DNA of 43,802 nucleotides from an uncultured Gemmiger sp. (GTDB lineage: Bacteria; Bacillota; Clostridia; Oscillospirales; Ruminococcaceae), in assembly GCA_944386225.1 (NCBI GenBank), contig CALXAH010000029.1, positions 1 to 43,802 of the forward strand, read 5' to 3'. Shown piece after piece: positions 1 through 43,802 of this stretch. The notes below the pieces were generated by a model that had not been told where the DNA came from, ran no database searches, and was given only the letters and a program-made list of their open reading frames with translations. The stretch's first letter is position 1; every line of letters starts with the position of its first letter. The position numbers were made by a program, and so were the translations under genes.

Positions 1-486
1 CATGGTGATCAGCCCCAGCACGGTGGAGGTGAGCATAACGCTGTAAAAACCGAAGGCAAACTGCGCCACACCCGGATGGAACAGGGTACCGTGGTAGGCC
101 CACTGCCAGGGAAGCTTGAAGGTCCACAGCAGGGTGACCACCTGGCGGAGGTCCTGCGCCCCGGCGAAAACCAGCCAGGTGTTCCAGAGCATCAGGAAAA
201 ACATGGCGAAGAAAAAGGCCAGGAACCCATACCGGAACGCCTTGCTTTTCATCCAGCCGGGGATATCCTTTTTGCGGGAAAGGCCAAACCGCCCGCCCAG
301 CATCCCGAACAGCTGGCCGCGGCCGCAGTACCGGTTGCAGTATCCCTTATTGCCGCCGAGCACGGCAATCAGCAGCGGAATGAAGAAGCACAGCAGCCCC
401 AGCCAGGCAAACAGGATATTGAAAAAGCCCAGCACCAGATACAGGGCCGAAACGATCCACATATAATCGTACCACCGCTTTTTCAT
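1..486 (-). CDS. Polytopic membrane protein with Cys pair, NosR/NirI-like 4Fe-4S binding family (3' part missing)
   Basis: The frame is open from an ATG at 486 to the window edge, giving 162 residues without a stop, so the C-terminus lies outside. The start is preceded by GGGAGG and overlaps the stop of the ferredoxin gene upstream (ATGA), so the two are translationally coupled. Hydrophobic segments cover about residues 8-35, 76-100 and 135-160. Between the first two lies a CNRYCGRGQLF motif, as in membrane proteins annotated as 4Fe-4S binding proteins whose later part carries further Cys motifs. Together with the ferredoxin it suggests membrane-linked electron transfer. The family call is from memory of similar clostridial proteins; the substrate or partner is unknown, and the missing C-terminus would decide whether true ferredoxin-type cluster motifs follow. 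Confidence 0.6.
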   Translation of the reverse strand, partial: MKKRWYDYMWIVSALYLVLGFFNILFAWLGLLCFFIPLLIAVLGGNKGYCNRYCGRGQLFGMLGGRFGLSRKKDIPGWMKSKAFRYGFLAFFFAMFFLMLWNTWLVFAGAQDLRQVVTLLWTFKLPWQWAYHGTLFHPGVAQFAFGFYSVMLTSTVLGLITM

Positions 487-692
487 GCCTGCACCTCCCG
501 GATTTCAATCACGCTGGCAGGGCATTCCCTGGCACACCGGCCGCAGCCCACGCACCGGTTTTCGTTTACCCGGGCCGTCACGCCCCGGATGACCTCAATC
601 GCCTGCAGCGGGCACACCTTGACGCAGCAGCCGCAGGCAACGCAGGCCGAGCTGTCCACCACGGCTTTGCGCCGTTTCTTTTCCGTATTCAT
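483..692 (-). CDS. Small 2x[4Fe-4S] ferredoxin-like protein
   Basis: A 69-residue protein with two complete CxxCxxCxxxCP motifs: CVACGCCVKVCP at about residues 17-28 and CVGCGRCARECP at about 47-58. This is the classical bacterial two-cluster ferredoxin fold, and the second cluster Cys-Pro of each motif is present. The start has a strong GGGGAGG site seven bases upstream. It overlaps the next gene by four bases and probably passes electrons to or from that membrane protein. The N-terminus is basic (KKRRK), which is unusual for a soluble ferredoxin and may help docking on the membrane protein; that is inference. Confidence 0.85.
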   Translation of the reverse strand: MNTEKKRRKAVVDSSACVACGCCVKVCPLQAIEVIRGVTARVNENRCVGCGRCARECPASVIEIREVQA

Positions 693-808
693 AGGATACC
701 TCCCCGGTCAGAATGGCTCTATGATACTACAAAGAAGCCGGCGGCACCGTGATGAGGTCACACAGGGCATTCCCGCCTTCACCGGGCCGGGGGGCGGGCG
801 CTTTATGC

Positions 809-2284
809 TTATTTTTTCTGCGGATTCACAAACCGGGGAATCGCACCGTAGCGGTCGGTCAGGGTCGCGTAGGTGCCCGGACGGCAGTGCTGGCCGGTAC
901 CGGTAACCGCTTCGCACCGCGGATCGAAGGCCGGGTCGGCCCAGCGGCGGAACCATTCGTCCATCTCACGGCTCATGGCAAGAATACGTTCCCGCTGCGC
1001 CGGCTGGTCATAGAGATTGGTTTCCTCCTGGGGATCCTGCCGCAAATCGTACAGTTCGTTGGGGCCATAGGGATAGCGAAGCACCAGTTTATACTCCTTG
1101 CTGCGGATCATACGCACCGGGCCGTACTCATCAAACACCACAATCGAACCGCCGCGCACTGTATCCGGCTGCCGCAGCCAGGCGGCAAAGCTGGTGCCGG
1201 GCAGCGGCTGGCGGGTGCGGCATTCCGCCTGCGCCAGTTCGCACAGGGTAGGCATCAGGTCATAATGGCTGAACATTTCTTCGCAGACTGCGTTTTCCCG
1301 GAAGTGGCCGGGCCACATGGCGAGGAACGGCACCTTGACCGAGGAATCAAACATATTCTGCGGGAAGGTACCGTTCCCTTTGCCCCAGATTCCGTGCTGG
1401 CCCAGGTTCATGCCATTGTCCGAAGTAAAGACCACAATGGTATTGTCTGCAATGCCCAGTTCTTCCAGCTTTCCGATCAGGCGGCCGATCTGATGATCCA
1501 TGGCGCTGATTGCCGCGTAGTAGCCCCGCAGCAGCTGCTTGCGCCGCTCTCCGGTACCGTGGGAACAGGTATACACCTGGTTCGGATGCAGCGGCAGATC
1601 CGGCGTGGCGGTAAATTCGCAGCCTTCATACAGATCCCACCAGGCCTGGGGATGCTGTTCTTTATCCCAGGGATCATGCGGCGCAGTGAAATGAACGCTC
1701 AGATAAAAGGGATTCGGCCGGGCTGCATACCGTTCCAGGATTTCCACCGCCCGCTGCCCGATCAGATCGGTCACATAGCCCGGTTCTTCCCGGATGGTGC
1801 CGTTTTCCACAATCTCCGGTTTGAAATAGTCGCAGCCGCCTCTTGCAATGGTGTACCAGTCGGTAAAGCCTTTCTGCGGGGACAGGCTGTCCCCCAGGTG
1901 CCATTTGCCGCACAGCCCGCAGGTGTACCCCGCCTGCTGCAGCAGTTCGGTATAGCTGGTGAGGTGTTCCAGATAACGGATGGGCTGCGTTTCAAACCGG
2001 AACACATCCTTGCCCGCTGTAAACGGATGGGATGCCGGTACATTGCCGCCGTCCAGCCAGTCCAGCACGCCGTGGCAGTTGGGCATCGTCCCGCACAGGA
2101 TCGATGCCCGCGCCGGGGAGCATACCGGCGATGCGCAGAAAAAGTTGTCAAAGCGCACGCCGCGCTGCGCCATACGGTCCAGATTGGGGGTGCGGATATC
2201 GGTGTTTCCCGCACAATGAAGCGCCCACGCCCCCATGTCGTCTGCCAGAATAAATAGAATGTTCGGCCTGTTTGTTGTTTTCAT
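809..2284 (-). CDS. Sulfatase, Cys-type (arylsulfatase/alkaline-phosphatase fold)
   Basis: A 491-residue S1-family sulfatase that would hydrolyse sulfate esters, in a gut bacterium plausibly from mucin or glycosaminoglycan sugars. Visible motifs are the metal-binding FILADDMG (Asp15, Asp16), the catalytic C-S-P-A-R (Cys55 to Arg59) that is converted to formylglycine, HGIWGKG and the late HFTAPHDPW and TSDNGMN metal/substrate motifs. Because the modified residue is Cys and the organism is probably anaerobic, maturation would need a radical-SAM anSME enzyme, not seen in this window. No signal peptide is visible at the N-terminus, so the enzyme looks cytoplasmic. The start has AAAGGAG upstream. 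Which sulfated sugar is used cannot be told. It is followed on the same strand, 116 bases on, by the ferredoxin gene. Confidence 0.9.
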   Translation of the reverse strand: MKTTNRPNILFILADDMGAWALHCAGNTDIRTPNLDRMAQRGVRFDNFFCASPVCSPARASILCGTMPNCHGVLDWLDGGNVPASHPFTAGKDVFRFETQPIRYLEHLTSYTELLQQAGYTCGLCGKWHLGDSLSPQKGFTDWYTIARGGCDYFKPEIVENGTIREEPGYVTDLIGQRAVEILERYAARPNPFYLSVHFTAPHDPWDKEQHPQAWWDLYEGCEFTATPDLPLHPNQVYTCSHGTGERRKQLLRGYYAAISAMDHQIGRLIGKLEELGIADNTIVVFTSDNGMNLGQHGIWGKGNGTFPQNMFDSSVKVPFLAMWPGHFRENAVCEEMFSHYDLMPTLCELAQAECRTRQPLPGTSFAAWLRQPDTVRGGSIVVFDEYGPVRMIRSKEYKLVLRYPYGPNELYDLRQDPQEETNLYDQPAQRERILAMSREMDEWFRRWADPAFDPRCEAVTGTGQHCRPGTYATLTDRYGAIPRFVNPQKK

Positions 2285-2694
2285 CGCTGCCAGTTCTCCT
2301 TTCCTGTTCCTGTTTGCGTCCGCTATAACAATACCACAATACGACTGTTTTCAAAACCCCAAATCCCGGGTAGCGAACCTCTGTTTTCTTTTATGAGCGC
2401 AATACCCTCCCCTGCGCAAAACGCGGAAGCGGGCACTCGCAGCTGTAAAGATCAAGGCAACAGGCTTTGGGGCAGCCGGTTTTTACTCAGATTGTATCAG
2501 ATCCTGCCAAGGAATTCCGTGGCTGCCGCAGCTTTGCAGCGCCTTTTTGCACCGGCAATCCGGACTGAATCTGTCAATCTTTATCACCGTCTTGATCCGG
2601 CTGCATGCAGGCTGCTTTGCCCGCGTGTTTGACCGGCTGTTTTCCCCCATTTTTGCGGCCATTTAATTTTTTGCAAAAAATTTCAAAAAATGTA
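2285..2694. other. Intergenic stretch between sulfatase and tRNA-Leu promoter
   Basis: About 410 bases without a convincing gene. The left 60 bases are the AT-rich leader and probable promoter of the sulfatase gene on the minus strand, but no clean -35/-10 pair could be fixed. The rest shows no ORF with a ribosome binding site, no hairpin with a T-tract and no repeat that I can see. The last 60 bases are strongly A/T-rich, as expected upstream of a strong stable-RNA promoter. Confidence 0.5.
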
Positions 2695-2723
2695 TTGACA
2701 ACCCAGGAAACTCATGCTAAGAT
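2695..2723 (+). promoter_or_regulatory. Sigma-A promoter of tRNA-Leu
   Basis: Perfect -35 TTGACA at 2695-2700, a 17-base spacer, and -10 TAAGAT at 2718-2723, preceded by A-tracts that could act as an UP element. The tRNA 5' end lies 36 bases after the -10. Confidence 0.8.
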
Positions 2724-2758
2724 ATATAACGTTCCGCGGCGACGGAGCAACAGAATAA

Positions 2759-2845
2759 GCGGATGTGGCGGAATTGGCAGACGCGCTAGATTCAGGTTCT
2801 AGTGAGGGCAACTTCATATGGGTTCAAGTCCCTTCATCCGCACCA
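2759..2845 (+). tRNA. tRNA-Leu (anticodon CAG), CCA encoded
   Basis: An 87-base class II tRNA. The acceptor arms GCGGATG (2759-2765) and CATCCGC (2835-2841) pair fully, followed by A and an encoded CCA (2843-2845). The anticodon stem CTAGA/TCTAG encloses the loop TTCAGGT with anticodon CAG at 2793-2795, reading CUG codons, which are by far the commonest Leu codons in the genes here. A long variable arm (about 2801-2816) and GGTTCAAGTCC T-arm agree with Leu. Confidence 0.95.
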
Positions 2846-2846
2846 G

Positions 2847-2880
2847 ACTCCCGAATGCAACAGCATTCGGGAGTTTTTCT
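2847..2880 (+). terminator. Terminator of tRNA-Leu
   Basis: A perfect 12-bp stem (2847-2858 with 2863-2874), AACA loop, then TTTTT. It begins two bases after the CCA end. Confidence 0.85.
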
Positions 2881-2890
2881 ATACCATTGT

Positions 2891-2919
2891 AAAGCCCCGG
2901 CCAGACAGCCGGGGCTTTT
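2891..2919. terminator. Second hairpin terminator behind tRNA-Leu, possibly bidirectional
   Basis: An 11-bp stem (2891-2901 with 2908-2918) flanked by AAA on the left and TTTT on the right, so it could stop transcription from either side. It sits 10 bases after the first terminator. Confidence 0.65.
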
Positions 2920-3329
2920 GCGTTCAAGTTTTCTCCCTGCGTTCTGCAAGGCATAAAAGCGCTTCTCTTTTGAATCAGCCCCGATCACGCCAATCATCAG
3001 ACCGCTGCGGCGCTGCGCCTGCCAGAGAGCGGCAGCGGAGCTGTCGAATAAAATCTCATACGCCAGCCTATCCCGCCGGATTCGTGCAGAAGGACAGGGA
3101 AAATCCGCAGGCCACACCGTTGCGTATCCGGCGCTTCGGTGTGCAGAACAAAATGACTGAAATTGTACAGATCAAGAAAGAGCGGAAGTACCCGTATGGA
3201 AGAACTGCTTTCCCTGGCTCATCCGCCGGGCAGCGAAGCGCCTTACCTTATATAAAAGGTAAAGGACACATGTAACAAAAGAATTCTCCGCCGTATTGGA
3301 TAACCTTTTCGCCTGCAAGTGTATATCCG
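2920..3329. other. Gene-free stretch between tRNA-Leu and pepF
   Basis: About 410 bases with no ORF supported by a ribosome binding site or a recognisable protein. Short open frames on either strand have no family resemblance. No direct copy of the tRNA 3' end was found here, so an integrated element behind the tRNA cannot be shown. It could be degraded gene remnant. Confidence 0.45.
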
Positions 3330-3393
3330 ATGACAGCGGCGGCAGACTGTGCTATACTGGGGAAGTACCTTCAGCGCCGTTTCAGGCGCTTTT
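3330..3393 (+). promoter_or_regulatory. pepF promoter followed by a leader hairpin
   Basis: -35 ATGACA (3330-3335), 17-base spacer, -10 TATACT (3353-3358). Transcription should begin near 3365. A 6-bp hairpin (3373-3378 with 3385-3390) followed by TTTT stands at the very start of the leader, and a second GC-rich fold follows at 3395-3419 before the ribosome binding site. Confidence 0.65.
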
Positions 3394-3447
3394 CGGGCCG
3401 GCCGTTTGCGGCAAGGCCCCAATTTATTGCAAAAGGAGTCGACATTC

Positions 3448-5250
3448 ATGGCACAAACCCTTCCTGTCCGCAGTGAGATCCCCCAGGAATTCACCTGGAA
3501 CCTCACCGATCTTTTCCCCAGTGACGAAGCCTGGCAGGCGGAATATACCCGGCTGCAGGAGTCTCTGGGCAAGCTGTCCGCCTACGCGGGGCGGCTGAGC
3601 GAAAGCGCCGCCACCCTGCTGGAGTTCCTGCAGCTGCAGGACAATCTGGAGGTGGACGTTGACCGGATGCTGTCCTACGCGATGCGCAAGACCGACCAGG
3701 ATACCCGGGAACCGGTGTATCAGGAGATGAGCGCCCAGGCCCGTAACTTCCTGGTGGCCTGGGAGCAGGCGCTGGCCTTCCAGACCCCGGAACTGCTGGC
3801 CATTGAGGAGAGCCGTCTGGAGGAGTTCTACCGCACCGAGCCGGCTCTGGAGCACTACCGGCTGGCACTGACCCGCATCCTGCGCGAAAAGGAGCACACC
3901 CTCTCCGCCGAAGGTGAAAATCTGCTGGCCGCCGCCGGCAGCATGGGGCAGGCCCCGGGCAATATCTTTGCCCTGATGAACAACGCCGACATGACCTTTG
4001 AGGACGCTGTGGACGGCCAGGGCGAGCACCATGCCCTGAGCCACGGCAGCTACATTGCGATGATGGAGTCCCCGGACCGGGTGCTGCGCGAATCCGCTTT
4101 CCGTTCCCTCTACGCCGGGTATGACAAGCTGAAGAATACCTGCTCCGCTGTGCTGAGCGCCCAGATGAAGCAGCTGCAGTTCTTTGCCAACGCCCGCCGC
4201 TATCCCTCCGCGCTGCACGCCTCCCTGGCCAGAACCGAGGTTCCGGTGGAAATCTACCACAACCTGATCGAGACGGTGCACAAGCATCTGCCCACCATGC
4301 ACCGGTACGTACGGCTGCGCAAGAAGCTGCTGGGTGTGGACGAGCTGCACTATTATGATCTGTACTGCCCCATTGTGGCCGATGTGCAGATGGAAGTCCC
4401 TTTTGAAAAAGGCAAGGAGATGGCCCGCGAGGCTCTGGCCCCTCTGGGCGAGGACTATCTGCGGATGCTGAACGAGGGCTTCGACAACCGCTGGCTGGAT
4501 GTGTACGAGAATCAGGGCAAGCGTTCCGGCGCGTATTCCGCCGGTGTGTACGGTGCGCACCCCTACGTACTGCTCAACTACACCGATACCCTGAACGATG
4601 CGTTCACCCTGGTGCATGAGATGGGCCACGCGCTGCACTCCTACCTGTCCAACACCCACCAGAAGCCCACCTACGCCGGGTACAAGATCTTTGTGGCGGA
4701 GGTTGCCTCCACCTGCAACGAGGCCCTGCTGATCCACCATCTGCTGGACGGCACCCAGGAGCCCCGTCAGCGCGCCTACCTGATCAACCACTTCCTGGAG
4801 CAGTTCCGCACCACCCTGTACCGGCAGACCATGTTTGCCGAGTTTGAACTGTGGTGCAGCGAACAGGTGCGCCAGGGCAAGGCGCTGACCGCCGAGGGCC
4901 TGTGCGCCAAGTACGGCGAGCTGAACCGGCTGTACTACGGCGACGATATCGCGGCGGATCCCCAGATTGCCCTGGAGTGGGCCCGCATCCCCCACTTCTA
5001 TTACAATTTCTATGTATATCAGTACGCCACCGGGTTTGCTTCGGCGGTTGCGCTGTCCCAGCGGATCCTGCGGGAAGGCCAGCCGGCAGTGGACGACTAC
5101 CTGCACTTCCTGAGCGGCGGCTGCTCCGCCGATCCGGTGACCCTGCTGCAGGGTGCCGGCGTAGACCTGTCCACGCCCGCCCCCATTGACGACGCTCTGC
5201 GGTACTTTGACACCCTGCTGGGAGAGATGGAGGCGCTGCTGTCCGCGTGA
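3448..5250 (+). CDS. pepF: Oligoendopeptidase F (M3 family zinc metallopeptidase)
   Basis: A 600-residue cytoplasmic zinc peptidase that trims oligopeptides, normal length for PepF. The zinc site is HEMGH at residues 390-394 within the M3 context LVHEMGHALHSYLSN, with the third ligand Glu418 in EVASTCNEAL. The N-terminal PepF domain (about 1-190) and the C-terminal M3 catalytic domain (about 200-585) are both complete. The ATG at 3448 is chosen over an upstream frame-start at 3349 because AAAAGGAG lies nine bases before it and homologues begin here. It stands next to an oligopeptide transporter operon, so imported peptides may be its substrates. The stop codon lies in the loop of a 9-bp perfect hairpin (5239-5259). 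Confidence 0.95.
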   Translation: MAQTLPVRSEIPQEFTWNLTDLFPSDEAWQAEYTRLQESLGKLSAYAGRLSESAATLLEFLQLQDNLEVDVDRMLSYAMRKTDQDTREPVYQEMSAQARNFLVAWEQALAFQTPELLAIEESRLEEFYRTEPALEHYRLALTRILREKEHTLSAEGENLLAAAGSMGQAPGNIFALMNNADMTFEDAVDGQGEHHALSHGSYIAMMESPDRVLRESAFRSLYAGYDKLKNTCSAVLSAQMKQLQFFANARRYPSALHASLARTEVPVEIYHNLIETVHKHLPTMHRYVRLRKKLLGVDELHYYDLYCPIVADVQMEVPFEKGKEMAREALAPLGEDYLRMLNEGFDNRWLDVYENQGKRSGAYSAGVYGAHPYVLLNYTDTLNDAFTLVHEMGHALHSYLSNTHQKPTYAGYKIFVAEVASTCNEALLIHHLLDGTQEPRQRAYLINHFLEQFRTTLYRQTMFAEFELWCSEQVRQGKALTAEGLCAKYGELNRLYYGDDIAADPQIALEWARIPHFYYNFYVYQYATGFASAVALSQRILREGQPAVDDYLHFLSGGCSADPVTLLQGAGVDLSTPAPIDDALRYFDTLLGEMEALLSA

Positions 5251-5259
5251 CGCGGACAG
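5239..5259 (+). terminator. Hairpin around the pepF stop codon
   Basis: A perfect 9-bp stem (5239-5247 with 5251-5259) whose three-base loop is the TGA stop. There is no T-tract behind it, so it is more likely an mRNA 3'-end or release-slowing structure than a standard terminator. Confidence 0.4.
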
Positions 5260-5370
5260 GTTGGTCCCTGCCACCCTGTCAGAGTTCTGCACTTTTGCAT
5301 GATACAACACTATTTCAACACAGATTTTTCTTCGCTTTTTATAAAAGTTTACTCAAAACTTCACTTTTGG

Positions 5371-5399
5371 TTGCTTTTTCTCCGTTTTCTTGCTAAAAT
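5371..5399 (+). promoter_or_regulatory. Probable promoter of the oligopeptide transporter operon
   Basis: -35 TTGCTT (5371-5376), 17-base spacer, -10 TAAAAT (5394-5399), in an AT-rich stretch. It would give a leader of about 95 bases before the binding-protein gene. Confidence 0.6.
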
Positions 5400-5501
5400 A
5401 ATACAGATTCCACCGGATGGCACAGGCCGGGGGCTCTTCCTCCCCCTGTACGCCCGGTTCAGTCAAATCTACTGTTTTTGGGACAGGAAAGGAATGCATG
5501 T

Positions 5502-7397
5502 ATGAAGAAGACAAGACTCATGTCCTTGCTGCTTGCAGGCGTTATGGCCGTTTCGATGGCTGCCTGCGGTGGCCAGGCGCCCGTAACCAACAACGGGGAC
5601 AGCAGCGCTGCCGGAAGCAGTTCTGCTGCGGGTACTGAGAGCACCCGCCCCACCGAGCCGCAGGGCCAGCTGGTAATCGGCAGCACTACCCAGATGGGTA
5701 ATGACTTCTACGATCCCAGCTTCTCCAACAACGCGGTCAACTACAAGACCTACGACCTGATCCATGGCTATGGTACCGTTGTGTCCGACATCGACGGCAA
5801 CTACGTTTACGATCCCACCGTGGTGGCCAGCCACACCGAGACCGAGAACGAGGACGGCACCAAGACCTACACCGTGACCATCAACGACGGTCTGGTGTGG
5901 AGCGATGGCACCCCCATCACCGCCAAGGACTACGTCTTCCAGCTGCTGCTGGAGAGCAGCCCTGAGATGAACGGCGTGGACGGCTATCCCAGCCAGTCCG
6001 GCTACTCCCTGGTAGGCTACCAGGAGTTTTTCAACGGCGAGACCGAGTACTTCGCCGGTGTGCATCTGGTTGACGAGATGACCTACTCCGTCACCGTGCG
6101 CGCTGAGGAGCTGCCCTACCACTACGATATCACCTACGCTTCCGCTATGCCCCGCCCGATGCATGTCATCGCTCCGGACTGCGACGTGGAGGATACCGCT
6201 GAGGGTGCTACCATCACCGGTGAGTTCACCACCGATCTGCTGCTGAAGACCATCAACGATCCCACCAGCGGCTATCGTTACAACCCGACCGTCACCTGCG
6301 GCCCCTACCTGTTCGAGTCCTTCGACGTGGCCAGCGCCCAGTGCACCCTGGTTGTCAACCCCAACTATGCGGGCGACTACCGTGGTGTGAAGCCGGTCAT
6401 CGAGAAGCTGATCATCAAGATGGTCAGGACCGACACCATGATCAACGAGCTGAAGTCCGGCTCTGTTGACCTGCTGTTCCAGTGCAGCGGCGCCGACACC
6501 ATCAACGGCGGTCTGGATCTGGTTGACCAGGGCCTGGCTCAGGACAACACCTTCTTCCGTAACGGTTACGGCAAGGTGCAGTTCGACTGCAGCCAGTTCC
6601 CCACCGATTCTGCCAACGTCCGTAAGGCGATTGCCTACTGCCTGGATCGCAACGAGTTTGCCCGTCAGTACAGCGGCGGCTACGCGGCTGTTGTGCACTC
6701 CTACTATGGTCTGGCCCAGTGGGAGTACCAGGAATCCAAGGACTGGATCGACCAGAACCTGGAGACCTACGAGAAGAACCTGGACGAGGCCAAGGCTCTG
6801 CTGGAGGCCGACGGCTGGACCCTGAACGCTGACGGCACCGAGTACTCCGGCACCGGCCTGCGTTACAAGGAAGTTGACGGCGAGCTGAAGCCCCTGGTGA
6901 TCGAGTGGGCCAACACCGACGGCAACCCCGTTTCCGACCTGCTGGCTACCATGCTGCCCGAGGCTATGACCGAGATCGGCATGCAGCTGAACGCCACCAC
7001 CATGGACTTCCCCACCCTGCAGGCTGCTATCACCCACACCGGTGACAAGACCTACAACATGTACAACCTGGCCGTTGGCTTTGCTCTGGCCAGCAGCCCC
7101 TGGTACTACTACTCCACCGATCCTGTCTGGATGCAGGGCGGCTACAACAGCAACTGGATCGCCGATGAGGAACTGGAAGCTGTTGCCGAGGCTCTGAAGC
7201 CCATCCCCTTCGACGACAAGGAAACCTGGCTGACCGCATGGCAGAACTTCATCGCCGTTTGGAACGACAAGATGCCTGACATCCCCCTGTACTCCGATGA
7301 GTACTACGACTTCTTCTCCAACAAGCTGCACGGCTGGTACTCCACCTCCGTTTGGGAGTGGTCTCGTGCCGTCCTGGATGCCTGGGTCGACGCCTAA
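5502..7397 (+). CDS. Oligopeptide ABC transporter substrate-binding lipoprotein (SBP family 5)
   Basis: A 631-residue extracellular binding lipoprotein of the OppA/DppA class. The first 20 residues are a lipoprotein signal, with lipobox SMAAC, so Cys20 is lipidated and the mature protein is anchored outside the membrane. A Ser/Ala-rich linker (about residues 23-45) follows, then a family 5 binding domain with typical stretches such as the VWSDGTPITAKDYVF region and the A-Y-C-L-D-R segment. ATG 5502 is chosen over a TTG at 5478 because AGGAAAGGA sits eight bases upstream and it begins the signal peptide. It is the first gene of a complete opp operon. The ligand is probably a short peptide, but nickel or other solutes use the same fold. 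Confidence 0.92.
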   Translation: MKKTRLMSLLLAGVMAVSMAACGGQAPVTNNGDSSAAGSSSAAGTESTRPTEPQGQLVIGSTTQMGNDFYDPSFSNNAVNYKTYDLIHGYGTVVSDIDGNYVYDPTVVASHTETENEDGTKTYTVTINDGLVWSDGTPITAKDYVFQLLLESSPEMNGVDGYPSQSGYSLVGYQEFFNGETEYFAGVHLVDEMTYSVTVRAEELPYHYDITYASAMPRPMHVIAPDCDVEDTAEGATITGEFTTDLLLKTINDPTSGYRYNPTVTCGPYLFESFDVASAQCTLVVNPNYAGDYRGVKPVIEKLIIKMVRTDTMINELKSGSVDLLFQCSGADTINGGLDLVDQGLAQDNTFFRNGYGKVQFDCSQFPTDSANVRKAIAYCLDRNEFARQYSGGYAAVVHSYYGLAQWEYQESKDWIDQNLETYEKNLDEAKALLEADGWTLNADGTEYSGTGLRYKEVDGELKPLVIEWANTDGNPVSDLLATMLPEAMTEIGMQLNATTMDFPTLQAAITHTGDKTYNMYNLAVGFALASSPWYYYSTDPVWMQGGYNSNWIADEELEAVAEALKPIPFDDKETWLTAWQNFIAVWNDKMPDIPLYSDEYYDFFSNKLHGWYSTSVWEWSRAVLDAWVDA

Positions 7398-7419
7398 GGT
7401 TTAATCCGGCATAAGAACG

Positions 7420-7462
7420 TCCGGCGGAACCCCGCCTTGTGGCCGGGTTCCGCCGGATTTTC
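7420..7462 (+). terminator. Intra-operon hairpin between binding protein and first permease
   Basis: A perfect 13-bp stem (7420-7432 with 7445-7457) followed by TTTT. In ABC operons such a partial terminator or 3'-protecting stem allows more binding protein than permease to be made; that role is inferred here. Confidence 0.7.
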
Positions 7463-7565
7463 CTTATTGCCAGCAGTTTGCGCAGAGGCAAAGCCGCCCC
7501 TGCTTTTCCCCTGCTCCGGGAAGGAGCGCACCTATTTATTCTTTGTACGATTGGAGGAACGGCGA

Positions 7566-8558
7566 ATGGGAAAAGGCAGATATCTGCTGAAGCGATTGAT
7601 CTATATCGTCTTCGTCTTCTTTATCATTTCCATCCTGATGTTCTGGATCTATAAATCCATGCCCGGCGACCCCGTGGATATCATGCTGGGCAGCAGCAAA
7701 ACCACTATGAAGCCTGACGCTTACCAGGCTCTGTACGAAAAGACCAAGGCCTCTCTGGGTCTGGATCAGCCCCTGCCGATCCAGTATTTTGCCTGGATGG
7801 GCAATATGCTGACCGGTCATTTCGGCTACTCCACCCAGTACAAGCAGGAAGTCATCAACGTCATCGGCGCGCCGATGTTCAACACGGTGCTGCTGAACCT
7901 GCTGACCATGGTCGTGGTGTTTGTGATCTCCATCCCCTTGGGCATCGCCACCGCGGTGCGCAAGAACGGCGCCTTTGACAAGAGCGTGCAGGTGCTGACC
8001 ATTGTGGGGTACAGTATACCCACTTTCATTATTGCTTTGCTTTCCATCTTCCTGCTGGCGGTCAAGTTCCCGATCTTCCCCATCAGCGGTGTACGTTCGG
8101 CCGGCTCTACAGCTACCGGATTGGCGGCTGTAGGCGATATGTTGTGGCATATGGCGCTGCCGGTGCTGGTTATGTCGGTATCGGGTATCGGCGGTATCAC
8201 CCGCTATGTGCGTGCTGCCATGATCGATGTGCTGCGCATGGACTACATCAAGACCGCCCGCGCCAAGGGCCTGCGGGAAAAGACCGTTATCTACATCCAT
8301 GCGTTCCGCAACGCCCTGATCCCGGTGGTTACCGTTACCACCTGGTGGGTTGTGGGCCTGTTCGGCGGTTCCATCGTTATCGAGTCGGTGTTCCTGTGGC
8401 CCGGTCTCGGCAAAATGTTGATCGACGGCCTGCTGCAGCGTGACTTTGCGGTGGTTCTGACCATGCAGATGTTCTACGTGGTGCTGTCCCTGGCCGGCAA
8501 CGTCATCATGGACGTGGCCTACACCATGGTAGACCCCCGCGTGCGGCTGGACGGCTAA
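7566..8558 (+). CDS. oppB: Oligopeptide ABC transporter permease, OppB type
   Basis: A 330-residue inner-membrane permease, the usual OppB/DppB length. It begins with the family's K-R-L-I-Y-I first helix and SMPGDPVD loop, has six predicted membrane helices, and carries the EAA-type coupling loop around DYIKTARAKGLREKTVIYIHAFRNAL that meets the ATPases. The C-terminal end (DVAYTMVDPRVRLDG) is typical. ATG 7566 is preferred over the longer frame from 7437 because GGAGG lies eight bases upstream and the extra N-terminal residues do not resemble the family. It pairs with the downstream OppC-type permease to form the channel. Nothing abnormal is seen in this subunit. Confidence 0.95.
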   Translation: MGKGRYLLKRLIYIVFVFFIISILMFWIYKSMPGDPVDIMLGSSKTTMKPDAYQALYEKTKASLGLDQPLPIQYFAWMGNMLTGHFGYSTQYKQEVINVIGAPMFNTVLLNLLTMVVVFVISIPLGIATAVRKNGAFDKSVQVLTIVGYSIPTFIIALLSIFLLAVKFPIFPISGVRSAGSTATGLAAVGDMLWHMALPVLVMSVSGIGGITRYVRAAMIDVLRMDYIKTARAKGLREKTVIYIHAFRNALIPVVTVTTWWVVGLFGGSIVIESVFLWPGLGKMLIDGLLQRDFAVVLTMQMFYVVLSLAGNVIMDVAYTMVDPRVRLDG

Positions 8559-8570
8559 GGAGGAACGAGG

Positions 8571-10376
8571 ATGCGAAAAGACAAAAAGAACAAGCGCTCC
8601 ACGGCAGCGGTCGCTGCCCAGCGCATGGTCCTGGGCGGCCTTCCCCAGGAAGAAGAAGAGGTGCTGCAGAGCCCGCTGCAGATGGTGGTTGGCGCCTTTG
8701 TGAAGGACAAGATCGCCATGACCGGCGTGGTCCTGTTTACCTTTATCTTCCTGTGCTGCATTTTCCTGCCGTTCTTCTTCCCCATCGACCTGTATTATCA
8801 GGACGTGACCCAGGCCAACGTGGGCCCGGGCTTTGGCATGCTCAAAGTGCCCAGCCAGCTTAAGAACAACGCGCAGGACCTGTCCGTGGGCAGTTCCTTC
8901 TCGGTGGGCCTGGACAAGGACGGCAATGTGTACGAGTGGGGTACCTTCCCCAATGAAAAGCTGAAAAAGATCCCCAGCAGCAGCGAGACCGGCAAACTGG
9001 TTCAGGTCTCTGCCGGTCTGGACCATGTGGTTGCCGTCAATGAGGACGGTCAGATCTTCACCTGGGGCAACGACCGTATGGGTCTGGCCAGCATTCCCAT
9101 GGATCTGCGCACCGGCGGCAACGACATCAAGCAGATCTATGCCGGTTATCAGATCTCTCTGGCCCTGACCGAGGACGGCGAAATGTACAACTGGGGCAGC
9201 GACTACCTGCTGAGCATCAGCTATCCCGAAGGGGTACAGGGCAACATCGAGAAGTTCGCCGCCAGCACCAACATCGTTATGGTGCTGACCAAGGACGGCG
9301 AGGTTGTGCCTCTTACCAACAAGACTTCCGCCTACACCCAGATCCCGGAGGAAATCCAGGGCAACGTGGTGGATCTGGCGCTGACCGACGAATGCGCCGC
9401 GGCTGTCACCTCTGACGGGCGTGTGTATACCTGGGGCAACAACATCAAGAAGGGTCTGGATGTTCCCGAAAATATCCAGGGCCAGGTGGTTTCCATCACC
9501 GGCGGCCGGTATCACTTCACCGCCGTGCTGCAGGACGGCACCGTGCGCGGCTGGGGTGACAACACCCACGGCCAGGCCAACGCCCCCAAGGATGTGACCG
9601 TTGCCTCCGTGGACAGCGGCTACTACGCCAACTACGCCATCACCGAGGATGGCTCCGTGGTTGCCTGGGGTCTGAAGGGCTACCTGATGGGCACCGACGA
9701 TCTGGGCCGTGACCTGTTCCGCCGTATTCTGGTGGGCGGCCGTATGACCATGACCGTGGGCGCTATCGCTGTTATCATCTCCACCATCATCGGTATTGTG
9801 GTGGGTGGTATCTCCGGCTACAAGGGCGGCAAGGTGGACAACCTGCTCATGCGTCTGACCGAGATCGTTTCTTCGATTCCGTTCCTGCCGTTCTGTATTA
9901 TTCTGTCTTCGATCCTGGGCAACTCCATCAGCGAGACCCAGCGTATCATCCTGATCATGTGCATCCTGGGCCTGCTGTCCTGGCCCGGCATCGCCCGTCT
10001 GGTGCGCGGCAGCGTGCTGGCCGAGCGCGAGCAGGAATTCGTCACCGCCGCCAAGGCGCTGGGCGTGAAGGAATTCGGCATTATCTTCCGCCACATCCTG
10101 CCCAACATCATCACGGTCATCATCGTGAACGCGACCCTGAACTTTGCGACCTGCATGCTGACCGAGTCCTCCCTGTCCTTTATCGGCTTCGGCGTTACCG
10201 AGCCCAATGCTACCTGGGGTAACATGCTGACCGGCGCCCAGAACGGCCAGGTCATCGAGAACTACTGGTGGCGCTGGGTGTTCCCCGCTCTGATGCTGGG
10301 TATCTGCACCATCAGCATCAACTGCATCGGCGACGGCCTGCGCGACGCCATTGACCCCAAATCGAAGGAGAGGTGA
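8571..10376 (+). CDS. oppC: OppC-type peptide permease with an inserted seven-repeat RCC1-like beta-propeller
   Basis: A 601-residue fusion, about twice the usual OppC length. Residues 1-100 hold a charged N-terminus and the first membrane helix (about 50-71). Residues 103-369 hold seven RCC1/BNR-type repeats of the form V-x-A-G-x-x-x-x-x-A-L-x-x-D-G-x-V-Y-x-W-G, near residues 103-125, 144-168, 188-211, 226-250, 267-291, 307-330 and 345-369. The fourth repeat has lost its W-G. The permease then resumes exactly at the family motif MGTDDLGRDLFRRI and continues with five further helices and the EAA loop (FVTAAKALGVKEFGIIFRHILPNI). The insert therefore sits in the external loop between helices 1 and 2. 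The reading frame is unbroken and codon use matches the neighbours. It starts behind AAGGAGG. The likely role of the propeller is to contact the binding protein, substrate or cell wall, which is inference. Confidence 0.93.
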   Translation: MRKDKKNKRSTAAVAAQRMVLGGLPQEEEEVLQSPLQMVVGAFVKDKIAMTGVVLFTFIFLCCIFLPFFFPIDLYYQDVTQANVGPGFGMLKVPSQLKNNAQDLSVGSSFSVGLDKDGNVYEWGTFPNEKLKKIPSSSETGKLVQVSAGLDHVVAVNEDGQIFTWGNDRMGLASIPMDLRTGGNDIKQIYAGYQISLALTEDGEMYNWGSDYLLSISYPEGVQGNIEKFAASTNIVMVLTKDGEVVPLTNKTSAYTQIPEEIQGNVVDLALTDECAAAVTSDGRVYTWGNNIKKGLDVPENIQGQVVSITGGRYHFTAVLQDGTVRGWGDNTHGQANAPKDVTVASVDSGYYANYAITEDGSVVAWGLKGYLMGTDDLGRDLFRRILVGGRMTMTVGAIAVIISTIIGIVVGGISGYKGGKVDNLLMRLTEIVSSIPFLPFCIILSSILGNSISETQRIILIMCILGLLSWPGIARLVRGSVLAEREQEFVTAAKALGVKEFGIIFRHILPNIITVIIVNATLNFATCMLTESSLSFIGFGVTEPNATWGNMLTGAQNGQVIENYWWRWVFPALMLGICTISINCIGDGLRDAIDPKSKER

Positions 10377-10381
10377 GTACC

Positions 10382-11377
10382 ATGAGTCTGTTGGAAGTCA
10401 AGAATCTGCACACCTATTTCACCACCAAGAAGGGCATCGTCAAGGCAGTCAACGACGTGAGCTATACCCTGGAGGCCGGCAAGACTCTGGGTATCGTAGG
10501 CGAATCCGGTTCCGGCAAGAGCGTTTCTGCCATGAGCATCATCAAACTGCTGGACGGCAACGGCTATATCGACAGCGGCGAGATCATGTTTGACGGCAAA
10601 AACATCCGGGAAGCCAGCGACAAGGATCTGCACCACATCCGCGGCAACGAGATCTCGGTGATTTTCCAGGAGCCCATGACCTCCCTGAACCCGGTGTTCA
10701 CCATCGAACGCCAGATTGGCGAGGTGCTGCGGCTGCACCAGCACATGAACAAAAAAGACGCCCATGCCAAGGCGGTTTCCCTGCTGGCCGACGTGAAGAT
10801 CCCCAACCCCGAGCGGGTGGCCAAGCAGTATCCGTTCCAGCTGTCCGGCGGTATGCGCCAGCGTGTCATGATTGCCATGGCGCTGGCCTGCAAACCCAAG
10901 CTGCTGATCGCGGACGAGCCCACCACCGCTCTGGACGTGACCATCCAGGCGCAGATCCTGAAGCTGATGAACGAGCTGAAGGCCCAGACCGGTACATCCA
11001 TTCTGTTCATCACCCACGACCTGGGCGTTATCCATGAGATGGCCGACGAGGTGGCCGTTATGTACTGCGGCCAGATTGTGGAAAAGGCCGATGCCAAGAC
11101 TATTTTCCACAACGGCACCTATTCCCATCCCTACACCGAGGGCCTGATGATCTCCATCCCCCGGCTGAACACCCCCAAGGACAAGCGCCTGGAGGCAATT
11201 CCCGGCGCGGTGCCCAATCCCCTGTATCTGCCGGTGGGCTGCAAATTCGGCCCCCGCTGCAAGTACTGCACCGAAAAGTGCAAGGCCAGCGAGCCTCCTC
11301 TGCAGGAGGTGGCCCCGGGTCACTTTGTCCGGTGCTTCTATCCCGAAAAGGCGGTGAGAAACAATCATGGAGAATGA
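10382..11377 (+). CDS. oppD: Oligopeptide ABC transporter ATP-binding protein, OppD type
   Basis: A 331-residue ATPase that powers the transporter from the cytoplasmic face. It shows Walker A GESGSGKS, Q-loop region FQEPMTSLNP, signature LSGGMRQR, Walker B LLIADEPTTALD and switch His in FITHDLGV. The C-terminal oligopeptide/dipeptide extension contains the Cys-rich GCKFGPRCKYCTEKC stretch that in this family binds a 4Fe-4S cluster or metal. ATG 10382 has AAGGAG eleven bases before it; the GTG at 10373 would leave only two bases and overlaps the permease stop. It overlaps the next ATPase gene by 11 bases. Confidence 0.95.
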   Translation: MSLLEVKNLHTYFTTKKGIVKAVNDVSYTLEAGKTLGIVGESGSGKSVSAMSIIKLLDGNGYIDSGEIMFDGKNIREASDKDLHHIRGNEISVIFQEPMTSLNPVFTIERQIGEVLRLHQHMNKKDAHAKAVSLLADVKIPNPERVAKQYPFQLSGGMRQRVMIAMALACKPKLLIADEPTTALDVTIQAQILKLMNELKAQTGTSILFITHDLGVIHEMADEVAVMYCGQIVEKADAKTIFHNGTYSHPYTEGLMISIPRLNTPKDKRLEAIPGAVPNPLYLPVGCKFGPRCKYCTEKCKASEPPLQEVAPGHFVRCFYPEKAVRNNHGE

Positions 11378-12377
11378 GAATCGCAAAGTACTGCTGACCA
11401 TTCGGGATCTCAAGCAGTATTTCCCCGTAAAAAAGACCAAGCTGCGGGAAAAGCAGCGGTATGTACGCGCCAATGATGGTATCTCGCTGGATATCTACGC
11501 CGGCGAGACCCTGGGCCTGGTGGGCGAATCCGGCTGCGGCAAGTCCACCCTGGGCCGCACCCTGCTGCAGCTCTATCCCCAGACCGAGGGCCAGGTCATC
11601 TACCACAAGGATGGCAAGGACATCGATCTGAAGAGCCTGCCCAAGGAAGAAATGCGGGTACTGCGCAAGGATCTGCAGCTGATCTTCCAGGATCCCTACT
11701 CCTCTCTGAACCCCCGTATGACGGTGGGCCAGATCATCGGCGAGGGCCTGGTATCCCACGGTATTTTCAAGCGCGGCGACCCGGCCATGAAGGACTATAT
11801 CTTCAAGGTGATGGAGAACTGCGGCCTGGACACCTATATGTTCGGCCGGTATCCCCACCAGTTCTCCGGCGGTCAGCGGCAGCGTATCGGCATCGCCCGC
11901 AGCCTGGCGCTGAATCCCTCCTTTGTGGTGTGTGACGAGGCGGTTTCCGCGCTGGACGTGTCGATCCAGTCCCAGATTCTGAACCTGCTGTCCGACCTGA
12001 AAGAGAAGCAGAACCTGACCTACCTGTTCATCACCCACGACCTGAGCGTGGTGAAGTACATCAGCGACCGTATCGGCGTGATGTACCTGGGCAACATGGT
12101 GGAGCTGGCCCCCACCGAGGAACTGTTTGCCAACACCCTGCATCCCTACACCGAGGCGCTGCTGTCGGCGATTCCGGTGGTGGACGAGGACGACAAGCGG
12201 GAACGCATCCTGCTGGAGGGCGATATCCCCAGCCCGGTGAATCCCCCCTCCGGCTGCAAGTTCCACACCCGCTGCCGCTACTGCCAGCAGAAGTGCAAGG
12301 AGGAAGTTCCCGAGTGGACTAAGGTGGGCAACAACCACTTTGTGGCCTGCCACTTCCCCCTGAAACATAAGGAGTGA
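11367..12377 (+). CDS. oppF: Oligopeptide ABC transporter ATP-binding protein, OppF type
   Basis: A 336-residue second ATPase that forms a heterodimer with OppD. Motifs: Walker A GESGCGKS, signature FSGGQRQR, Walker B VVCDEAVSALD and FITHDLSVV. The Walker B glutamate is kept, although the usual D-E-P is D-E-A here, as is common in OppF. It has the OppF-type inserted basic stretch after the first strand (VKKTKLREKQRY) and a C-terminal Cys cluster (GCKFHTRCRYCQQKC). The start lies inside the end of oppD with only a weak ribosome site, so translation is probably coupled. Confidence 0.95.
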   Translation: MENENRKVLLTIRDLKQYFPVKKTKLREKQRYVRANDGISLDIYAGETLGLVGESGCGKSTLGRTLLQLYPQTEGQVIYHKDGKDIDLKSLPKEEMRVLRKDLQLIFQDPYSSLNPRMTVGQIIGEGLVSHGIFKRGDPAMKDYIFKVMENCGLDTYMFGRYPHQFSGGQRQRIGIARSLALNPSFVVCDEAVSALDVSIQSQILNLLSDLKEKQNLTYLFITHDLSVVKYISDRIGVMYLGNMVELAPTEELFANTLHPYTEALLSAIPVVDEDDKRERILLEGDIPSPVNPPSGCKFHTRCRYCQQKCKEEVPEWTKVGNNHFVACHFPLKHKE

Positions 12378-12384
12378 GGTTTCC

Positions 12385-12591
12385 ATGCTGTTTGGGAAAA
12401 AGATCAACCGGATTCTGAACGTCCGCGAAGCGGAAGAGCGCTTTGAAAAGGAACGGGAGGAACTGCCTTTGGAAAAAGGCGACCGGCTGGCCATGATCCT
12501 GGCTGCCCTGGCGGTGTTTATACCGGTACTGATCGGCGTTCTGGCCGTGTTTGTGCTGGTGCTTTACCTGTTTTTCTTCCGGTTTCTGTAA
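12385..12591 (+). CDS. Small single-span membrane protein at the end of the opp operon
   Basis: A 68-residue protein of no family I recognise. Residues 1-35 are charged and probably helical (REAEERFEKEREELPLEKGDR), and residues 37-66 form one strongly hydrophobic helix ending in phenylalanines (LYLFFFRFL). AAGGAG lies ten bases before the ATG, seven bases after oppF, so it belongs to the same transcript. With the N-terminus inside, the charged helix would face the ATPases; a role as a small transporter accessory is a guess. It ends 50 bases before the operon terminator. Confidence 0.7.
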   Translation: MLFGKKINRILNVREAEERFEKEREELPLEKGDRLAMILAALAVFIPVLIGVLAVFVLVLYLFFFRFL

Positions 12592-12641
12592 AACCGGGGA
12601 ACTCGCAATCCTGCATCCCATCCCAATCTGTCCCAAATGAT

Positions 12642-12675
12642 ACGGCCGCCGGTCTCTGGACCGGCGGCCGTTTTG
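12642..12675 (+). terminator. Terminator of the opp operon
   Basis: A perfect 13-bp GC-rich stem (12642-12654 with 12659-12671), four-base loop, TTTT at 12671-12674. Confidence 0.85.
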
Positions 12676-12676
12676 C

Positions 12677-12707
12677 AAAAGATGCCCCATGCCGGACGGC
12701 ATGGGGC
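12677..12707 (-). terminator. Terminator of the CotH operon (minus strand)
   Basis: An 11-bp perfect stem (12684-12694 with 12697-12707); read on the minus strand it follows the CotH stop and is followed by TCTTTT. It stands back to back with the opp terminator between convergent operons. Confidence 0.75.
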
Positions 12708-12712
12708 GTCTG

Positions 12713-14113
12713 CTATTTTACTCCGTCTGCCAGATCGGCAATCTCGCCCATATCCGGCAGCCAGACGGAACTTCCGTTCACAAAGGCGCTGCTGTCCTCG
12801 GTCTGGCCCCGGATGGTGGAGGGAATGGTGCCCTCCAGCTGGCCGCGGGCGCTTTCCGCCCGCAGCAGGCAGAAGTCGGTGATGGTCTGCACGCCGGTGA
12901 GGAAATCCTCATAGGAGCAGAAAGCGGTGGGGTCCTGCCGCACATAGGGCGCGATCATCTCCCGGGTGCGGGCCACCAGCGTTTCAAAATGGCCGCTCTC
13001 AAAATATTCGCGCAGGAACCGGTCGAACTGTTCGTGATACAGGGCGAAGATATCGTTCTGCAGCATCAGGTTGTGGTAGAGCGGGCGGTTGCGGGCGGTT
13101 GCGCCGGGGGTATCGATGGGCCAGTTGATGTACAGGGTGGAATCGTTGATCGGGTCGGGCATGCCCAGGGAATAGGTGGCAAAGGCCAGGTTATAGTCCC
13201 AGGGAAGCATCTGCAGCACCCCATTCTCCTCGTAGAGAAAATAGTTGTGCCCTGTGCGGCCCAGATAGCCGTCCAGATTCACCACAAACACCTGCACCAC
13301 AAAATACCGCACTACCTCGTCGATGTTCACGGCCTGTTCCAGGTTCTGCCCGCTGTCCAGGATTTTCAGCGCCCTGATCAGCCGGGCCTTGTCCGCATCG
13401 CTTACCGGGAATTTGGCATTGCGGAAGATGTTGTCATAATCCGCCGGATCGTCGGTGGTGTAGCGCAGGGCCACGTCGGCGTTTTCGTCGTTCAGGGAGC
13501 GGTAATCCGGCTTGTACAGCTGCCCGTGGTCGCTGCCGAAATTGCGCCGGGCAAAGGCTTCCTCCGGTTCCTCCACCGCCAGGAACAGCCCCCAGTCCTG
13601 CCCGTTCACCCGCACCCACACATAGCTGCACAGGGGCGAGGGCGCCTCCATAAAGGCCATCATGTCATAGGCCAGGAAGTTTTTCAGATAGCTGTTGTCC
13701 TGAAACGCCGCGTCCAGACTGAATTTATCCAGACCGTGGTAGCTGCCGGAGGTGTAGTGGTCGAACTCCAGTTTCAGGCTGTACCGTTCCAGGCCGTAGT
13801 CGCTCACCAGCCGGCGGGAGTTGTTCCCCTTGACCCGGATGCCCACCCGGGAGAATTTCTCCCCATCGATCACCAGGTCACAGGGGCTGTATTCCTCCTG
13901 GTCCGCACCGGCCAGAAAGCCCTCCCAGTCCTCATGGAAGATTTCCAGCGTATGCACCCGCCCTGCGTCAAACAGCCGCCGAGTATATTCCGGGACGGTG
14001 TGGGCCGGGGTGATCAGGCCCAGGGCCTCCCCTTTTGCCAGCAGCACCGCAACCGCCAGGGCCAGCGCCGCGGCCAGCAGGCAGATCCGGTCGATGTGTT
14101 TTGATCGCAGCAT
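12713..14113 (-). CDS. CotH-kinase-family protein, membrane-anchored
   Basis: A 466-residue CotH-fold protein (atypical secreted protein kinase family named after the Bacillus spore-coat kinase). An N-terminal hydrophobic segment (residues 8-26) acts as signal or anchor. The family landmarks are GIRVKGNNSRR (91-101), QDWGLFLAVEEPEEAFARRNFG (172-193), the NLDGYLGRTGHNYFLY region (279-294) and LPWDYNLAF (303-311). Asp281 and Asp306 are the likely counterparts of the acidic residues used for catalysis and metal binding. It is the last gene of an operon with a DUF4956 protein, a VTC-domain protein and an acidic repeat lipoprotein; one base separates it from DUF4956. I infer an extracytoplasmic role, and the Ser/Asp-rich repeats of the lipoprotein and of RsgI are candidate targets. 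Spore coat use is not implied. Confidence 0.88.
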   Translation of the reverse strand: MLRSKHIDRICLLAAALALAVAVLLAKGEALGLITPAHTVPEYTRRLFDAGRVHTLEIFHEDWEGFLAGADQEEYSPCDLVIDGEKFSRVGIRVKGNNSRRLVSDYGLERYSLKLEFDHYTSGSYHGLDKFSLDAAFQDNSYLKNFLAYDMMAFMEAPSPLCSYVWVRVNGQDWGLFLAVEEPEEAFARRNFGSDHGQLYKPDYRSLNDENADVALRYTTDDPADYDNIFRNAKFPVSDADKARLIRALKILDSGQNLEQAVNIDEVVRYFVVQVFVVNLDGYLGRTGHNYFLYEENGVLQMLPWDYNLAFATYSLGMPDPINDSTLYINWPIDTPGATARNRPLYHNLMLQNDIFALYHEQFDRFLREYFESGHFETLVARTREMIAPYVRQDPTAFCSYEDFLTGVQTITDFCLLRAESARGQLEGTIPSTIRGQTEDSSAFVNGSSVWLPDMGEIADLADGVK

Positions 14114-14114
14114 A

Positions 14115-14792
14115 TCAGTTCATGTAATCCCCGTTGTAGGCCACCAGCACCGTGTGCTCAACCCCGGGCAGGGCGGCCAGATCGTTGATGAAGCCGGTAT
14201 CCTCATTTTTCAGCCGGATCTCCCAGTTCAGCTCGATCCGGCCCGGTTCCACCGCCTTGCTTTTCAGGCTGAGACGGGCGGCATGCTGCTGCACAAACTG
14301 CCGGGCGGTTGTTTCCGCCGCCGCATCGGCACAGTGCAGCACCAGAATATAGGGCTGGGCGTGGCTGCGGAAGCCGGAAAATCCGGCCAGCACCGCCCCG
14401 ATGAACAGGCTGCCCGCCACCGCCAGCGGAATGAATCCCGCCGCCAGCACGATGCCCGCCGCAATGGCCCAGAACAGAAACGCGATATCCGAAGGGTCCT
14501 TGATGGCGGTGCGGAACCGCACGATGGACAGCGCGCCCACCATGCCCAGGCTGAGCACCACATTGCTGGTGACCGCCAGAATCAGCAGGCTGGTGATCAT
14601 GGTCAGGGCGATCAGGGTCACCCCGAAGCTGGCGGAGTACAGCACCCCCGCATAGCAGCGCTTATAAATATAAAAGATGAACAGCCCCACCGCAAAGGCC
14701 AGGCCCAGCGCCAGCGCCATGTCCGCCGGAGGAACGGCGTTTACTTCCTCCAGAAAGCCGGATTTGAAGATATCCTGAAAATTGAAAGGCAT
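14115..14792 (-). CDS. DUF4956 family membrane protein
   Basis: A 225-residue protein with three or four membrane helices in its first 135 residues (about 24-43, 50-75, 108-122 and 124-140) and a soluble cytoplasmic-looking C-terminal domain of about 85 residues. The signature LSLGMVGALSIVRFRTAIKD at about 82-101 is characteristic of DUF4956. In many bacteria this family is found next to VTC-domain and CotH genes, as here, which suggests that the three work as a unit. The molecular role is not established; by analogy with eukaryotic VTC complexes it may anchor the polymerase-like partner at the membrane or help move its product. It lies 9 bases after the VTC gene and is followed at one base by CotH. 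Confidence 0.88.
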   Translation of the reverse strand: MPFNFQDIFKSGFLEEVNAVPPADMALALGLAFAVGLFIFYIYKRCYAGVLYSASFGVTLIALTMITSLLILAVTSNVVLSLGMVGALSIVRFRTAIKDPSDIAFLFWAIAAGIVLAAGFIPLAVAGSLFIGAVLAGFSGFRSHAQPYILVLHCADAAAETTARQFVQQHAARLSLKSKAVEPGRIELNWEIRLKNEDTGFINDLAALPGVEHTVLVAYNGDYMN

Positions 14793-14801
14793 GGTTCCTC
14801 C

Positions 14802-15500
14802 TCAGTCGTACCGGCGGCAGGCGGCGTATTTGGAAAACGCTTCCGCCCGCCCGCGGGGCAGCTGCACCGTCAGCCGCGCCAGTTCCGGCAGAAATTCATC
14901 GTACTTGACCTCCAGCACCGTCTGGCCGGGGGCCATGGGAATATGGGGCAGCGCCGGGTCCAGGAAACGGGATGGCTCCATCCCGGCGCGCAGGTTCCGG
15001 TCCAGGGTGATGCGCAGATTGCCCGGCGCCCAGAGAAAGGCCTCCCGGTCGTAGGTCACGATCCGGCGGGGGGCCAGCCGCTGCCCCTGCATCTTGCTGT
15101 ACAGCTCGATCAGCAGGCTGTCGCCGCTTTCCAGCAGAAAGCCGGTATCGCCTGCCAGAAGCTGCTGCACCTGCCCGGCGGTGAGCCGGGCGCTGCGCTT
15201 GCCGCACAGCCCGCTGGCCTTGATCTTTTTCTCCAGCCGCACAAAACCGGTATCTTCGCCGTAGTACCGCAGGCGGAATTTCTCCCGGCGGTCGGTGCCG
15301 TCCAGCTTTTCCCGCAGAGCCCGGTCGCCCGGGGTGTCGAAATACAGGCTGCTTACCCGGTATATCCCGGAGAGCCCGGCGTGAGGATCCCGGCCGAACA
15401 GCCGCGCCAGGCGCTGGCTCAGGGCCCGATCCTCCGCCGGGGAAACACAGCTCTTGATCTCATGGCGCAGCCGCAGCGGGGTACGCGCCTCAGTCATCAT
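14802..15500 (-). CDS. VTC-domain protein (polyphosphate polymerase superfamily, CYTH/TTM fold)
   Basis: A 232-residue soluble protein with the full set of VTC-domain landmarks: RHEIK (12-16), SLYFDT (51-56), KFRLRYY, VRLEKK, PRRIVTYDREAF, ITLDRNLRAG and VLEVKYDEFLPE. The alternating Lys/Arg/Glu residues line the tunnel that in yeast Vtc4 binds triphosphate or polyphosphate. Polyphosphate synthesis is therefore possible, but bacterial members of this association have not, to my knowledge, a settled activity. The start codon lies inside the end of the repeat lipoprotein gene (11-base overlap, two successive ATGs), with no clear ribosome site, so translational coupling is likely. It is the second gene of the operon. 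Confidence 0.88.
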   Translation of the reverse strand: MMTEARTPLRLRHEIKSCVSPAEDRALSQRLARLFGRDPHAGLSGIYRVSSLYFDTPGDRALREKLDGTDRREKFRLRYYGEDTGFVRLEKKIKASGLCGKRSARLTAGQVQQLLAGDTGFLLESGDSLLIELYSKMQGQRLAPRRIVTYDREAFLWAPGNLRITLDRNLRAGMEPSRFLDPALPHIPMAPGQTVLEVKYDEFLPELARLTVQLPRGRAEAFSKYAACRRYD

Positions 15501-16506
15501 AGCCGGAGTCGCCCTCGTACCCGGAGTCGCCGTCGTCGTTGTCGTACCCGGAGTCCCCGCCCGCGTTGTAATCGGTGACGCCGTCGTTATTGGGGCCGTA
15601 GTCGGTGTCGTTGTAATCGGTCACGCCGTCGTTGTTCGGGCCGTAGTCGGTATCATTGTAGTCGGTCACACCGTCGTTGTTCGGACCGTAGTCGGTGTCG
15701 TTGTAGTCGGTCACGCCGTCGTTGTTCGGACCGTAGTCGGTGTCGTTGTAGTCGGTCACGCCGTCGTTGTTCGGGCCGTAGTCGGTGTCGTTGTAGTCGG
15801 TCACGCCGTCGTTGTTCGGGCCGTAGTCGGTATCGTTGTAGTCGGTCACACCGTCGTTGTTCGGGCCGTAGTCGGTGTCATTGTAGTCGGTCACGCCGTC
15901 GTTGTTCGGGCCGTAGTCGGTATCGTTGTAGTCGGTCACGCCGTCGTTGTTCGGGCCGTAGTCGGTATCGTTGTAGTCGGTCACGCCGTCATTTTCCGGG
16001 CCGTAGTCGGTGTCCACGTAGTCGGTCATGCCGTAGTCGCTTTCCCCCTGCAGATCCACCGGGCTCTGCCAGGAATTGGTGCTCACGCACTGGCGGACAT
16101 CCGCCACCACTTCGTCCAGGAACTCCGGATGGGGCAGCTGGGAACCGGCTTCGATCTCAATGGTGATCTGGCGGCTCTCACCTTCCACCTCTTCCACAAA
16201 GTAGCCGGCCTGGCCGATGGCGGACACCAGTTCGGTTACCACTTCCCGGCAGGGGCGGCCCTCGTAGCCGGTATAGCCTTCCAGCAGACGGGCCGCATCG
16301 TCGTTGCGGGCGGTCACGGCAGTCACGTTGCCCGCGTCGTTGTAGGCTACGTCAATCTCCGGATTCACCCGCAGATGCAGTACGCCGCCATCGGCCAGTT
16401 CCACGCCGGAAACAGCCGGGGCCGCGGTTCCGCAGCCAGTCAGGACAAACAGCGCCAGAGCCAGCGCCAGCAGCAGGGACAGATACTTGTTGTTCATCTT
16501 TTTCAT
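15490..16506 (-). CDS. Acidic repeat lipoprotein with an RsgI-type extracytoplasmic domain
   Basis: A 338-residue surface lipoprotein. Residues 1-25 are a signal with lipobox VLTGC (Cys25). Residues 42-118 resemble the extracytoplasmic domain of RsgI anti-sigma factors and of the neighbouring RsgI: LHLRVNPEIDVAYN matches YMTINPQVRIDVN, and an Asn48-Pro49 pair stands where RsgI proteins have theirs. Residues about 157-316 are ten tandem copies of a 15-residue unit (YNDTDYGPNNDGVTD), the first one diverged (V and E substitutions). The tail has three DSGY motifs in an Asp/Gly-rich end. The protein is extremely acidic. It lacks the cytoplasmic anti-sigma domain and the membrane helix, so it is not itself an anti-sigma factor. 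It is the first gene of the VTC-DUF4956-CotH operon, with AAGGAGG seven bases before the ATG. DxDxDG-like spacing could bind calcium; this is unproven. Confidence 0.85.
   Translation of the reverse strand: MKKMNNKYLSLLLALALALFVLTGCGTAAPAVSGVELADGGVLHLRVNPEIDVAYNDAGNVTAVTARNDDAARLLEGYTGYEGRPCREVVTELVSAIGQAGYFVEEVEGESRQITIEIEAGSQLPHPEFLDEVVADVRQCVSTNSWQSPVDLQGESDYGMTDYVDTDYGPENDGVTDYNDTDYGPNNDGVTDYNDTDYGPNNDGVTDYNDTDYGPNNDGVTDYNDTDYGPNNDGVTDYNDTDYGPNNDGVTDYNDTDYGPNNDGVTDYNDTDYGPNNDGVTDYNDTDYGPNNDGVTDYNDTDYGPNNDGVTDYNAGGDSGYDNDDGDSGYEGDSGYDD
15580..16029 (-). repeat. Ten tandem 45-bp coding repeats
   Basis: Ten head-to-tail 45-bp units inside the lipoprotein gene, with the conserved (g/a)ccgtcgtt block recurring at 15580, 15625, 15670 and every 45 bases to 15985. 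Most differences between units are silent third-position changes (for example gtgtcg/gtatcg/gtatca), so the protein repeat is better kept than the DNA. The unit at 15985 (N-terminal in the protein) is the most diverged and the one at 15580 has a small variant. Confidence 0.95.
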
Positions 16507-16532
16507 GGTGGTTCCTCCTTGTTATACGGAGT

Positions 16533-16552
16533 CTTGGCTCCGTTTTGTGGCT
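16533..16552 (-). other. Leader hairpin before the repeat-lipoprotein gene
   Basis: A 6-bp stem (ACGGAG with CTCCGT) with an eight-base loop between the SigI-type promoter motif and the ribosome binding site. It has no T-tract on the minus strand, so it is more likely an mRNA leader structure than a terminator. Confidence 0.4.
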
Positions 16553-16559
16553 TGTGTTA

Positions 16560-16605
16560 ACAGGATACGTACCGCCGGGGCCAAAACCGGGGTCGCCGCA
16601 AAAAA
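16560..16605 (-). promoter_or_regulatory. SigI-type promoter of the repeat lipoprotein-VTC-DUF4956-CotH operon
   Basis: Read on the minus strand: TTTTTTGCG, then GACCCCGGTTTTGG (16594-16581), 11 bases, CGTATCCTGT (16569-16560). The same blocks with the same 11-base gap stand before sigI. ACCCC and CGTA resemble the C-rich -35 and CG(A/T)A -10 elements described for SigI promoters. The predicted transcript begins about 50 bases before the start codon. Confidence 0.75.
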
Positions 16606-16609
16606 TTTT

Positions 16610-17491
16610 TTATTCGCTGTCATAGGCTGAATCCTCATAGCCGGAGTCCTCCGCCGGTTCGGGGCTGTCGTAGCCGGAGTCCTGCTCGGGGGGTGCGGGC
16701 GTTTCGTAGCCGGAATCCCCTTCCCCGTAGCCGGAATCCTGCGGCGGGGCGGTGGCAGCGGTATAGCCGCTGTCGCCCTGGGTTTCCGACGAACCGTAGG
16801 CGGAATCCCCATATCCCGAATCCCCGGCGGGCACGGGCGTGGGTACTGCCGTGGGTGCTGCGGTAGGCGTCGCCGTGGGAACCGCGGTGGGCGGCGGGCC
16901 CACCGGGATGGCCGCTTCCTGGCCGCCGGTTTCGCCCCCATCCACCCGGATGGTCACCTGCAGGGTTTCGCTGAGATATTCGTTCAGATGGGCGGGCAGG
17001 CTGTCGCTGTGAGCGGCCACCCAGTCCCCGTCCTCCGCGTCCAGGGTCAGGGTGATCTGGCCGCCGGGATGCAGCCAGCCCATCTCCACCGCCCGGTCGG
17101 TCAGTTCGTCCATCACCTGCTCCAGCTCCTTGCCCCGGCCTTCATAGCCTTCGGTCAGAACCTCGCCGTCCGGGTTGGTGCCTTCCACCGTCAATACGGT
17201 ATCCCGACGGTTTACGTCGATGCGAACCTGCGGATTGATGGTCATATACACCGATGCGTAGGGGATCTGCGCCATCCGCACTGCCGAAAGTGCCAGCAGC
17301 ACCAGGCAGGCTGCCGCCGTCAGCGCCGGAAACAGGATTGCCCGGCCACGCCGCCGGGGCGGGCGCATGGGCAGGATGGCGTCCAGCTGCTGGCCTACCT
17401 GATACTGCCGGTCGGCCGCTTTGAGAAACCGCCCTTCTTCGTCCAGCACCACCACATAACCCGGGTGCCGTTCCAGCACGATATACTTCAC
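16610..17491 (-). CDS. rsgI: RsgI-family anti-sigma factor with DSGY-repeat tail
   Basis: A 293-residue single-pass membrane anti-sigma factor. Residues 1-40 (MKYIVLERHPGYVVVLDEEG...) are the cytoplasmic RsgI N-domain that holds SigI. A basic stop-transfer stretch (44-50) precedes one membrane helix (51-72). Residues 78-185 are the conserved extracytoplasmic domain with YMTINPQVRIDVN; RsgI proteins are known to break at an Asn-Pro bond here, and Asn86-Pro87 fits. A Pro/Thr spacer (197-221) leads to a low-complexity tail with six DSGY and two DSAY motifs (224-290). Known RsgI tails often carry sugar-binding domains; this one instead has the acidic repeat also found in the neighbouring lipoprotein. 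A GTG start overlaps the sigI stop (GTGA), so the pair is coupled. Confidence 0.88.
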   Translation of the reverse strand: MKYIVLERHPGYVVVLDEEGRFLKAADRQYQVGQQLDAILPMRPPRRRGRAILFPALTAAACLVLLALSAVRMAQIPYASVYMTINPQVRIDVNRRDTVLTVEGTNPDGEVLTEGYEGRGKELEQVMDELTDRAVEMGWLHPGGQITLTLDAEDGDWVAAHSDSLPAHLNEYLSETLQVTIRVDGGETGGQEAAIPVGPPPTAVPTATPTAAPTAVPTPVPAGDSGYGDSAYGSSETQGDSGYTAATAPPQDSGYGEGDSGYETPAPPEQDSGYDSPEPAEDSGYEDSAYDSE

Positions 17492-18219
17492 GCGGTCGCC
17501 TCCTCTCCCCGTTTGAGCACACGGTGCAGGTGCCCCCGGATAATTTCATAGCCGTTGGTCTGGATCAGCAGCATGGCCAGCAGATACCGCCGGTGCCGCT
17601 CCAGGGTTTTGCGGGCAATGCCGCTGCCCTCGGCCAGACGGGCCAGAGGCAGACGGCCGGTGCGCAGCAGTTCTTCCAGCAGATCGGGATGCGCCGCCGC
17701 GTACCGCACCGCCTGCCCGCAGGCTTCCAGCGTGCGCTGCTGGCGGGGGCAGTTGTCCGCAATGTCGGAAAAGCTGGCCCCGAACCGCTGCAGCACCGTT
17801 GCCAGCTCCTCGATTTCCCGACGGGTGGCCTCACGGGTTTCCGCCTCGGCAAACCGGTCCCGGTCCTCCGGCAGGGTATCCGCCAGGGTGCGGCCATCCT
17901 CCTCATCCCGGGGCGCAAACAGCGAGATCTGCCCCCGGTGACGCTTTTCCCGCCGCTGATGGTCAATCAGGCGGCTGCGGATGGTCAGCGCCGCATACCG
18001 CAGAAACGGCCCCCGCATCCGGCTGTAGTTCTGGATAGCCTCATGAAAGGCAATCAGTGCAATGCTGTATTCGTCGTCCTGGTCGGTGCAGGGCCGCCCG
18101 AGAAACCGCGACGCCTGCCCCCGGATAAAGGGCAGACAATCCCGGATCAGCCCGTCCGCCCGGGCACTGTCGGTCTTGGCCGCAAACACCGCCTCCACAA
18201 TGGGATGCTCCTTGTCCAT
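17488..18219 (-). CDS. sigI: RNA polymerase sigma factor SigI
   Basis: A 243-residue alternative sigma factor of the SigI type. Region 2 is seen around DQDDEYSIALIAFHEAIQNY and GPFLRYAALTIRSRLIDHQRREKR (residues about 46-92), which includes the -10 recognition helix. The C-terminal SigI-specific domain holds the helix-turn-helix GIARKTLERHRRYLLAMLLIQTNGYEIIRGHL (about 199-230). Immediately downstream and overlapping by four bases is the cognate anti-sigma factor. Its own promoter carries the same motif as the next operon, so it probably activates itself. SigI factors in other Firmicutes respond to heat or to extracellular polysaccharide through RsgI. The start has GGGGAGGAAGG upstream. Confidence 0.92.
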   Translation of the reverse strand: MDKEHPIVEAVFAAKTDSARADGLIRDCLPFIRGQASRFLGRPCTDQDDEYSIALIAFHEAIQNYSRMRGPFLRYAALTIRSRLIDHQRREKRHRGQISLFAPRDEEDGRTLADTLPEDRDRFAEAETREATRREIEELATVLQRFGASFSDIADNCPRQQRTLEACGQAVRYAAAHPDLLEELLRTGRLPLARLAEGSGIARKTLERHRRYLLAMLLIQTNGYEIIRGHLHRVLKRGEEATA

Positions 18220-18240
18220 GGTCCTTCCTCCCCTGCCTGT

Positions 18241-18287
18241 ACAGGATACGCAGCCCGCACCCCAAAACCGGGGTCGGACGCAAAAAA
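18241..18287 (-). promoter_or_regulatory. SigI-type autoregulatory promoter of sigI-rsgI
   Basis: Minus strand: TTTTTTGCG (18287-18279), GACCCCGGTTTTGG (18275-18262), 11 bases, CGTATCCTGT (18250-18241). The two 14- and 10-base blocks are identical to those at 16594-16560 and the gap is the same length. The start codon follows about 22 bases after the block, leaving a very short leader. Confidence 0.78.
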
Positions 18288-18388
18288 GTAGGCAAACCCA
18301 TACTAACTATAGCGAACCAGGCAGATCGGGCGATACCAGCGCCGGGTAAATTCAACGTAAAATTCATGTATAGCGCAAACAGGGCCGC

Positions 18389-18766
18389 TCAGACGGAAAC
18401 GCCGCTGCCGATAAGCCGTGCCAGTGCAAAGATATCCGCCCCGGCCACCAGTTCAAAGGTCGCCATCCCCAGCCCCGCCAGCCAGATCCGCACCTCGCTG
18501 TCGAAGTCGATCACACCGGCCGACTCGATGGAATAGGCCTGGATGCGGCTGTAGGGCATCACCACAAAGGCTTTTTTGCGGCCGGTAAATCCCTGCGTGT
18601 TGACGGCGATGATCCGGCGGTCGGTAAACAGCACGCCGTCCCGGATGCCCTGGTACTGCTGCATGATTGTTTCACCCGGGCAGAGCAGCGGGGTTACCTG
18701 TTCGGTCAGGCGGGTGTCGGTTACGGGGCGCAGTTTGAGGAATGCCATGTTTTCAAGATCAGCCAT
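18389..18766 (-). CDS. Bacterial PH-domain protein
   Basis: A 125-residue soluble protein resembling the bacterial PH-like domain family (bPH_1): ETIMQQYQGIRDGVLFTDRRIIAVNTQGFTGRKKAFVVMPYSRIQAYSIE followed by beta-strands and an ALARLI helix at the end. These small domains occur alone in many Firmicutes; their ligand and function are unknown. The ATG at 18766 is chosen because AAGGAG lies nine bases before it; a longer open frame to 19048 has no ribosome site and no family match. It points the same way as sigI but a 169-base gap with the SigI-type promoter separates them, so it is probably a separate unit. Confidence 0.8.
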   Translation of the reverse strand: MADLENMAFLKLRPVTDTRLTEQVTPLLCPGETIMQQYQGIRDGVLFTDRRIIAVNTQGFTGRKKAFVVMPYSRIQAYSIESAGVIDFDSEVRIWLAGLGMATFELVAGADIFALARLIGSGVSV

Positions 18767-19054
18767 TGTTTTGTCTCCTTTTTTGGGTGCGGCCGCAGCC
18801 GCCTTTGTTGCAGAATCCATTCGTTCTGCTATCAGCATACCCCGTTTGAGCGGATATTCGCGGTTGTGCAGACAACAGGGAAATTTTTTATCCGGCGGGG
18901 TATGTTGCCTGACACGCTGCTTCCCCTCTACAGATTCGGCGCGGTGTCCATCCTGCTGTCTACCCTGCCGGTGAACCCGAAATCCACTGCTGATCTTTCT
19001 GACGGGAATGACCGGCGCCGCTGCTGGTTCCAGGCAAAAAATTTTCAAAAGGGC

Positions 19055-19116
19055 TGTACAAATCCATACTGATGCGGTATACTTAGGTCATGGATACCCC
19101 CACCCCCTATGGGTAT
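19055..19116 (+). promoter_or_regulatory. copA promoter with CsoR-type operator
   Basis: -35 TGTACA (19055-19060), 17-base spacer, -10 TATACT (19078-19083). Just behind it, 19094-19116 is an inverted repeat ATACCC-N11-GGGTAT with an inner C-run, as in known CsoR copper-repressor operators. A repressor bound here would cover the transcription start. csoR is the last gene of this operon. Confidence 0.75.
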
Positions 19117-19139
19117 CCTTGCACAGTAAGGAGGTCCCT

Positions 19140-21746
19140 ATGCAGGAAAAATACAATGTCACCGGCATGACCTGCGCCGCCTGTTCCGCCCGGGTGGAGA
19201 AAAGCGTGTCGGCGCTGCCCGGCGTACAGGCGTGCAGCGTTAACCTGCTGAAGAACAGCATGGTGGTGACCTACGACGACAAAACCCTTTCCGGCGGTCA
19301 AATCGTGGAGGCGGTGGAAAAGGCCGGATACGGCGCTTCGCCCCAGCGGCCCGCCCGCAGCGCCGCCGCCCCCTCGCCTGTGGACGAGGCCAAAAAAGAA
19401 TACCAGGTGATGAAGCGGCGGGTCATCTGGTCCTTTGTGTTCACGGTGCCGCTGTTCTATATCTCCATGGGCCACATGATGGGCTGGCCGCTGCCCGGGT
19501 TCTTCCTGGGCACCGCCAATGCCATGATCTATGCGCTGACTTTGTTTCTGCTGGCGCTGCCGGTGGCCATCATCAACAACAAATACTTCCGCACCGGGTT
19601 CAAGACGCTGCTGCACCGCTCCCCCAATATGGATTCGCTGATTGCGCTGGGCTCCGGCGCGTCGCTGGTTTACGGGGTGTACGCCCTGTACAAGATTGCC
19701 TACGGGCTGGGGCACGGGGATCTGACGATGGTGGAGCATTTCACCCACGATCTGTATTTTGAGGGTGCGGGCACCATCCTGACCCTGATCACCCTGGGCA
19801 AGTTCCTGGAGGCGCGGGCCAAGGGCCGCACCTCCGACGCCATCAACAAGCTGCTGAATCTGGCCCCCAAAAAGGCCACGGTGGTGCGCGGCGGCGTGGA
19901 GATGGTAATCCCTGCCGAAGAGGTGGAGCGGGGCGATCTGCTCATCGTCAAGGCCGGGGAATCCATCCCGGTGGACGGTGTGCTGCTGGAGGGCACCGGC
20001 TCGGTGGACGAGAGCGCCATCACCGGCGAATCGATCCCGGTGGACAAGCAGCCCGGCGACAAGGTGATCGGCGCCACCATCAACCAGAGCGGTTATTTTC
20101 GTATGCGGGCCGACAAGGTGGGCGACGAGACCGCCCTGGCCCAGATCATCCGGCTGGTGGACGAGGCCACCAGTTCCAAGGCTCCCATCGCCAAGCTGGC
20201 GGACCGGGTGGCCGGGGTGTTTGTGCCCATTGTGATCGGCATCGCGCTGGTTTCCATGATCGTATGGCTGCTGGTGGGCGCCAGCTTTGAGTTCGCCCTG
20301 ACCATCGCCGTATCGGTGCTGGTGGTCTCCTGCCCCTGCGCGCTGGGTCTGGCCACCCCCACCGCCATTATGGTGGGCACCGGCCGGGGCGCGGCCAACG
20401 GTGTGCTGATCAAGTCCGCCGAGGCGCTGGAAACCGCCCACAGTGTAAATGTGGTGGTGCTGGACAAGACCGGCACCATCACCCAGGGCAAGCCCGCCGT
20501 GACCGATCTGGTCTGTGCCGGGGACGTGTCCGAACAGCAGCTGCTGCAGACGGCGGCTTCGCTGGAAAAGCTGTCGGAGCATCCGCTGGCCCGGGCTATT
20601 GTGGCCCAGGCCGAAGCCCGGAACACCGAATTTCTGCCGGTGGAACGGTTTGAGCAGATCCCCGGCCAGGGGCTGCGCGGGATGATCGACGGACAGGTAT
20701 GCCTGGCGGGCAACCGCAAGCTGCTGGCCGCCAACGGCCTGGAGGACCCGGCGCTGGAGGCGCTGCAGAACCGGCTGGCCGACCAGGGCAAAACGCCTCT
20801 GTTCTTTGCCCGGGGCGGGCAGCTGCTGGGCGCGATCGCCGTGGCGGATGTGGTGAAGCCCACCAGCAAGGCCGCTGTGGAGGAGCTGCAGGCCATGGGC
20901 ATTGAAGTGGTGATGCTGACCGGCGACCACAGCCGCACCGCCGAGGCCATCCGCCGTCAGGTGGGTGTGAACCGGGTGGTGGCCGAGGTACTGCCCGAGG
21001 ACAAGGAGCGGGAGATCCGCCGCCTGCAGCAGGAGGGCCGCAAGGTAGCCATGGTGGGCGACGGCATCAACGACGCCCCCGCCCTGGCCCGGGCGGACGT
21101 GGGTATCGCCATCGGGACGGGCACCGACGTGGCCATGGAATCCGCCGACATCGTACTGATGAAAAACGATCTGCTGGATGTGGCCGGCGCCATCGAGCTG
21201 AGCAAGGCCACCATCCGCAACATCAAGGAAAACCTGTTCTGGGCGTTCTTCTACAACATCATCGGCATTCCCATCGCTGCCGGGTGCTGGTACGCCGCCT
21301 TCGGGTTGAAGATGAACCCCATGGTGGCCGCGCTGGCGATGAGTTTCAGCTCGGTGTTTGTAGTTTCCAACGCGCTGCGGCTTCGGTTCTTCAAGCCGCG
21401 CCGCCGCCCGACGGAGGAAACCACCGCCCCGGCCGCCCCTGTCTGTGTCGTTTCTGACGCTTCCCTGCCCGGGGAGCGGATTCTGGAACAAACCCAAGCC
21501 AACCCAACGAATGGAGGTATTTGCATGAAACGGGAACTGAAAATTGAGGGTATGATGTGCCCCAACTGTGTCAAGCATGTGACCCGCGCCCTGGAGGGCG
21601 TGGCCGGTGTGACCGGCGTGGAGGTCAGCCTGGAGGACAAGCGGGCGGTGGTAACCGCCGGCAGCGAGGTGACCGACGAAGCGCTGAAAGCCGCTGTGAC
21701 CGACGCCGGTTATGAAGTAACCGGCCTGCAGGCCTATGAAGGCTGA
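19140..21746 (+). CDS. copA: Copper-exporting P1B-type ATPase fused to a C-terminal CopZ-like domain
   Basis: An 868-residue copper export pump. The order is: N-terminal heavy-metal-associated domain with MTCAAC (Cys12, Cys15); membrane helices; TGES actuator motif; CPC transport motif (398-400); phosphorylation site DKTGT at Asp442; HP motif in SEHPLA; MVGDGINDAPAL hinge; last helices; a low-complexity linker (about 750-795); and a second metal-binding domain with MMCPNC (Cys807, Cys810). The C-terminal domain is unusual for Firmicutes, where it is a separate CopZ chaperone. GTAAGGAGG lies eight bases before the ATG. The end overlaps csoR by 11 bases, giving a copA(Z)-csoR operon under a CsoR-type operator. 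Confidence 0.93.
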   Translation: MQEKYNVTGMTCAACSARVEKSVSALPGVQACSVNLLKNSMVVTYDDKTLSGGQIVEAVEKAGYGASPQRPARSAAAPSPVDEAKKEYQVMKRRVIWSFVFTVPLFYISMGHMMGWPLPGFFLGTANAMIYALTLFLLALPVAIINNKYFRTGFKTLLHRSPNMDSLIALGSGASLVYGVYALYKIAYGLGHGDLTMVEHFTHDLYFEGAGTILTLITLGKFLEARAKGRTSDAINKLLNLAPKKATVVRGGVEMVIPAEEVERGDLLIVKAGESIPVDGVLLEGTGSVDESAITGESIPVDKQPGDKVIGATINQSGYFRMRADKVGDETALAQIIRLVDEATSSKAPIAKLADRVAGVFVPIVIGIALVSMIVWLLVGASFEFALTIAVSVLVVSCPCALGLATPTAIMVGTGRGAANGVLIKSAEALETAHSVNVVVLDKTGTITQGKPAVTDLVCAGDVSEQQLLQTAASLEKLSEHPLARAIVAQAEARNTEFLPVERFEQIPGQGLRGMIDGQVCLAGNRKLLAANGLEDPALEALQNRLADQGKTPLFFARGGQLLGAIAVADVVKPTSKAAVEELQAMGIEVVMLTGDHSRTAEAIRRQVGVNRVVAEVLPEDKEREIRRLQQEGRKVAMVGDGINDAPALARADVGIAIGTGTDVAMESADIVLMKNDLLDVAGAIELSKATIRNIKENLFWAFFYNIIGIPIAAGCWYAAFGLKMNPMVAALAMSFSSVFVVSNALRLRFFKPRRRPTEETTAPAAPVCVVSDASLPGERILEQTQANPTNGGICMKRELKIEGMMCPNCVKHVTRALEGVAGVTGVEVSLEDKRAVVTAGSEVTDEALKAAVTDAGYEVTGLQAYEG
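21525..21746 (+). CDS. copZ: Possible internally started CopZ-like copper chaperone
   Basis: Within copA and in the same frame, an ATG at 21525 is preceded by GGAGG (21513-21517) at a seven-base distance, and it opens exactly at the first residue of a 73-residue heavy-metal-associated domain (MKRELKIEGMMCPNC). This is what a stand-alone copZ gene would look like. No stop codon separates it from the ATPase, so the cell may make both a fused pump and a free chaperone. Alternatively it is the relic of a recent gene fusion. The dual product is inferred. Confidence 0.55.
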   Translation: MKRELKIEGMMCPNCVKHVTRALEGVAGVTGVEVSLEDKRAVVTAGSEVTDEALKAAVTDAGYEVTGLQAYEG

Positions 21747-21999
21747 TAAGGAAAAGATTACCCGCTCGCTCAAGATCGCCCGCGGCCAGCTGGACGGCGT
21801 GTTGCGCATGATCGAGGAGGACCGGTACTGTGTGGATATCTCCAACCAGCTGCTGGCCACCCAGGCGCTGCTGAAACGGGTGAATCAGGAGATCCTGCGC
21901 GCCCATATCCGCGGCTGCGTGCGGGACGCACTGCAGACCGACGAGCCCAATCCCAAGCTGGAAGAGGCCCTGCAGCTGCTGGAAAAGCTGGTTACCTGA
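21736..21999 (+). CDS. csoR: CsoR-family copper-sensing repressor
   Basis: An 87-residue all-helical repressor of the CsoR/RcnR family. The copper site residues are present: Cys in RYCVDIS (about residue 36), His and Cys in AHIRGC (about 61 and 65). The family N-terminus ITRSLKIARGQLDGVLRMIEEDRYC is intact. Cu(I) binding releases the repressor from DNA; the inverted repeat ahead of copA is the likely target. The start overlaps the end of copA, so repressor and pump are made together. Confidence 0.93.
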   Translation: MKADKEKITRSLKIARGQLDGVLRMIEEDRYCVDISNQLLATQALLKRVNQEILRAHIRGCVRDALQTDEPNPKLEEALQLLEKLVT

Positions 22000-22011
22000 A
22001 AACCGACAAGC

Positions 22012-22042
22012 AAAAGGAGCACCCCGGTGGGGTGCTCCTTTT
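22012..22042. terminator. Bidirectional terminator between csoR and the LysR gene
   Basis: A perfect 14-bp stem (22012-22025 with 22029-22042) with a three-base loop, AAAA on one side and TTTT on the other. It serves both convergent genes. Confidence 0.9.
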
Positions 22043-22044
22043 CT

Positions 22045-22929
22045 TTATCCAGTGCGCTGCAGTTCGTCCAGAAAACGCTGCACGGCGGCGGAGGGGGATT
22101 TGGCGTACATCAGCCCAAAGGGAATGGGATGGTGCCAGGCCGCCGGGATGGTGACCAGCAGCGGGTGCACCGACCGCCAGCAATCCGGCGTAATGAGCAC
22201 GTTGCCGCTTTCGGCGCAGCGGTTGAATACCTCCATGTCGTAGAACTGGGCGGTGTCCTCAATCTGCACGCCCGGCCAGCATTCCACCTCGGCGCGCAGG
22301 CCGTCCACCACCGGGGAGTCCCCTTTCTGCACCATCATCAGGGTTTGTCCCCGCAGATCGTCGGGGGTCAGCCGGGTTTTGCCCGCCAGCGGATGGTCCC
22401 GGGATACGGCGCAGACGTGTTCGCACTCTCCCAGCGGGTAAAAACAGCACCGGTCCATCCAGCGGCGGGAATCGCAGACCCCCACCAGAAAGTCCAGCTC
22501 CTGCCCCAGCGAGGCAATCACCGACAGAATGTCCTGGTGGTCATCCTCCACCGGCACGATCCGCACGCCCCCGCCGGGGAAGGCGCTGCGCACCCGGTCC
22601 CACAGAGGCATGAAAGGCTCGCAGGGGTTCAGGATGGAGCTGCCTACCCGGAAGATAGTACCGGCAGGCTCCCCGGCGGCGCGGGCTTTTTTCACCGCCT
22701 GTTCCGCCGCCCGGGCCAGGGCACGGCCCTCCCGCTGGATCACCTGCCCCGCCGCGGTAAGCCGCACCCCCTGGTTGGTGCGCTCCAACAGAGACAGGCC
22801 CAGCCGCTTTTCCAGGGCGTTGACCTGCTTCATCACCGAGGGCGCGGACCGGTACAGCTGTTTGGCCGCCCGGTTGAAGCTGCCGCACTCCGCCACGCAG
22901 AGAAAGGTAAGAAGATTCGGATCCAGCAT
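22045..22929 (-). CDS. LysR-family transcriptional regulator
   Basis: A 294-residue LysR regulator. The N-terminal winged helix-turn-helix reads MLDPNLLTFLCVAECGSFNRAAKQLYRSAPSVMKQVNALEKRLGLSLLERTNQGVRLT in the first 60 residues, which is typical of the family; the rest is a periplasmic-binding-like effector domain. ATG 22929 has GGGAGGTG five bases upstream; an earlier ATG at 22956 has none. It is divergent from a carboxymuconolactone-decarboxylase-family gene, and a dyad in the shared gap is a likely binding site. The effector is unknown. Confidence 0.9.
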   Translation of the reverse strand: MLDPNLLTFLCVAECGSFNRAAKQLYRSAPSVMKQVNALEKRLGLSLLERTNQGVRLTAAGQVIQREGRALARAAEQAVKKARAAGEPAGTIFRVGSSILNPCEPFMPLWDRVRSAFPGGGVRIVPVEDDHQDILSVIASLGQELDFLVGVCDSRRWMDRCCFYPLGECEHVCAVSRDHPLAGKTRLTPDDLRGQTLMMVQKGDSPVVDGLRAEVECWPGVQIEDTAQFYDMEVFNRCAESGNVLITPDCWRSVHPLLVTIPAAWHHPIPFGLMYAKSPSAAVQRFLDELQRTG

Positions 22930-22962
22930 AGGGCACCTCCCGGGTTGTTTTACCATTTGGTT

Positions 22963-22981
22963 AATACGATGTTAGCATATT
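22963..22981. promoter_or_regulatory. Candidate LysR operator
   Basis: AATA-N11-TATT dyad, the T-N11-A spacing used by LysR-type regulators, 34 bases before the regulator start and 78 before the divergent gene. Confidence 0.45.
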
Positions 22982-23058
22982 GGTTCTTCCCAAGTCAAGG
23001 CGCGGCGCGCTACAATACAGACAGGAACGCCGCACAGCGGCGGCAAGGAGGCGTTTGC

Positions 23059-23775
23059 ATGACACAGGAAATGAACGCATTGTTCGGCGCCGCAGCCGAA
23101 ACCAATCCCGAATTTGCCGAGCGGTTCTCGCAGTTTGAAGCACAGGCGGCAAAGGAGAGCCGGCTGGATGCGCCGACCCGGGCACTGGCTGTGCTGGCCT
23201 GTCTGCTGGGCTGCCAGGGGCTGGAGGCTTTTGAACGGATGATCGTCCCGGCGCGGCAGGCGGGTGTGACCGCTGCCCAGATCCGGGAGGTGGTCTACCA
23301 GGCCGCGGCCTATCTGGGGATCGGGCGGGTACTGCCGTTTATTGAAGCGGCCGACCGGGCGCTAGCCCGGCTTGACGGCGCTGTGCCGCCGGCAGAGCCC
23401 TTTGTGCCCTGGGAAGAGCGGCAGCCCCGGGGAACCCAGGCACAGGTGGAGATTTTCGGGGACGGGATGCAGGAGTTCTGGCGCTCCGGCCCGGAGGACA
23501 GCCGCCACATCAACCGCTGGCTGGCGGAAAACTGCTTTGGGGATTACTACACCCGCCCGGCGCTGGATCTGCGCTGCCGGGAGATGCTGACCTTCTGCTA
23601 TCTGGCGGCGCAGGGAGGCTGCGAACCCCAGCTGACCAGCCATGCGGCGGCCAATCTGCGGATGGGCAACGATGTGCCGTTTTTGATCGGGGTGATTTCG
23701 GCCTGCCTGCCCTACATCGGCTATCCCCGCTGCCTGAACGCGCTGCAATGTGTGCGCAAAGCGGCGGAACAATAA
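23059..23775 (+). CDS. Carboxymuconolactone decarboxylase (CMD) family protein, double domain
   Basis: A 238-residue protein with two AhpD-like/CMD units: residues about 30-95 (LDAPTRALAVLACLLGCQG...IREVVYQAAAYLGIGRVLPFI) and about 165-235 (LDLRCREMLTFCYLAAQGG...NDVPFLIGVISACLPYIGYPRCLNAL). The peroxidase CxxC of AhpD is absent, so peroxide reduction is unlikely. Members of this family with two domains are often divergent from LysR regulators, as here, and act on small ring compounds or as lactonases, but the substrate cannot be read from the sequence. AAGGAGG lies eight bases before the ATG. Confidence 0.85.
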   Translation: MTQEMNALFGAAAETNPEFAERFSQFEAQAAKESRLDAPTRALAVLACLLGCQGLEAFERMIVPARQAGVTAAQIREVVYQAAAYLGIGRVLPFIEAADRALARLDGAVPPAEPFVPWEERQPRGTQAQVEIFGDGMQEFWRSGPEDSRHINRWLAENCFGDYYTRPALDLRCREMLTFCYLAAQGGCEPQLTSHAAANLRMGNDVPFLIGVISACLPYIGYPRCLNALQCVRKAAEQ

Positions 23776-23788
23776 CGGTTCAGCCTAG

Positions 23789-23819
23789 CGGCTGCCGGGT
23801 TCTCCGGCGGCCGTTTTGT
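23789..23819 (+). terminator. Terminator behind the CMD gene
   Basis: A 10-bp stem with one G-T pair (23789-23798 with 23804-23813) followed by TTTTGTTTT. Confidence 0.75.
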
Positions 23820-23820
23820 T

Positions 23821-23849
23821 TTGCGCTTTGGCAGGCGTTGTGCTATACT
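23821..23849 (+). promoter_or_regulatory. Promoter of the adenosine deaminase gene
   Basis: -35 TTGCGC (23821-23826), 17-base spacer, -10 TATACT (23844-23849). It directly abuts the preceding terminator. Confidence 0.6.
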
Positions 23850-23883
23850 GGGTACAAAATCCAGCGGCAAACAGGAGGTAGCT

Positions 23884-24900
23884 ATGGCGCAAACACTTCA
23901 CTGCCTGATTGATTTGCATCTGCATCTGGACGGCTCGCTTTCGGCGGAGACCGCCCGTGCTCTGGCGGCGATGCAGGGCATCGAACTGCCCCGGGATGCG
24001 GCGGAACTGGACCGGATGCTCCACTGCCCTGCCGGGTGCCGGGATCTGAACGAATACCTGGCCTGCTTTACCCTGCCCCTCTCTCTTTTACAAACTGCGG
24101 ATGCGCTGCGGGAGGCCGCCCGCCGTCTGCTGACGGAACTGGCGGACAAGGGCTTTCTTTATGCGGAACTGCGGTTTGCGCCCCAGTCCCACGGGCAGAA
24201 CGGAATGAGCCAGGAACAGGCCATCCAGGCCGTACTGACGGGAATGCAGGAGGCGCCGATCCCCGCCCGGCTGATTCTGTGCGCCATGCGGGGCACCGAC
24301 AACGAAGCCGCCAACCGGGAAACGGTGCAGCTGGCCGCCCGGTATCGGGACCGCGGGGTGGCGGCGCTGGATCTGGCGGGGGCAGAGGCGATCTTCCCCA
24401 CCGGGCAGTTTGCGCCGCTGTTTGCGCTGGCCCGGGAACTGGGGGTGCCCTTTGTGATCCACGCGGGCGAGGCGGACGGCCCCGAAAGCGTGGCGGCGGC
24501 CCTGGACATGGGGCCCCGGCGGATCGGTCACGGGGTGCGGGCGCTGGAAGACCCGGCGGTGACCGCCCGGCTGGCCCGGGAACGGGTACCGCTGACCGTA
24601 TGCCCCACCAGCAACCTGGACACCCGGGTATTTGACCGGCTGGAGGATTTTCCGTTGCGGGCCATGCTGGACGCGGGGCTGGTGGTTACGGTCAACTCCG
24701 ACAATATGGCGGTGAGCGGCACCGATGCGGGGCAGGAACTGCATCGGCTGACCGACTGCTTCGGCCTGCGCACCGAGGAAGTGCGGCAGCTGCTTCTGAA
24801 TGCCGCTGACGCTTCGTTTGCCGATGAATCGTTGAAACGACAGCTGCGGGCAGCCATCTGCCGGGAGCTGGCACAGGAAAGGACGGAGAAAACATGCTGA
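23884..24900 (+). CDS. add: Adenosine deaminase
   Basis: A 338-residue zinc enzyme that turns adenosine or deoxyadenosine into inosine, for purine salvage. Motifs in order: zinc-binding DLHLHLDGS near the N-terminus, MRGTDNE, VIHAGEADG with the catalytic Glu, RIGHGVRAL, and the zinc/catalytic Asp pair in VTVNSDN. Length and motif order are normal. GGAGG lies five bases before the ATG. It overlaps the inositol-phosphatase-family gene by seven bases, so both form one unit. AMP deaminase and adenine deaminase are less likely because of the typical adenosine-binding SDN/HAGE set. Confidence 0.92.
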   Translation: MAQTLHCLIDLHLHLDGSLSAETARALAAMQGIELPRDAAELDRMLHCPAGCRDLNEYLACFTLPLSLLQTADALREAARRLLTELADKGFLYAELRFAPQSHGQNGMSQEQAIQAVLTGMQEAPIPARLILCAMRGTDNEAANRETVQLAARYRDRGVAALDLAGAEAIFPTGQFAPLFALARELGVPFVIHAGEADGPESVAAALDMGPRRIGHGVRALEDPAVTARLARERVPLTVCPTSNLDTRVFDRLEDFPLRAMLDAGLVVTVNSDNMAVSGTDAGQELHRLTDCFGLRTEEVRQLLLNAADASFADESLKRQLRAAICRELAQERTEKTC

Positions 24901-25670
24901 ACGAGATGGAAAAGGAACTGGAAGCCCTGCTGCGGCAGGCCCGGTCGATCTTTGTGGATGAAACCGCGCTGGCCGACGTGACGGTAAAGGGCCGGGCCAA
25001 TTTTGTGACCCGGTGTGATACCGGTGTGCAGCAGTTTCTGCAGAAGGAACTGGGGGCCCGCTGGCCGGAAATCCAGTTCCTGGGCGAGGAGGGCGGCTGC
25101 GCCGAGCCGGATCCTTCCGGCCGGGTGTTTGTGCTGGATCCGGTGGACGGAACCGCCAACCTGATGCACCATTTCGGGCACAGCGCTATTTCGCTGGCGC
25201 TGGTGCAGGACGGCGCGCCGGTGCTGGGGCTGGTGTACGACCCGTTCCGGGATGAGATGTTCCGCGCCCGGCGGGGCGGCGGGGCGTTCTGCAACGGAAA
25301 GCCGATCCATGTGAGTGCCGCCCCGGGGCTGGCCCGCAGCGTGATCGCGATCGGCACCGCCCCCTACGACCGGCAGTTCACCGATGTGAACTTCTCCGCG
25401 TTCCGGGCCATCTTTGACCGGTGCGAGGATATCCGGCGCACCGGTTCGGCGGCTCTGGACCTGGCCTATGTGGCCGCCGGCCGGCTGGAAGGGTATCTGG
25501 AGCGCAATCTGAAGCCCTGGGATTTTGCCGCCGGTATGCTGCTGGTGAGCGAGGCGGGCGGCACCGTGTCCGGCTACGACGGCGCCCCTCTCTACCCGCT
25601 GGCCAACGCGGACGTGGTGGCCGCGCCGCCTGCCGTATTCGGAGAGCTTCTGCCTTTGTGCGGCGGCTGA
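24894..25670 (+). CDS. Inositol monophosphatase family protein
   Basis: A 258-residue lithium-sensitive-phosphatase-fold protein. The metal-binding motifs are FLGEEGG (about 62-68), DPVDGTANLMH (about 81-91) and WDFAAGMLLVSEAGG (about 213-227). It removes phosphate from a small phosphomonoester; inositol-1-phosphate, 3'-phosphoadenosine-5'-phosphate or fructose bisphosphate are all possible in this superfamily. Its overlap with adenosine deaminase makes a nucleotide-type substrate such as phosphoadenosine phosphate attractive, but that is inference. GGAG precedes the ATG. Confidence 0.9.
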   Translation: MLNEMEKELEALLRQARSIFVDETALADVTVKGRANFVTRCDTGVQQFLQKELGARWPEIQFLGEEGGCAEPDPSGRVFVLDPVDGTANLMHHFGHSAISLALVQDGAPVLGLVYDPFRDEMFRARRGGGAFCNGKPIHVSAAPGLARSVIAIGTAPYDRQFTDVNFSAFRAIFDRCEDIRRTGSAALDLAYVAAGRLEGYLERNLKPWDFAAGMLLVSEAGGTVSGYDGAPLYPLANADVVAAPPAVFGELLPLCGG

Positions 25671-25691
25671 TTGTGCGCAATATGCCAAACC

Positions 25692-25725
25692 GCCCTCTGC
25701 GTCAAGGCGCATAGGGCAGTTTTTT
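25692..25725 (+). terminator. Terminator of the adenosine deaminase unit
   Basis: An imperfect stem (25692-25700 with 25709-25717, one mismatch) followed by a run of six Ts. Confidence 0.7.
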
Positions 25726-25735
25726 CTGTAAACGG

Positions 25736-25776
25736 CGGACGCCCCGCCCCCGCACAGTGCGGGGACGGGGCGTCCG
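25736..25776 (-). terminator. Long GC hairpin behind the flavoprotein gene (minus strand)
   Basis: An 11-bp perfect outer stem (25736-25746 with 25766-25776), one mismatch, then a 4-bp and a 3-bp inner stem. There is no immediate T-tract on the minus strand, but its place 30 bases after the stop suggests an mRNA 3' end. Confidence 0.5.
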
Positions 25777-25806
25777 TCAGTATAAGCAGGGGATTGAAAG
25801 ATTTGA

Positions 25807-27798
25807 TCAGGCGTTGTTGGCCTCTTCCAGGCACTGGGCAACCGCCTTCTTGATGCGGTTGGAGGTCAGGGTCGCGCCGGACACGCCGTCCACATCCACC
25901 GAGTTGGCCGCCACAATGGCGCCGGGCAGGCTCTCCAGAGCCGCGCCGGCCACCGCCTCGGTCTCGGCATTCTCGGTGATCTCCACGCCGGCGATCTTGC
26001 CGTCGGTGATGGTGACAACCACAGTCATCGGGCCTTCCTGGCCGTCCACGGTGGCGGTGTACTCACCGTCGGTCAGGTTGGCGCTGCTCATGTCGAACAG
26101 GCTCTCGCCGGAGGTCTCCTTGACAAACAGGCTCTCGTCCAGCAGGTTGGAGGCGGGCTTGACCTGGTAGCCGGTGCCCAGCTCCTGGCTCATCACATTC
26201 TGCGCGGCGATGCGGCCGAAGGTGATGGGGCCCATGACGCCGGTACCGCCGGAGACGAACTTGCCCCAGATACCGCCCACGACCTCACCGGCGGCGTACA
26301 GGCCGGGGATCACGTTGCCGCTCTCGTCCAGAACCTGCATCTGCTCGTTGGTGGTGATGCCGCCCAGGGTCATAACGCACAGCGCATGCAGGGGAACCGC
26401 ATAGAAGTGGTCGCCCTCGATCTTGTTCACAGCCAGCTTGTAGGTATCGCGGCTGTCGTCGTAGGTGCGGCCGAACTCGTCGGTGCCGCCCTCTTCCACG
26501 CTGGCGTTGTAGGCTTCCACGGTGGCAACCAGGTTCTCAGCGGGAACGCCGATCTTCTCGGCCAGTTCTTCCAGGGTATCGGCCTGCTGCAGCACATGGG
26601 CGCCGCGGGCGTTCTCGCCCTCGAAGGTGAAGTCGTACATGAAGGAGCCGCCGGCAGCCCGCAGGTCCTCCAGGATCTTGTCGGTGAAGATATCGTACTG
26701 CACGGCGCCGGGCTGCTCTTCCAGGGCCACCTCACGGATGGAGGGGTTGGATTCGCACTCGTTCACAAAACGCTCGCCGTTCTGGTTGACCACGATGCCG
26801 CCGGCCTTCCAGGTGTAGGTGGAAGCGATGGTGCCGGTGGTGGGATCATCGGCGCTCTGCAGGCCCATGGGGAAGGTGGGGATGTAGCTCATGCTCTCTT
26901 CGTTCAGAGCAGCGCCCACCATCTGCATCAGCCGCAGGCCGTTGCCGTCGGCGCTGGCCGGGCCGCCGCGCAGGTAGTCCGCGCCGTTCTCGGCGTACAT
27001 GCCCATCAGCTTGCTGTTGGCGGAGTAGCCGCCGGTGGCCACGATGATGCCCTTGTTGGCGTCAAACCGGATCAGGTCGCCGTTCTGGTCCTGGCCCACA
27101 ACGCTCAGCACCTGGCCCTGGTCGTTGGCCAGCAGTTCGACGGCCTTGGTGTTGTAGACGATCTCGATCTTGTCGTTGGACTTGACCACCTTGTCCATCA
27201 CCTCATGGGCGGCGGAGGAGTAGTTGGCGGTGTCCTTGGCTTTGGTCTTGTAGGTACGGGGGATGGAGTACAGGGCATGCTCCGGCGCAAAGACCGCGCG
27301 GCGGCCTTCCGAGTCGGTATTGAAGGTGTACTCGCTCAGGCCGTTGTCCCACAGCCACTGGAAGGCATTGATGTCCTCGGCCACGAACGCGCGGACCATC
27401 GCCTCATTGGGCTTGCCGCCGAAATCGCTGCCGTTCTTCAGGATATCCTGCACAAAGCTCTCCTGGCTGTCTTCCACGCCGTCCTCTTTCTGGATGACGC
27501 TCTCGGCACAGGCCATGCTGCCGCTGGTGTAGTTCAGGGAGCCGCCGGTCTTGCTGGTCATCTCCACAATGATGACGCTCTCGGCGCCGTTCACGGTGGC
27601 TTCGTTGGCAGCGGACAGACCGCCGCCGCCTGCGCCGATCACGATCACATCGGCCGTTTTGGTCTCGGCGTAGGTGGGCTGCGCCGCAGCAGAGCTGCTG
27701 TCACTGGCCGGAGCACTGGAGCTGGAACCGGTGCTGCCGCAGGCGGCCAGGGTGAACACCATGGCCACAGCCAGAAGCAGGGCAAGAATACGTTTCAT
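25807..27798 (-). CDS. Extracellular FAD/FMN reductase lipoprotein (fumarate-reductase-like flavoprotein)
   Basis: A 663-residue exported flavoprotein. Lipoprotein signal with lipobox LAAC (Cys21), a Ser/Ala linker, then an FAD-binding succinate dehydrogenase/fumarate reductase flavoprotein domain (about 45-550; ADVIVIGAGGGGLSAANEA, VSGGTGVMGPITFGR) and a C-terminal FMN-binding domain (about 565-663) ending in DGVSGATLTS, where Thr643 is the site for covalent FMN attached by an ApbE-type transferase. No heme motif is present. Such cell-surface flavinylated reductases use fumarate, urocanate or similar acceptors and draw electrons from a membrane flavin/quinone chain. ATG 27798 starts the signal and has AAGGAG; the longer frame to 27882 is rejected. 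The divergent AraC regulator may control it. The acceptor is unknown. Confidence 0.9.
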   Translation of the reverse strand: MKRILALLLAVAMVFTLAACGSTGSSSSAPASDSSSAAAQPTYAETKTADVIVIGAGGGGLSAANEATVNGAESVIIVEMTSKTGGSLNYTSGSMACAESVIQKEDGVEDSQESFVQDILKNGSDFGGKPNEAMVRAFVAEDINAFQWLWDNGLSEYTFNTDSEGRRAVFAPEHALYSIPRTYKTKAKDTANYSSAAHEVMDKVVKSNDKIEIVYNTKAVELLANDQGQVLSVVGQDQNGDLIRFDANKGIIVATGGYSANSKLMGMYAENGADYLRGGPASADGNGLRLMQMVGAALNEESMSYIPTFPMGLQSADDPTTGTIASTYTWKAGGIVVNQNGERFVNECESNPSIREVALEEQPGAVQYDIFTDKILEDLRAAGGSFMYDFTFEGENARGAHVLQQADTLEELAEKIGVPAENLVATVEAYNASVEEGGTDEFGRTYDDSRDTYKLAVNKIEGDHFYAVPLHALCVMTLGGITTNEQMQVLDESGNVIPGLYAAGEVVGGIWGKFVSGGTGVMGPITFGRIAAQNVMSQELGTGYQVKPASNLLDESLFVKETSGESLFDMSSANLTDGEYTATVDGQEGPMTVVVTITDGKIAGVEITENAETEAVAGAALESLPGAIVAANSVDVDGVSGATLTSNRIKKAVAQCLEEANNA

Positions 27799-27880
27799 CT
27801 TCTTCTCCTTTTCTTCTCTTGCACGCACCCGGGCGGCGCGTGCCATCCGCGCGGCGTCTCTCCCGCCGCTTGACAGTTTC

Positions 27881-27910
27881 ATTATAATCTTTGTTAATTT
27901 TTGAACGCAA
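27881..27910 (-). promoter_or_regulatory. Probable promoter of the flavoprotein gene
   Basis: Minus strand -10 TATAAT (27886-27881) with -35 TTGCGT (27910-27905), spacer 18, in the AT-rich gap shared with the AraC gene. Confidence 0.55.
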
Positions 27911-28017
27911 TCGGGTTTTCAATCCAAAATCGCATAAAATCATTCCCTTGCAGGAACAGGTCTGGTAGAATAGAAGCAGAATACCCCGCTGTGCGGCGAA
28001 AAAAGGAGGAATCCGTC

Positions 28018-28905
28018 ATGCAGTCATTCCGGCCCAATCCTCTTGCGCCGGATCCGCTGAGCCGGGCGCTGGAGCAGTTCGCGTTCCATATCCGGCATTT
28101 TGCCTTATACAGAAGCATACCGCCCCATCAGGACAAGACCACGGTAGGGGTTCAGTTCAAGCTGGTGTTTCTGGTCTGCGGGCGGGTGGACTTTGAGGCC
28201 GGCAGCCGCCGCTTTGTGATGAGCCCCGGCGACGCGCTGGTGATTCCGCCCTTTATCCGGTACACCGCCCGCTGCACCACCAGTGAGGAAACCGAGTACG
28301 GCTACGCCTATTTTGATCTGGCGGACAGCGCCATGGAGGGCGAGTTCACCTCCCTGCTGGACTGCGCTTTGCCGGCGCTGTACCGGGGTGTTCTGGCCGA
28401 AGCGGAACTGGGCACCGTCTGCCGGATGGTGCACAGGCTGAGCCCGGAGGAACCCGGCGCCCACCGGGAAGCCCATATTCTGCTGGACTGGATGATTCTG
28501 CAGCTGGCCCGCAGCCTGCTGCGCAGCGGCCGGGCCGCCCACACCGCCGCCAACGACGCGGGCGCCCAGCTGGTGCGCCAGTGCATCGAGCATCTGCGCC
28601 GGGTGCCGCCCCGGGAGTTCTCGGTGGCGGAACTGTGCGAATTCACCCACGTGACCCAGAGTTATCTGTACAAGTGTTTTCAGCGGGAGATGAACTGCTC
28701 GCCCCAGAAATTTCTGACCCTGTACCGGCTGAAACTGGCTGAACGGGAACTGTGCGACAGTTCCGCCACCATTCAGGAGCTGGCGGAGCAGTTCGGCTAC
28801 ACCAGCGCGGGGGCGTTTTCCCAGGCATTCAAGCAGCATTTCGCGGTGTCGCCCGCCGCCTGGCGGCAGGGCCAGCGGGACCGCACCCACCGGGAACCGG
28901 ACTGA
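28018..28905 (+). CDS. AraC-family transcriptional regulator
   Basis: A 295-residue regulator. Residues about 35-110 form a cupin-like sensor domain (MSPGDALVIPPFIRYTARC), and residues about 185-285 hold the double helix-turn-helix, with the second AraC signature QELAEQFGYTSAGAFSQAFKQHFAVSPAAWRQ. AAAGGAGGA lies eight bases before the ATG at 28018. It is divergent from the extracellular flavoprotein reductase, and induction of that gene by its substrate is the natural guess. The ligand cannot be read from the sequence. Confidence 0.9.
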   Translation: MQSFRPNPLAPDPLSRALEQFAFHIRHFALYRSIPPHQDKTTVGVQFKLVFLVCGRVDFEAGSRRFVMSPGDALVIPPFIRYTARCTTSEETEYGYAYFDLADSAMEGEFTSLLDCALPALYRGVLAEAELGTVCRMVHRLSPEEPGAHREAHILLDWMILQLARSLLRSGRAAHTAANDAGAQLVRQCIEHLRRVPPREFSVAELCEFTHVTQSYLYKCFQREMNCSPQKFLTLYRLKLAERELCDSSATIQELAEQFGYTSAGAFSQAFKQHFAVSPAAWRQGQRDRTHREPD

Positions 28906-28920
28906 TTCTGCCGCCGGGCC

Positions 28921-28950
28921 ACATATTTTTGCGTTTGGTCTCATACCCAT
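28921..28950 (+). promoter_or_regulatory. Candidate sigma-E promoter of spoIIID
   Basis: ACATATT (28921-28927), 14 bases, CATACCCAT (28942-28950). This fits the mother-cell sigma-E consensus (-35 ATATT, 14-15 bases, -10 CATACA-T). In Bacillus spoIIID is itself transcribed by sigma-E. Confidence 0.6.
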
Positions 28951-28979
28951 GGTAAAAAAAGCAGCATGGGGGGACCCGC

Positions 28980-29228
28980 ATGAAAGGCAACCCGGAGGAG
29001 CGCGCGGCCGCGCTGGGCGCATATATTCTGCAGCACAGCGCCACCGTGCGCAGCGCCGCGCTGGCGTTTGGGATTTCCAAAAGCACCGTGCACAAGGACG
29101 TGACCTACCGTTTGAAGCGATACAATCCCGCATTGTACCGGCAGGTACAGCAGGTGCTGCAGCGCAACAAGGCGGAGCGGCACCTGCGGGGCGGGGCCGC
29201 AACACGGGAAAAATACCGCGGGCACTGA
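28980..29228 (+). CDS. spoIIID: Sporulation transcriptional regulator SpoIIID
   Basis: An 82-residue DNA-binding protein that matches SpoIIID along its length: YILQHSATVRSAALAFGISKSTVHKDVTYRL holds the helix-turn-helix, and the basic C-terminal stretch VLQRNKAERHLRGGAAT is the second DNA-contact region. It switches mother-cell genes on and off midway through sporulation. It is slightly shorter than the Bacillus protein (about 93 residues). A GGGGGG ribosome site lies six bases before the ATG. Its presence suggests that the organism, or a recent ancestor, can form endospores. Confidence 0.93.
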   Translation: MKGNPEERAAALGAYILQHSATVRSAALAFGISKSTVHKDVTYRLKRYNPALYRQVQQVLQRNKAERHLRGGAATREKYRGH

Positions 29229-29245
29229 CCCGCAACGGACGAAAC

Positions 29246-29291
29246 GAGCGTTTTGGCCGCCCGCACGGGCACAGGCCAAAGCGCTCTTTTT
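29246..29291 (+). terminator. Terminator of spoIIID
   Basis: A 13-bp stem with one G-T pair (29246-29258 with 29274-29286) and TTTTT. Confidence 0.8.
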
Positions 29292-29313
29292 GTCGATTTG
29301 GCCCGCGGCGGCA

Positions 29314-29342
29314 TTGTACTTTACCGCCGTTTCGGGTATAAT
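29314..29342 (+). promoter_or_regulatory. Promoter of the thioredoxin-reductase-like gene and following genes
   Basis: -35 TTGTAC (29314-29319), 17-base spacer, -10 TATAAT (29337-29342). A small GC hairpin follows at about 29362-29376 before the ribosome site. Confidence 0.65.
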
Positions 29343-29386
29343 GATTAGAAAACATAAGACCCGCTGCGGCGGGCGGAGGATAAACT

Positions 29387-30244
29387 ATGCTGGACTGTAT
29401 CGTAGTAGGCGGCGGCCCTGCCGGGCTTTCGGCGGCGATCAACCTGCACCAGCGGGGCAAGAGCTGCCTGGTGCTGAGCGCCGGGGCCGGGTATCTGGCC
29501 AAAGCCGAGCGGATGGACAACTACCTGGGCATGCCCGGGATGACCGGTCAGGAGATGCTGCGCCGTTTCGGCGAGCATGCAGCCGGTATGGACATCGAGA
29601 TCCGCACCGGGCGTGTGGGCAACATTCTGCCCTTTGACGGACGTTTCATGGTGAATTTCGGCGGCGACATGCTGGAGAGCCGCAGCATTATCCTGGCCAC
29701 CGGCGTGAGCAAGGCCAAGCCCGTGGCGGGCGAGGCGGAACGGCTGGGCATGGGTGTTTCCTACTGCGCCACCTGTGACGGCATGCTGTACCGGGGCCGG
29801 GACGTGGTGGTCTGGGGCCTGGCGGAGGAGGCTGCCTCCGAGGCGAATTTCCTGGCCGGTATCGGCTGCCGGGTGACCTTTGTGGCGGCCCGCCGCCCCG
29901 CCGAACTGGAAGAGGCCATCCCCTTTGAGGCGGGTGCTGTGCGGGAAGTGCTGGGCGAGGGCGTGGTTTCCGCCGTGCGGCTTACCGACGGGCGGGAACT
30001 GCCCTGCACCGGCGTGTTCATCCTGCGGGCGGCGGTAGCCCCCGACACCCTGCTGCCCGGCCTGGAACTGGAGGACGGGTTTGTGCGCACCGGGCGGGAT
30101 ATGAGCACCAGCGTGCCCGGCGTATTTGCCGCGGGGGATCTGGTGGGCAAGCCTTTGCAGGTGGCCAAGGCCGTGGGCGAAGGTCTTGTAGCGGCGCTGA
30201 GCGCGGCGGAATACCTGGACCGGGCTGACCGGGAAGAGAAATAA
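29387..30244 (+). CDS. Thioredoxin-reductase-like FAD protein lacking standard NADPH motifs
   Basis: A 285-residue two-domain flavoprotein. The FAD site [12 protein letters not shown] (6-17), the redox pair CATC (Cys127, Cys130) and the C-terminal FAD motif [22 protein letters not shown] are all as in thioredoxin reductases. The NADPH-binding motifs are not: GxGxxA is replaced by VWGLAEEA (142-149) and HRRxxxR by AARRPAE (167-173). It is also about 30 residues shorter than NADPH-dependent TrxB. Clostridia are known to have ferredoxin-dependent flavin thioredoxin reductases with just these losses, so that activity is a good possibility. No thioredoxin gene lies in the window. GGAGG precedes the start. 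Confidence 0.82.
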
Positions 30245-30264
30245 AGGAGAAAGGCAGAGCAACT

Positions 30265-30750
30265 ATGACGGCAAAACGCAAGGATTACATCAGCTGGGAC
30301 GAGTATTTCATGGGGATCGCCATGCTGACAGCTATGCGCAGCAAGGATCCCAACAGCCAGGTGGGCGCCTGCATCGTAAGCCCGGAAAACAAGATTCTGT
30401 CGCTGGGGTACAACGGCATGCCGTTGGGCTGCCCCGACGATGAGATGCCCTGGGACCGGGAGGGCGAACCTCTGGACACCAAATATATGTATGTGTGCCA
30501 TGCGGAGCTGAACGCGATCCTGAACAACGCCCACGGCAACCTGAAAGGGGCCCGGGTATATGTGACCCTGTTTCCCTGCAACGAGTGTGCCAAGGCAATC
30601 ATCCAGAGCGGCATTGCCGAGATCATCTACCTTTCGGACAAGTACCATGACAGCGATATCAGCGTAGCCAGCCGGTTTCTGCTGAACCGGGCGGGCGTGC
30701 GCTTCACCCCCTATACCCCCACCGGGCGGGAGGTCGGCCTGACCCTGTAA
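30265..30750 (+). CDS. Deoxycytidylate (dCMP) deaminase family protein
   Basis: A 161-residue zinc deaminase. The zinc site is HAE (79-81) and PCNEC (Cys105, Cys108). The long insert before HAE with Cys/Asp-rich [14 protein letters not shown] and the substrate motif GYNG are typical of dCMP deaminase rather than cytidine or guanine deaminase. It makes dUMP for thymidylate synthesis. AAGGAG lies in the 20-base gap after the flavoprotein gene. The uridine kinase downstream points to a pyrimidine-salvage unit. Confidence 0.9.
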
Positions 30751-30807
30751 ACGAGGAATATACCGGCCCCGCAGGGCGCCGGTGAGAAGAATGAGGATGG
30801 TGTAACG

Positions 30808-31434
30808 ATGGACATTATTTTGTTGGGCATCGCCGGCGGCACCGGCAGCGGCAAAACGACCCTGACCCGGCGGCTGAAAGAGCGGTTCGGCGATCACGAG
30901 GTCAGCGTGGTGAATCAGGACAACTACTACAAGCGTCATGATGACATGACCTACGAGGAACGCTGCAAGCTGAACTACGATCACCCGGACGCCTTTGATA
31001 CCGAACTGATGATGGAGCAGCTGCGCCAGCTGAAGGCGGGGCACCCCATCGAATGCCCGACCTACGACTACACGGTGCACAACCGGGCCGAGGCCACCAT
31101 CACCATCCAGCCCGCGCCGGTTATCCTGGTGGAGGGCATCCTGCTGTTCTGCAGCCAGGAACTGTGCGATCTGCTGGACATCAAGGTGTTTGTGGACACC
31201 GATGCGGACGTGCGCATCCTGCGCCGCATCATGCGGGACGTAAAGAAACGCGGCCGCACGCTGGACAGCGTGGTGACCCAGTATCTGACCACCGTCAAGC
31301 CGATGCATGAGCAGTTTGTGGAGCCCAGCAAGCGCAAGGCGGATCTGATTATTCCGGAAGGAGGCAAGAACCAGGTGGCATTGGATATGCTGGTGTGGCG
31401 TGTCAACAGCCACCTGGCCCGCAACGCACAATGA
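30808..31434 (+). CDS. udk: Uridine kinase
   Basis: A 208-residue P-loop kinase that phosphorylates uridine and cytidine. The P-loop GGTGSGKTT is at residues 10-18, followed by QDNYYK, the YDHPDAFD substrate loop, PTYDY, and the lid with RRIMRDVKKRGRT. Length is normal. GAGG lies before the ATG. The stop overlaps the next start (ATGA). The 57-base gap behind the dCMP deaminase holds a small GC hairpin but no T-tract, so the genes probably share a transcript. Confidence 0.94.
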   Translation: MDIILLGIAGGTGSGKTTLTRRLKERFGDHEVSVVNQDNYYKRHDDMTYEERCKLNYDHPDAFDTELMMEQLRQLKAGHPIECPTYDYTVHNRAEATITIQPAPVILVEGILLFCSQELCDLLDIKVFVDTDADVRILRRIMRDVKKRGRTLDSVVTQYLTTVKPMHEQFVEPSKRKADLIIPEGGKNQVALDMLVWRVNSHLARNAQ

Positions 31435-32033
31435 ATCTGTATCTTCTGCGCCACGGCGAAACCGATTACAACCGCCGCAAGGCGCTGCAGGGGCAGCTGG
31501 ACAAGCCCCTCAACGAAACCGGCCGCAACCAGGCCCGGGAGGCTGCCCGCCAGCTGGCCGGCGTGACCTTTGACCGGGTATATGTAAGCCCGCTGCACCG
31601 CACCCGGGACACCGCCATGCTGGCCACCGGCCTGCGGGAGGATCAGCTGACCATCGAGCCGGCCATCATCGAAATCAGTTTTGGCGTCTGGGAAGGCCGG
31701 ATCACCGACGAGCTGGGCGAGGCGTTCGCGCCGTTCTTTGCCGACCCGCCCGCCTACCGGCCGCCGGAGGGCGGCGAGAGCCTGGAGCATCTGCTGGCCC
31801 GGGTGGGTGAATTTCTTGACCGGGTGAGCCGGGAGCATGCCGGCGATCACAACATTCTGGCGGTAAGCCACGGGGCGGCCATCCATGCGCTGCTCACCGC
31901 GGCGCTGGGCACACCCCTCTCCCAGTTCTGGGCCGAGAGCGTGGGCAACTGCGGATTCGTGGTACTGCATCACGACGGCACCGCCTGGAGCCTGGCACAG
32001 CATTGTACCGCCCGGGACAAATACTACGGCTGA
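31431..32033 (+). CDS. Histidine phosphatase superfamily protein
   Basis: A 200-residue phosphatase of the phosphoglycerate-mutase fold. LRHGET at the N-terminus carries the catalytic His, VSPLHRTRDTA the second Arg, and VSHGAAIHALL the second His. Members include cobalamin-phosphate phosphatase and broad phosphatases; the substrate is unsure, and a nucleoside monophosphate is possible given the upstream salvage genes. The ATG overlaps the udk stop, which fixes the start; a longer frame from 31395 has no support. Confidence 0.9.
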   Translation: MNLYLLRHGETDYNRRKALQGQLDKPLNETGRNQAREAARQLAGVTFDRVYVSPLHRTRDTAMLATGLREDQLTIEPAIIEISFGVWEGRITDELGEAFAPFFADPPAYRPPEGGESLEHLLARVGEFLDRVSREHAGDHNILAVSHGAAIHALLTAALGTPLSQFWAESVGNCGFVVLHHDGTAWSLAQHCTARDKYYG

Positions 32034-32042
32034 ACTACATAC

Positions 32043-32081
32043 AAAAACTCCGCCGCGCAGGAATGCGCGGCGGAGTTTTTT
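32043..32081. terminator. Bidirectional terminator between phosphatase and histidine kinase genes
   Basis: A perfect 15-bp stem (32045-32059 with 32064-32078) with a GGAA loop, A-run on the left and T-run on the right. The kinase stop codon lies at its edge. Confidence 0.9.
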
Positions 32082-34077
32082 ATGTTGTCAGCGGAATCGG
32101 GGCGGAATCCGGGGAACAGGAAAGCCCGGCTGTCGCCTCCGGCGGTTCTTCCCGGACAGGCGGGGCACTGAGCGGGAACGAGGCCCAGGCCTTGAACAGG
32201 TCTCCGTCGATGATCAGGCCGAATTCGCCGTTCTGCAGTTCCGCCAGGCTGCGGGCGATGTTCAGCCCCAGGCCGCTGCCCTCGGTGGTTCGGCTGGCAT
32301 CCCCCCGCACAAACCGCTCCATCAATTCATCCGCCGGGATGTTCAGCTGCTGGCGGCTGATATTCTTGACCCGCAGCCAGGCCCGGCCCGCCCGCTGTTC
32401 GGCCTCCACATAAACCCGGGTGCCCGGCTGGGAGTATTTGCAGGCGTTGCTCAGCAGGTTATCCACCACCCGCCAGGTAAGGCGGCCGTCCAGCATCGAC
32501 CAGACCGGTTCGCCGGGCAGCTGCAGAACCGGTTCCAGATTGCTTTTTTCCAGCCGGGGGGCGTACTCCCCCACCGCCTGGGTAAGCAGCTCAGCCAGAT
32601 CGGTGGGCTCGGCATTCACCGGCAGGCTTCCGCTGCTGGCCTTGCTGGCTTCTACCAGATCCTCGGTGAGCTTTTTCAGCCGCTGCCCCTGCCGGGCAAT
32701 GACCGACGCATACTCGGCGGCCTGGGGTTCCAGGGCCTCTTTCTGCAGCAGATCCACATAGTTGATGATACTGGTCAGGGGTGTTTTCAAATCGTGGGAT
32801 ACGTTGGTGATCAGGTCGGTCTTGAACCGCTCGCTGCGCAGACGTTCATCTACGGCGGCGCTCATGCCCTCGCTGATGCGATTCAGATCCTCCCCCTGCT
32901 CCCGCAAGGGGCCCCAGAGTTTTTTGGCCGGAACCCGGACGCTCAGATCCCCCTGGGCCATCTTGCGGGAAACCAGCCGCAGCTGGTACAGCCCGGAAAA
33001 GAACCGGCACAGCACCGCCAGCAGCAGCACCTGCGCCCCCAGCCAGAGAAGCAGGAAAAAGAATTCGTAGGAAGTAAAGGCGAGCAATGTAAGGATGGTT
33101 TCGCCCAGCAGCACGCAGACGCCGCCCATCATGGCGACCCAGACCAGCGGCAGCGCGGCAAAGGAATCCCGCAGCCAGCGGCAGAAGCCCCGCACCAGCC
33201 GCCAGACCCAGCGCAGTATCGCACCGCTCAGACTGTGGCGGAACAGCACCCCTGCCCTGGCACGGGCGCAGACCCCCATAAGGGCATCGGTGAAGAACAG
33301 AAACGCCCCCCACAAACCCAGCAGCCAGAGCGCAGTGCCCAGAATGTTCTGCGCCCCGTTGGCCATCAGACTTAAGCAGAGTATTCCGCCGCCCACCGTA
33401 AGCAGAAGATATGCCTCCAGCGGCAGAAAACCCGCCGGGCCGGCGTTGCGCTGCCCGCCGGGGGCACGGCCCGCGTTCCAGAGCAGAAAGATCAACAGCC
33501 CCAGCGACAGGGCCAGACCTACGGCTGCTATCACAGGAAGATAGTATCGCTCATCGTAAAGGCTGACAAAGAGCAGATATTCGTAATAATAGCTATCCCC
33601 TACCGGAAGGGTGCCGTCCACGATCCAATCGACCCGATACAGCGCATTCGCCTCATCCTCCGCTATGGGATCCAGATACCCCAGATCGCTCGCCCGGATG
33701 ATCTCAGAGCCGGTGACGGAAGGAGACGTTTCGGTATATGTGGAAGAGATCAGTTCTCCTTCCGCCTCCGGGTTGTTTTCATCCAGACGCCACAGCCGGT
33801 AGGTAAAATTGGAACTGTTGCTGGAATATTGCTCTTCCGTTTCCAGTGTGAAGCCGTAGCATCCGGCCATCTGCACGATCTGCCGTATATCCCGTTCCAC
33901 CTCGCCGTAAAACGCTTCGGTTTCAAAATAACTTTCCGCCTTACGGTTGGCGTACCAGTTGCAGGTTTCGCACCACAGGGTACCGAACAGGCACAGACCC
34001 CCGACAGCGGAGCTGACCGCCAGCAGAAAAAACGCCAGCGCCCGCACACCGATGCGTTCGCCCAGCCGGGTTTTCAT
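32080..34077 (-). CDS. Membrane sensor histidine kinase
   Basis: A 665-residue sensor kinase. One N-terminal helix (about 11-33), an external domain (about 35-175), then a block of six or so membrane helices (about 178-345), a HAMP-like linker, a HisKA domain with FKTDLITNVSHDLKTPLTSIINYVD (His428), and an ATPase domain with VVDNLLSNACKYSQ and GSGLGLNIARSL. The large number of helices in the middle suggests a membrane-embedded sensor domain. It is four bases behind the response regulator gene and forms a pair with it. The signal is unknown; related kinases respond to cell-wall stress or antibiotics. Confidence 0.92.
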   Translation of the reverse strand: MKTRLGERIGVRALAFFLLAVSSAVGGLCLFGTLWCETCNWYANRKAESYFETEAFYGEVERDIRQIVQMAGCYGFTLETEEQYSSNSSNFTYRLWRLDENNPEAEGELISSTYTETSPSVTGSEIIRASDLGYLDPIAEDEANALYRVDWIVDGTLPVGDSYYYEYLLFVSLYDERYYLPVIAAVGLALSLGLLIFLLWNAGRAPGGQRNAGPAGFLPLEAYLLLTVGGGILCLSLMANGAQNILGTALWLLGLWGAFLFFTDALMGVCARARAGVLFRHSLSGAILRWVWRLVRGFCRWLRDSFAALPLVWVAMMGGVCVLLGETILTLLAFTSYEFFFLLLWLGAQVLLLAVLCRFFSGLYQLRLVSRKMAQGDLSVRVPAKKLWGPLREQGEDLNRISEGMSAAVDERLRSERFKTDLITNVSHDLKTPLTSIINYVDLLQKEALEPQAAEYASVIARQGQRLKKLTEDLVEASKASSGSLPVNAEPTDLAELLTQAVGEYAPRLEKSNLEPVLQLPGEPVWSMLDGRLTWRVVDNLLSNACKYSQPGTRVYVEAEQRAGRAWLRVKNISRQQLNIPADELMERFVRGDASRTTEGSGLGLNIARSLAELQNGEFGLIIDGDLFKAWASFPLSAPPVREEPPEATAGLSCSPDSAPIPLTT

Positions 34078-34081
34078 GGGC

Positions 34082-34777
34082 TTACACCCCCTTTTCCATC
34101 TTGTAGCCCAGGCCCCAGACCACCTTCAGATACCGGGGCTGGGACGGGTCGATCTCAATTTTCTCCCGCAGATGGCGGATGTGCACCGCCACCGCGCTCT
34201 CGCTGCCCAGGGCGGGCTCGTTCCAGACCAGTTCGTAGATCTGGGTGCTGGAATATACCCGGCCCGGATTCTGCATCAGCAGCCGCAGGATGTTGTACTC
34301 GATGGGGGTCAGGGCGATGGGGGCGCCGTCCACCGTTACGGTTTTGGTCTCGTCGTCCAGGCACACGCCCCCTACCTGCAGCCGGTGACCGCCCGCGTCG
34401 GGCATGCCGCCCAGCTGGGCGTACCGGCGCAGCTGACTTTTTATCCGGGCCAGCAGTTCCACCGGATTGAAGGGTTTGGTCACGTAGTCATCCGCCCCCA
34501 CGTTCAGACCCAGCACCTTGTCGCTGTCCTCGCTTTTGGCGGTGAGCAGGATAATCGGCACGTTGCTGGTCTGGCGCAGCCGGGCAGTGACGGCAATGCC
34601 GTCCATGGCGGGCATCATCACATCCAGCAAAATCAGATGCAGCGGTTCCCGGGCGGCAATCTCCAGCGCCTGTGCCCCGTTTTCCGCTTCAAACAGGGTA
34701 TAGCCCTCGCCGGACAGGTAAATTTTCAGCGCGGCACGGATGTCCGCGTCATCGTCACAGATCAGAATATTATACAT
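34082..34777 (-). CDS. OmpR-family response regulator
   Basis: A 231-residue regulator. Receiver domain residues 1-118 with acidic pocket CDDDAD, phosphorylation site LLDVMMP (Asp52), and the KPF switch motif at about 101-103; winged-helix DNA-binding domain residues about 130-228, ending RYLKVVWGLGYKME. It precedes the histidine kinase by four bases. The divergent glycosyltransferase gene is a natural target. A TATAAT on the minus strand (34833-34828) is a likely -10 with a weak TTTCCC -35. Confidence 0.93.
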   Translation of the reverse strand: MYNILICDDDADIRAALKIYLSGEGYTLFEAENGAQALEIAAREPLHLILLDVMMPAMDGIAVTARLRQTSNVPIILLTAKSEDSDKVLGLNVGADDYVTKPFNPVELLARIKSQLRRYAQLGGMPDAGGHRLQVGGVCLDDETKTVTVDGAPIALTPIEYNILRLLMQNPGRVYSSTQIYELVWNEPALGSESAVAVHIRHLREKIEIDPSQPRYLKVVWGLGYKMEKGV

Positions 34778-34865
34778 ATGGTTCCTCCTGCCCCGCGGAC
34801 GGCCAGGCGCCCGCCGGCGGCAATTTCATTATAGCCCAATCCCCTGCAAAGGGAAAGCCGCCCCC

Positions 34866-34910
34866 ATCTTAAGATTTCATTAAGGAACGCCTTCTTATAC
34901 AAATCTTAAA
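34866..34910. promoter_or_regulatory. AT-rich dyad region between response regulator and glycosyltransferase
   Basis: ATCTTAAGAT (34866-34875) is a perfect palindrome and AAATCTTAAA at 34901-34910 repeats its core 35 bases further on, with CATTAAG between. Repeated TTAAG half-sites fit OmpR-type binding but are not proof. Confidence 0.4.
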
Positions 34911-34981
34911 CAATTCCCCCGCGGGCCTTAAAAAAGGAATGGTATGCTGAGACCGTAGACAGGAACGGGAGGAGCGGTCGC

Positions 34982-36226
34982 ATGGAAGGAATGAATCTGC
35001 TGTTTGTTTTGTCGCTGCTGTGCAAGGCAGCCTGTGTGTGGTTTGCGCTGGTGGCGGTTGCCGGCCTTGTATGCCGTGTCCGGCAGGGACGCAGGCCCCG
35101 GTACGCACCCGCCGCACCCCGCACCCGGTTTGCGGTGCTGGCCGCAGGACGCAACGAGGAAGCGGTGATCGGCGGGTTTGTGCACAGCATTCTGGCGCAG
35201 GACTATCCCCGGGAACTGTTTGATGTATATGTACTGCCCAACAACTGCACCGACGACACCGCCGGGGCAGCTCGGGCGGCGGGGGCCATCGTGCTGGACT
35301 GCCCCGGGGCCCGCAGCAAGGGCGAGGCACTGCACAGCGGTCTGGCCCGGCTGCGGGGTATGGGCTACGATGCCTTCTGCGTGTTTGACGCGGACAACCA
35401 GGCAGGCCCGGCGTTTCTGGCCCGGATGAACGATGCGTTTTGCGCCGGGGCCCGGGTAGCCAAGGGACGGATCGCCGCGCAGAATCCCCGCGCCGGCTGG
35501 GTGGCCGGGTGCTACGGGCTGTATTTCCGGCTGTTTGACCTGTTTTTCAACGAGCCCCGGGGTGCGCTGGGGCTGTCCGCCAAGTTGGTGGGCACCGGGT
35601 TTGCGGTACATACCGAGGTGCTGGAGCGGCTGGGCGGCTGGAACACCGCAACGATTGCGGAGGACGCAGAGTTTTCCGCCCAGTGCGCGGAACTAGGGTA
35701 TCCGGTGGCCTGGGTACCCGGGGCGGTAACCCGGGATGTGGAGCCGGTATCCTTCCGGGTAAGCCTGGTGCAGCGGCGGCGCTGGATCGGCGGCGTACTG
35801 CAGTCCGGACAAGCCCGGGGCGGGCGTCTGGCCCGGGCACTGGTGCAGCGGCGGCGGGCGGTCACCCTGGACAGCTGCCTGTTTTTCCTGACCCCGCTTA
35901 CCGGGGCGGTGGGTACCCTGCTGGGGGCGGCCGGCACGGCGCTGGCACTGGGCCGGGGGCAGCTGCCTCTGTGGGCGCCGCTGGCGGCGGCAGGGCTTGG
36001 CTGGCTGGGCTGCACGCTGGGGGCGCTGGTTCTGCGGCTGTTTCTGCCCCGGGAAGAACGGCCGGGCCTTGGCAGCGTGCTGGGTTTCGGGCTGTTCATG
36101 GCCTGCTGGGCCCCGCTGGGTGTTTTGGGTGTTCTGTGCCCGCCCCGCCGCTGGGTACCGGTGGATCACACGGCCCATCTGTCCGTGCGGCGCGGACGGC
36201 GGCTGCACGGTAAGCGCGCCGCCTGA
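34982..36226 (+). CDS. GT2-family membrane glycosyltransferase
   Basis: A 414-residue processive-type GT2 enzyme. One helix at residues 5-30, a cytoplasmic GT-A domain (about 48-290), then three C-terminal membrane helices (about 293-375). Catalytic landmarks: VLAAGRNEEAV, FDADN (the DxD metal site), TIAEDAEFSAQ (catalytic Asp of the ED motif) and QRRRW, as in cellulose/hyaluronan synthases and N-acetylglucosaminyltransferases. It probably makes a surface polysaccharide or glycolipid. GGGAGGAGCG lies just before the ATG. It is divergent from the two-component system and no modification or export genes follow. Confidence 0.9.
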   Translation: MEGMNLLFVLSLLCKAACVWFALVAVAGLVCRVRQGRRPRYAPAAPRTRFAVLAAGRNEEAVIGGFVHSILAQDYPRELFDVYVLPNNCTDDTAGAARAAGAIVLDCPGARSKGEALHSGLARLRGMGYDAFCVFDADNQAGPAFLARMNDAFCAGARVAKGRIAAQNPRAGWVAGCYGLYFRLFDLFFNEPRGALGLSAKLVGTGFAVHTEVLERLGGWNTATIAEDAEFSAQCAELGYPVAWVPGAVTRDVEPVSFRVSLVQRRRWIGGVLQSGQARGGRLARALVQRRRAVTLDSCLFFLTPLTGAVGTLLGAAGTALALGRGQLPLWAPLAAAGLGWLGCTLGALVLRLFLPREERPGLGSVLGFGLFMACWAPLGVLGVLCPPRRWVPVDHTAHLSVRRGRRLHGKRAA

Positions 36227-36330
36227 ACCCCGGATGTTGTGAAAACATCAAACGCGGCAAAATCCCGCCTTTCTTTTGTGTGCGCGGCAACGCTTTGGCA
36301 GGAACCGTCGCTTTTTGCCCATGGACATGG

Positions 36331-36375
36331 TATAATAAAGATGCTCCCCGACCGGTGGACGGGGAGCGTTTTTTA
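36331..36375 (+). promoter_or_regulatory. -10 element followed directly by a terminator-like hairpin
   Basis: TATAAT at 36331-36336 with only a weak -35. A perfect 8-bp stem (36343-36350 with 36360-36367) followed by TTTTTT begins about where transcription would start. It is either a leader attenuator of the CmpB-type gene or the terminator of the glycosyltransferase gene with an accidental -10. Confidence 0.5.
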
Positions 36376-36408
36376 TATCTTCCGCCGGCTGTATTTGAGG
36401 AGTTTTGT

Positions 36409-37743
36409 ATGGAATACGGGTTCTATCCCCTGGCATGGCTGTTCTTTATCTATTCGTTTGCGGGCTGGGTTCTGGAGACCGCACAGGCCGCCGTGGTACA
36501 CAAGAAATTTATGAACCGCGGCTTTATCAACCTGCCGCTTTGCCCCATCTACGGCACGGTTGCGGTGAGTTTTGCCCTGTTCCTGCAGGAGCTGACCCAC
36601 ACCTGGTTCTTCCTGTTCATGGGCGGCATGATCCTCTCCGCGTTTGTGGAACTGATCAGCGGCAAGCTGCTGGAGGCCATCTTCCACCGCAAGTGGTGGG
36701 ACTACTCCAACCAGAAGTTCCAGTTTGAGGGCTATATCTGCCTGAAATACAGCATCCTGTGGGGCCTGTTCGGCGTGCTGTGCATGAAGCTGCTGAACCC
36801 GCTGGTGCTGCGGCTGGGGGCGCTGTTCCCGCCGCTGGTGGGCCAGATCGTGGTCTGGGTGCTGATCGCGCTGTTTGCCATCGACTTTATCTCCAGCGCG
36901 GCTGCCGTGGCGCAGATGAAGGTGCGGCTGGGCCGGATTGATGATATCGGCGACGGTCTGGGCGTGCTGACCGACCGGCTGGGCAACGCGCTGACCCGCC
37001 GTATCCAGCGCCGTATGGTCAAGGCGTACCCCAACCTGCAGGTGGAAAAGCTGCTGGAGGAACGCCGGGCCCGGGCGCAGCAGAAAACCGGCGAAAAGGT
37101 GTTTGCCGAAGGCTGCGGGTTCTATAAACTGACCCTGCTGTTCTTTATCGGGGCGTTCCTGGGCGACATTGTGGAAACCATCTTCTGCTATGTGACCGCC
37201 GGCGTACTCATGAGCCGCAGCAGCGTGGTGTACGGGCCGTTCAGCATCGTCTGGGGCCTGGGTGCCGTACTGCTGACCGCCATCCTCTACCGCTGGCGGG
37301 ACAAGAGCGACCGCTACATCTTTGTGGTGGGCACGGTGCTGGGCGGCGCCTACGAGTACGTGTGCAGCGTGTTCACCGAGCTGGTGTTCGGCACCGTGTT
37401 CTGGGACTACAGTAAAATCCCCTTCAACCTGGGCGGCCGTATCAACCTGCTGTACTGCTTCTTCTGGGGCATCGCGGCGGTGGTCTGGCTCAAGGTGGTA
37501 TATCCCCGGCTGTCGGCCCTGATTGAAAAGATCCCCATGCGGCCCGGCGTTATCATTACCTGGGCGCTGGTGGTATTCATGATCTTCAACATGATCGTGA
37601 GCAGCCTGGCTATGGCCCGCTATGTGGAACGCAACATCGTTGCCGATCCCGGCAACGGCGCCCTGGCCCAGCTGCTGGACGAGCGGTTCCCCGACGAACG
37701 GATGGAGCGCATCTATCCCAACGCCATCATTGTCAACGACTGA
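36409..37743 (+). CDS. Double-domain CmpB-type (ABC_trans_CmpB-like) membrane protein
   Basis: A 444-residue protein with about ten membrane helices. It matches the family annotated as putative ABC-transporter type IV (CmpB), whose function is not known. Two homologous halves are visible: FYPLAWLFFIYSFAGWVLET...NLPLCPIYGTVAV...WWDYSNQKF and FYKLTLLFFIGAFLGDIVET...SSVVYGPFSIVWGLG...FWDYSKIPFNLGGRINLLYCFFW. A charged linker (about residues 175-245) joins them. TGAGGAG lies six bases before the ATG at 36409; a longer frame to 36280 runs through the leader hairpin and is rejected. Confidence 0.85.
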   Translation: MEYGFYPLAWLFFIYSFAGWVLETAQAAVVHKKFMNRGFINLPLCPIYGTVAVSFALFLQELTHTWFFLFMGGMILSAFVELISGKLLEAIFHRKWWDYSNQKFQFEGYICLKYSILWGLFGVLCMKLLNPLVLRLGALFPPLVGQIVVWVLIALFAIDFISSAAAVAQMKVRLGRIDDIGDGLGVLTDRLGNALTRRIQRRMVKAYPNLQVEKLLEERRARAQQKTGEKVFAEGCGFYKLTLLFFIGAFLGDIVETIFCYVTAGVLMSRSSVVYGPFSIVWGLGAVLLTAILYRWRDKSDRYIFVVGTVLGGAYEYVCSVFTELVFGTVFWDYSKIPFNLGGRINLLYCFFWGIAAVVWLKVVYPRLSALIEKIPMRPGVIITWALVVFMIFNMIVSSLAMARYVERNIVADPGNGALAQLLDERFPDERMERIYPNAIIVND

Positions 37744-37754
37744 ACTTTCCCTGC

Positions 37755-37787
37755 AAGGGCCCGCGCCGGTTGGCGCGGGCCCTTTTT
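37755..37787 (+). terminator. Terminator behind the CmpB-type gene
   Basis: A perfect 13-bp stem (37755-37767 with 37772-37784) with TTTTT. The -35 box of the next promoter begins inside its T-tract. Confidence 0.9.
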
Positions 37788-37788
37788 G

Positions 37789-37840
37789 TTGACAGGCCAG
37801 CGGACAGATGGTATTATTATGTCACACGATATATCGTGAC
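37789..37840 (+). promoter_or_regulatory. padR promoter with palindromic operator
   Basis: Perfect -35 TTGACA (37789-37794), 17-base spacer, -10 TATTAT (37812-37817). Just behind it is the 14-base palindrome CACGATATATCGTG, within GTCACACGATATATCGTGAC. Its site over the transcription start suggests repression by the PadR protein encoded next. Confidence 0.8.
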
Positions 37841-37865
37841 GCATAATAGTAAAGGAGGAGGCGGC

Positions 37866-38174
37866 ATGGAACAGCAGCCAATGACCGAGGCCATGTATTA
37901 TGTGCTGCTGGCGCTGCTGCGCCCGCTGCATGGGTACGGCCTGATGCAGCGAATCAGCCAGCTGAGCGGCGGGCGGCTGACCATGAGCCCCGGCACCCTG
38001 TACGGCATTTTGAGCCGTCTGCAGCGGGAAGGGCTGATCCGGCTGGAGGACCAGGACGCACGCCGCAAAACCTACGCACTGACCGAAGAAGGAAAAGCAG
38101 CCCTCAGGACCGAGTATGCCCGCCTGTGCCGCCTGGTGGAGGACGGGGCACTGCTGAAGGAGGAAGGACTATGA
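37866..38174 (+). CDS. PadR-family transcriptional regulator
   Basis: A 102-residue PadR-type winged-helix repressor: YYVLLALLRPLHGYGLMQRISQLSGGRLTMSPGTLYGILSRLQREGLIRLE is the diagnostic core, followed by RRKTYALTEEGKAAL and a dimerisation helix. AAGGAGGAGG lies just before the ATG. It overlaps the following DUF2812 gene by four bases, a well-known pairing, and its own promoter carries a palindrome. The ligand is unknown. Confidence 0.93.
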   Translation: MEQQPMTEAMYYVLLALLRPLHGYGLMQRISQLSGGRLTMSPGTLYGILSRLQREGLIRLEDQDARRKTYALTEEGKAALRTEYARLCRLVEDGALLKEEGL

Positions 38175-39319
38175 AACGGCTTTACCGGCCGCATCCCAAC
38201 GACTGGGATATCGGCGGCATGGAACGCTTTTACGCCCGTATGGCGCGGCGAGGCTGGCAGCTGGAAAAGCGGGGCGCGCTCTTCAGCCGGTTTGTCCGCA
38301 AGGAGCCGGAGGAGGTATGCTACCGGGTGGAGCTGGCCAGTTCCTCGGGGAATTTTGGTGAAGTTCAGCTGCCGCCGGAACAGATTCAGCTGTATGAGGA
38401 ATGCGGCTGGCAGTATGTGACCGGGCGGGGGCTGGTGCACCTGTTCCGGGCGCCGGCCGGCAGCGGCGAGCCGGAACTGTACGACGATCCCCGCCAGCAG
38501 GCAGATACTCTGCTGGGGCTGCGCCGGGAGGCCCGCCATCAGTTGATCGGCGCCTGTATCCAGACCGCCGTCTATCTGCTGCTGGTCTGCCTGAACTGGG
38601 GCAACCGGACTGCCGATATGCAGATCACCTGCCTGCAGGCGCCCACGCTGGTGCCGCTGGCCATTGTGCTGATGGCCAGTCTGCTGGCCGGGGCGCTGCA
38701 TCAGGTGATCAGCCTGCGGCGGCAGTACCGGCGGATGCGGCTGGGTCAGCCGCTGGACCGGCGGCCGCAATGGGGCTGGCGAACCATCCAGGTCGGATTC
38801 TGGGCGGCAGCCGCTGTCTGCGTCGCGTTTCTTCTGTGGCAGGCAACCGGCAGCCGCACACTGGTACCCGGAGCCGGGCAGGTCGGGCCCTGCCTGGTAC
38901 TGGAGCAGCTGGGCGAAGAGGGCGAACTGACCAGCCTGCCGGTACGCGGGAACAGTGAAAGCGTCATCCGCATGACCCCGCTGCCGGGCGGGCGCTGGTG
39001 GCACGGCCAGGAAGTCCGGGAACTGGGAAGCAGCCAGGTCAGCCTGTTCCAGGATGTGTATGAGTTGAGCAGCCCGCAGGCGGCGGCTAAGCTGGGGCCT
39101 GTCCTGGCACAGACCGCCACCTTTGCCTGGGGCCTGGAGCCGGTGGAGGTGGACGGTCTGGACTGGGTGGTCTGCGGCGTGCTGGAAGCCGTGGCGGTGC
39201 GGGGTAACCGGGCCGCGTACATCACCCTGCTTGTTCCCGCAGAAAATGACGCGGAACAGCGGGCAACGCTGATGCAGGCGCTCACCGTTCTGGCGCAGCA
39301 ATGGCAGGATTTGGCGTAA
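38171..39319 (+). CDS. DUF2812 domain membrane protein
   Basis: A 382-residue protein. The first about 110 residues match DUF2812 (DIGGMERFYARMARRGWQLEKRGALFSRFVRKEPEEVCYRVE), a domain that is regularly found behind PadR genes. Helices at about 131-147, 158-178 and 203-223 follow, then an extracytoplasmic or cytoplasmic C-terminal domain of about 150 residues without a family I recognise. The function is not known; PadR control suggests a stress or drug response. ATGA overlap with padR fixes the start. Confidence 0.85.
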   Translation: MKRLYRPHPNDWDIGGMERFYARMARRGWQLEKRGALFSRFVRKEPEEVCYRVELASSSGNFGEVQLPPEQIQLYEECGWQYVTGRGLVHLFRAPAGSGEPELYDDPRQQADTLLGLRREARHQLIGACIQTAVYLLLVCLNWGNRTADMQITCLQAPTLVPLAIVLMASLLAGALHQVISLRRQYRRMRLGQPLDRRPQWGWRTIQVGFWAAAAVCVAFLLWQATGSRTLVPGAGQVGPCLVLEQLGEEGELTSLPVRGNSESVIRMTPLPGGRWWHGQEVRELGSSQVSLFQDVYELSSPQAAAKLGPVLAQTATFAWGLEPVEVDGLDWVVCGVLEAVAVRGNRAAYITLLVPAENDAEQRATLMQALTVLAQQWQDLA

Positions 39320-39326
39320 TACCATG

Positions 39327-39360
39327 AAAAACGGCTGTCCCGCGGGGGGGCAGCCGTTTT
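39327..39360 (+). terminator. Terminator of the PadR-DUF2812 unit
   Basis: A 10-bp stem (39327-39336 with 39351-39360), the outer part formed by AAAA and TTTT. Confidence 0.75.
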
Positions 39361-39375
39361 GTCTTAATACAAGAG

Positions 39376-39403
39376 AGAGGGCGGCGCTTTCGCGCCGCCC
39401 TCT
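39376..39403 (-). terminator. Hairpin behind adhE (minus strand)
   Basis: A perfect 12-bp stem (39376-39387 with 39392-39403) with a tetraloop; on the minus strand it is followed by TCTCTTGT, a weak T-tract. Confidence 0.65.
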
Positions 39404-39436
39404 GGCGGGAAGAGAAAATCAGGTCATTACGCTGGC

Positions 39437-42061
39437 TTATTTGCCGTAGTAAGCCTGCAGGTAGAGTTCCTTGATCTCGCTGACCAGCGGGTACACCGGG
39501 TTGGCGGTGGTGCACTGGTCTTCGAAAGCCTTGTAGGAGAGTTCGTCCACCTTGGCCAGGAATTCCTCCTCGGAGATGCCGCAGGCCTTGATGGTGAGCG
39601 GGCGCTCGGTGTCCAGCATCAGCTTCTGGATGGCAGCGATCAGGCAATCCACCGCCTCGTAGGTGCCGGTGCCGATGTTGCACAGGCCGCAGCGCTGGGC
39701 CAGCTTGGCGTACCGCTGATCGGCCACATACTCCTTATACTTGGGGAAGGCGGCGAACTTGCTGGGCCGCTTGGCGTTGTAGGCGATCACGTAGGGCATC
39801 AGGATGGCGTTGGCGCGGCCATGGGGGATGTGGAACTCGCCGCCCAGCTTATGCGCCATGGAGTGGTTCAGGCCCAGGAAGGCGTTGGTGAAGGCCATAC
39901 CGGCGATGCAGGACGCATTGTGCATCTTCTCGCGGGCCAGAGGATCCCCGTCGTAGGAGCGCTTCAGGTAGGTGAACACCATCTCGGTGGCCTGCAGGGC
40001 CAGACCGTCGGTGTAGTCGCTGGCCATCACGGACACATAGGCCTCGATGGCGTGGGTCAGCGCGTCCAGGCCGGTGTCGGCCACGATGCTGCGGGGCATG
40101 CTGGCGGTGAACTGGGGATCGATGATCGCCACGTCCGGGGTCAGGCTGTAGTCCGCCAGGGGGTACTTGATGTTGCCATTCTTCTTATCGGTGATAACCG
40201 AGAAGCTGGTTACCTCGGAACCGGTACCGGAGGTGGTGGGGATGGCCACCAGCTTGGTCTTGGCGCCCAGTTTCGGGAACTTGAAGGCACGCTTACGGAT
40301 ATCCAGGAAGCGCTGACGCAGGCCGTCGAAGCTGGTTTCCGGATGCTCGTAGAACAGCCACATGCCCTTGGCCGCGTCGATGGCGCTGCCGCCGCCGATG
40401 GCGATGATCACGTCCGGCTGGAAGGCGCGCATGGCCTCCACGCCGCGCATGATGCACTCCACGCTGGGATCGCTCTCCACGTCGGAGTAGATCTCGCTGT
40501 GGCAGTACTGCTCCCGCTTGCGGAGGTAGTACAGGATCTTGTCCACGTTGCCCAGCTTGACCATCACGGGGTCGGTCACGATGAAGGCACGGCTGATGCC
40601 TTCCATCTTCTCCAGGTACTGAATGGAGTCGTTCTCAAAATAGATCTTGGGCGGCACCTTGAACCACTGCATATTGACCCTCCGCTTGGCGATACGCTTT
40701 TTGTTGACCAGGTTGACGGTGGTCACGTTCTGGCTGACCGAGTTCTTGCCGTAGCTGCCGCAGCCCAGAGTCAGGGACGGGGTGTTGGTGTTGTAGATGT
40801 CGCCGATGGCGCCCTGCGAAGAGGGGCTGTTCACGATGATACGGCCGACCTTCATGCGTACGCCGTACTCGTCGGCGATTTCCATGTCGCCGGTGTGGAT
40901 AACCGCGGAGTGGCCCAGACCGCCCAGCTCCAGCATGGTGTTGGCAAACTGGAAGCCTTCTTCCTTATCCTTGCAGATGAAGTAGGCCAGCACGGGGCTG
41001 AGCTTCTCCTTGCTCAGGGGATGATCGTTGCCGGGATGATCCAGCGGCGCGATCAGGATCTTGGTCTTTTCGGGAACGGTCAGACCGGCCTGCTCGGCGA
41101 TCCAGTTGGCGGACTTGCCGACCACCGGGGCGAACACGCCCTTGTTGGGATCGGGGAACATATATTTGGTGAGCTTTTCGGTCTCTTCGGCGTTCAGGAA
41201 GTAGCAGTTGTTAAGCTTCATGTACGCTTCGAAGTCGGCCGCGATCTCCTTCTCCACGATGACGGCCTGCTCGGAAGCGCAGATCATGCCGTTGTCGAAG
41301 GTCTTGGACATCATCAGGTCGGTGCAGGCACGGTGCAGGTCGGCGCTCTTCTCAATGAAGCAGGGCACGTTGCCGGGGCCTACGCCCAGAGCCGGCTTGC
41401 CGCAGGAGTAAGCCGCCTTGACCATGCCGGGGCCGCCGGTAGCCAGGATGGTGGCCACGCCGGGATGATTCATCAAAGCGCCGGTGGCGTCAATGCTGGG
41501 CTTGTCGATCCACTGGATGCAGTCCTCGGGAGCGCCGGCCTTGACCGCCGCCTCGTAGACGATCCGGGCAGCCTCGGCGCTGCACTTCTGCGCGGAGGGA
41601 TGGAACCCGAAGATGATGGGGTTGCGGGTCTTGACCGCGATCAGGCACTTGAACAGGGTGGTAGAGGTGGGGTTGGTGGTGGGGGTCACGCCGCAGATGA
41701 CGCCGACCGGCTCCGCCACTTCCACATAGCCTTCCATGTCGTTCTCTTCCAGGATGCCGACGGTCTTTTCATTCTTGATGTTGTGCCAGATGTACTCGGT
41801 GGCAAACATGTTCTTGATGACCTTGTCCTCGTACACGCCGCGGCCGGTCTCTTCCACCGCCATGCGGGCCAGTTCCTGGTGCTTGTCCAGACCGGCCAGG
41901 GCCATCTCATGCACGATATGGTCCACGGTCTCCTGATCCAGGGTCAGGAACTTTTCCAGGGCTTTCTGCGCCCGGGCGACCAGCCCGTCGATCATAACGT
42001 TCACGTCGGACTTTACGGTCTCCACGGGGGCGGTCTCTTTCGCAGTTTTCTTCTCTGCCAT
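39437..42061 (-). CDS. adhE: Bifunctional acetaldehyde-CoA/alcohol dehydrogenase
   Basis: An 874-residue fermentation enzyme that turns acetyl-CoA to ethanol with two NADH. Residues about 20-445 are the aldehyde dehydrogenase half, with the catalytic Cys261 in NGMICASEQ and ATGGPGMVKAAY; residues about 465-870 are the iron-dependent alcohol dehydrogenase half, with GGGSAIDAAKGMW, PTTSGTGSEVT, and the metal-binding His residues in NHSMAHKLGG and HIPHGRANA. Both halves are complete. The promoter contains a site for Rex, which senses NADH/NAD ratio, so the gene should be turned on when NADH accumulates. A short Ala/Lys/Thr N-terminal extension precedes the enzyme. Confidence 0.97.
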   Translation of the reverse strand: MAEKKTAKETAPVETVKSDVNVMIDGLVARAQKALEKFLTLDQETVDHIVHEMALAGLDKHQELARMAVEETGRGVYEDKVIKNMFATEYIWHNIKNEKTVGILEENDMEGYVEVAEPVGVICGVTPTTNPTSTTLFKCLIAVKTRNPIIFGFHPSAQKCSAEAARIVYEAAVKAGAPEDCIQWIDKPSIDATGALMNHPGVATILATGGPGMVKAAYSCGKPALGVGPGNVPCFIEKSADLHRACTDLMMSKTFDNGMICASEQAVIVEKEIAADFEAYMKLNNCYFLNAEETEKLTKYMFPDPNKGVFAPVVGKSANWIAEQAGLTVPEKTKILIAPLDHPGNDHPLSKEKLSPVLAYFICKDKEEGFQFANTMLELGGLGHSAVIHTGDMEIADEYGVRMKVGRIIVNSPSSQGAIGDIYNTNTPSLTLGCGSYGKNSVSQNVTTVNLVNKKRIAKRRVNMQWFKVPPKIYFENDSIQYLEKMEGISRAFIVTDPVMVKLGNVDKILYYLRKREQYCHSEIYSDVESDPSVECIMRGVEAMRAFQPDVIIAIGGGSAIDAAKGMWLFYEHPETSFDGLRQRFLDIRKRAFKFPKLGAKTKLVAIPTTSGTGSEVTSFSVITDKKNGNIKYPLADYSLTPDVAIIDPQFTASMPRSIVADTGLDALTHAIEAYVSVMASDYTDGLALQATEMVFTYLKRSYDGDPLAREKMHNASCIAGMAFTNAFLGLNHSMAHKLGGEFHIPHGRANAILMPYVIAYNAKRPSKFAAFPKYKEYVADQRYAKLAQRCGLCNIGTGTYEAVDCLIAAIQKLMLDTERPLTIKACGISEEEFLAKVDELSYKAFEDQCTTANPVYPLVSEIKELYLQAYYGK

Positions 42062-42127
42062 TTTCTCTCTACCTGCCTTTCAAAGCTATGGGAGGTTGGG
42101 GGTGCCTCCCTTCCCTTCGGTGCCCTT

Positions 42128-42156
42128 ATTGTAGCATATCGTTAACCCTTTAACAA
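42128..42156 (-). promoter_or_regulatory. adhE promoter with embedded Rex operator
   Basis: Minus strand -35 TTGTTA (42156-42151), 17-base spacer, -10 TACAAT (42133-42128). On the plus strand 42139-42156 reads TCGTTAACCCTTTAACAA, a near match to the Rex consensus TTGTTAA-N4-TTAACAA, so the repressor would cover the -35 and spacer. Confidence 0.8.
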
Positions 42157-42175
42157 TCCGTGCGTTCGCCTAACA

Positions 42176-42193
42176 TTGTCAATATTTTAACGC
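42176..42193. promoter_or_regulatory. Second, weaker Rex-like site
   Basis: TTGTCAA-TATT-TTAACGC at 42176-42193 keeps the half-site spacing of the Rex consensus with three mismatches. It is centred 37 bases upstream of the first site and could help repression or act on the divergent gene. Confidence 0.4.
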
Positions 42194-42241
42194 GATTTTG
42201 TATAGATTGCCGATTCTCTTTTCACAGAGTGTTTTTTCTGG

Positions 42242-42290
42242 TATAATAGTGGCACGGCTCCCGGCGCGGTGCGCCGGGAATATTTTTTTA
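42242..42290 (+). promoter_or_regulatory. -10 element and leader hairpin of the DUF975 gene
   Basis: TATAAT (42242-42247) with a weak -35 (TTTTCA, 42219-42224, 17-base spacer). A perfect 9-bp stem (42259-42267 with 42271-42279) followed by seven Ts begins a few bases after the expected transcription start and ends 20 bases before the start codon. Confidence 0.55.
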
Positions 42291-42309
42291 CATCCGTGAG
42301 GTGACCATT

Positions 42310-43095
42310 ATGTGGACCCGTTCCCTGTTAAAGACCAACGCAAAGGCTGTTCTTTCCCACAGCTACTGGCGTACCTTTGTGGCCTGCCTGCTGGTGGGGC
42401 TGGCCTCCGGCAGCACCCTGCCCGCCCTGCAGTACTCCCGTATCCAGCTGAATCTGGGCAGTGTGTACTTCCCCCGCAGCGCGGCGCTGATGCTGGCGTT
42501 CTTCCTGATTGCCGGCGGGCTGTTCGCCCTGGCGCTGAACATCTTTGTGGGGATGCCCCTTTCGGTGGGCTGCTGCCGCATGCTGATGGAAAACCGGGTG
42601 GGCAATCCCCCGTTCTCCACCCTGACCTCGGTGTTTGGCAGCGGATACAGCAATGTGCTGAAAAGCATGTTCCTGTACTCCCTGATCATCTTCCTGTGGG
42701 GCGGCGTGCCCATGGCGATTCTTCTTACCCTGGCCCTTGTGCTGGATTCTTACGCGCTGCTGCTTTCGATACTCTGTATGATTCCTATGATCTATAAAAG
42801 CCTGCAGCTGATGCTGGTGCCCTATCTGCTGGCGGAGAATCCTTATATGAGCAGCCGCCGCGCCCGGCAGCTTTCCGCCGCCATGACCCAGGGGGAAAAG
42901 GGCCGGATCTTTGTGCTGGGGCTGTCTTTCCTGGGCTGGGCGCTGCTGGGTGCGCTGCTGTGCGGCATCGGCACCCTGTTTGTGAGCCCCTACATTCAGG
43001 CCACCTATGCGGAACTGTATGCCGCGCTGCGTGCCAAGGCGTTCAGCCAGGGCCTGACCAGTGAGGAAGAACTGGGCGGCTTTGTGCGGTACTGA
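42310..43095 (+). CDS. DUF975-family integral membrane protein
   Basis: A 261-residue membrane protein of the DUF975 type: N-terminal SLLKTNAKAVLSHSYWRTFVACLLVGLASG, then helices at about 24-40, 62-90, 117-145, 148-170 and 200-225. The function is not known for any member. The ATG at 42310 has GAGGTG eight bases upstream; a GTG at 42301 lies inside that site. It stands alone between the adhE control region and a strong terminator. Confidence 0.8.
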   Translation: MWTRSLLKTNAKAVLSHSYWRTFVACLLVGLASGSTLPALQYSRIQLNLGSVYFPRSAALMLAFFLIAGGLFALALNIFVGMPLSVGCCRMLMENRVGNPPFSTLTSVFGSGYSNVLKSMFLYSLIIFLWGGVPMAILLTLALVLDSYALLLSILCMIPMIYKSLQLMLVPYLLAENPYMSSRRARQLSAAMTQGEKGRIFVLGLSFLGWALLGALLCGIGTLFVSPYIQATYAELYAALRAKAFSQGLTSEEELGGFVRY

Positions 43096-43110
43096 TTCCC
43101 TGTACACAGA

Positions 43111-43145
43111 AAATGCCGCGGCGGACCGAATCCGCCGCGGCATTT
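43111..43145. terminator. Terminator behind the DUF975 gene
   Basis: A perfect 15-bp stem (43111-43125 with 43131-43145), ends AAA and TTT. Confidence 0.85.
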
Positions 43146-43165
43146 GTTTGCCGGAAGGCGAAAAG

Positions 43166-43252
43166 TTGCCATCCGGCTTTTCTATGTGGTATAGTAGTAG
43201 ATACAGGAAAACAGAACAGGGCCCGCGGCAGAAAACCGTTGCCGCGGCCCTG
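43166..43252 (+). promoter_or_regulatory. Promoter and leader palindrome of the metal regulator gene
   Basis: -35 TTGCCA (43166-43171), 18-base spacer, -10 TATAGT (43190-43195). In the leader, 43217-43252 forms a 13-bp stem with one bulged C (CAGGGCC-c-GCGGCA with TGCCGCGGCCCTG) without a T-tract, so a terminator is unlikely; it may be an mRNA structure. Confidence 0.55.
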
Positions 43253-43273
43253 ACAGGAAAGAGAGGCTGCGCT

Positions 43274-43642
43274 GTGCATACAAACGAATCCGCGGAAAAC
43301 TATCTGGAAACCATCCTGATTTTAAGCAAGCAGCGGCCTGTGGTGCGCGCGGTGGACGTGGCGGCTGAACTGGATTTCAAAAAGTCCAGCGTAAGCGTGG
43401 CCATGAAAAAGCTGCGGGAAGGCGGGCAGATTGAAGTATCTCCGGAAGGATATATCACCCTGACCGAAAGCGGCCGGGCAATCGCCGGCAGCATCTACGA
43501 GCGGCACCAGCTGCTGAGCGCCTGGCTGATCCGTCTGGGGGTAGACCCGCGCGTAGCCGCAGAGGATGCCTGCCGCATCGAGCATGTGATCAGCGCCGAG
43601 AGCTTTGACGCTCTGCGCCGCCATGTGGGGCAGCTTGGCTGA
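43274..43642 (+). CDS. DtxR/MntR-type metal-dependent transcriptional regulator
   Basis: A 122-residue regulator of the iron/manganese-dependent repressor family. The N-terminal winged helix reads SAENYLETILILSKQRPVVRAVDVAAELDFKKSSVSVAMKKLREGGQIE, and the metal-binding/dimerisation part includes ERHQLL and DACRIEHVIS, whose His/Glu/Cys residues bind the metal. There is no SH3-like third domain, so it resembles short MntR forms. A GTG start at 43274 behind GAAAGAGAGG gives the family-like N-terminus; no ATG lies nearby. Targets are not in the window. Whether it senses iron or manganese is open. Confidence 0.88.
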   Translation: MHTNESAENYLETILILSKQRPVVRAVDVAAELDFKKSSVSVAMKKLREGGQIEVSPEGYITLTESGRAIAGSIYERHQLLSAWLIRLGVDPRVAAEDACRIEHVISAESFDALRRHVGQLG

Positions 43643-43662
43643 CCCTGTACCAAACCAACGAA

Positions 43663-43697
43663 CGCGCCCCCTCCGGCCTGCGGAGGGGGCGCGTTTA
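43663..43697 (+). terminator. Terminator behind the metal regulator gene
   Basis: A strong GC stem (about 43663-43676 with 43682-43695) followed by TTTA. Confidence 0.7.
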
Positions 43698-43731
43698 CTT
43701 GGTTTTACGGATTTTTATGACCGCCGTGAAG

Positions 43732-43802
43732 TGACCCCAAAAAGTTAGACAATATTTTGAAGCAAAAATAGTTCAAGCAGCCGAAAGGGCTTGTTGTCTG
43801 TG
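43732..43802 (-). mobile_element. End of an IS3-family-like insertion sequence (continues outside)
   Basis: TGACCCCAAAAAGTTAGACA at 43732-43751 looks like the terminal inverted repeat of IS3/IS150-type elements, which commonly show a CCCCAAAAAGTTAGAC core. Its orientation and the open frame inside (see next entry) fit the right-hand, transposase-3' end. The rest is beyond the window, so neither the other end nor a target duplication can be checked. Confidence 0.55.
43773..43802 (-). CDS. Last codons of a probable IS3-type transposase
   Basis: The minus strand reads nine codons (HRQQALSAA) and a TGA stop at 43775-43773, 22 bases inside the candidate inverted repeat. A QQAL-type end is what I expect for the C-terminus of an IS3 OrfB, but nine residues cannot prove it. 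Confidence 0.35.
   Translation of the reverse strand, partial: HRQQALSAA

Follow-up and report, generated by a model that had tools for sequence, protein, structure and literature searches.

What joins a SigI/RsgI regulatory pair to a repeat-bearing lipoprotein and to proteins of the VTC, DUF4956 and CotH families? This question is raised by six genes (sigI, rsgI, lipoprotein, VTC, DUF4956 and CotH), all on the minus strand within positions 12713-18219 of a 43,802-nucleotide stretch of DNA from an uncultured Gemmiger sp., hereafter the window. An initial annotation had seen in them one regulated machine in which CotH modifies the repeats.

Gene organization of the locus

Gene calls and domain matches bear out the proposed arrangement, with sigI-rsgI followed by a unit of four genes (Table 1). 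SigI was recognized by Sigma70_r2 (38.9 bits) and by its best SigI model (E 2.9e-48), the SigI model scores lying under those models' curated cut-offs. The rsgI product matched RsgI_M (66.8 bits) and, below the cut-off of 25, RsgI_N (21.2 bits). On these Pfam/NCBIfam matches and on hydropathy, a SigI-family factor adjoins an RsgI made of RsgI_N, a transmembrane segment and RsgI_M. The VTC, DUF4956 and CotH proteins scored 108.5, 43.9 and 198.4 bits, respectively. CotH, the only one encoded in the 3.38 Mb genome, also aligns to the solved CotH 5jd9 (E 8.1e-18), which we take to be that of B. cereus. It is predicted to have the CotH fold and carries the conserved PWD aspartate, presumably equivalent to D228 of B. 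subtilis CotH. The VTC protein aligns to Vtc4 3g3q (E 6.6e-7) and many of its basic residues are the same in all 16 rows of an alignment, consistent with a VTC domain with conserved basic residues; we assume that these map onto the Vtc4 tunnel. Other models matched DUF4956 weakly (MgtC/SapB, 21.5 bits; antiporter subunit, E 0.045). By eye, the genes flanking the locus are those of an Opp transporter and a copper ATPase; the gaps are too short for another long gene, except for a PH-domain ORF.

Table 1. Features of the sigI-rsgI-lipoprotein-VTC-DUF4956-CotH locus (window coordinates)
Feature	Position	Strand	Remarks
SigI-type promoter before sigI	18246..18274	-	C-run, two bases, T-tract, CGTAT; perfect match
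sigI, sigma-I family factor, 243 aa	17488..18219	-	Sigma70_r2 and SigI models
rsgI, membrane anti-sigma factor, 293 aa	16610..17491	-	RsgI_M, weak RsgI_N; hydropathy: one TM-like stretch (residues 49-77)
RsgI_M (self-cleaving type) domain of RsgI	16946..17260	-	I-N-P site
RsgI outer tail	16610..16915	-	8/8 Tyr with Ser at -2; Lys and Arg absent
SigI-type promoter before lipoprotein operon	16565..16593	-	perfect match
Lipoprotein, 338 aa	15490..16506	-	lipobox LTGC, RsgI_M domain, repeat tail
RsgI_M-like domain of lipoprotein	16024..16398	-	V-N-P-E-I
Ten 15-aa units DTDYGPNNDGVTDYN, lipoprotein	15565..16014	-	one E in first copy
DSGY-rich end of lipoprotein tail	15490..15564	-	
VTC-domain protein, 232 aa	14802..15500	-	no TM-like stretch; 11-base overlap with lipoprotein gene
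DUF4956 membrane protein, 225 aa	14115..14792	-	three long hydrophobic stretches
CotH-type kinase, 466 aa	12713..14113	-	N-terminal hydrophobic stretch (5-35), PWDYN motif

The lipoprotein as a relative of RsgI

The lipoprotein had been described by its repeats. These are indeed present, but an RsgI-type domain with an Asn-Pro site had been overlooked. This domain matches Pfam RsgI_M (46.2 bits), RsgI in a profile comparison (98.9%) and the solved RsgI 8t9n (E 7.8e-9). It is predicted to be of the RsgI self-cleaving (SEAL) type, homologous to solved autocleaved RsgI domains. The pattern with Asn-Pro at the predicted cleavage position matches 63 of 68 relatives, 61 of them as V-N-P (V-N-P-E-L is present in L068). 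Four of the five misses are cut by contig ends, and the fifth, L139, has no Asn. The lipoprotein domain probably splits itself at Asn|Pro.

The tails of the lipoprotein and of RsgI have a Ser/Thr-x-Tyr unit in common. In the lipoprotein tail, Ser or Thr precedes all 25 Tyr at position -2. The DSGY and DTDYG repeats pointed out initially are found, with DSGY limited to the lipoprotein end and to RsgI; the main lipoprotein unit, DTDYGPNNDGVTDYN, contains Thr and Tyr and no Ser. Pairwise comparison of its ten copies gave 123 synonymous codon differences and 9 that were not. Overall, position -2 of Tyr in the lipoprotein unit is occupied by 669 T and 231 S, so that the unit is mostly T-x-Y. Counting TCN serine codons only, DSGY occurs 31 times in the genome, 8 of these in the two tails; with the same codons no second cluster was found, and DSGY was rejected as a genome-wide tag. 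The 15-aa unit resembles D-rich calcium-binding repeats. Because the two window tails have no Pfam match, and hence no named calcium repeat, the calcium idea is one of resemblance.

SigI-type promoters before both units

The initial claim that both units have the same promoter motif was confirmed. In the whole genome, the pattern ACCCCNNTTTTN13CGTAT has two perfect matches, one before sigI-rsgI and one before the lipoprotein unit, none at one mismatch and 24 at two, as compared to 21 in total for a reversed control pattern. Over 80 loci, the motif matched 87 times in 63.6 kb of search windows versus 5 times in 2.23 Mb elsewhere, and the reversed control was found in 0/53 sigI windows and 0/58 lipoprotein windows of relatives. 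The promoter type is kept in these relatives: lipoprotein windows have the T-tract form in 48/58 cases and the A-form in 2/58, and sigI windows are mixed (T-form 28/53, A-form 17/53). The candidate promoters of the window have the C-run, the tract and the CGWA element, a T-tract replacing the published A-tract. With these promoters observed, SigI is predicted to transcribe its own unit and the lipoprotein-VTC-DUF4956-CotH unit.

Distribution of the locus

The six-gene set is a conserved locus. All six genes are present in 50 of the 55 relatives' loci with at least 4.5 kb upstream (near-copies kept). Among 394 genomes of the order, 19, about 1 in 20, have a CotH match above 700 bits. At E up to 1e-20, the lipoprotein domain is found in 18 of these 19 versus 10 of the 375 others. 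The locus also occurs in named cultured strains, two commensals, Fournierella massiliensis (L085) and Intestinimonas butyriciproducens (L119), having the complete six-gene set; with this frequency and these strains, experimental tests are feasible. SigI-RsgI-lipoprotein sets with no CotH beside them occur in L188, L189, L190, L196 and L197. The initial annotation would have been refuted by the four genes being common without sigI-rsgI, and this is half the case: VTC-DUF4956-CotH, a trio already known from Pel loci, does so in 9 of 20 stretches (three of them short), but there the lipoprotein is absent.

The tail unit goes with CotH

At least five [ST]xY units are present in 68 of 69 lipoproteins encoded beside CotH, the exception having its tail out of frame, versus 0 of 7 lipoproteins with 5.2-7.6 kb visible downstream and no CotH there. 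Within the last 100 residues, Tyr has Ser or Thr at -2 in 607/641 cases (53 loci) versus 3/32 (the 7 loci without CotH). These latter tails are still acidic but have lost S/T before x-Y, and they are unlike one another. A broader set of 11 loci without CotH gave 60/60 with CotH versus 0/11; this set includes L191, L199, L200 and L201, where only 1 to 205 bases are visible downstream, L199 and L200 being cut inside the tail, and the main comparison rests on the remaining 7 loci. Counted over whole ORFs, [ST]xY reaches 6 in L200 (946-aa frame) and 4 in L198. L192 and L195, where the contig stops within the lipoprotein, L194, whose lipoprotein is spread over more than one frame, and L202, which lacks N-P, were left out. 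The CotH-linked lipoprotein of L068 (genome G017) was rejected as a tailless case, the unit being present out of frame.

Among the seven genomes of the no-CotH loci, Pfam CotH is absent from G066, G076 and G081, and the CotH-subfamily profile (E up to 1e-20) has no match in G219 and G409. The CotH of G237 is of a different kind, and in G197 one lipoprotein, which is CotH-linked, bears the unit while a second does not. In G017, CotH and the SigI-RsgI-lipoprotein set lie on separate contigs, and S-x-Y is found in both tails. As for RsgI, the unit is absent from the tails of L114 and L217, beside CotH, and the L201 tail has 3 units in a genome with no CotH-subfamily match. The tree is poorly resolved, with 5 changes; on its starred branches there are 4 (7 loci) or 2 (11 loci) independent pairs, a number with which p cannot fall below 0.05. 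CotH and the RsgI-like lipoprotein appear to have evolved together, which suggests that one enzyme chemically marks both the cell surface and the cell's own sensor.

Covariation of the two tails

The 57 loci with both tails were reduced to 53 at 95% CotH identity. Ser-x-Tyr density in the lipoprotein then correlated with that in the RsgI tail (rho 0.85, n = 53 loci), also in tree-corrected contrasts (r 0.65; 0/10000 permutations), where it gave the highest correlation among the features tried. T-x-Y density (contrasts, r 0.16) and G content did not covary between the two tails. In the contrasts, individual residues covaried as well (D 0.50, E 0.48, Y 0.43, P 0.30, T 0.28, and Ser not belonging to the unit 0.40), and part of the tail signal is therefore composition. 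Tail likeness was weakly in favor of the own lipoprotein over the nearest relative's (3-mers: higher in 36, lower in 17, p 0.017; 4-mers: 32 and 20, p 0.028).

Proposed mechanism and alternatives

We give a probability of about 55% to the following reading. A SigI/RsgI switch would govern a cell-surface module, SigI driving its own unit and the lipoprotein operon. The lipoprotein, a relative of the outer part of RsgI, would hold a long acidic S/T-x-Y tail on a lipid-anchored domain cut at Asn|Pro. CotH, probably outside the membrane, would phosphorylate Ser/Thr of the units in both tails. Since RsgI carries the unit of the product, it could sample CotH output and close a feedback loop. VTC and DUF4956 may provide the phosphate used by CotH, or handle it; this is the weakest step. 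Of the machine imagined initially, the common promoter and the coupling of CotH to the tails stand, and regulation is a prediction. Likewise, the association of CotH with the repeats is observed, and kinase activity on them is putative. Weighing against this reading are the lipoprotein unit being mostly T-x-Y, the share of composition in the covariation, the exceptions among RsgI tails and in G197, the poorly resolved tree, and an action of CotH outside the cell, where no ATP is known. In an extended version, polyphosphate exported through VTC/DUF4956 would be the extracellular donor of CotH, and phosphorylated tails of a self-cleaving lipoprotein decoy and of the anti-sigma factor would set how readily the cleaved domains are pulled apart and hence SigI activity; we regard this closed loop as quite unlikely.

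The tails being repetitive, six of their residues (D, E, Y, S, P, T) covarying after tree correction and tree support being weak, the pattern could come from drift of low-complexity sequence or from a composition inherited in common, with no functional link to CotH. This is improbable: S-x-Y has the highest contrast correlation while T-x-Y and G have none, synonymous changes leave the peptide of the units intact, and tails lacking CotH stay acidic yet lose the S/T. A possible, if doubtful, reading is that the lipoprotein acts as a decoy for RsgI or shares its load, competing through a similar domain and tail for the same ligand or pulling force and damping SigI, with CotH tuning tail binding. 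The N-P domain, promoter type and similar tails common to both proteins fit this idea, as do the five SigI-RsgI-lipoprotein loci without adjoining CotH, but among loci without CotH the tails vary.

Two further readings concern the trio. CotH, VTC and DUF4956 might be a Pel-type accessory module acting on an exopolysaccharide or its synthase, SigI merely driving it and the lipoprotein being a calcium-binding matrix protein, as the likeness of the 15-aa unit to D-rich calcium-binding repeats could suggest. The literature offers the trio adjoining pel operons in streptococci, clostridia and bifidobacteria (PMC7112168), altered aggregation and Pel after loss of SIR_1594 or SIR_1592 (PMC12345266), and a chitin-synthase-like gene near NELoc-2 (PMC2879425). 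However, PelG has no match in the genome, rated 99.83% complete, so that a Pel biosynthesis context was rejected here; the gaps beside the locus could hold no long gene except the PH-domain ORF; and the tail units go with CotH whereas acidity does not. We consider this reading unlikely. Very doubtful is the coat proposed initially, in which VTC and DUF4956 make and export polyphosphate that covers the cell while CotH decorates the lipoprotein. The Vtc4 match and invariant basic residues support it, as does the higher frequency of VTC in CotH genomes (51/56 versus 33/63). Against it, lipoprotein and CotH occur with no VTC/DUF4956 between or beside them in five loci (L087, L099, L130, L131 and L217), matches to other models are weak for DUF4956, whose export role is putative, and lower aggregation is not reported for SIR_1593 deletion in the excerpt of PMC12345266. 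These five genomes have VTC elsewhere, which says little because 84 of 119 family genomes have VTC; for the same reason, VTC elsewhere in 6/6 genomes is uninformative alone as support for phosphate supply.

If the preferred reading, CotH phosphorylation of both tails under SigI, is true, a bacterial surface kinase would have a target common to a surface protein and to its controlling sensor, making a product-sampling loop. It points to likely substrates, and to a target unit, for a CotH outside spore coats, and it offers VTC-DUF4956-CotH, whose presence in Pel loci is unexplained, a role that can be tested. It also brings in a lipoprotein with a predicted RsgI-type self-cleaving domain.

Comparison with known systems

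Among the papers searched, none joined RsgI, an RsgI-like lipoprotein and CotH; those mentioning both RsgI and CotH dealt with cellulosomes, apart from one unrelated paper. The initial annotation knew of no described system with this exact set. The sets do differ, but a near precedent, C. perfringens NELoc-2, had been overlooked. As excerpted, its table lists SigI, a 348-aa hypothetical protein, VTC, a 226-aa membrane protein, a resolvase, a second such pair and CotH (PMC2879425). We guess that the 226-aa protein, named tubulin/FtsZ there, is DUF4956. Likened by description rather than sequence, NELoc-2 lists no separate lipoprotein, has a duplicated VTC pair with a resolvase, and is not presented in that excerpt as one regulated system.

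The same trio appears among Pel accessory genes (CotH, polyphosphate polymerase, DUF4956, DUF4832) in the excerpts of PMC7112168 and PMC12345266; here PelG has no match in the genome, and sigI-rsgI and the lipoprotein accompany the trio instead. According to the latter excerpt, the trio was not found outside Pel loci, whereas we find it outside one. In S. intermedius, deletion of the CotH-like SIR_1594 or of the MgtC/ACT membrane protein SIR_1592 lowered aggregation and altered Pel levels (PMC12345266, excerpt), SIR_1593 being the polyphosphate polymerase. SIR_1592 corresponds to DUF4956 by our own equation.

In Clostridium thermocellum and Bacillus subtilis, SigI/RsgI systems likewise have a sigma-I factor and an RsgI with a self-cleaving domain; their promoters share with those found here a CGWA -10 element and, in the case of sigma-I3, a C triad two bases ahead of the tract (excerpts of PMC6056542, PMC10575876 and PMC12203970). 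Their RsgI tails are carbohydrate-binding modules, in contrast to the S/T-x-Y repeats found here; an RsgI-like lipoprotein in the predicted regulon, and a T-tract mostly before the lipoprotein, also set the present locus apart. C. thermocellum cseP (CotH-dockerin), under SigI6, is a CotH gene with a sigma-I promoter that is active in a B. subtilis reporter; cseP is cellulosomal, and VTC, DUF4956 or an RsgI-like lipoprotein are unmentioned with it in the excerpt (PMC4711584). Finally, CotH of the B. subtilis spore coat has two substrates, CotB and CotG, whose disordered tandem repeats it phosphorylates on Ser, and the sites given in the excerpt are mostly Ser, as compared to mostly T-x-Y in the lipoprotein (PMC7821199). 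CotB and CotG have Ser/Lys/Arg repeats in a spore coat, whereas the units found here are acidic S/T-x-Y sequences carried by a lipoprotein and an anti-sigma factor.

Organization of the locus

The six genes of the locus are all read from one strand. One flank consists of + strand genes reading as an oligopeptide ABC transporter, one permease being confirmed by Pfam; the other carries a PH-domain ORF and a gene reading as a copper ATPase. In an oligopeptide permease (OppC_N and BPD_transp_1; 8571-10376, + strand), RCC1 repeats separate the N-terminal TM segment from the permease domain, making it a transporter that probably carries an extracellular beta-propeller.

Genes of the sigI-cotH locus
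Gene	Position	Strand	Basis
sigI	17488-18219	-	gene call and domain models
rsgI	16610-17491	-	gene call and domain models
lipoprotein	15490-16506	-	gene call and domain models
VTC	14802-15500	-	gene call and domain models
DUF4956	14115-14792	-	gene call and domain models
cotH	12713-14113	-	gene call and domain models

The genome encodes one CotH, two VTC proteins and three proteins with an RsgI_M domain (RsgI, the lipoprotein and one behind an ECF-type-sigma-like gene); PelG had no match in it. The second VTC-domain gene (contig C8:66951-67601) lies apart from the one cotH. The third RsgI_M protein (contig C41:2482-2889) has a D-V-N-P site, and its domain type is paired there with a sigma factor reading as something other than SigI.

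The lipoprotein is a relative of RsgI

A domain search placed RsgI_M in the lipoprotein. Judged by profile comparison, this protein is a relative of RsgI: its domain profile matched that of RsgI with 98.9% probability and the solved RsgI 8t9n with an E value of 7.8e-9. The first residue of solved chain 8hep_B is the Pro aligned with the Asn-Pro (N-P) site of both profiles; 8her_B likewise opens at the Pro aligned with the site of the RsgI profile. By coordinates only, the starts of 8u9o_B, 8heq_B and 8hdj_B fall on the same profile position. Such starts are expected of self-cleaved protein. The N-P pattern was found in 63/68 lipoproteins (61 printed as V-N-P) and in 59/60 RsgI, the remaining RsgI being cut; of the five lipoproteins without it, four are truncated by contig ends and one (L139) has no Asn. 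A lipobox pattern was present in 51/53. C. thermocellum RsgI is reported to cleave itself (PMC12203970), and we infer that the lipoprotein may do likewise.

One lipoprotein (L189:7280-8719) apparently has two RsgI_M-like copies, the second without N-P; Pfam reports one stretch. In L126 and L194 the lipoprotein and VTC frames appear fused; the frame changes in the repeats of L126, L194 and L068 are frameshifts or assembly errors.

Two units share a promoter motif

The initial annotation had assigned the same promoter motif to the sigI-rsgI unit and to the lipoprotein operon. This was borne out: ACCCCNNTTTTN13CGTAT had two perfect matches in the 3.38 Mb genome, before sigI and before the lipoprotein gene, and none at one mismatch. 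At two mismatches there were 24 matches; the reversed pattern totalled 21. Because the sole perfect matches precede these genes, the two units constitute the predicted regulon of this SigI.

Around the best 80 of 528 CotH relatives, a slightly looser motif matched 87 times in the sigI and lipoprotein windows (63.6 kb) and five times in the remaining 2.23 Mb, both strands. A recount restricted to whole windows (58 lipoprotein, 53 sigI) gave 85 matches, with 7 elsewhere. The T-tract motif was found in 48/58 lipoprotein and 28/53 sigI windows, and the A-tract form in 2/58 and 17/53; in these 80 loci, lipoprotein promoters are thus almost only of T-tract type and sigI promoters are mixed. A reversed control motif gave 0/58 and 0/53, a scrambled one 0/58 and 2/53.

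Conservation of the six genes

The initial annotation also proposed one regulated machine, a reading supported in part. All six occurred in 50 of the 55 loci with at least 4.5 kb upstream (best 80 of 528 CotH relatives, near-copies kept); two had SigI, RsgI, lipoprotein and CotH only, and three lacked other members. VTC, DUF4956 and CotH (the trio) occurred without sigI, rsgI and lipoprotein in 9/20 fetched stretches of the family sample (L061, L064, L065, L066, L067, L070, L071, L072 and L074; little flank is visible in L065, L070 and L074). In seven loci sigI-rsgI is oriented away from the operon. Record titles among the best 80 of 528 relatives included Oscillospiraceae, Lachnospiraceae, Erysipelotrichia, Tissierellia and others. 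Among 394 sampled genomes of the order, the lipoprotein domain was present in 18/19 with a CotH match above 700 bits, the exception (G331) having its CotH at a contig start, and in 10 of the other 375.

CotH accompanies a Ser/Thr-x-Tyr unit in both tails

In the window, Ser or Thr stands at -2 of 25/25 Tyr in the lipoprotein tail and 8/8 in the RsgI tail, and neither tail contains Lys or Arg. Pairwise codon differences among ten 15-residue lipoprotein units were 123 synonymous and 9 other, all nine stemming from the first copy.

Beside CotH (loci L058-L157), 68/69 lipoprotein frames carried at least five [ST]xY units, the tail of the exception, L068, being out of frame. Seven lipoproteins with no CotH, VTC or DUF4956 over 5.2 to 7.6 kb downstream had 0 to 4 per whole frame; four more with no CotH in view had 0 to 2 in the tail but, lying at contig ends, prove less. 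Tail counts of all 11 were 0 to 3. In the last 100 residues, 607/641 Tyr had Ser or Thr at -2 beside CotH as compared to 3/32 without it, several Tyr of the latter proteins sitting in PepSY-type domains, which also occur in some CotH-linked lipoproteins. Mean D content of whole tails was 25% in both groups. The 11 kept N-P and lipobox (11/11) and, in 8/11, the promoter motif; L196 kept Tyr in an acidic tail and lost the preceding Ser/Thr. Lipoproteins L188, L191, L198 and L203, with no adjoining CotH, show PepSY-type repeats instead of the units (Pfam for L188 only, the others by eye).

RsgI tails behaved similarly, with at least two units in 52/53 beside CotH (not L114) and 1/6 without it (L201); in L217, outside the 53, CotH is present and the RsgI tail has no unit. 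Genome G197 holds both lipoprotein kinds, L206 with the unit and L203 without. Genome G017 has S-x-Y in the two tails of a SigI-RsgI-lipoprotein set (L219) with no CotH near it; the one CotH of this genome is on another contig. The domain tree requires five changes; independent pairs on starred branches (4 with 7 loci, 2 with 11) all ran in the expected direction and are too few for significance.

Across 53 loci, S[DGNAS]Y density covaried between the two tails (rho 0.85; independent contrasts on the CotH tree, r 0.65, 0/10000 permutations). No covariation was seen for T[DN]Y density (contrast r 0.16) or G content (0.13). Part of the S-x-Y covariation is shared composition, because single residues covary too (D 0.50, E 0.48, Y 0.43, Ser outside the unit 0.40, S 0.36, P 0.30, T 0.28).

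Proposed mechanism and known systems

The association of CotH with the hydroxyl-x-Tyr unit of the two tails suggests that the unit is phosphorylated: CotH, which aligns with a solved CotH structure and retains the PWD Asp, would modify it in lipoprotein and RsgI. RsgI could report CotH output, because it carries the product's unit. VTC resembles Vtc4 in profile comparison and is commoner in CotH genomes (51/56 vs 33/63 others), which is compatible with a role in phosphate supply.

A literature search, mostly of open-access papers, found none joining RsgI, an RsgI-like lipoprotein and CotH. Elements of the locus are known from other systems. B. subtilis CotH phosphorylates tandem repeats in two proteins, D228Q being inactive (PMC7821199). 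Pel loci carry the trio as an accessory set (PMC7112168). For S. intermedius, passages of PMC12345266 describe deletion effects for the CotH-like and membrane-ACT genes and report none for the polyphosphate-polymerase gene; they also state that no trio was found outside Pel loci. A table for C. perfringens NELoc-2 lists a sigI-VTC-CotH neighbourhood (PMC2879425), and a reporter identified a CotH-dockerin gene as a SigI6 target (PMC4711584). In published sigma-I promoters an A-tract is combined with CGAA or CGWA at -10, and for sigma-I3 the tract is preceded, two bases away, by a C triad (PMC6056542, PMC10575876); in contrast, the lipoprotein promoter described here has a T-tract.
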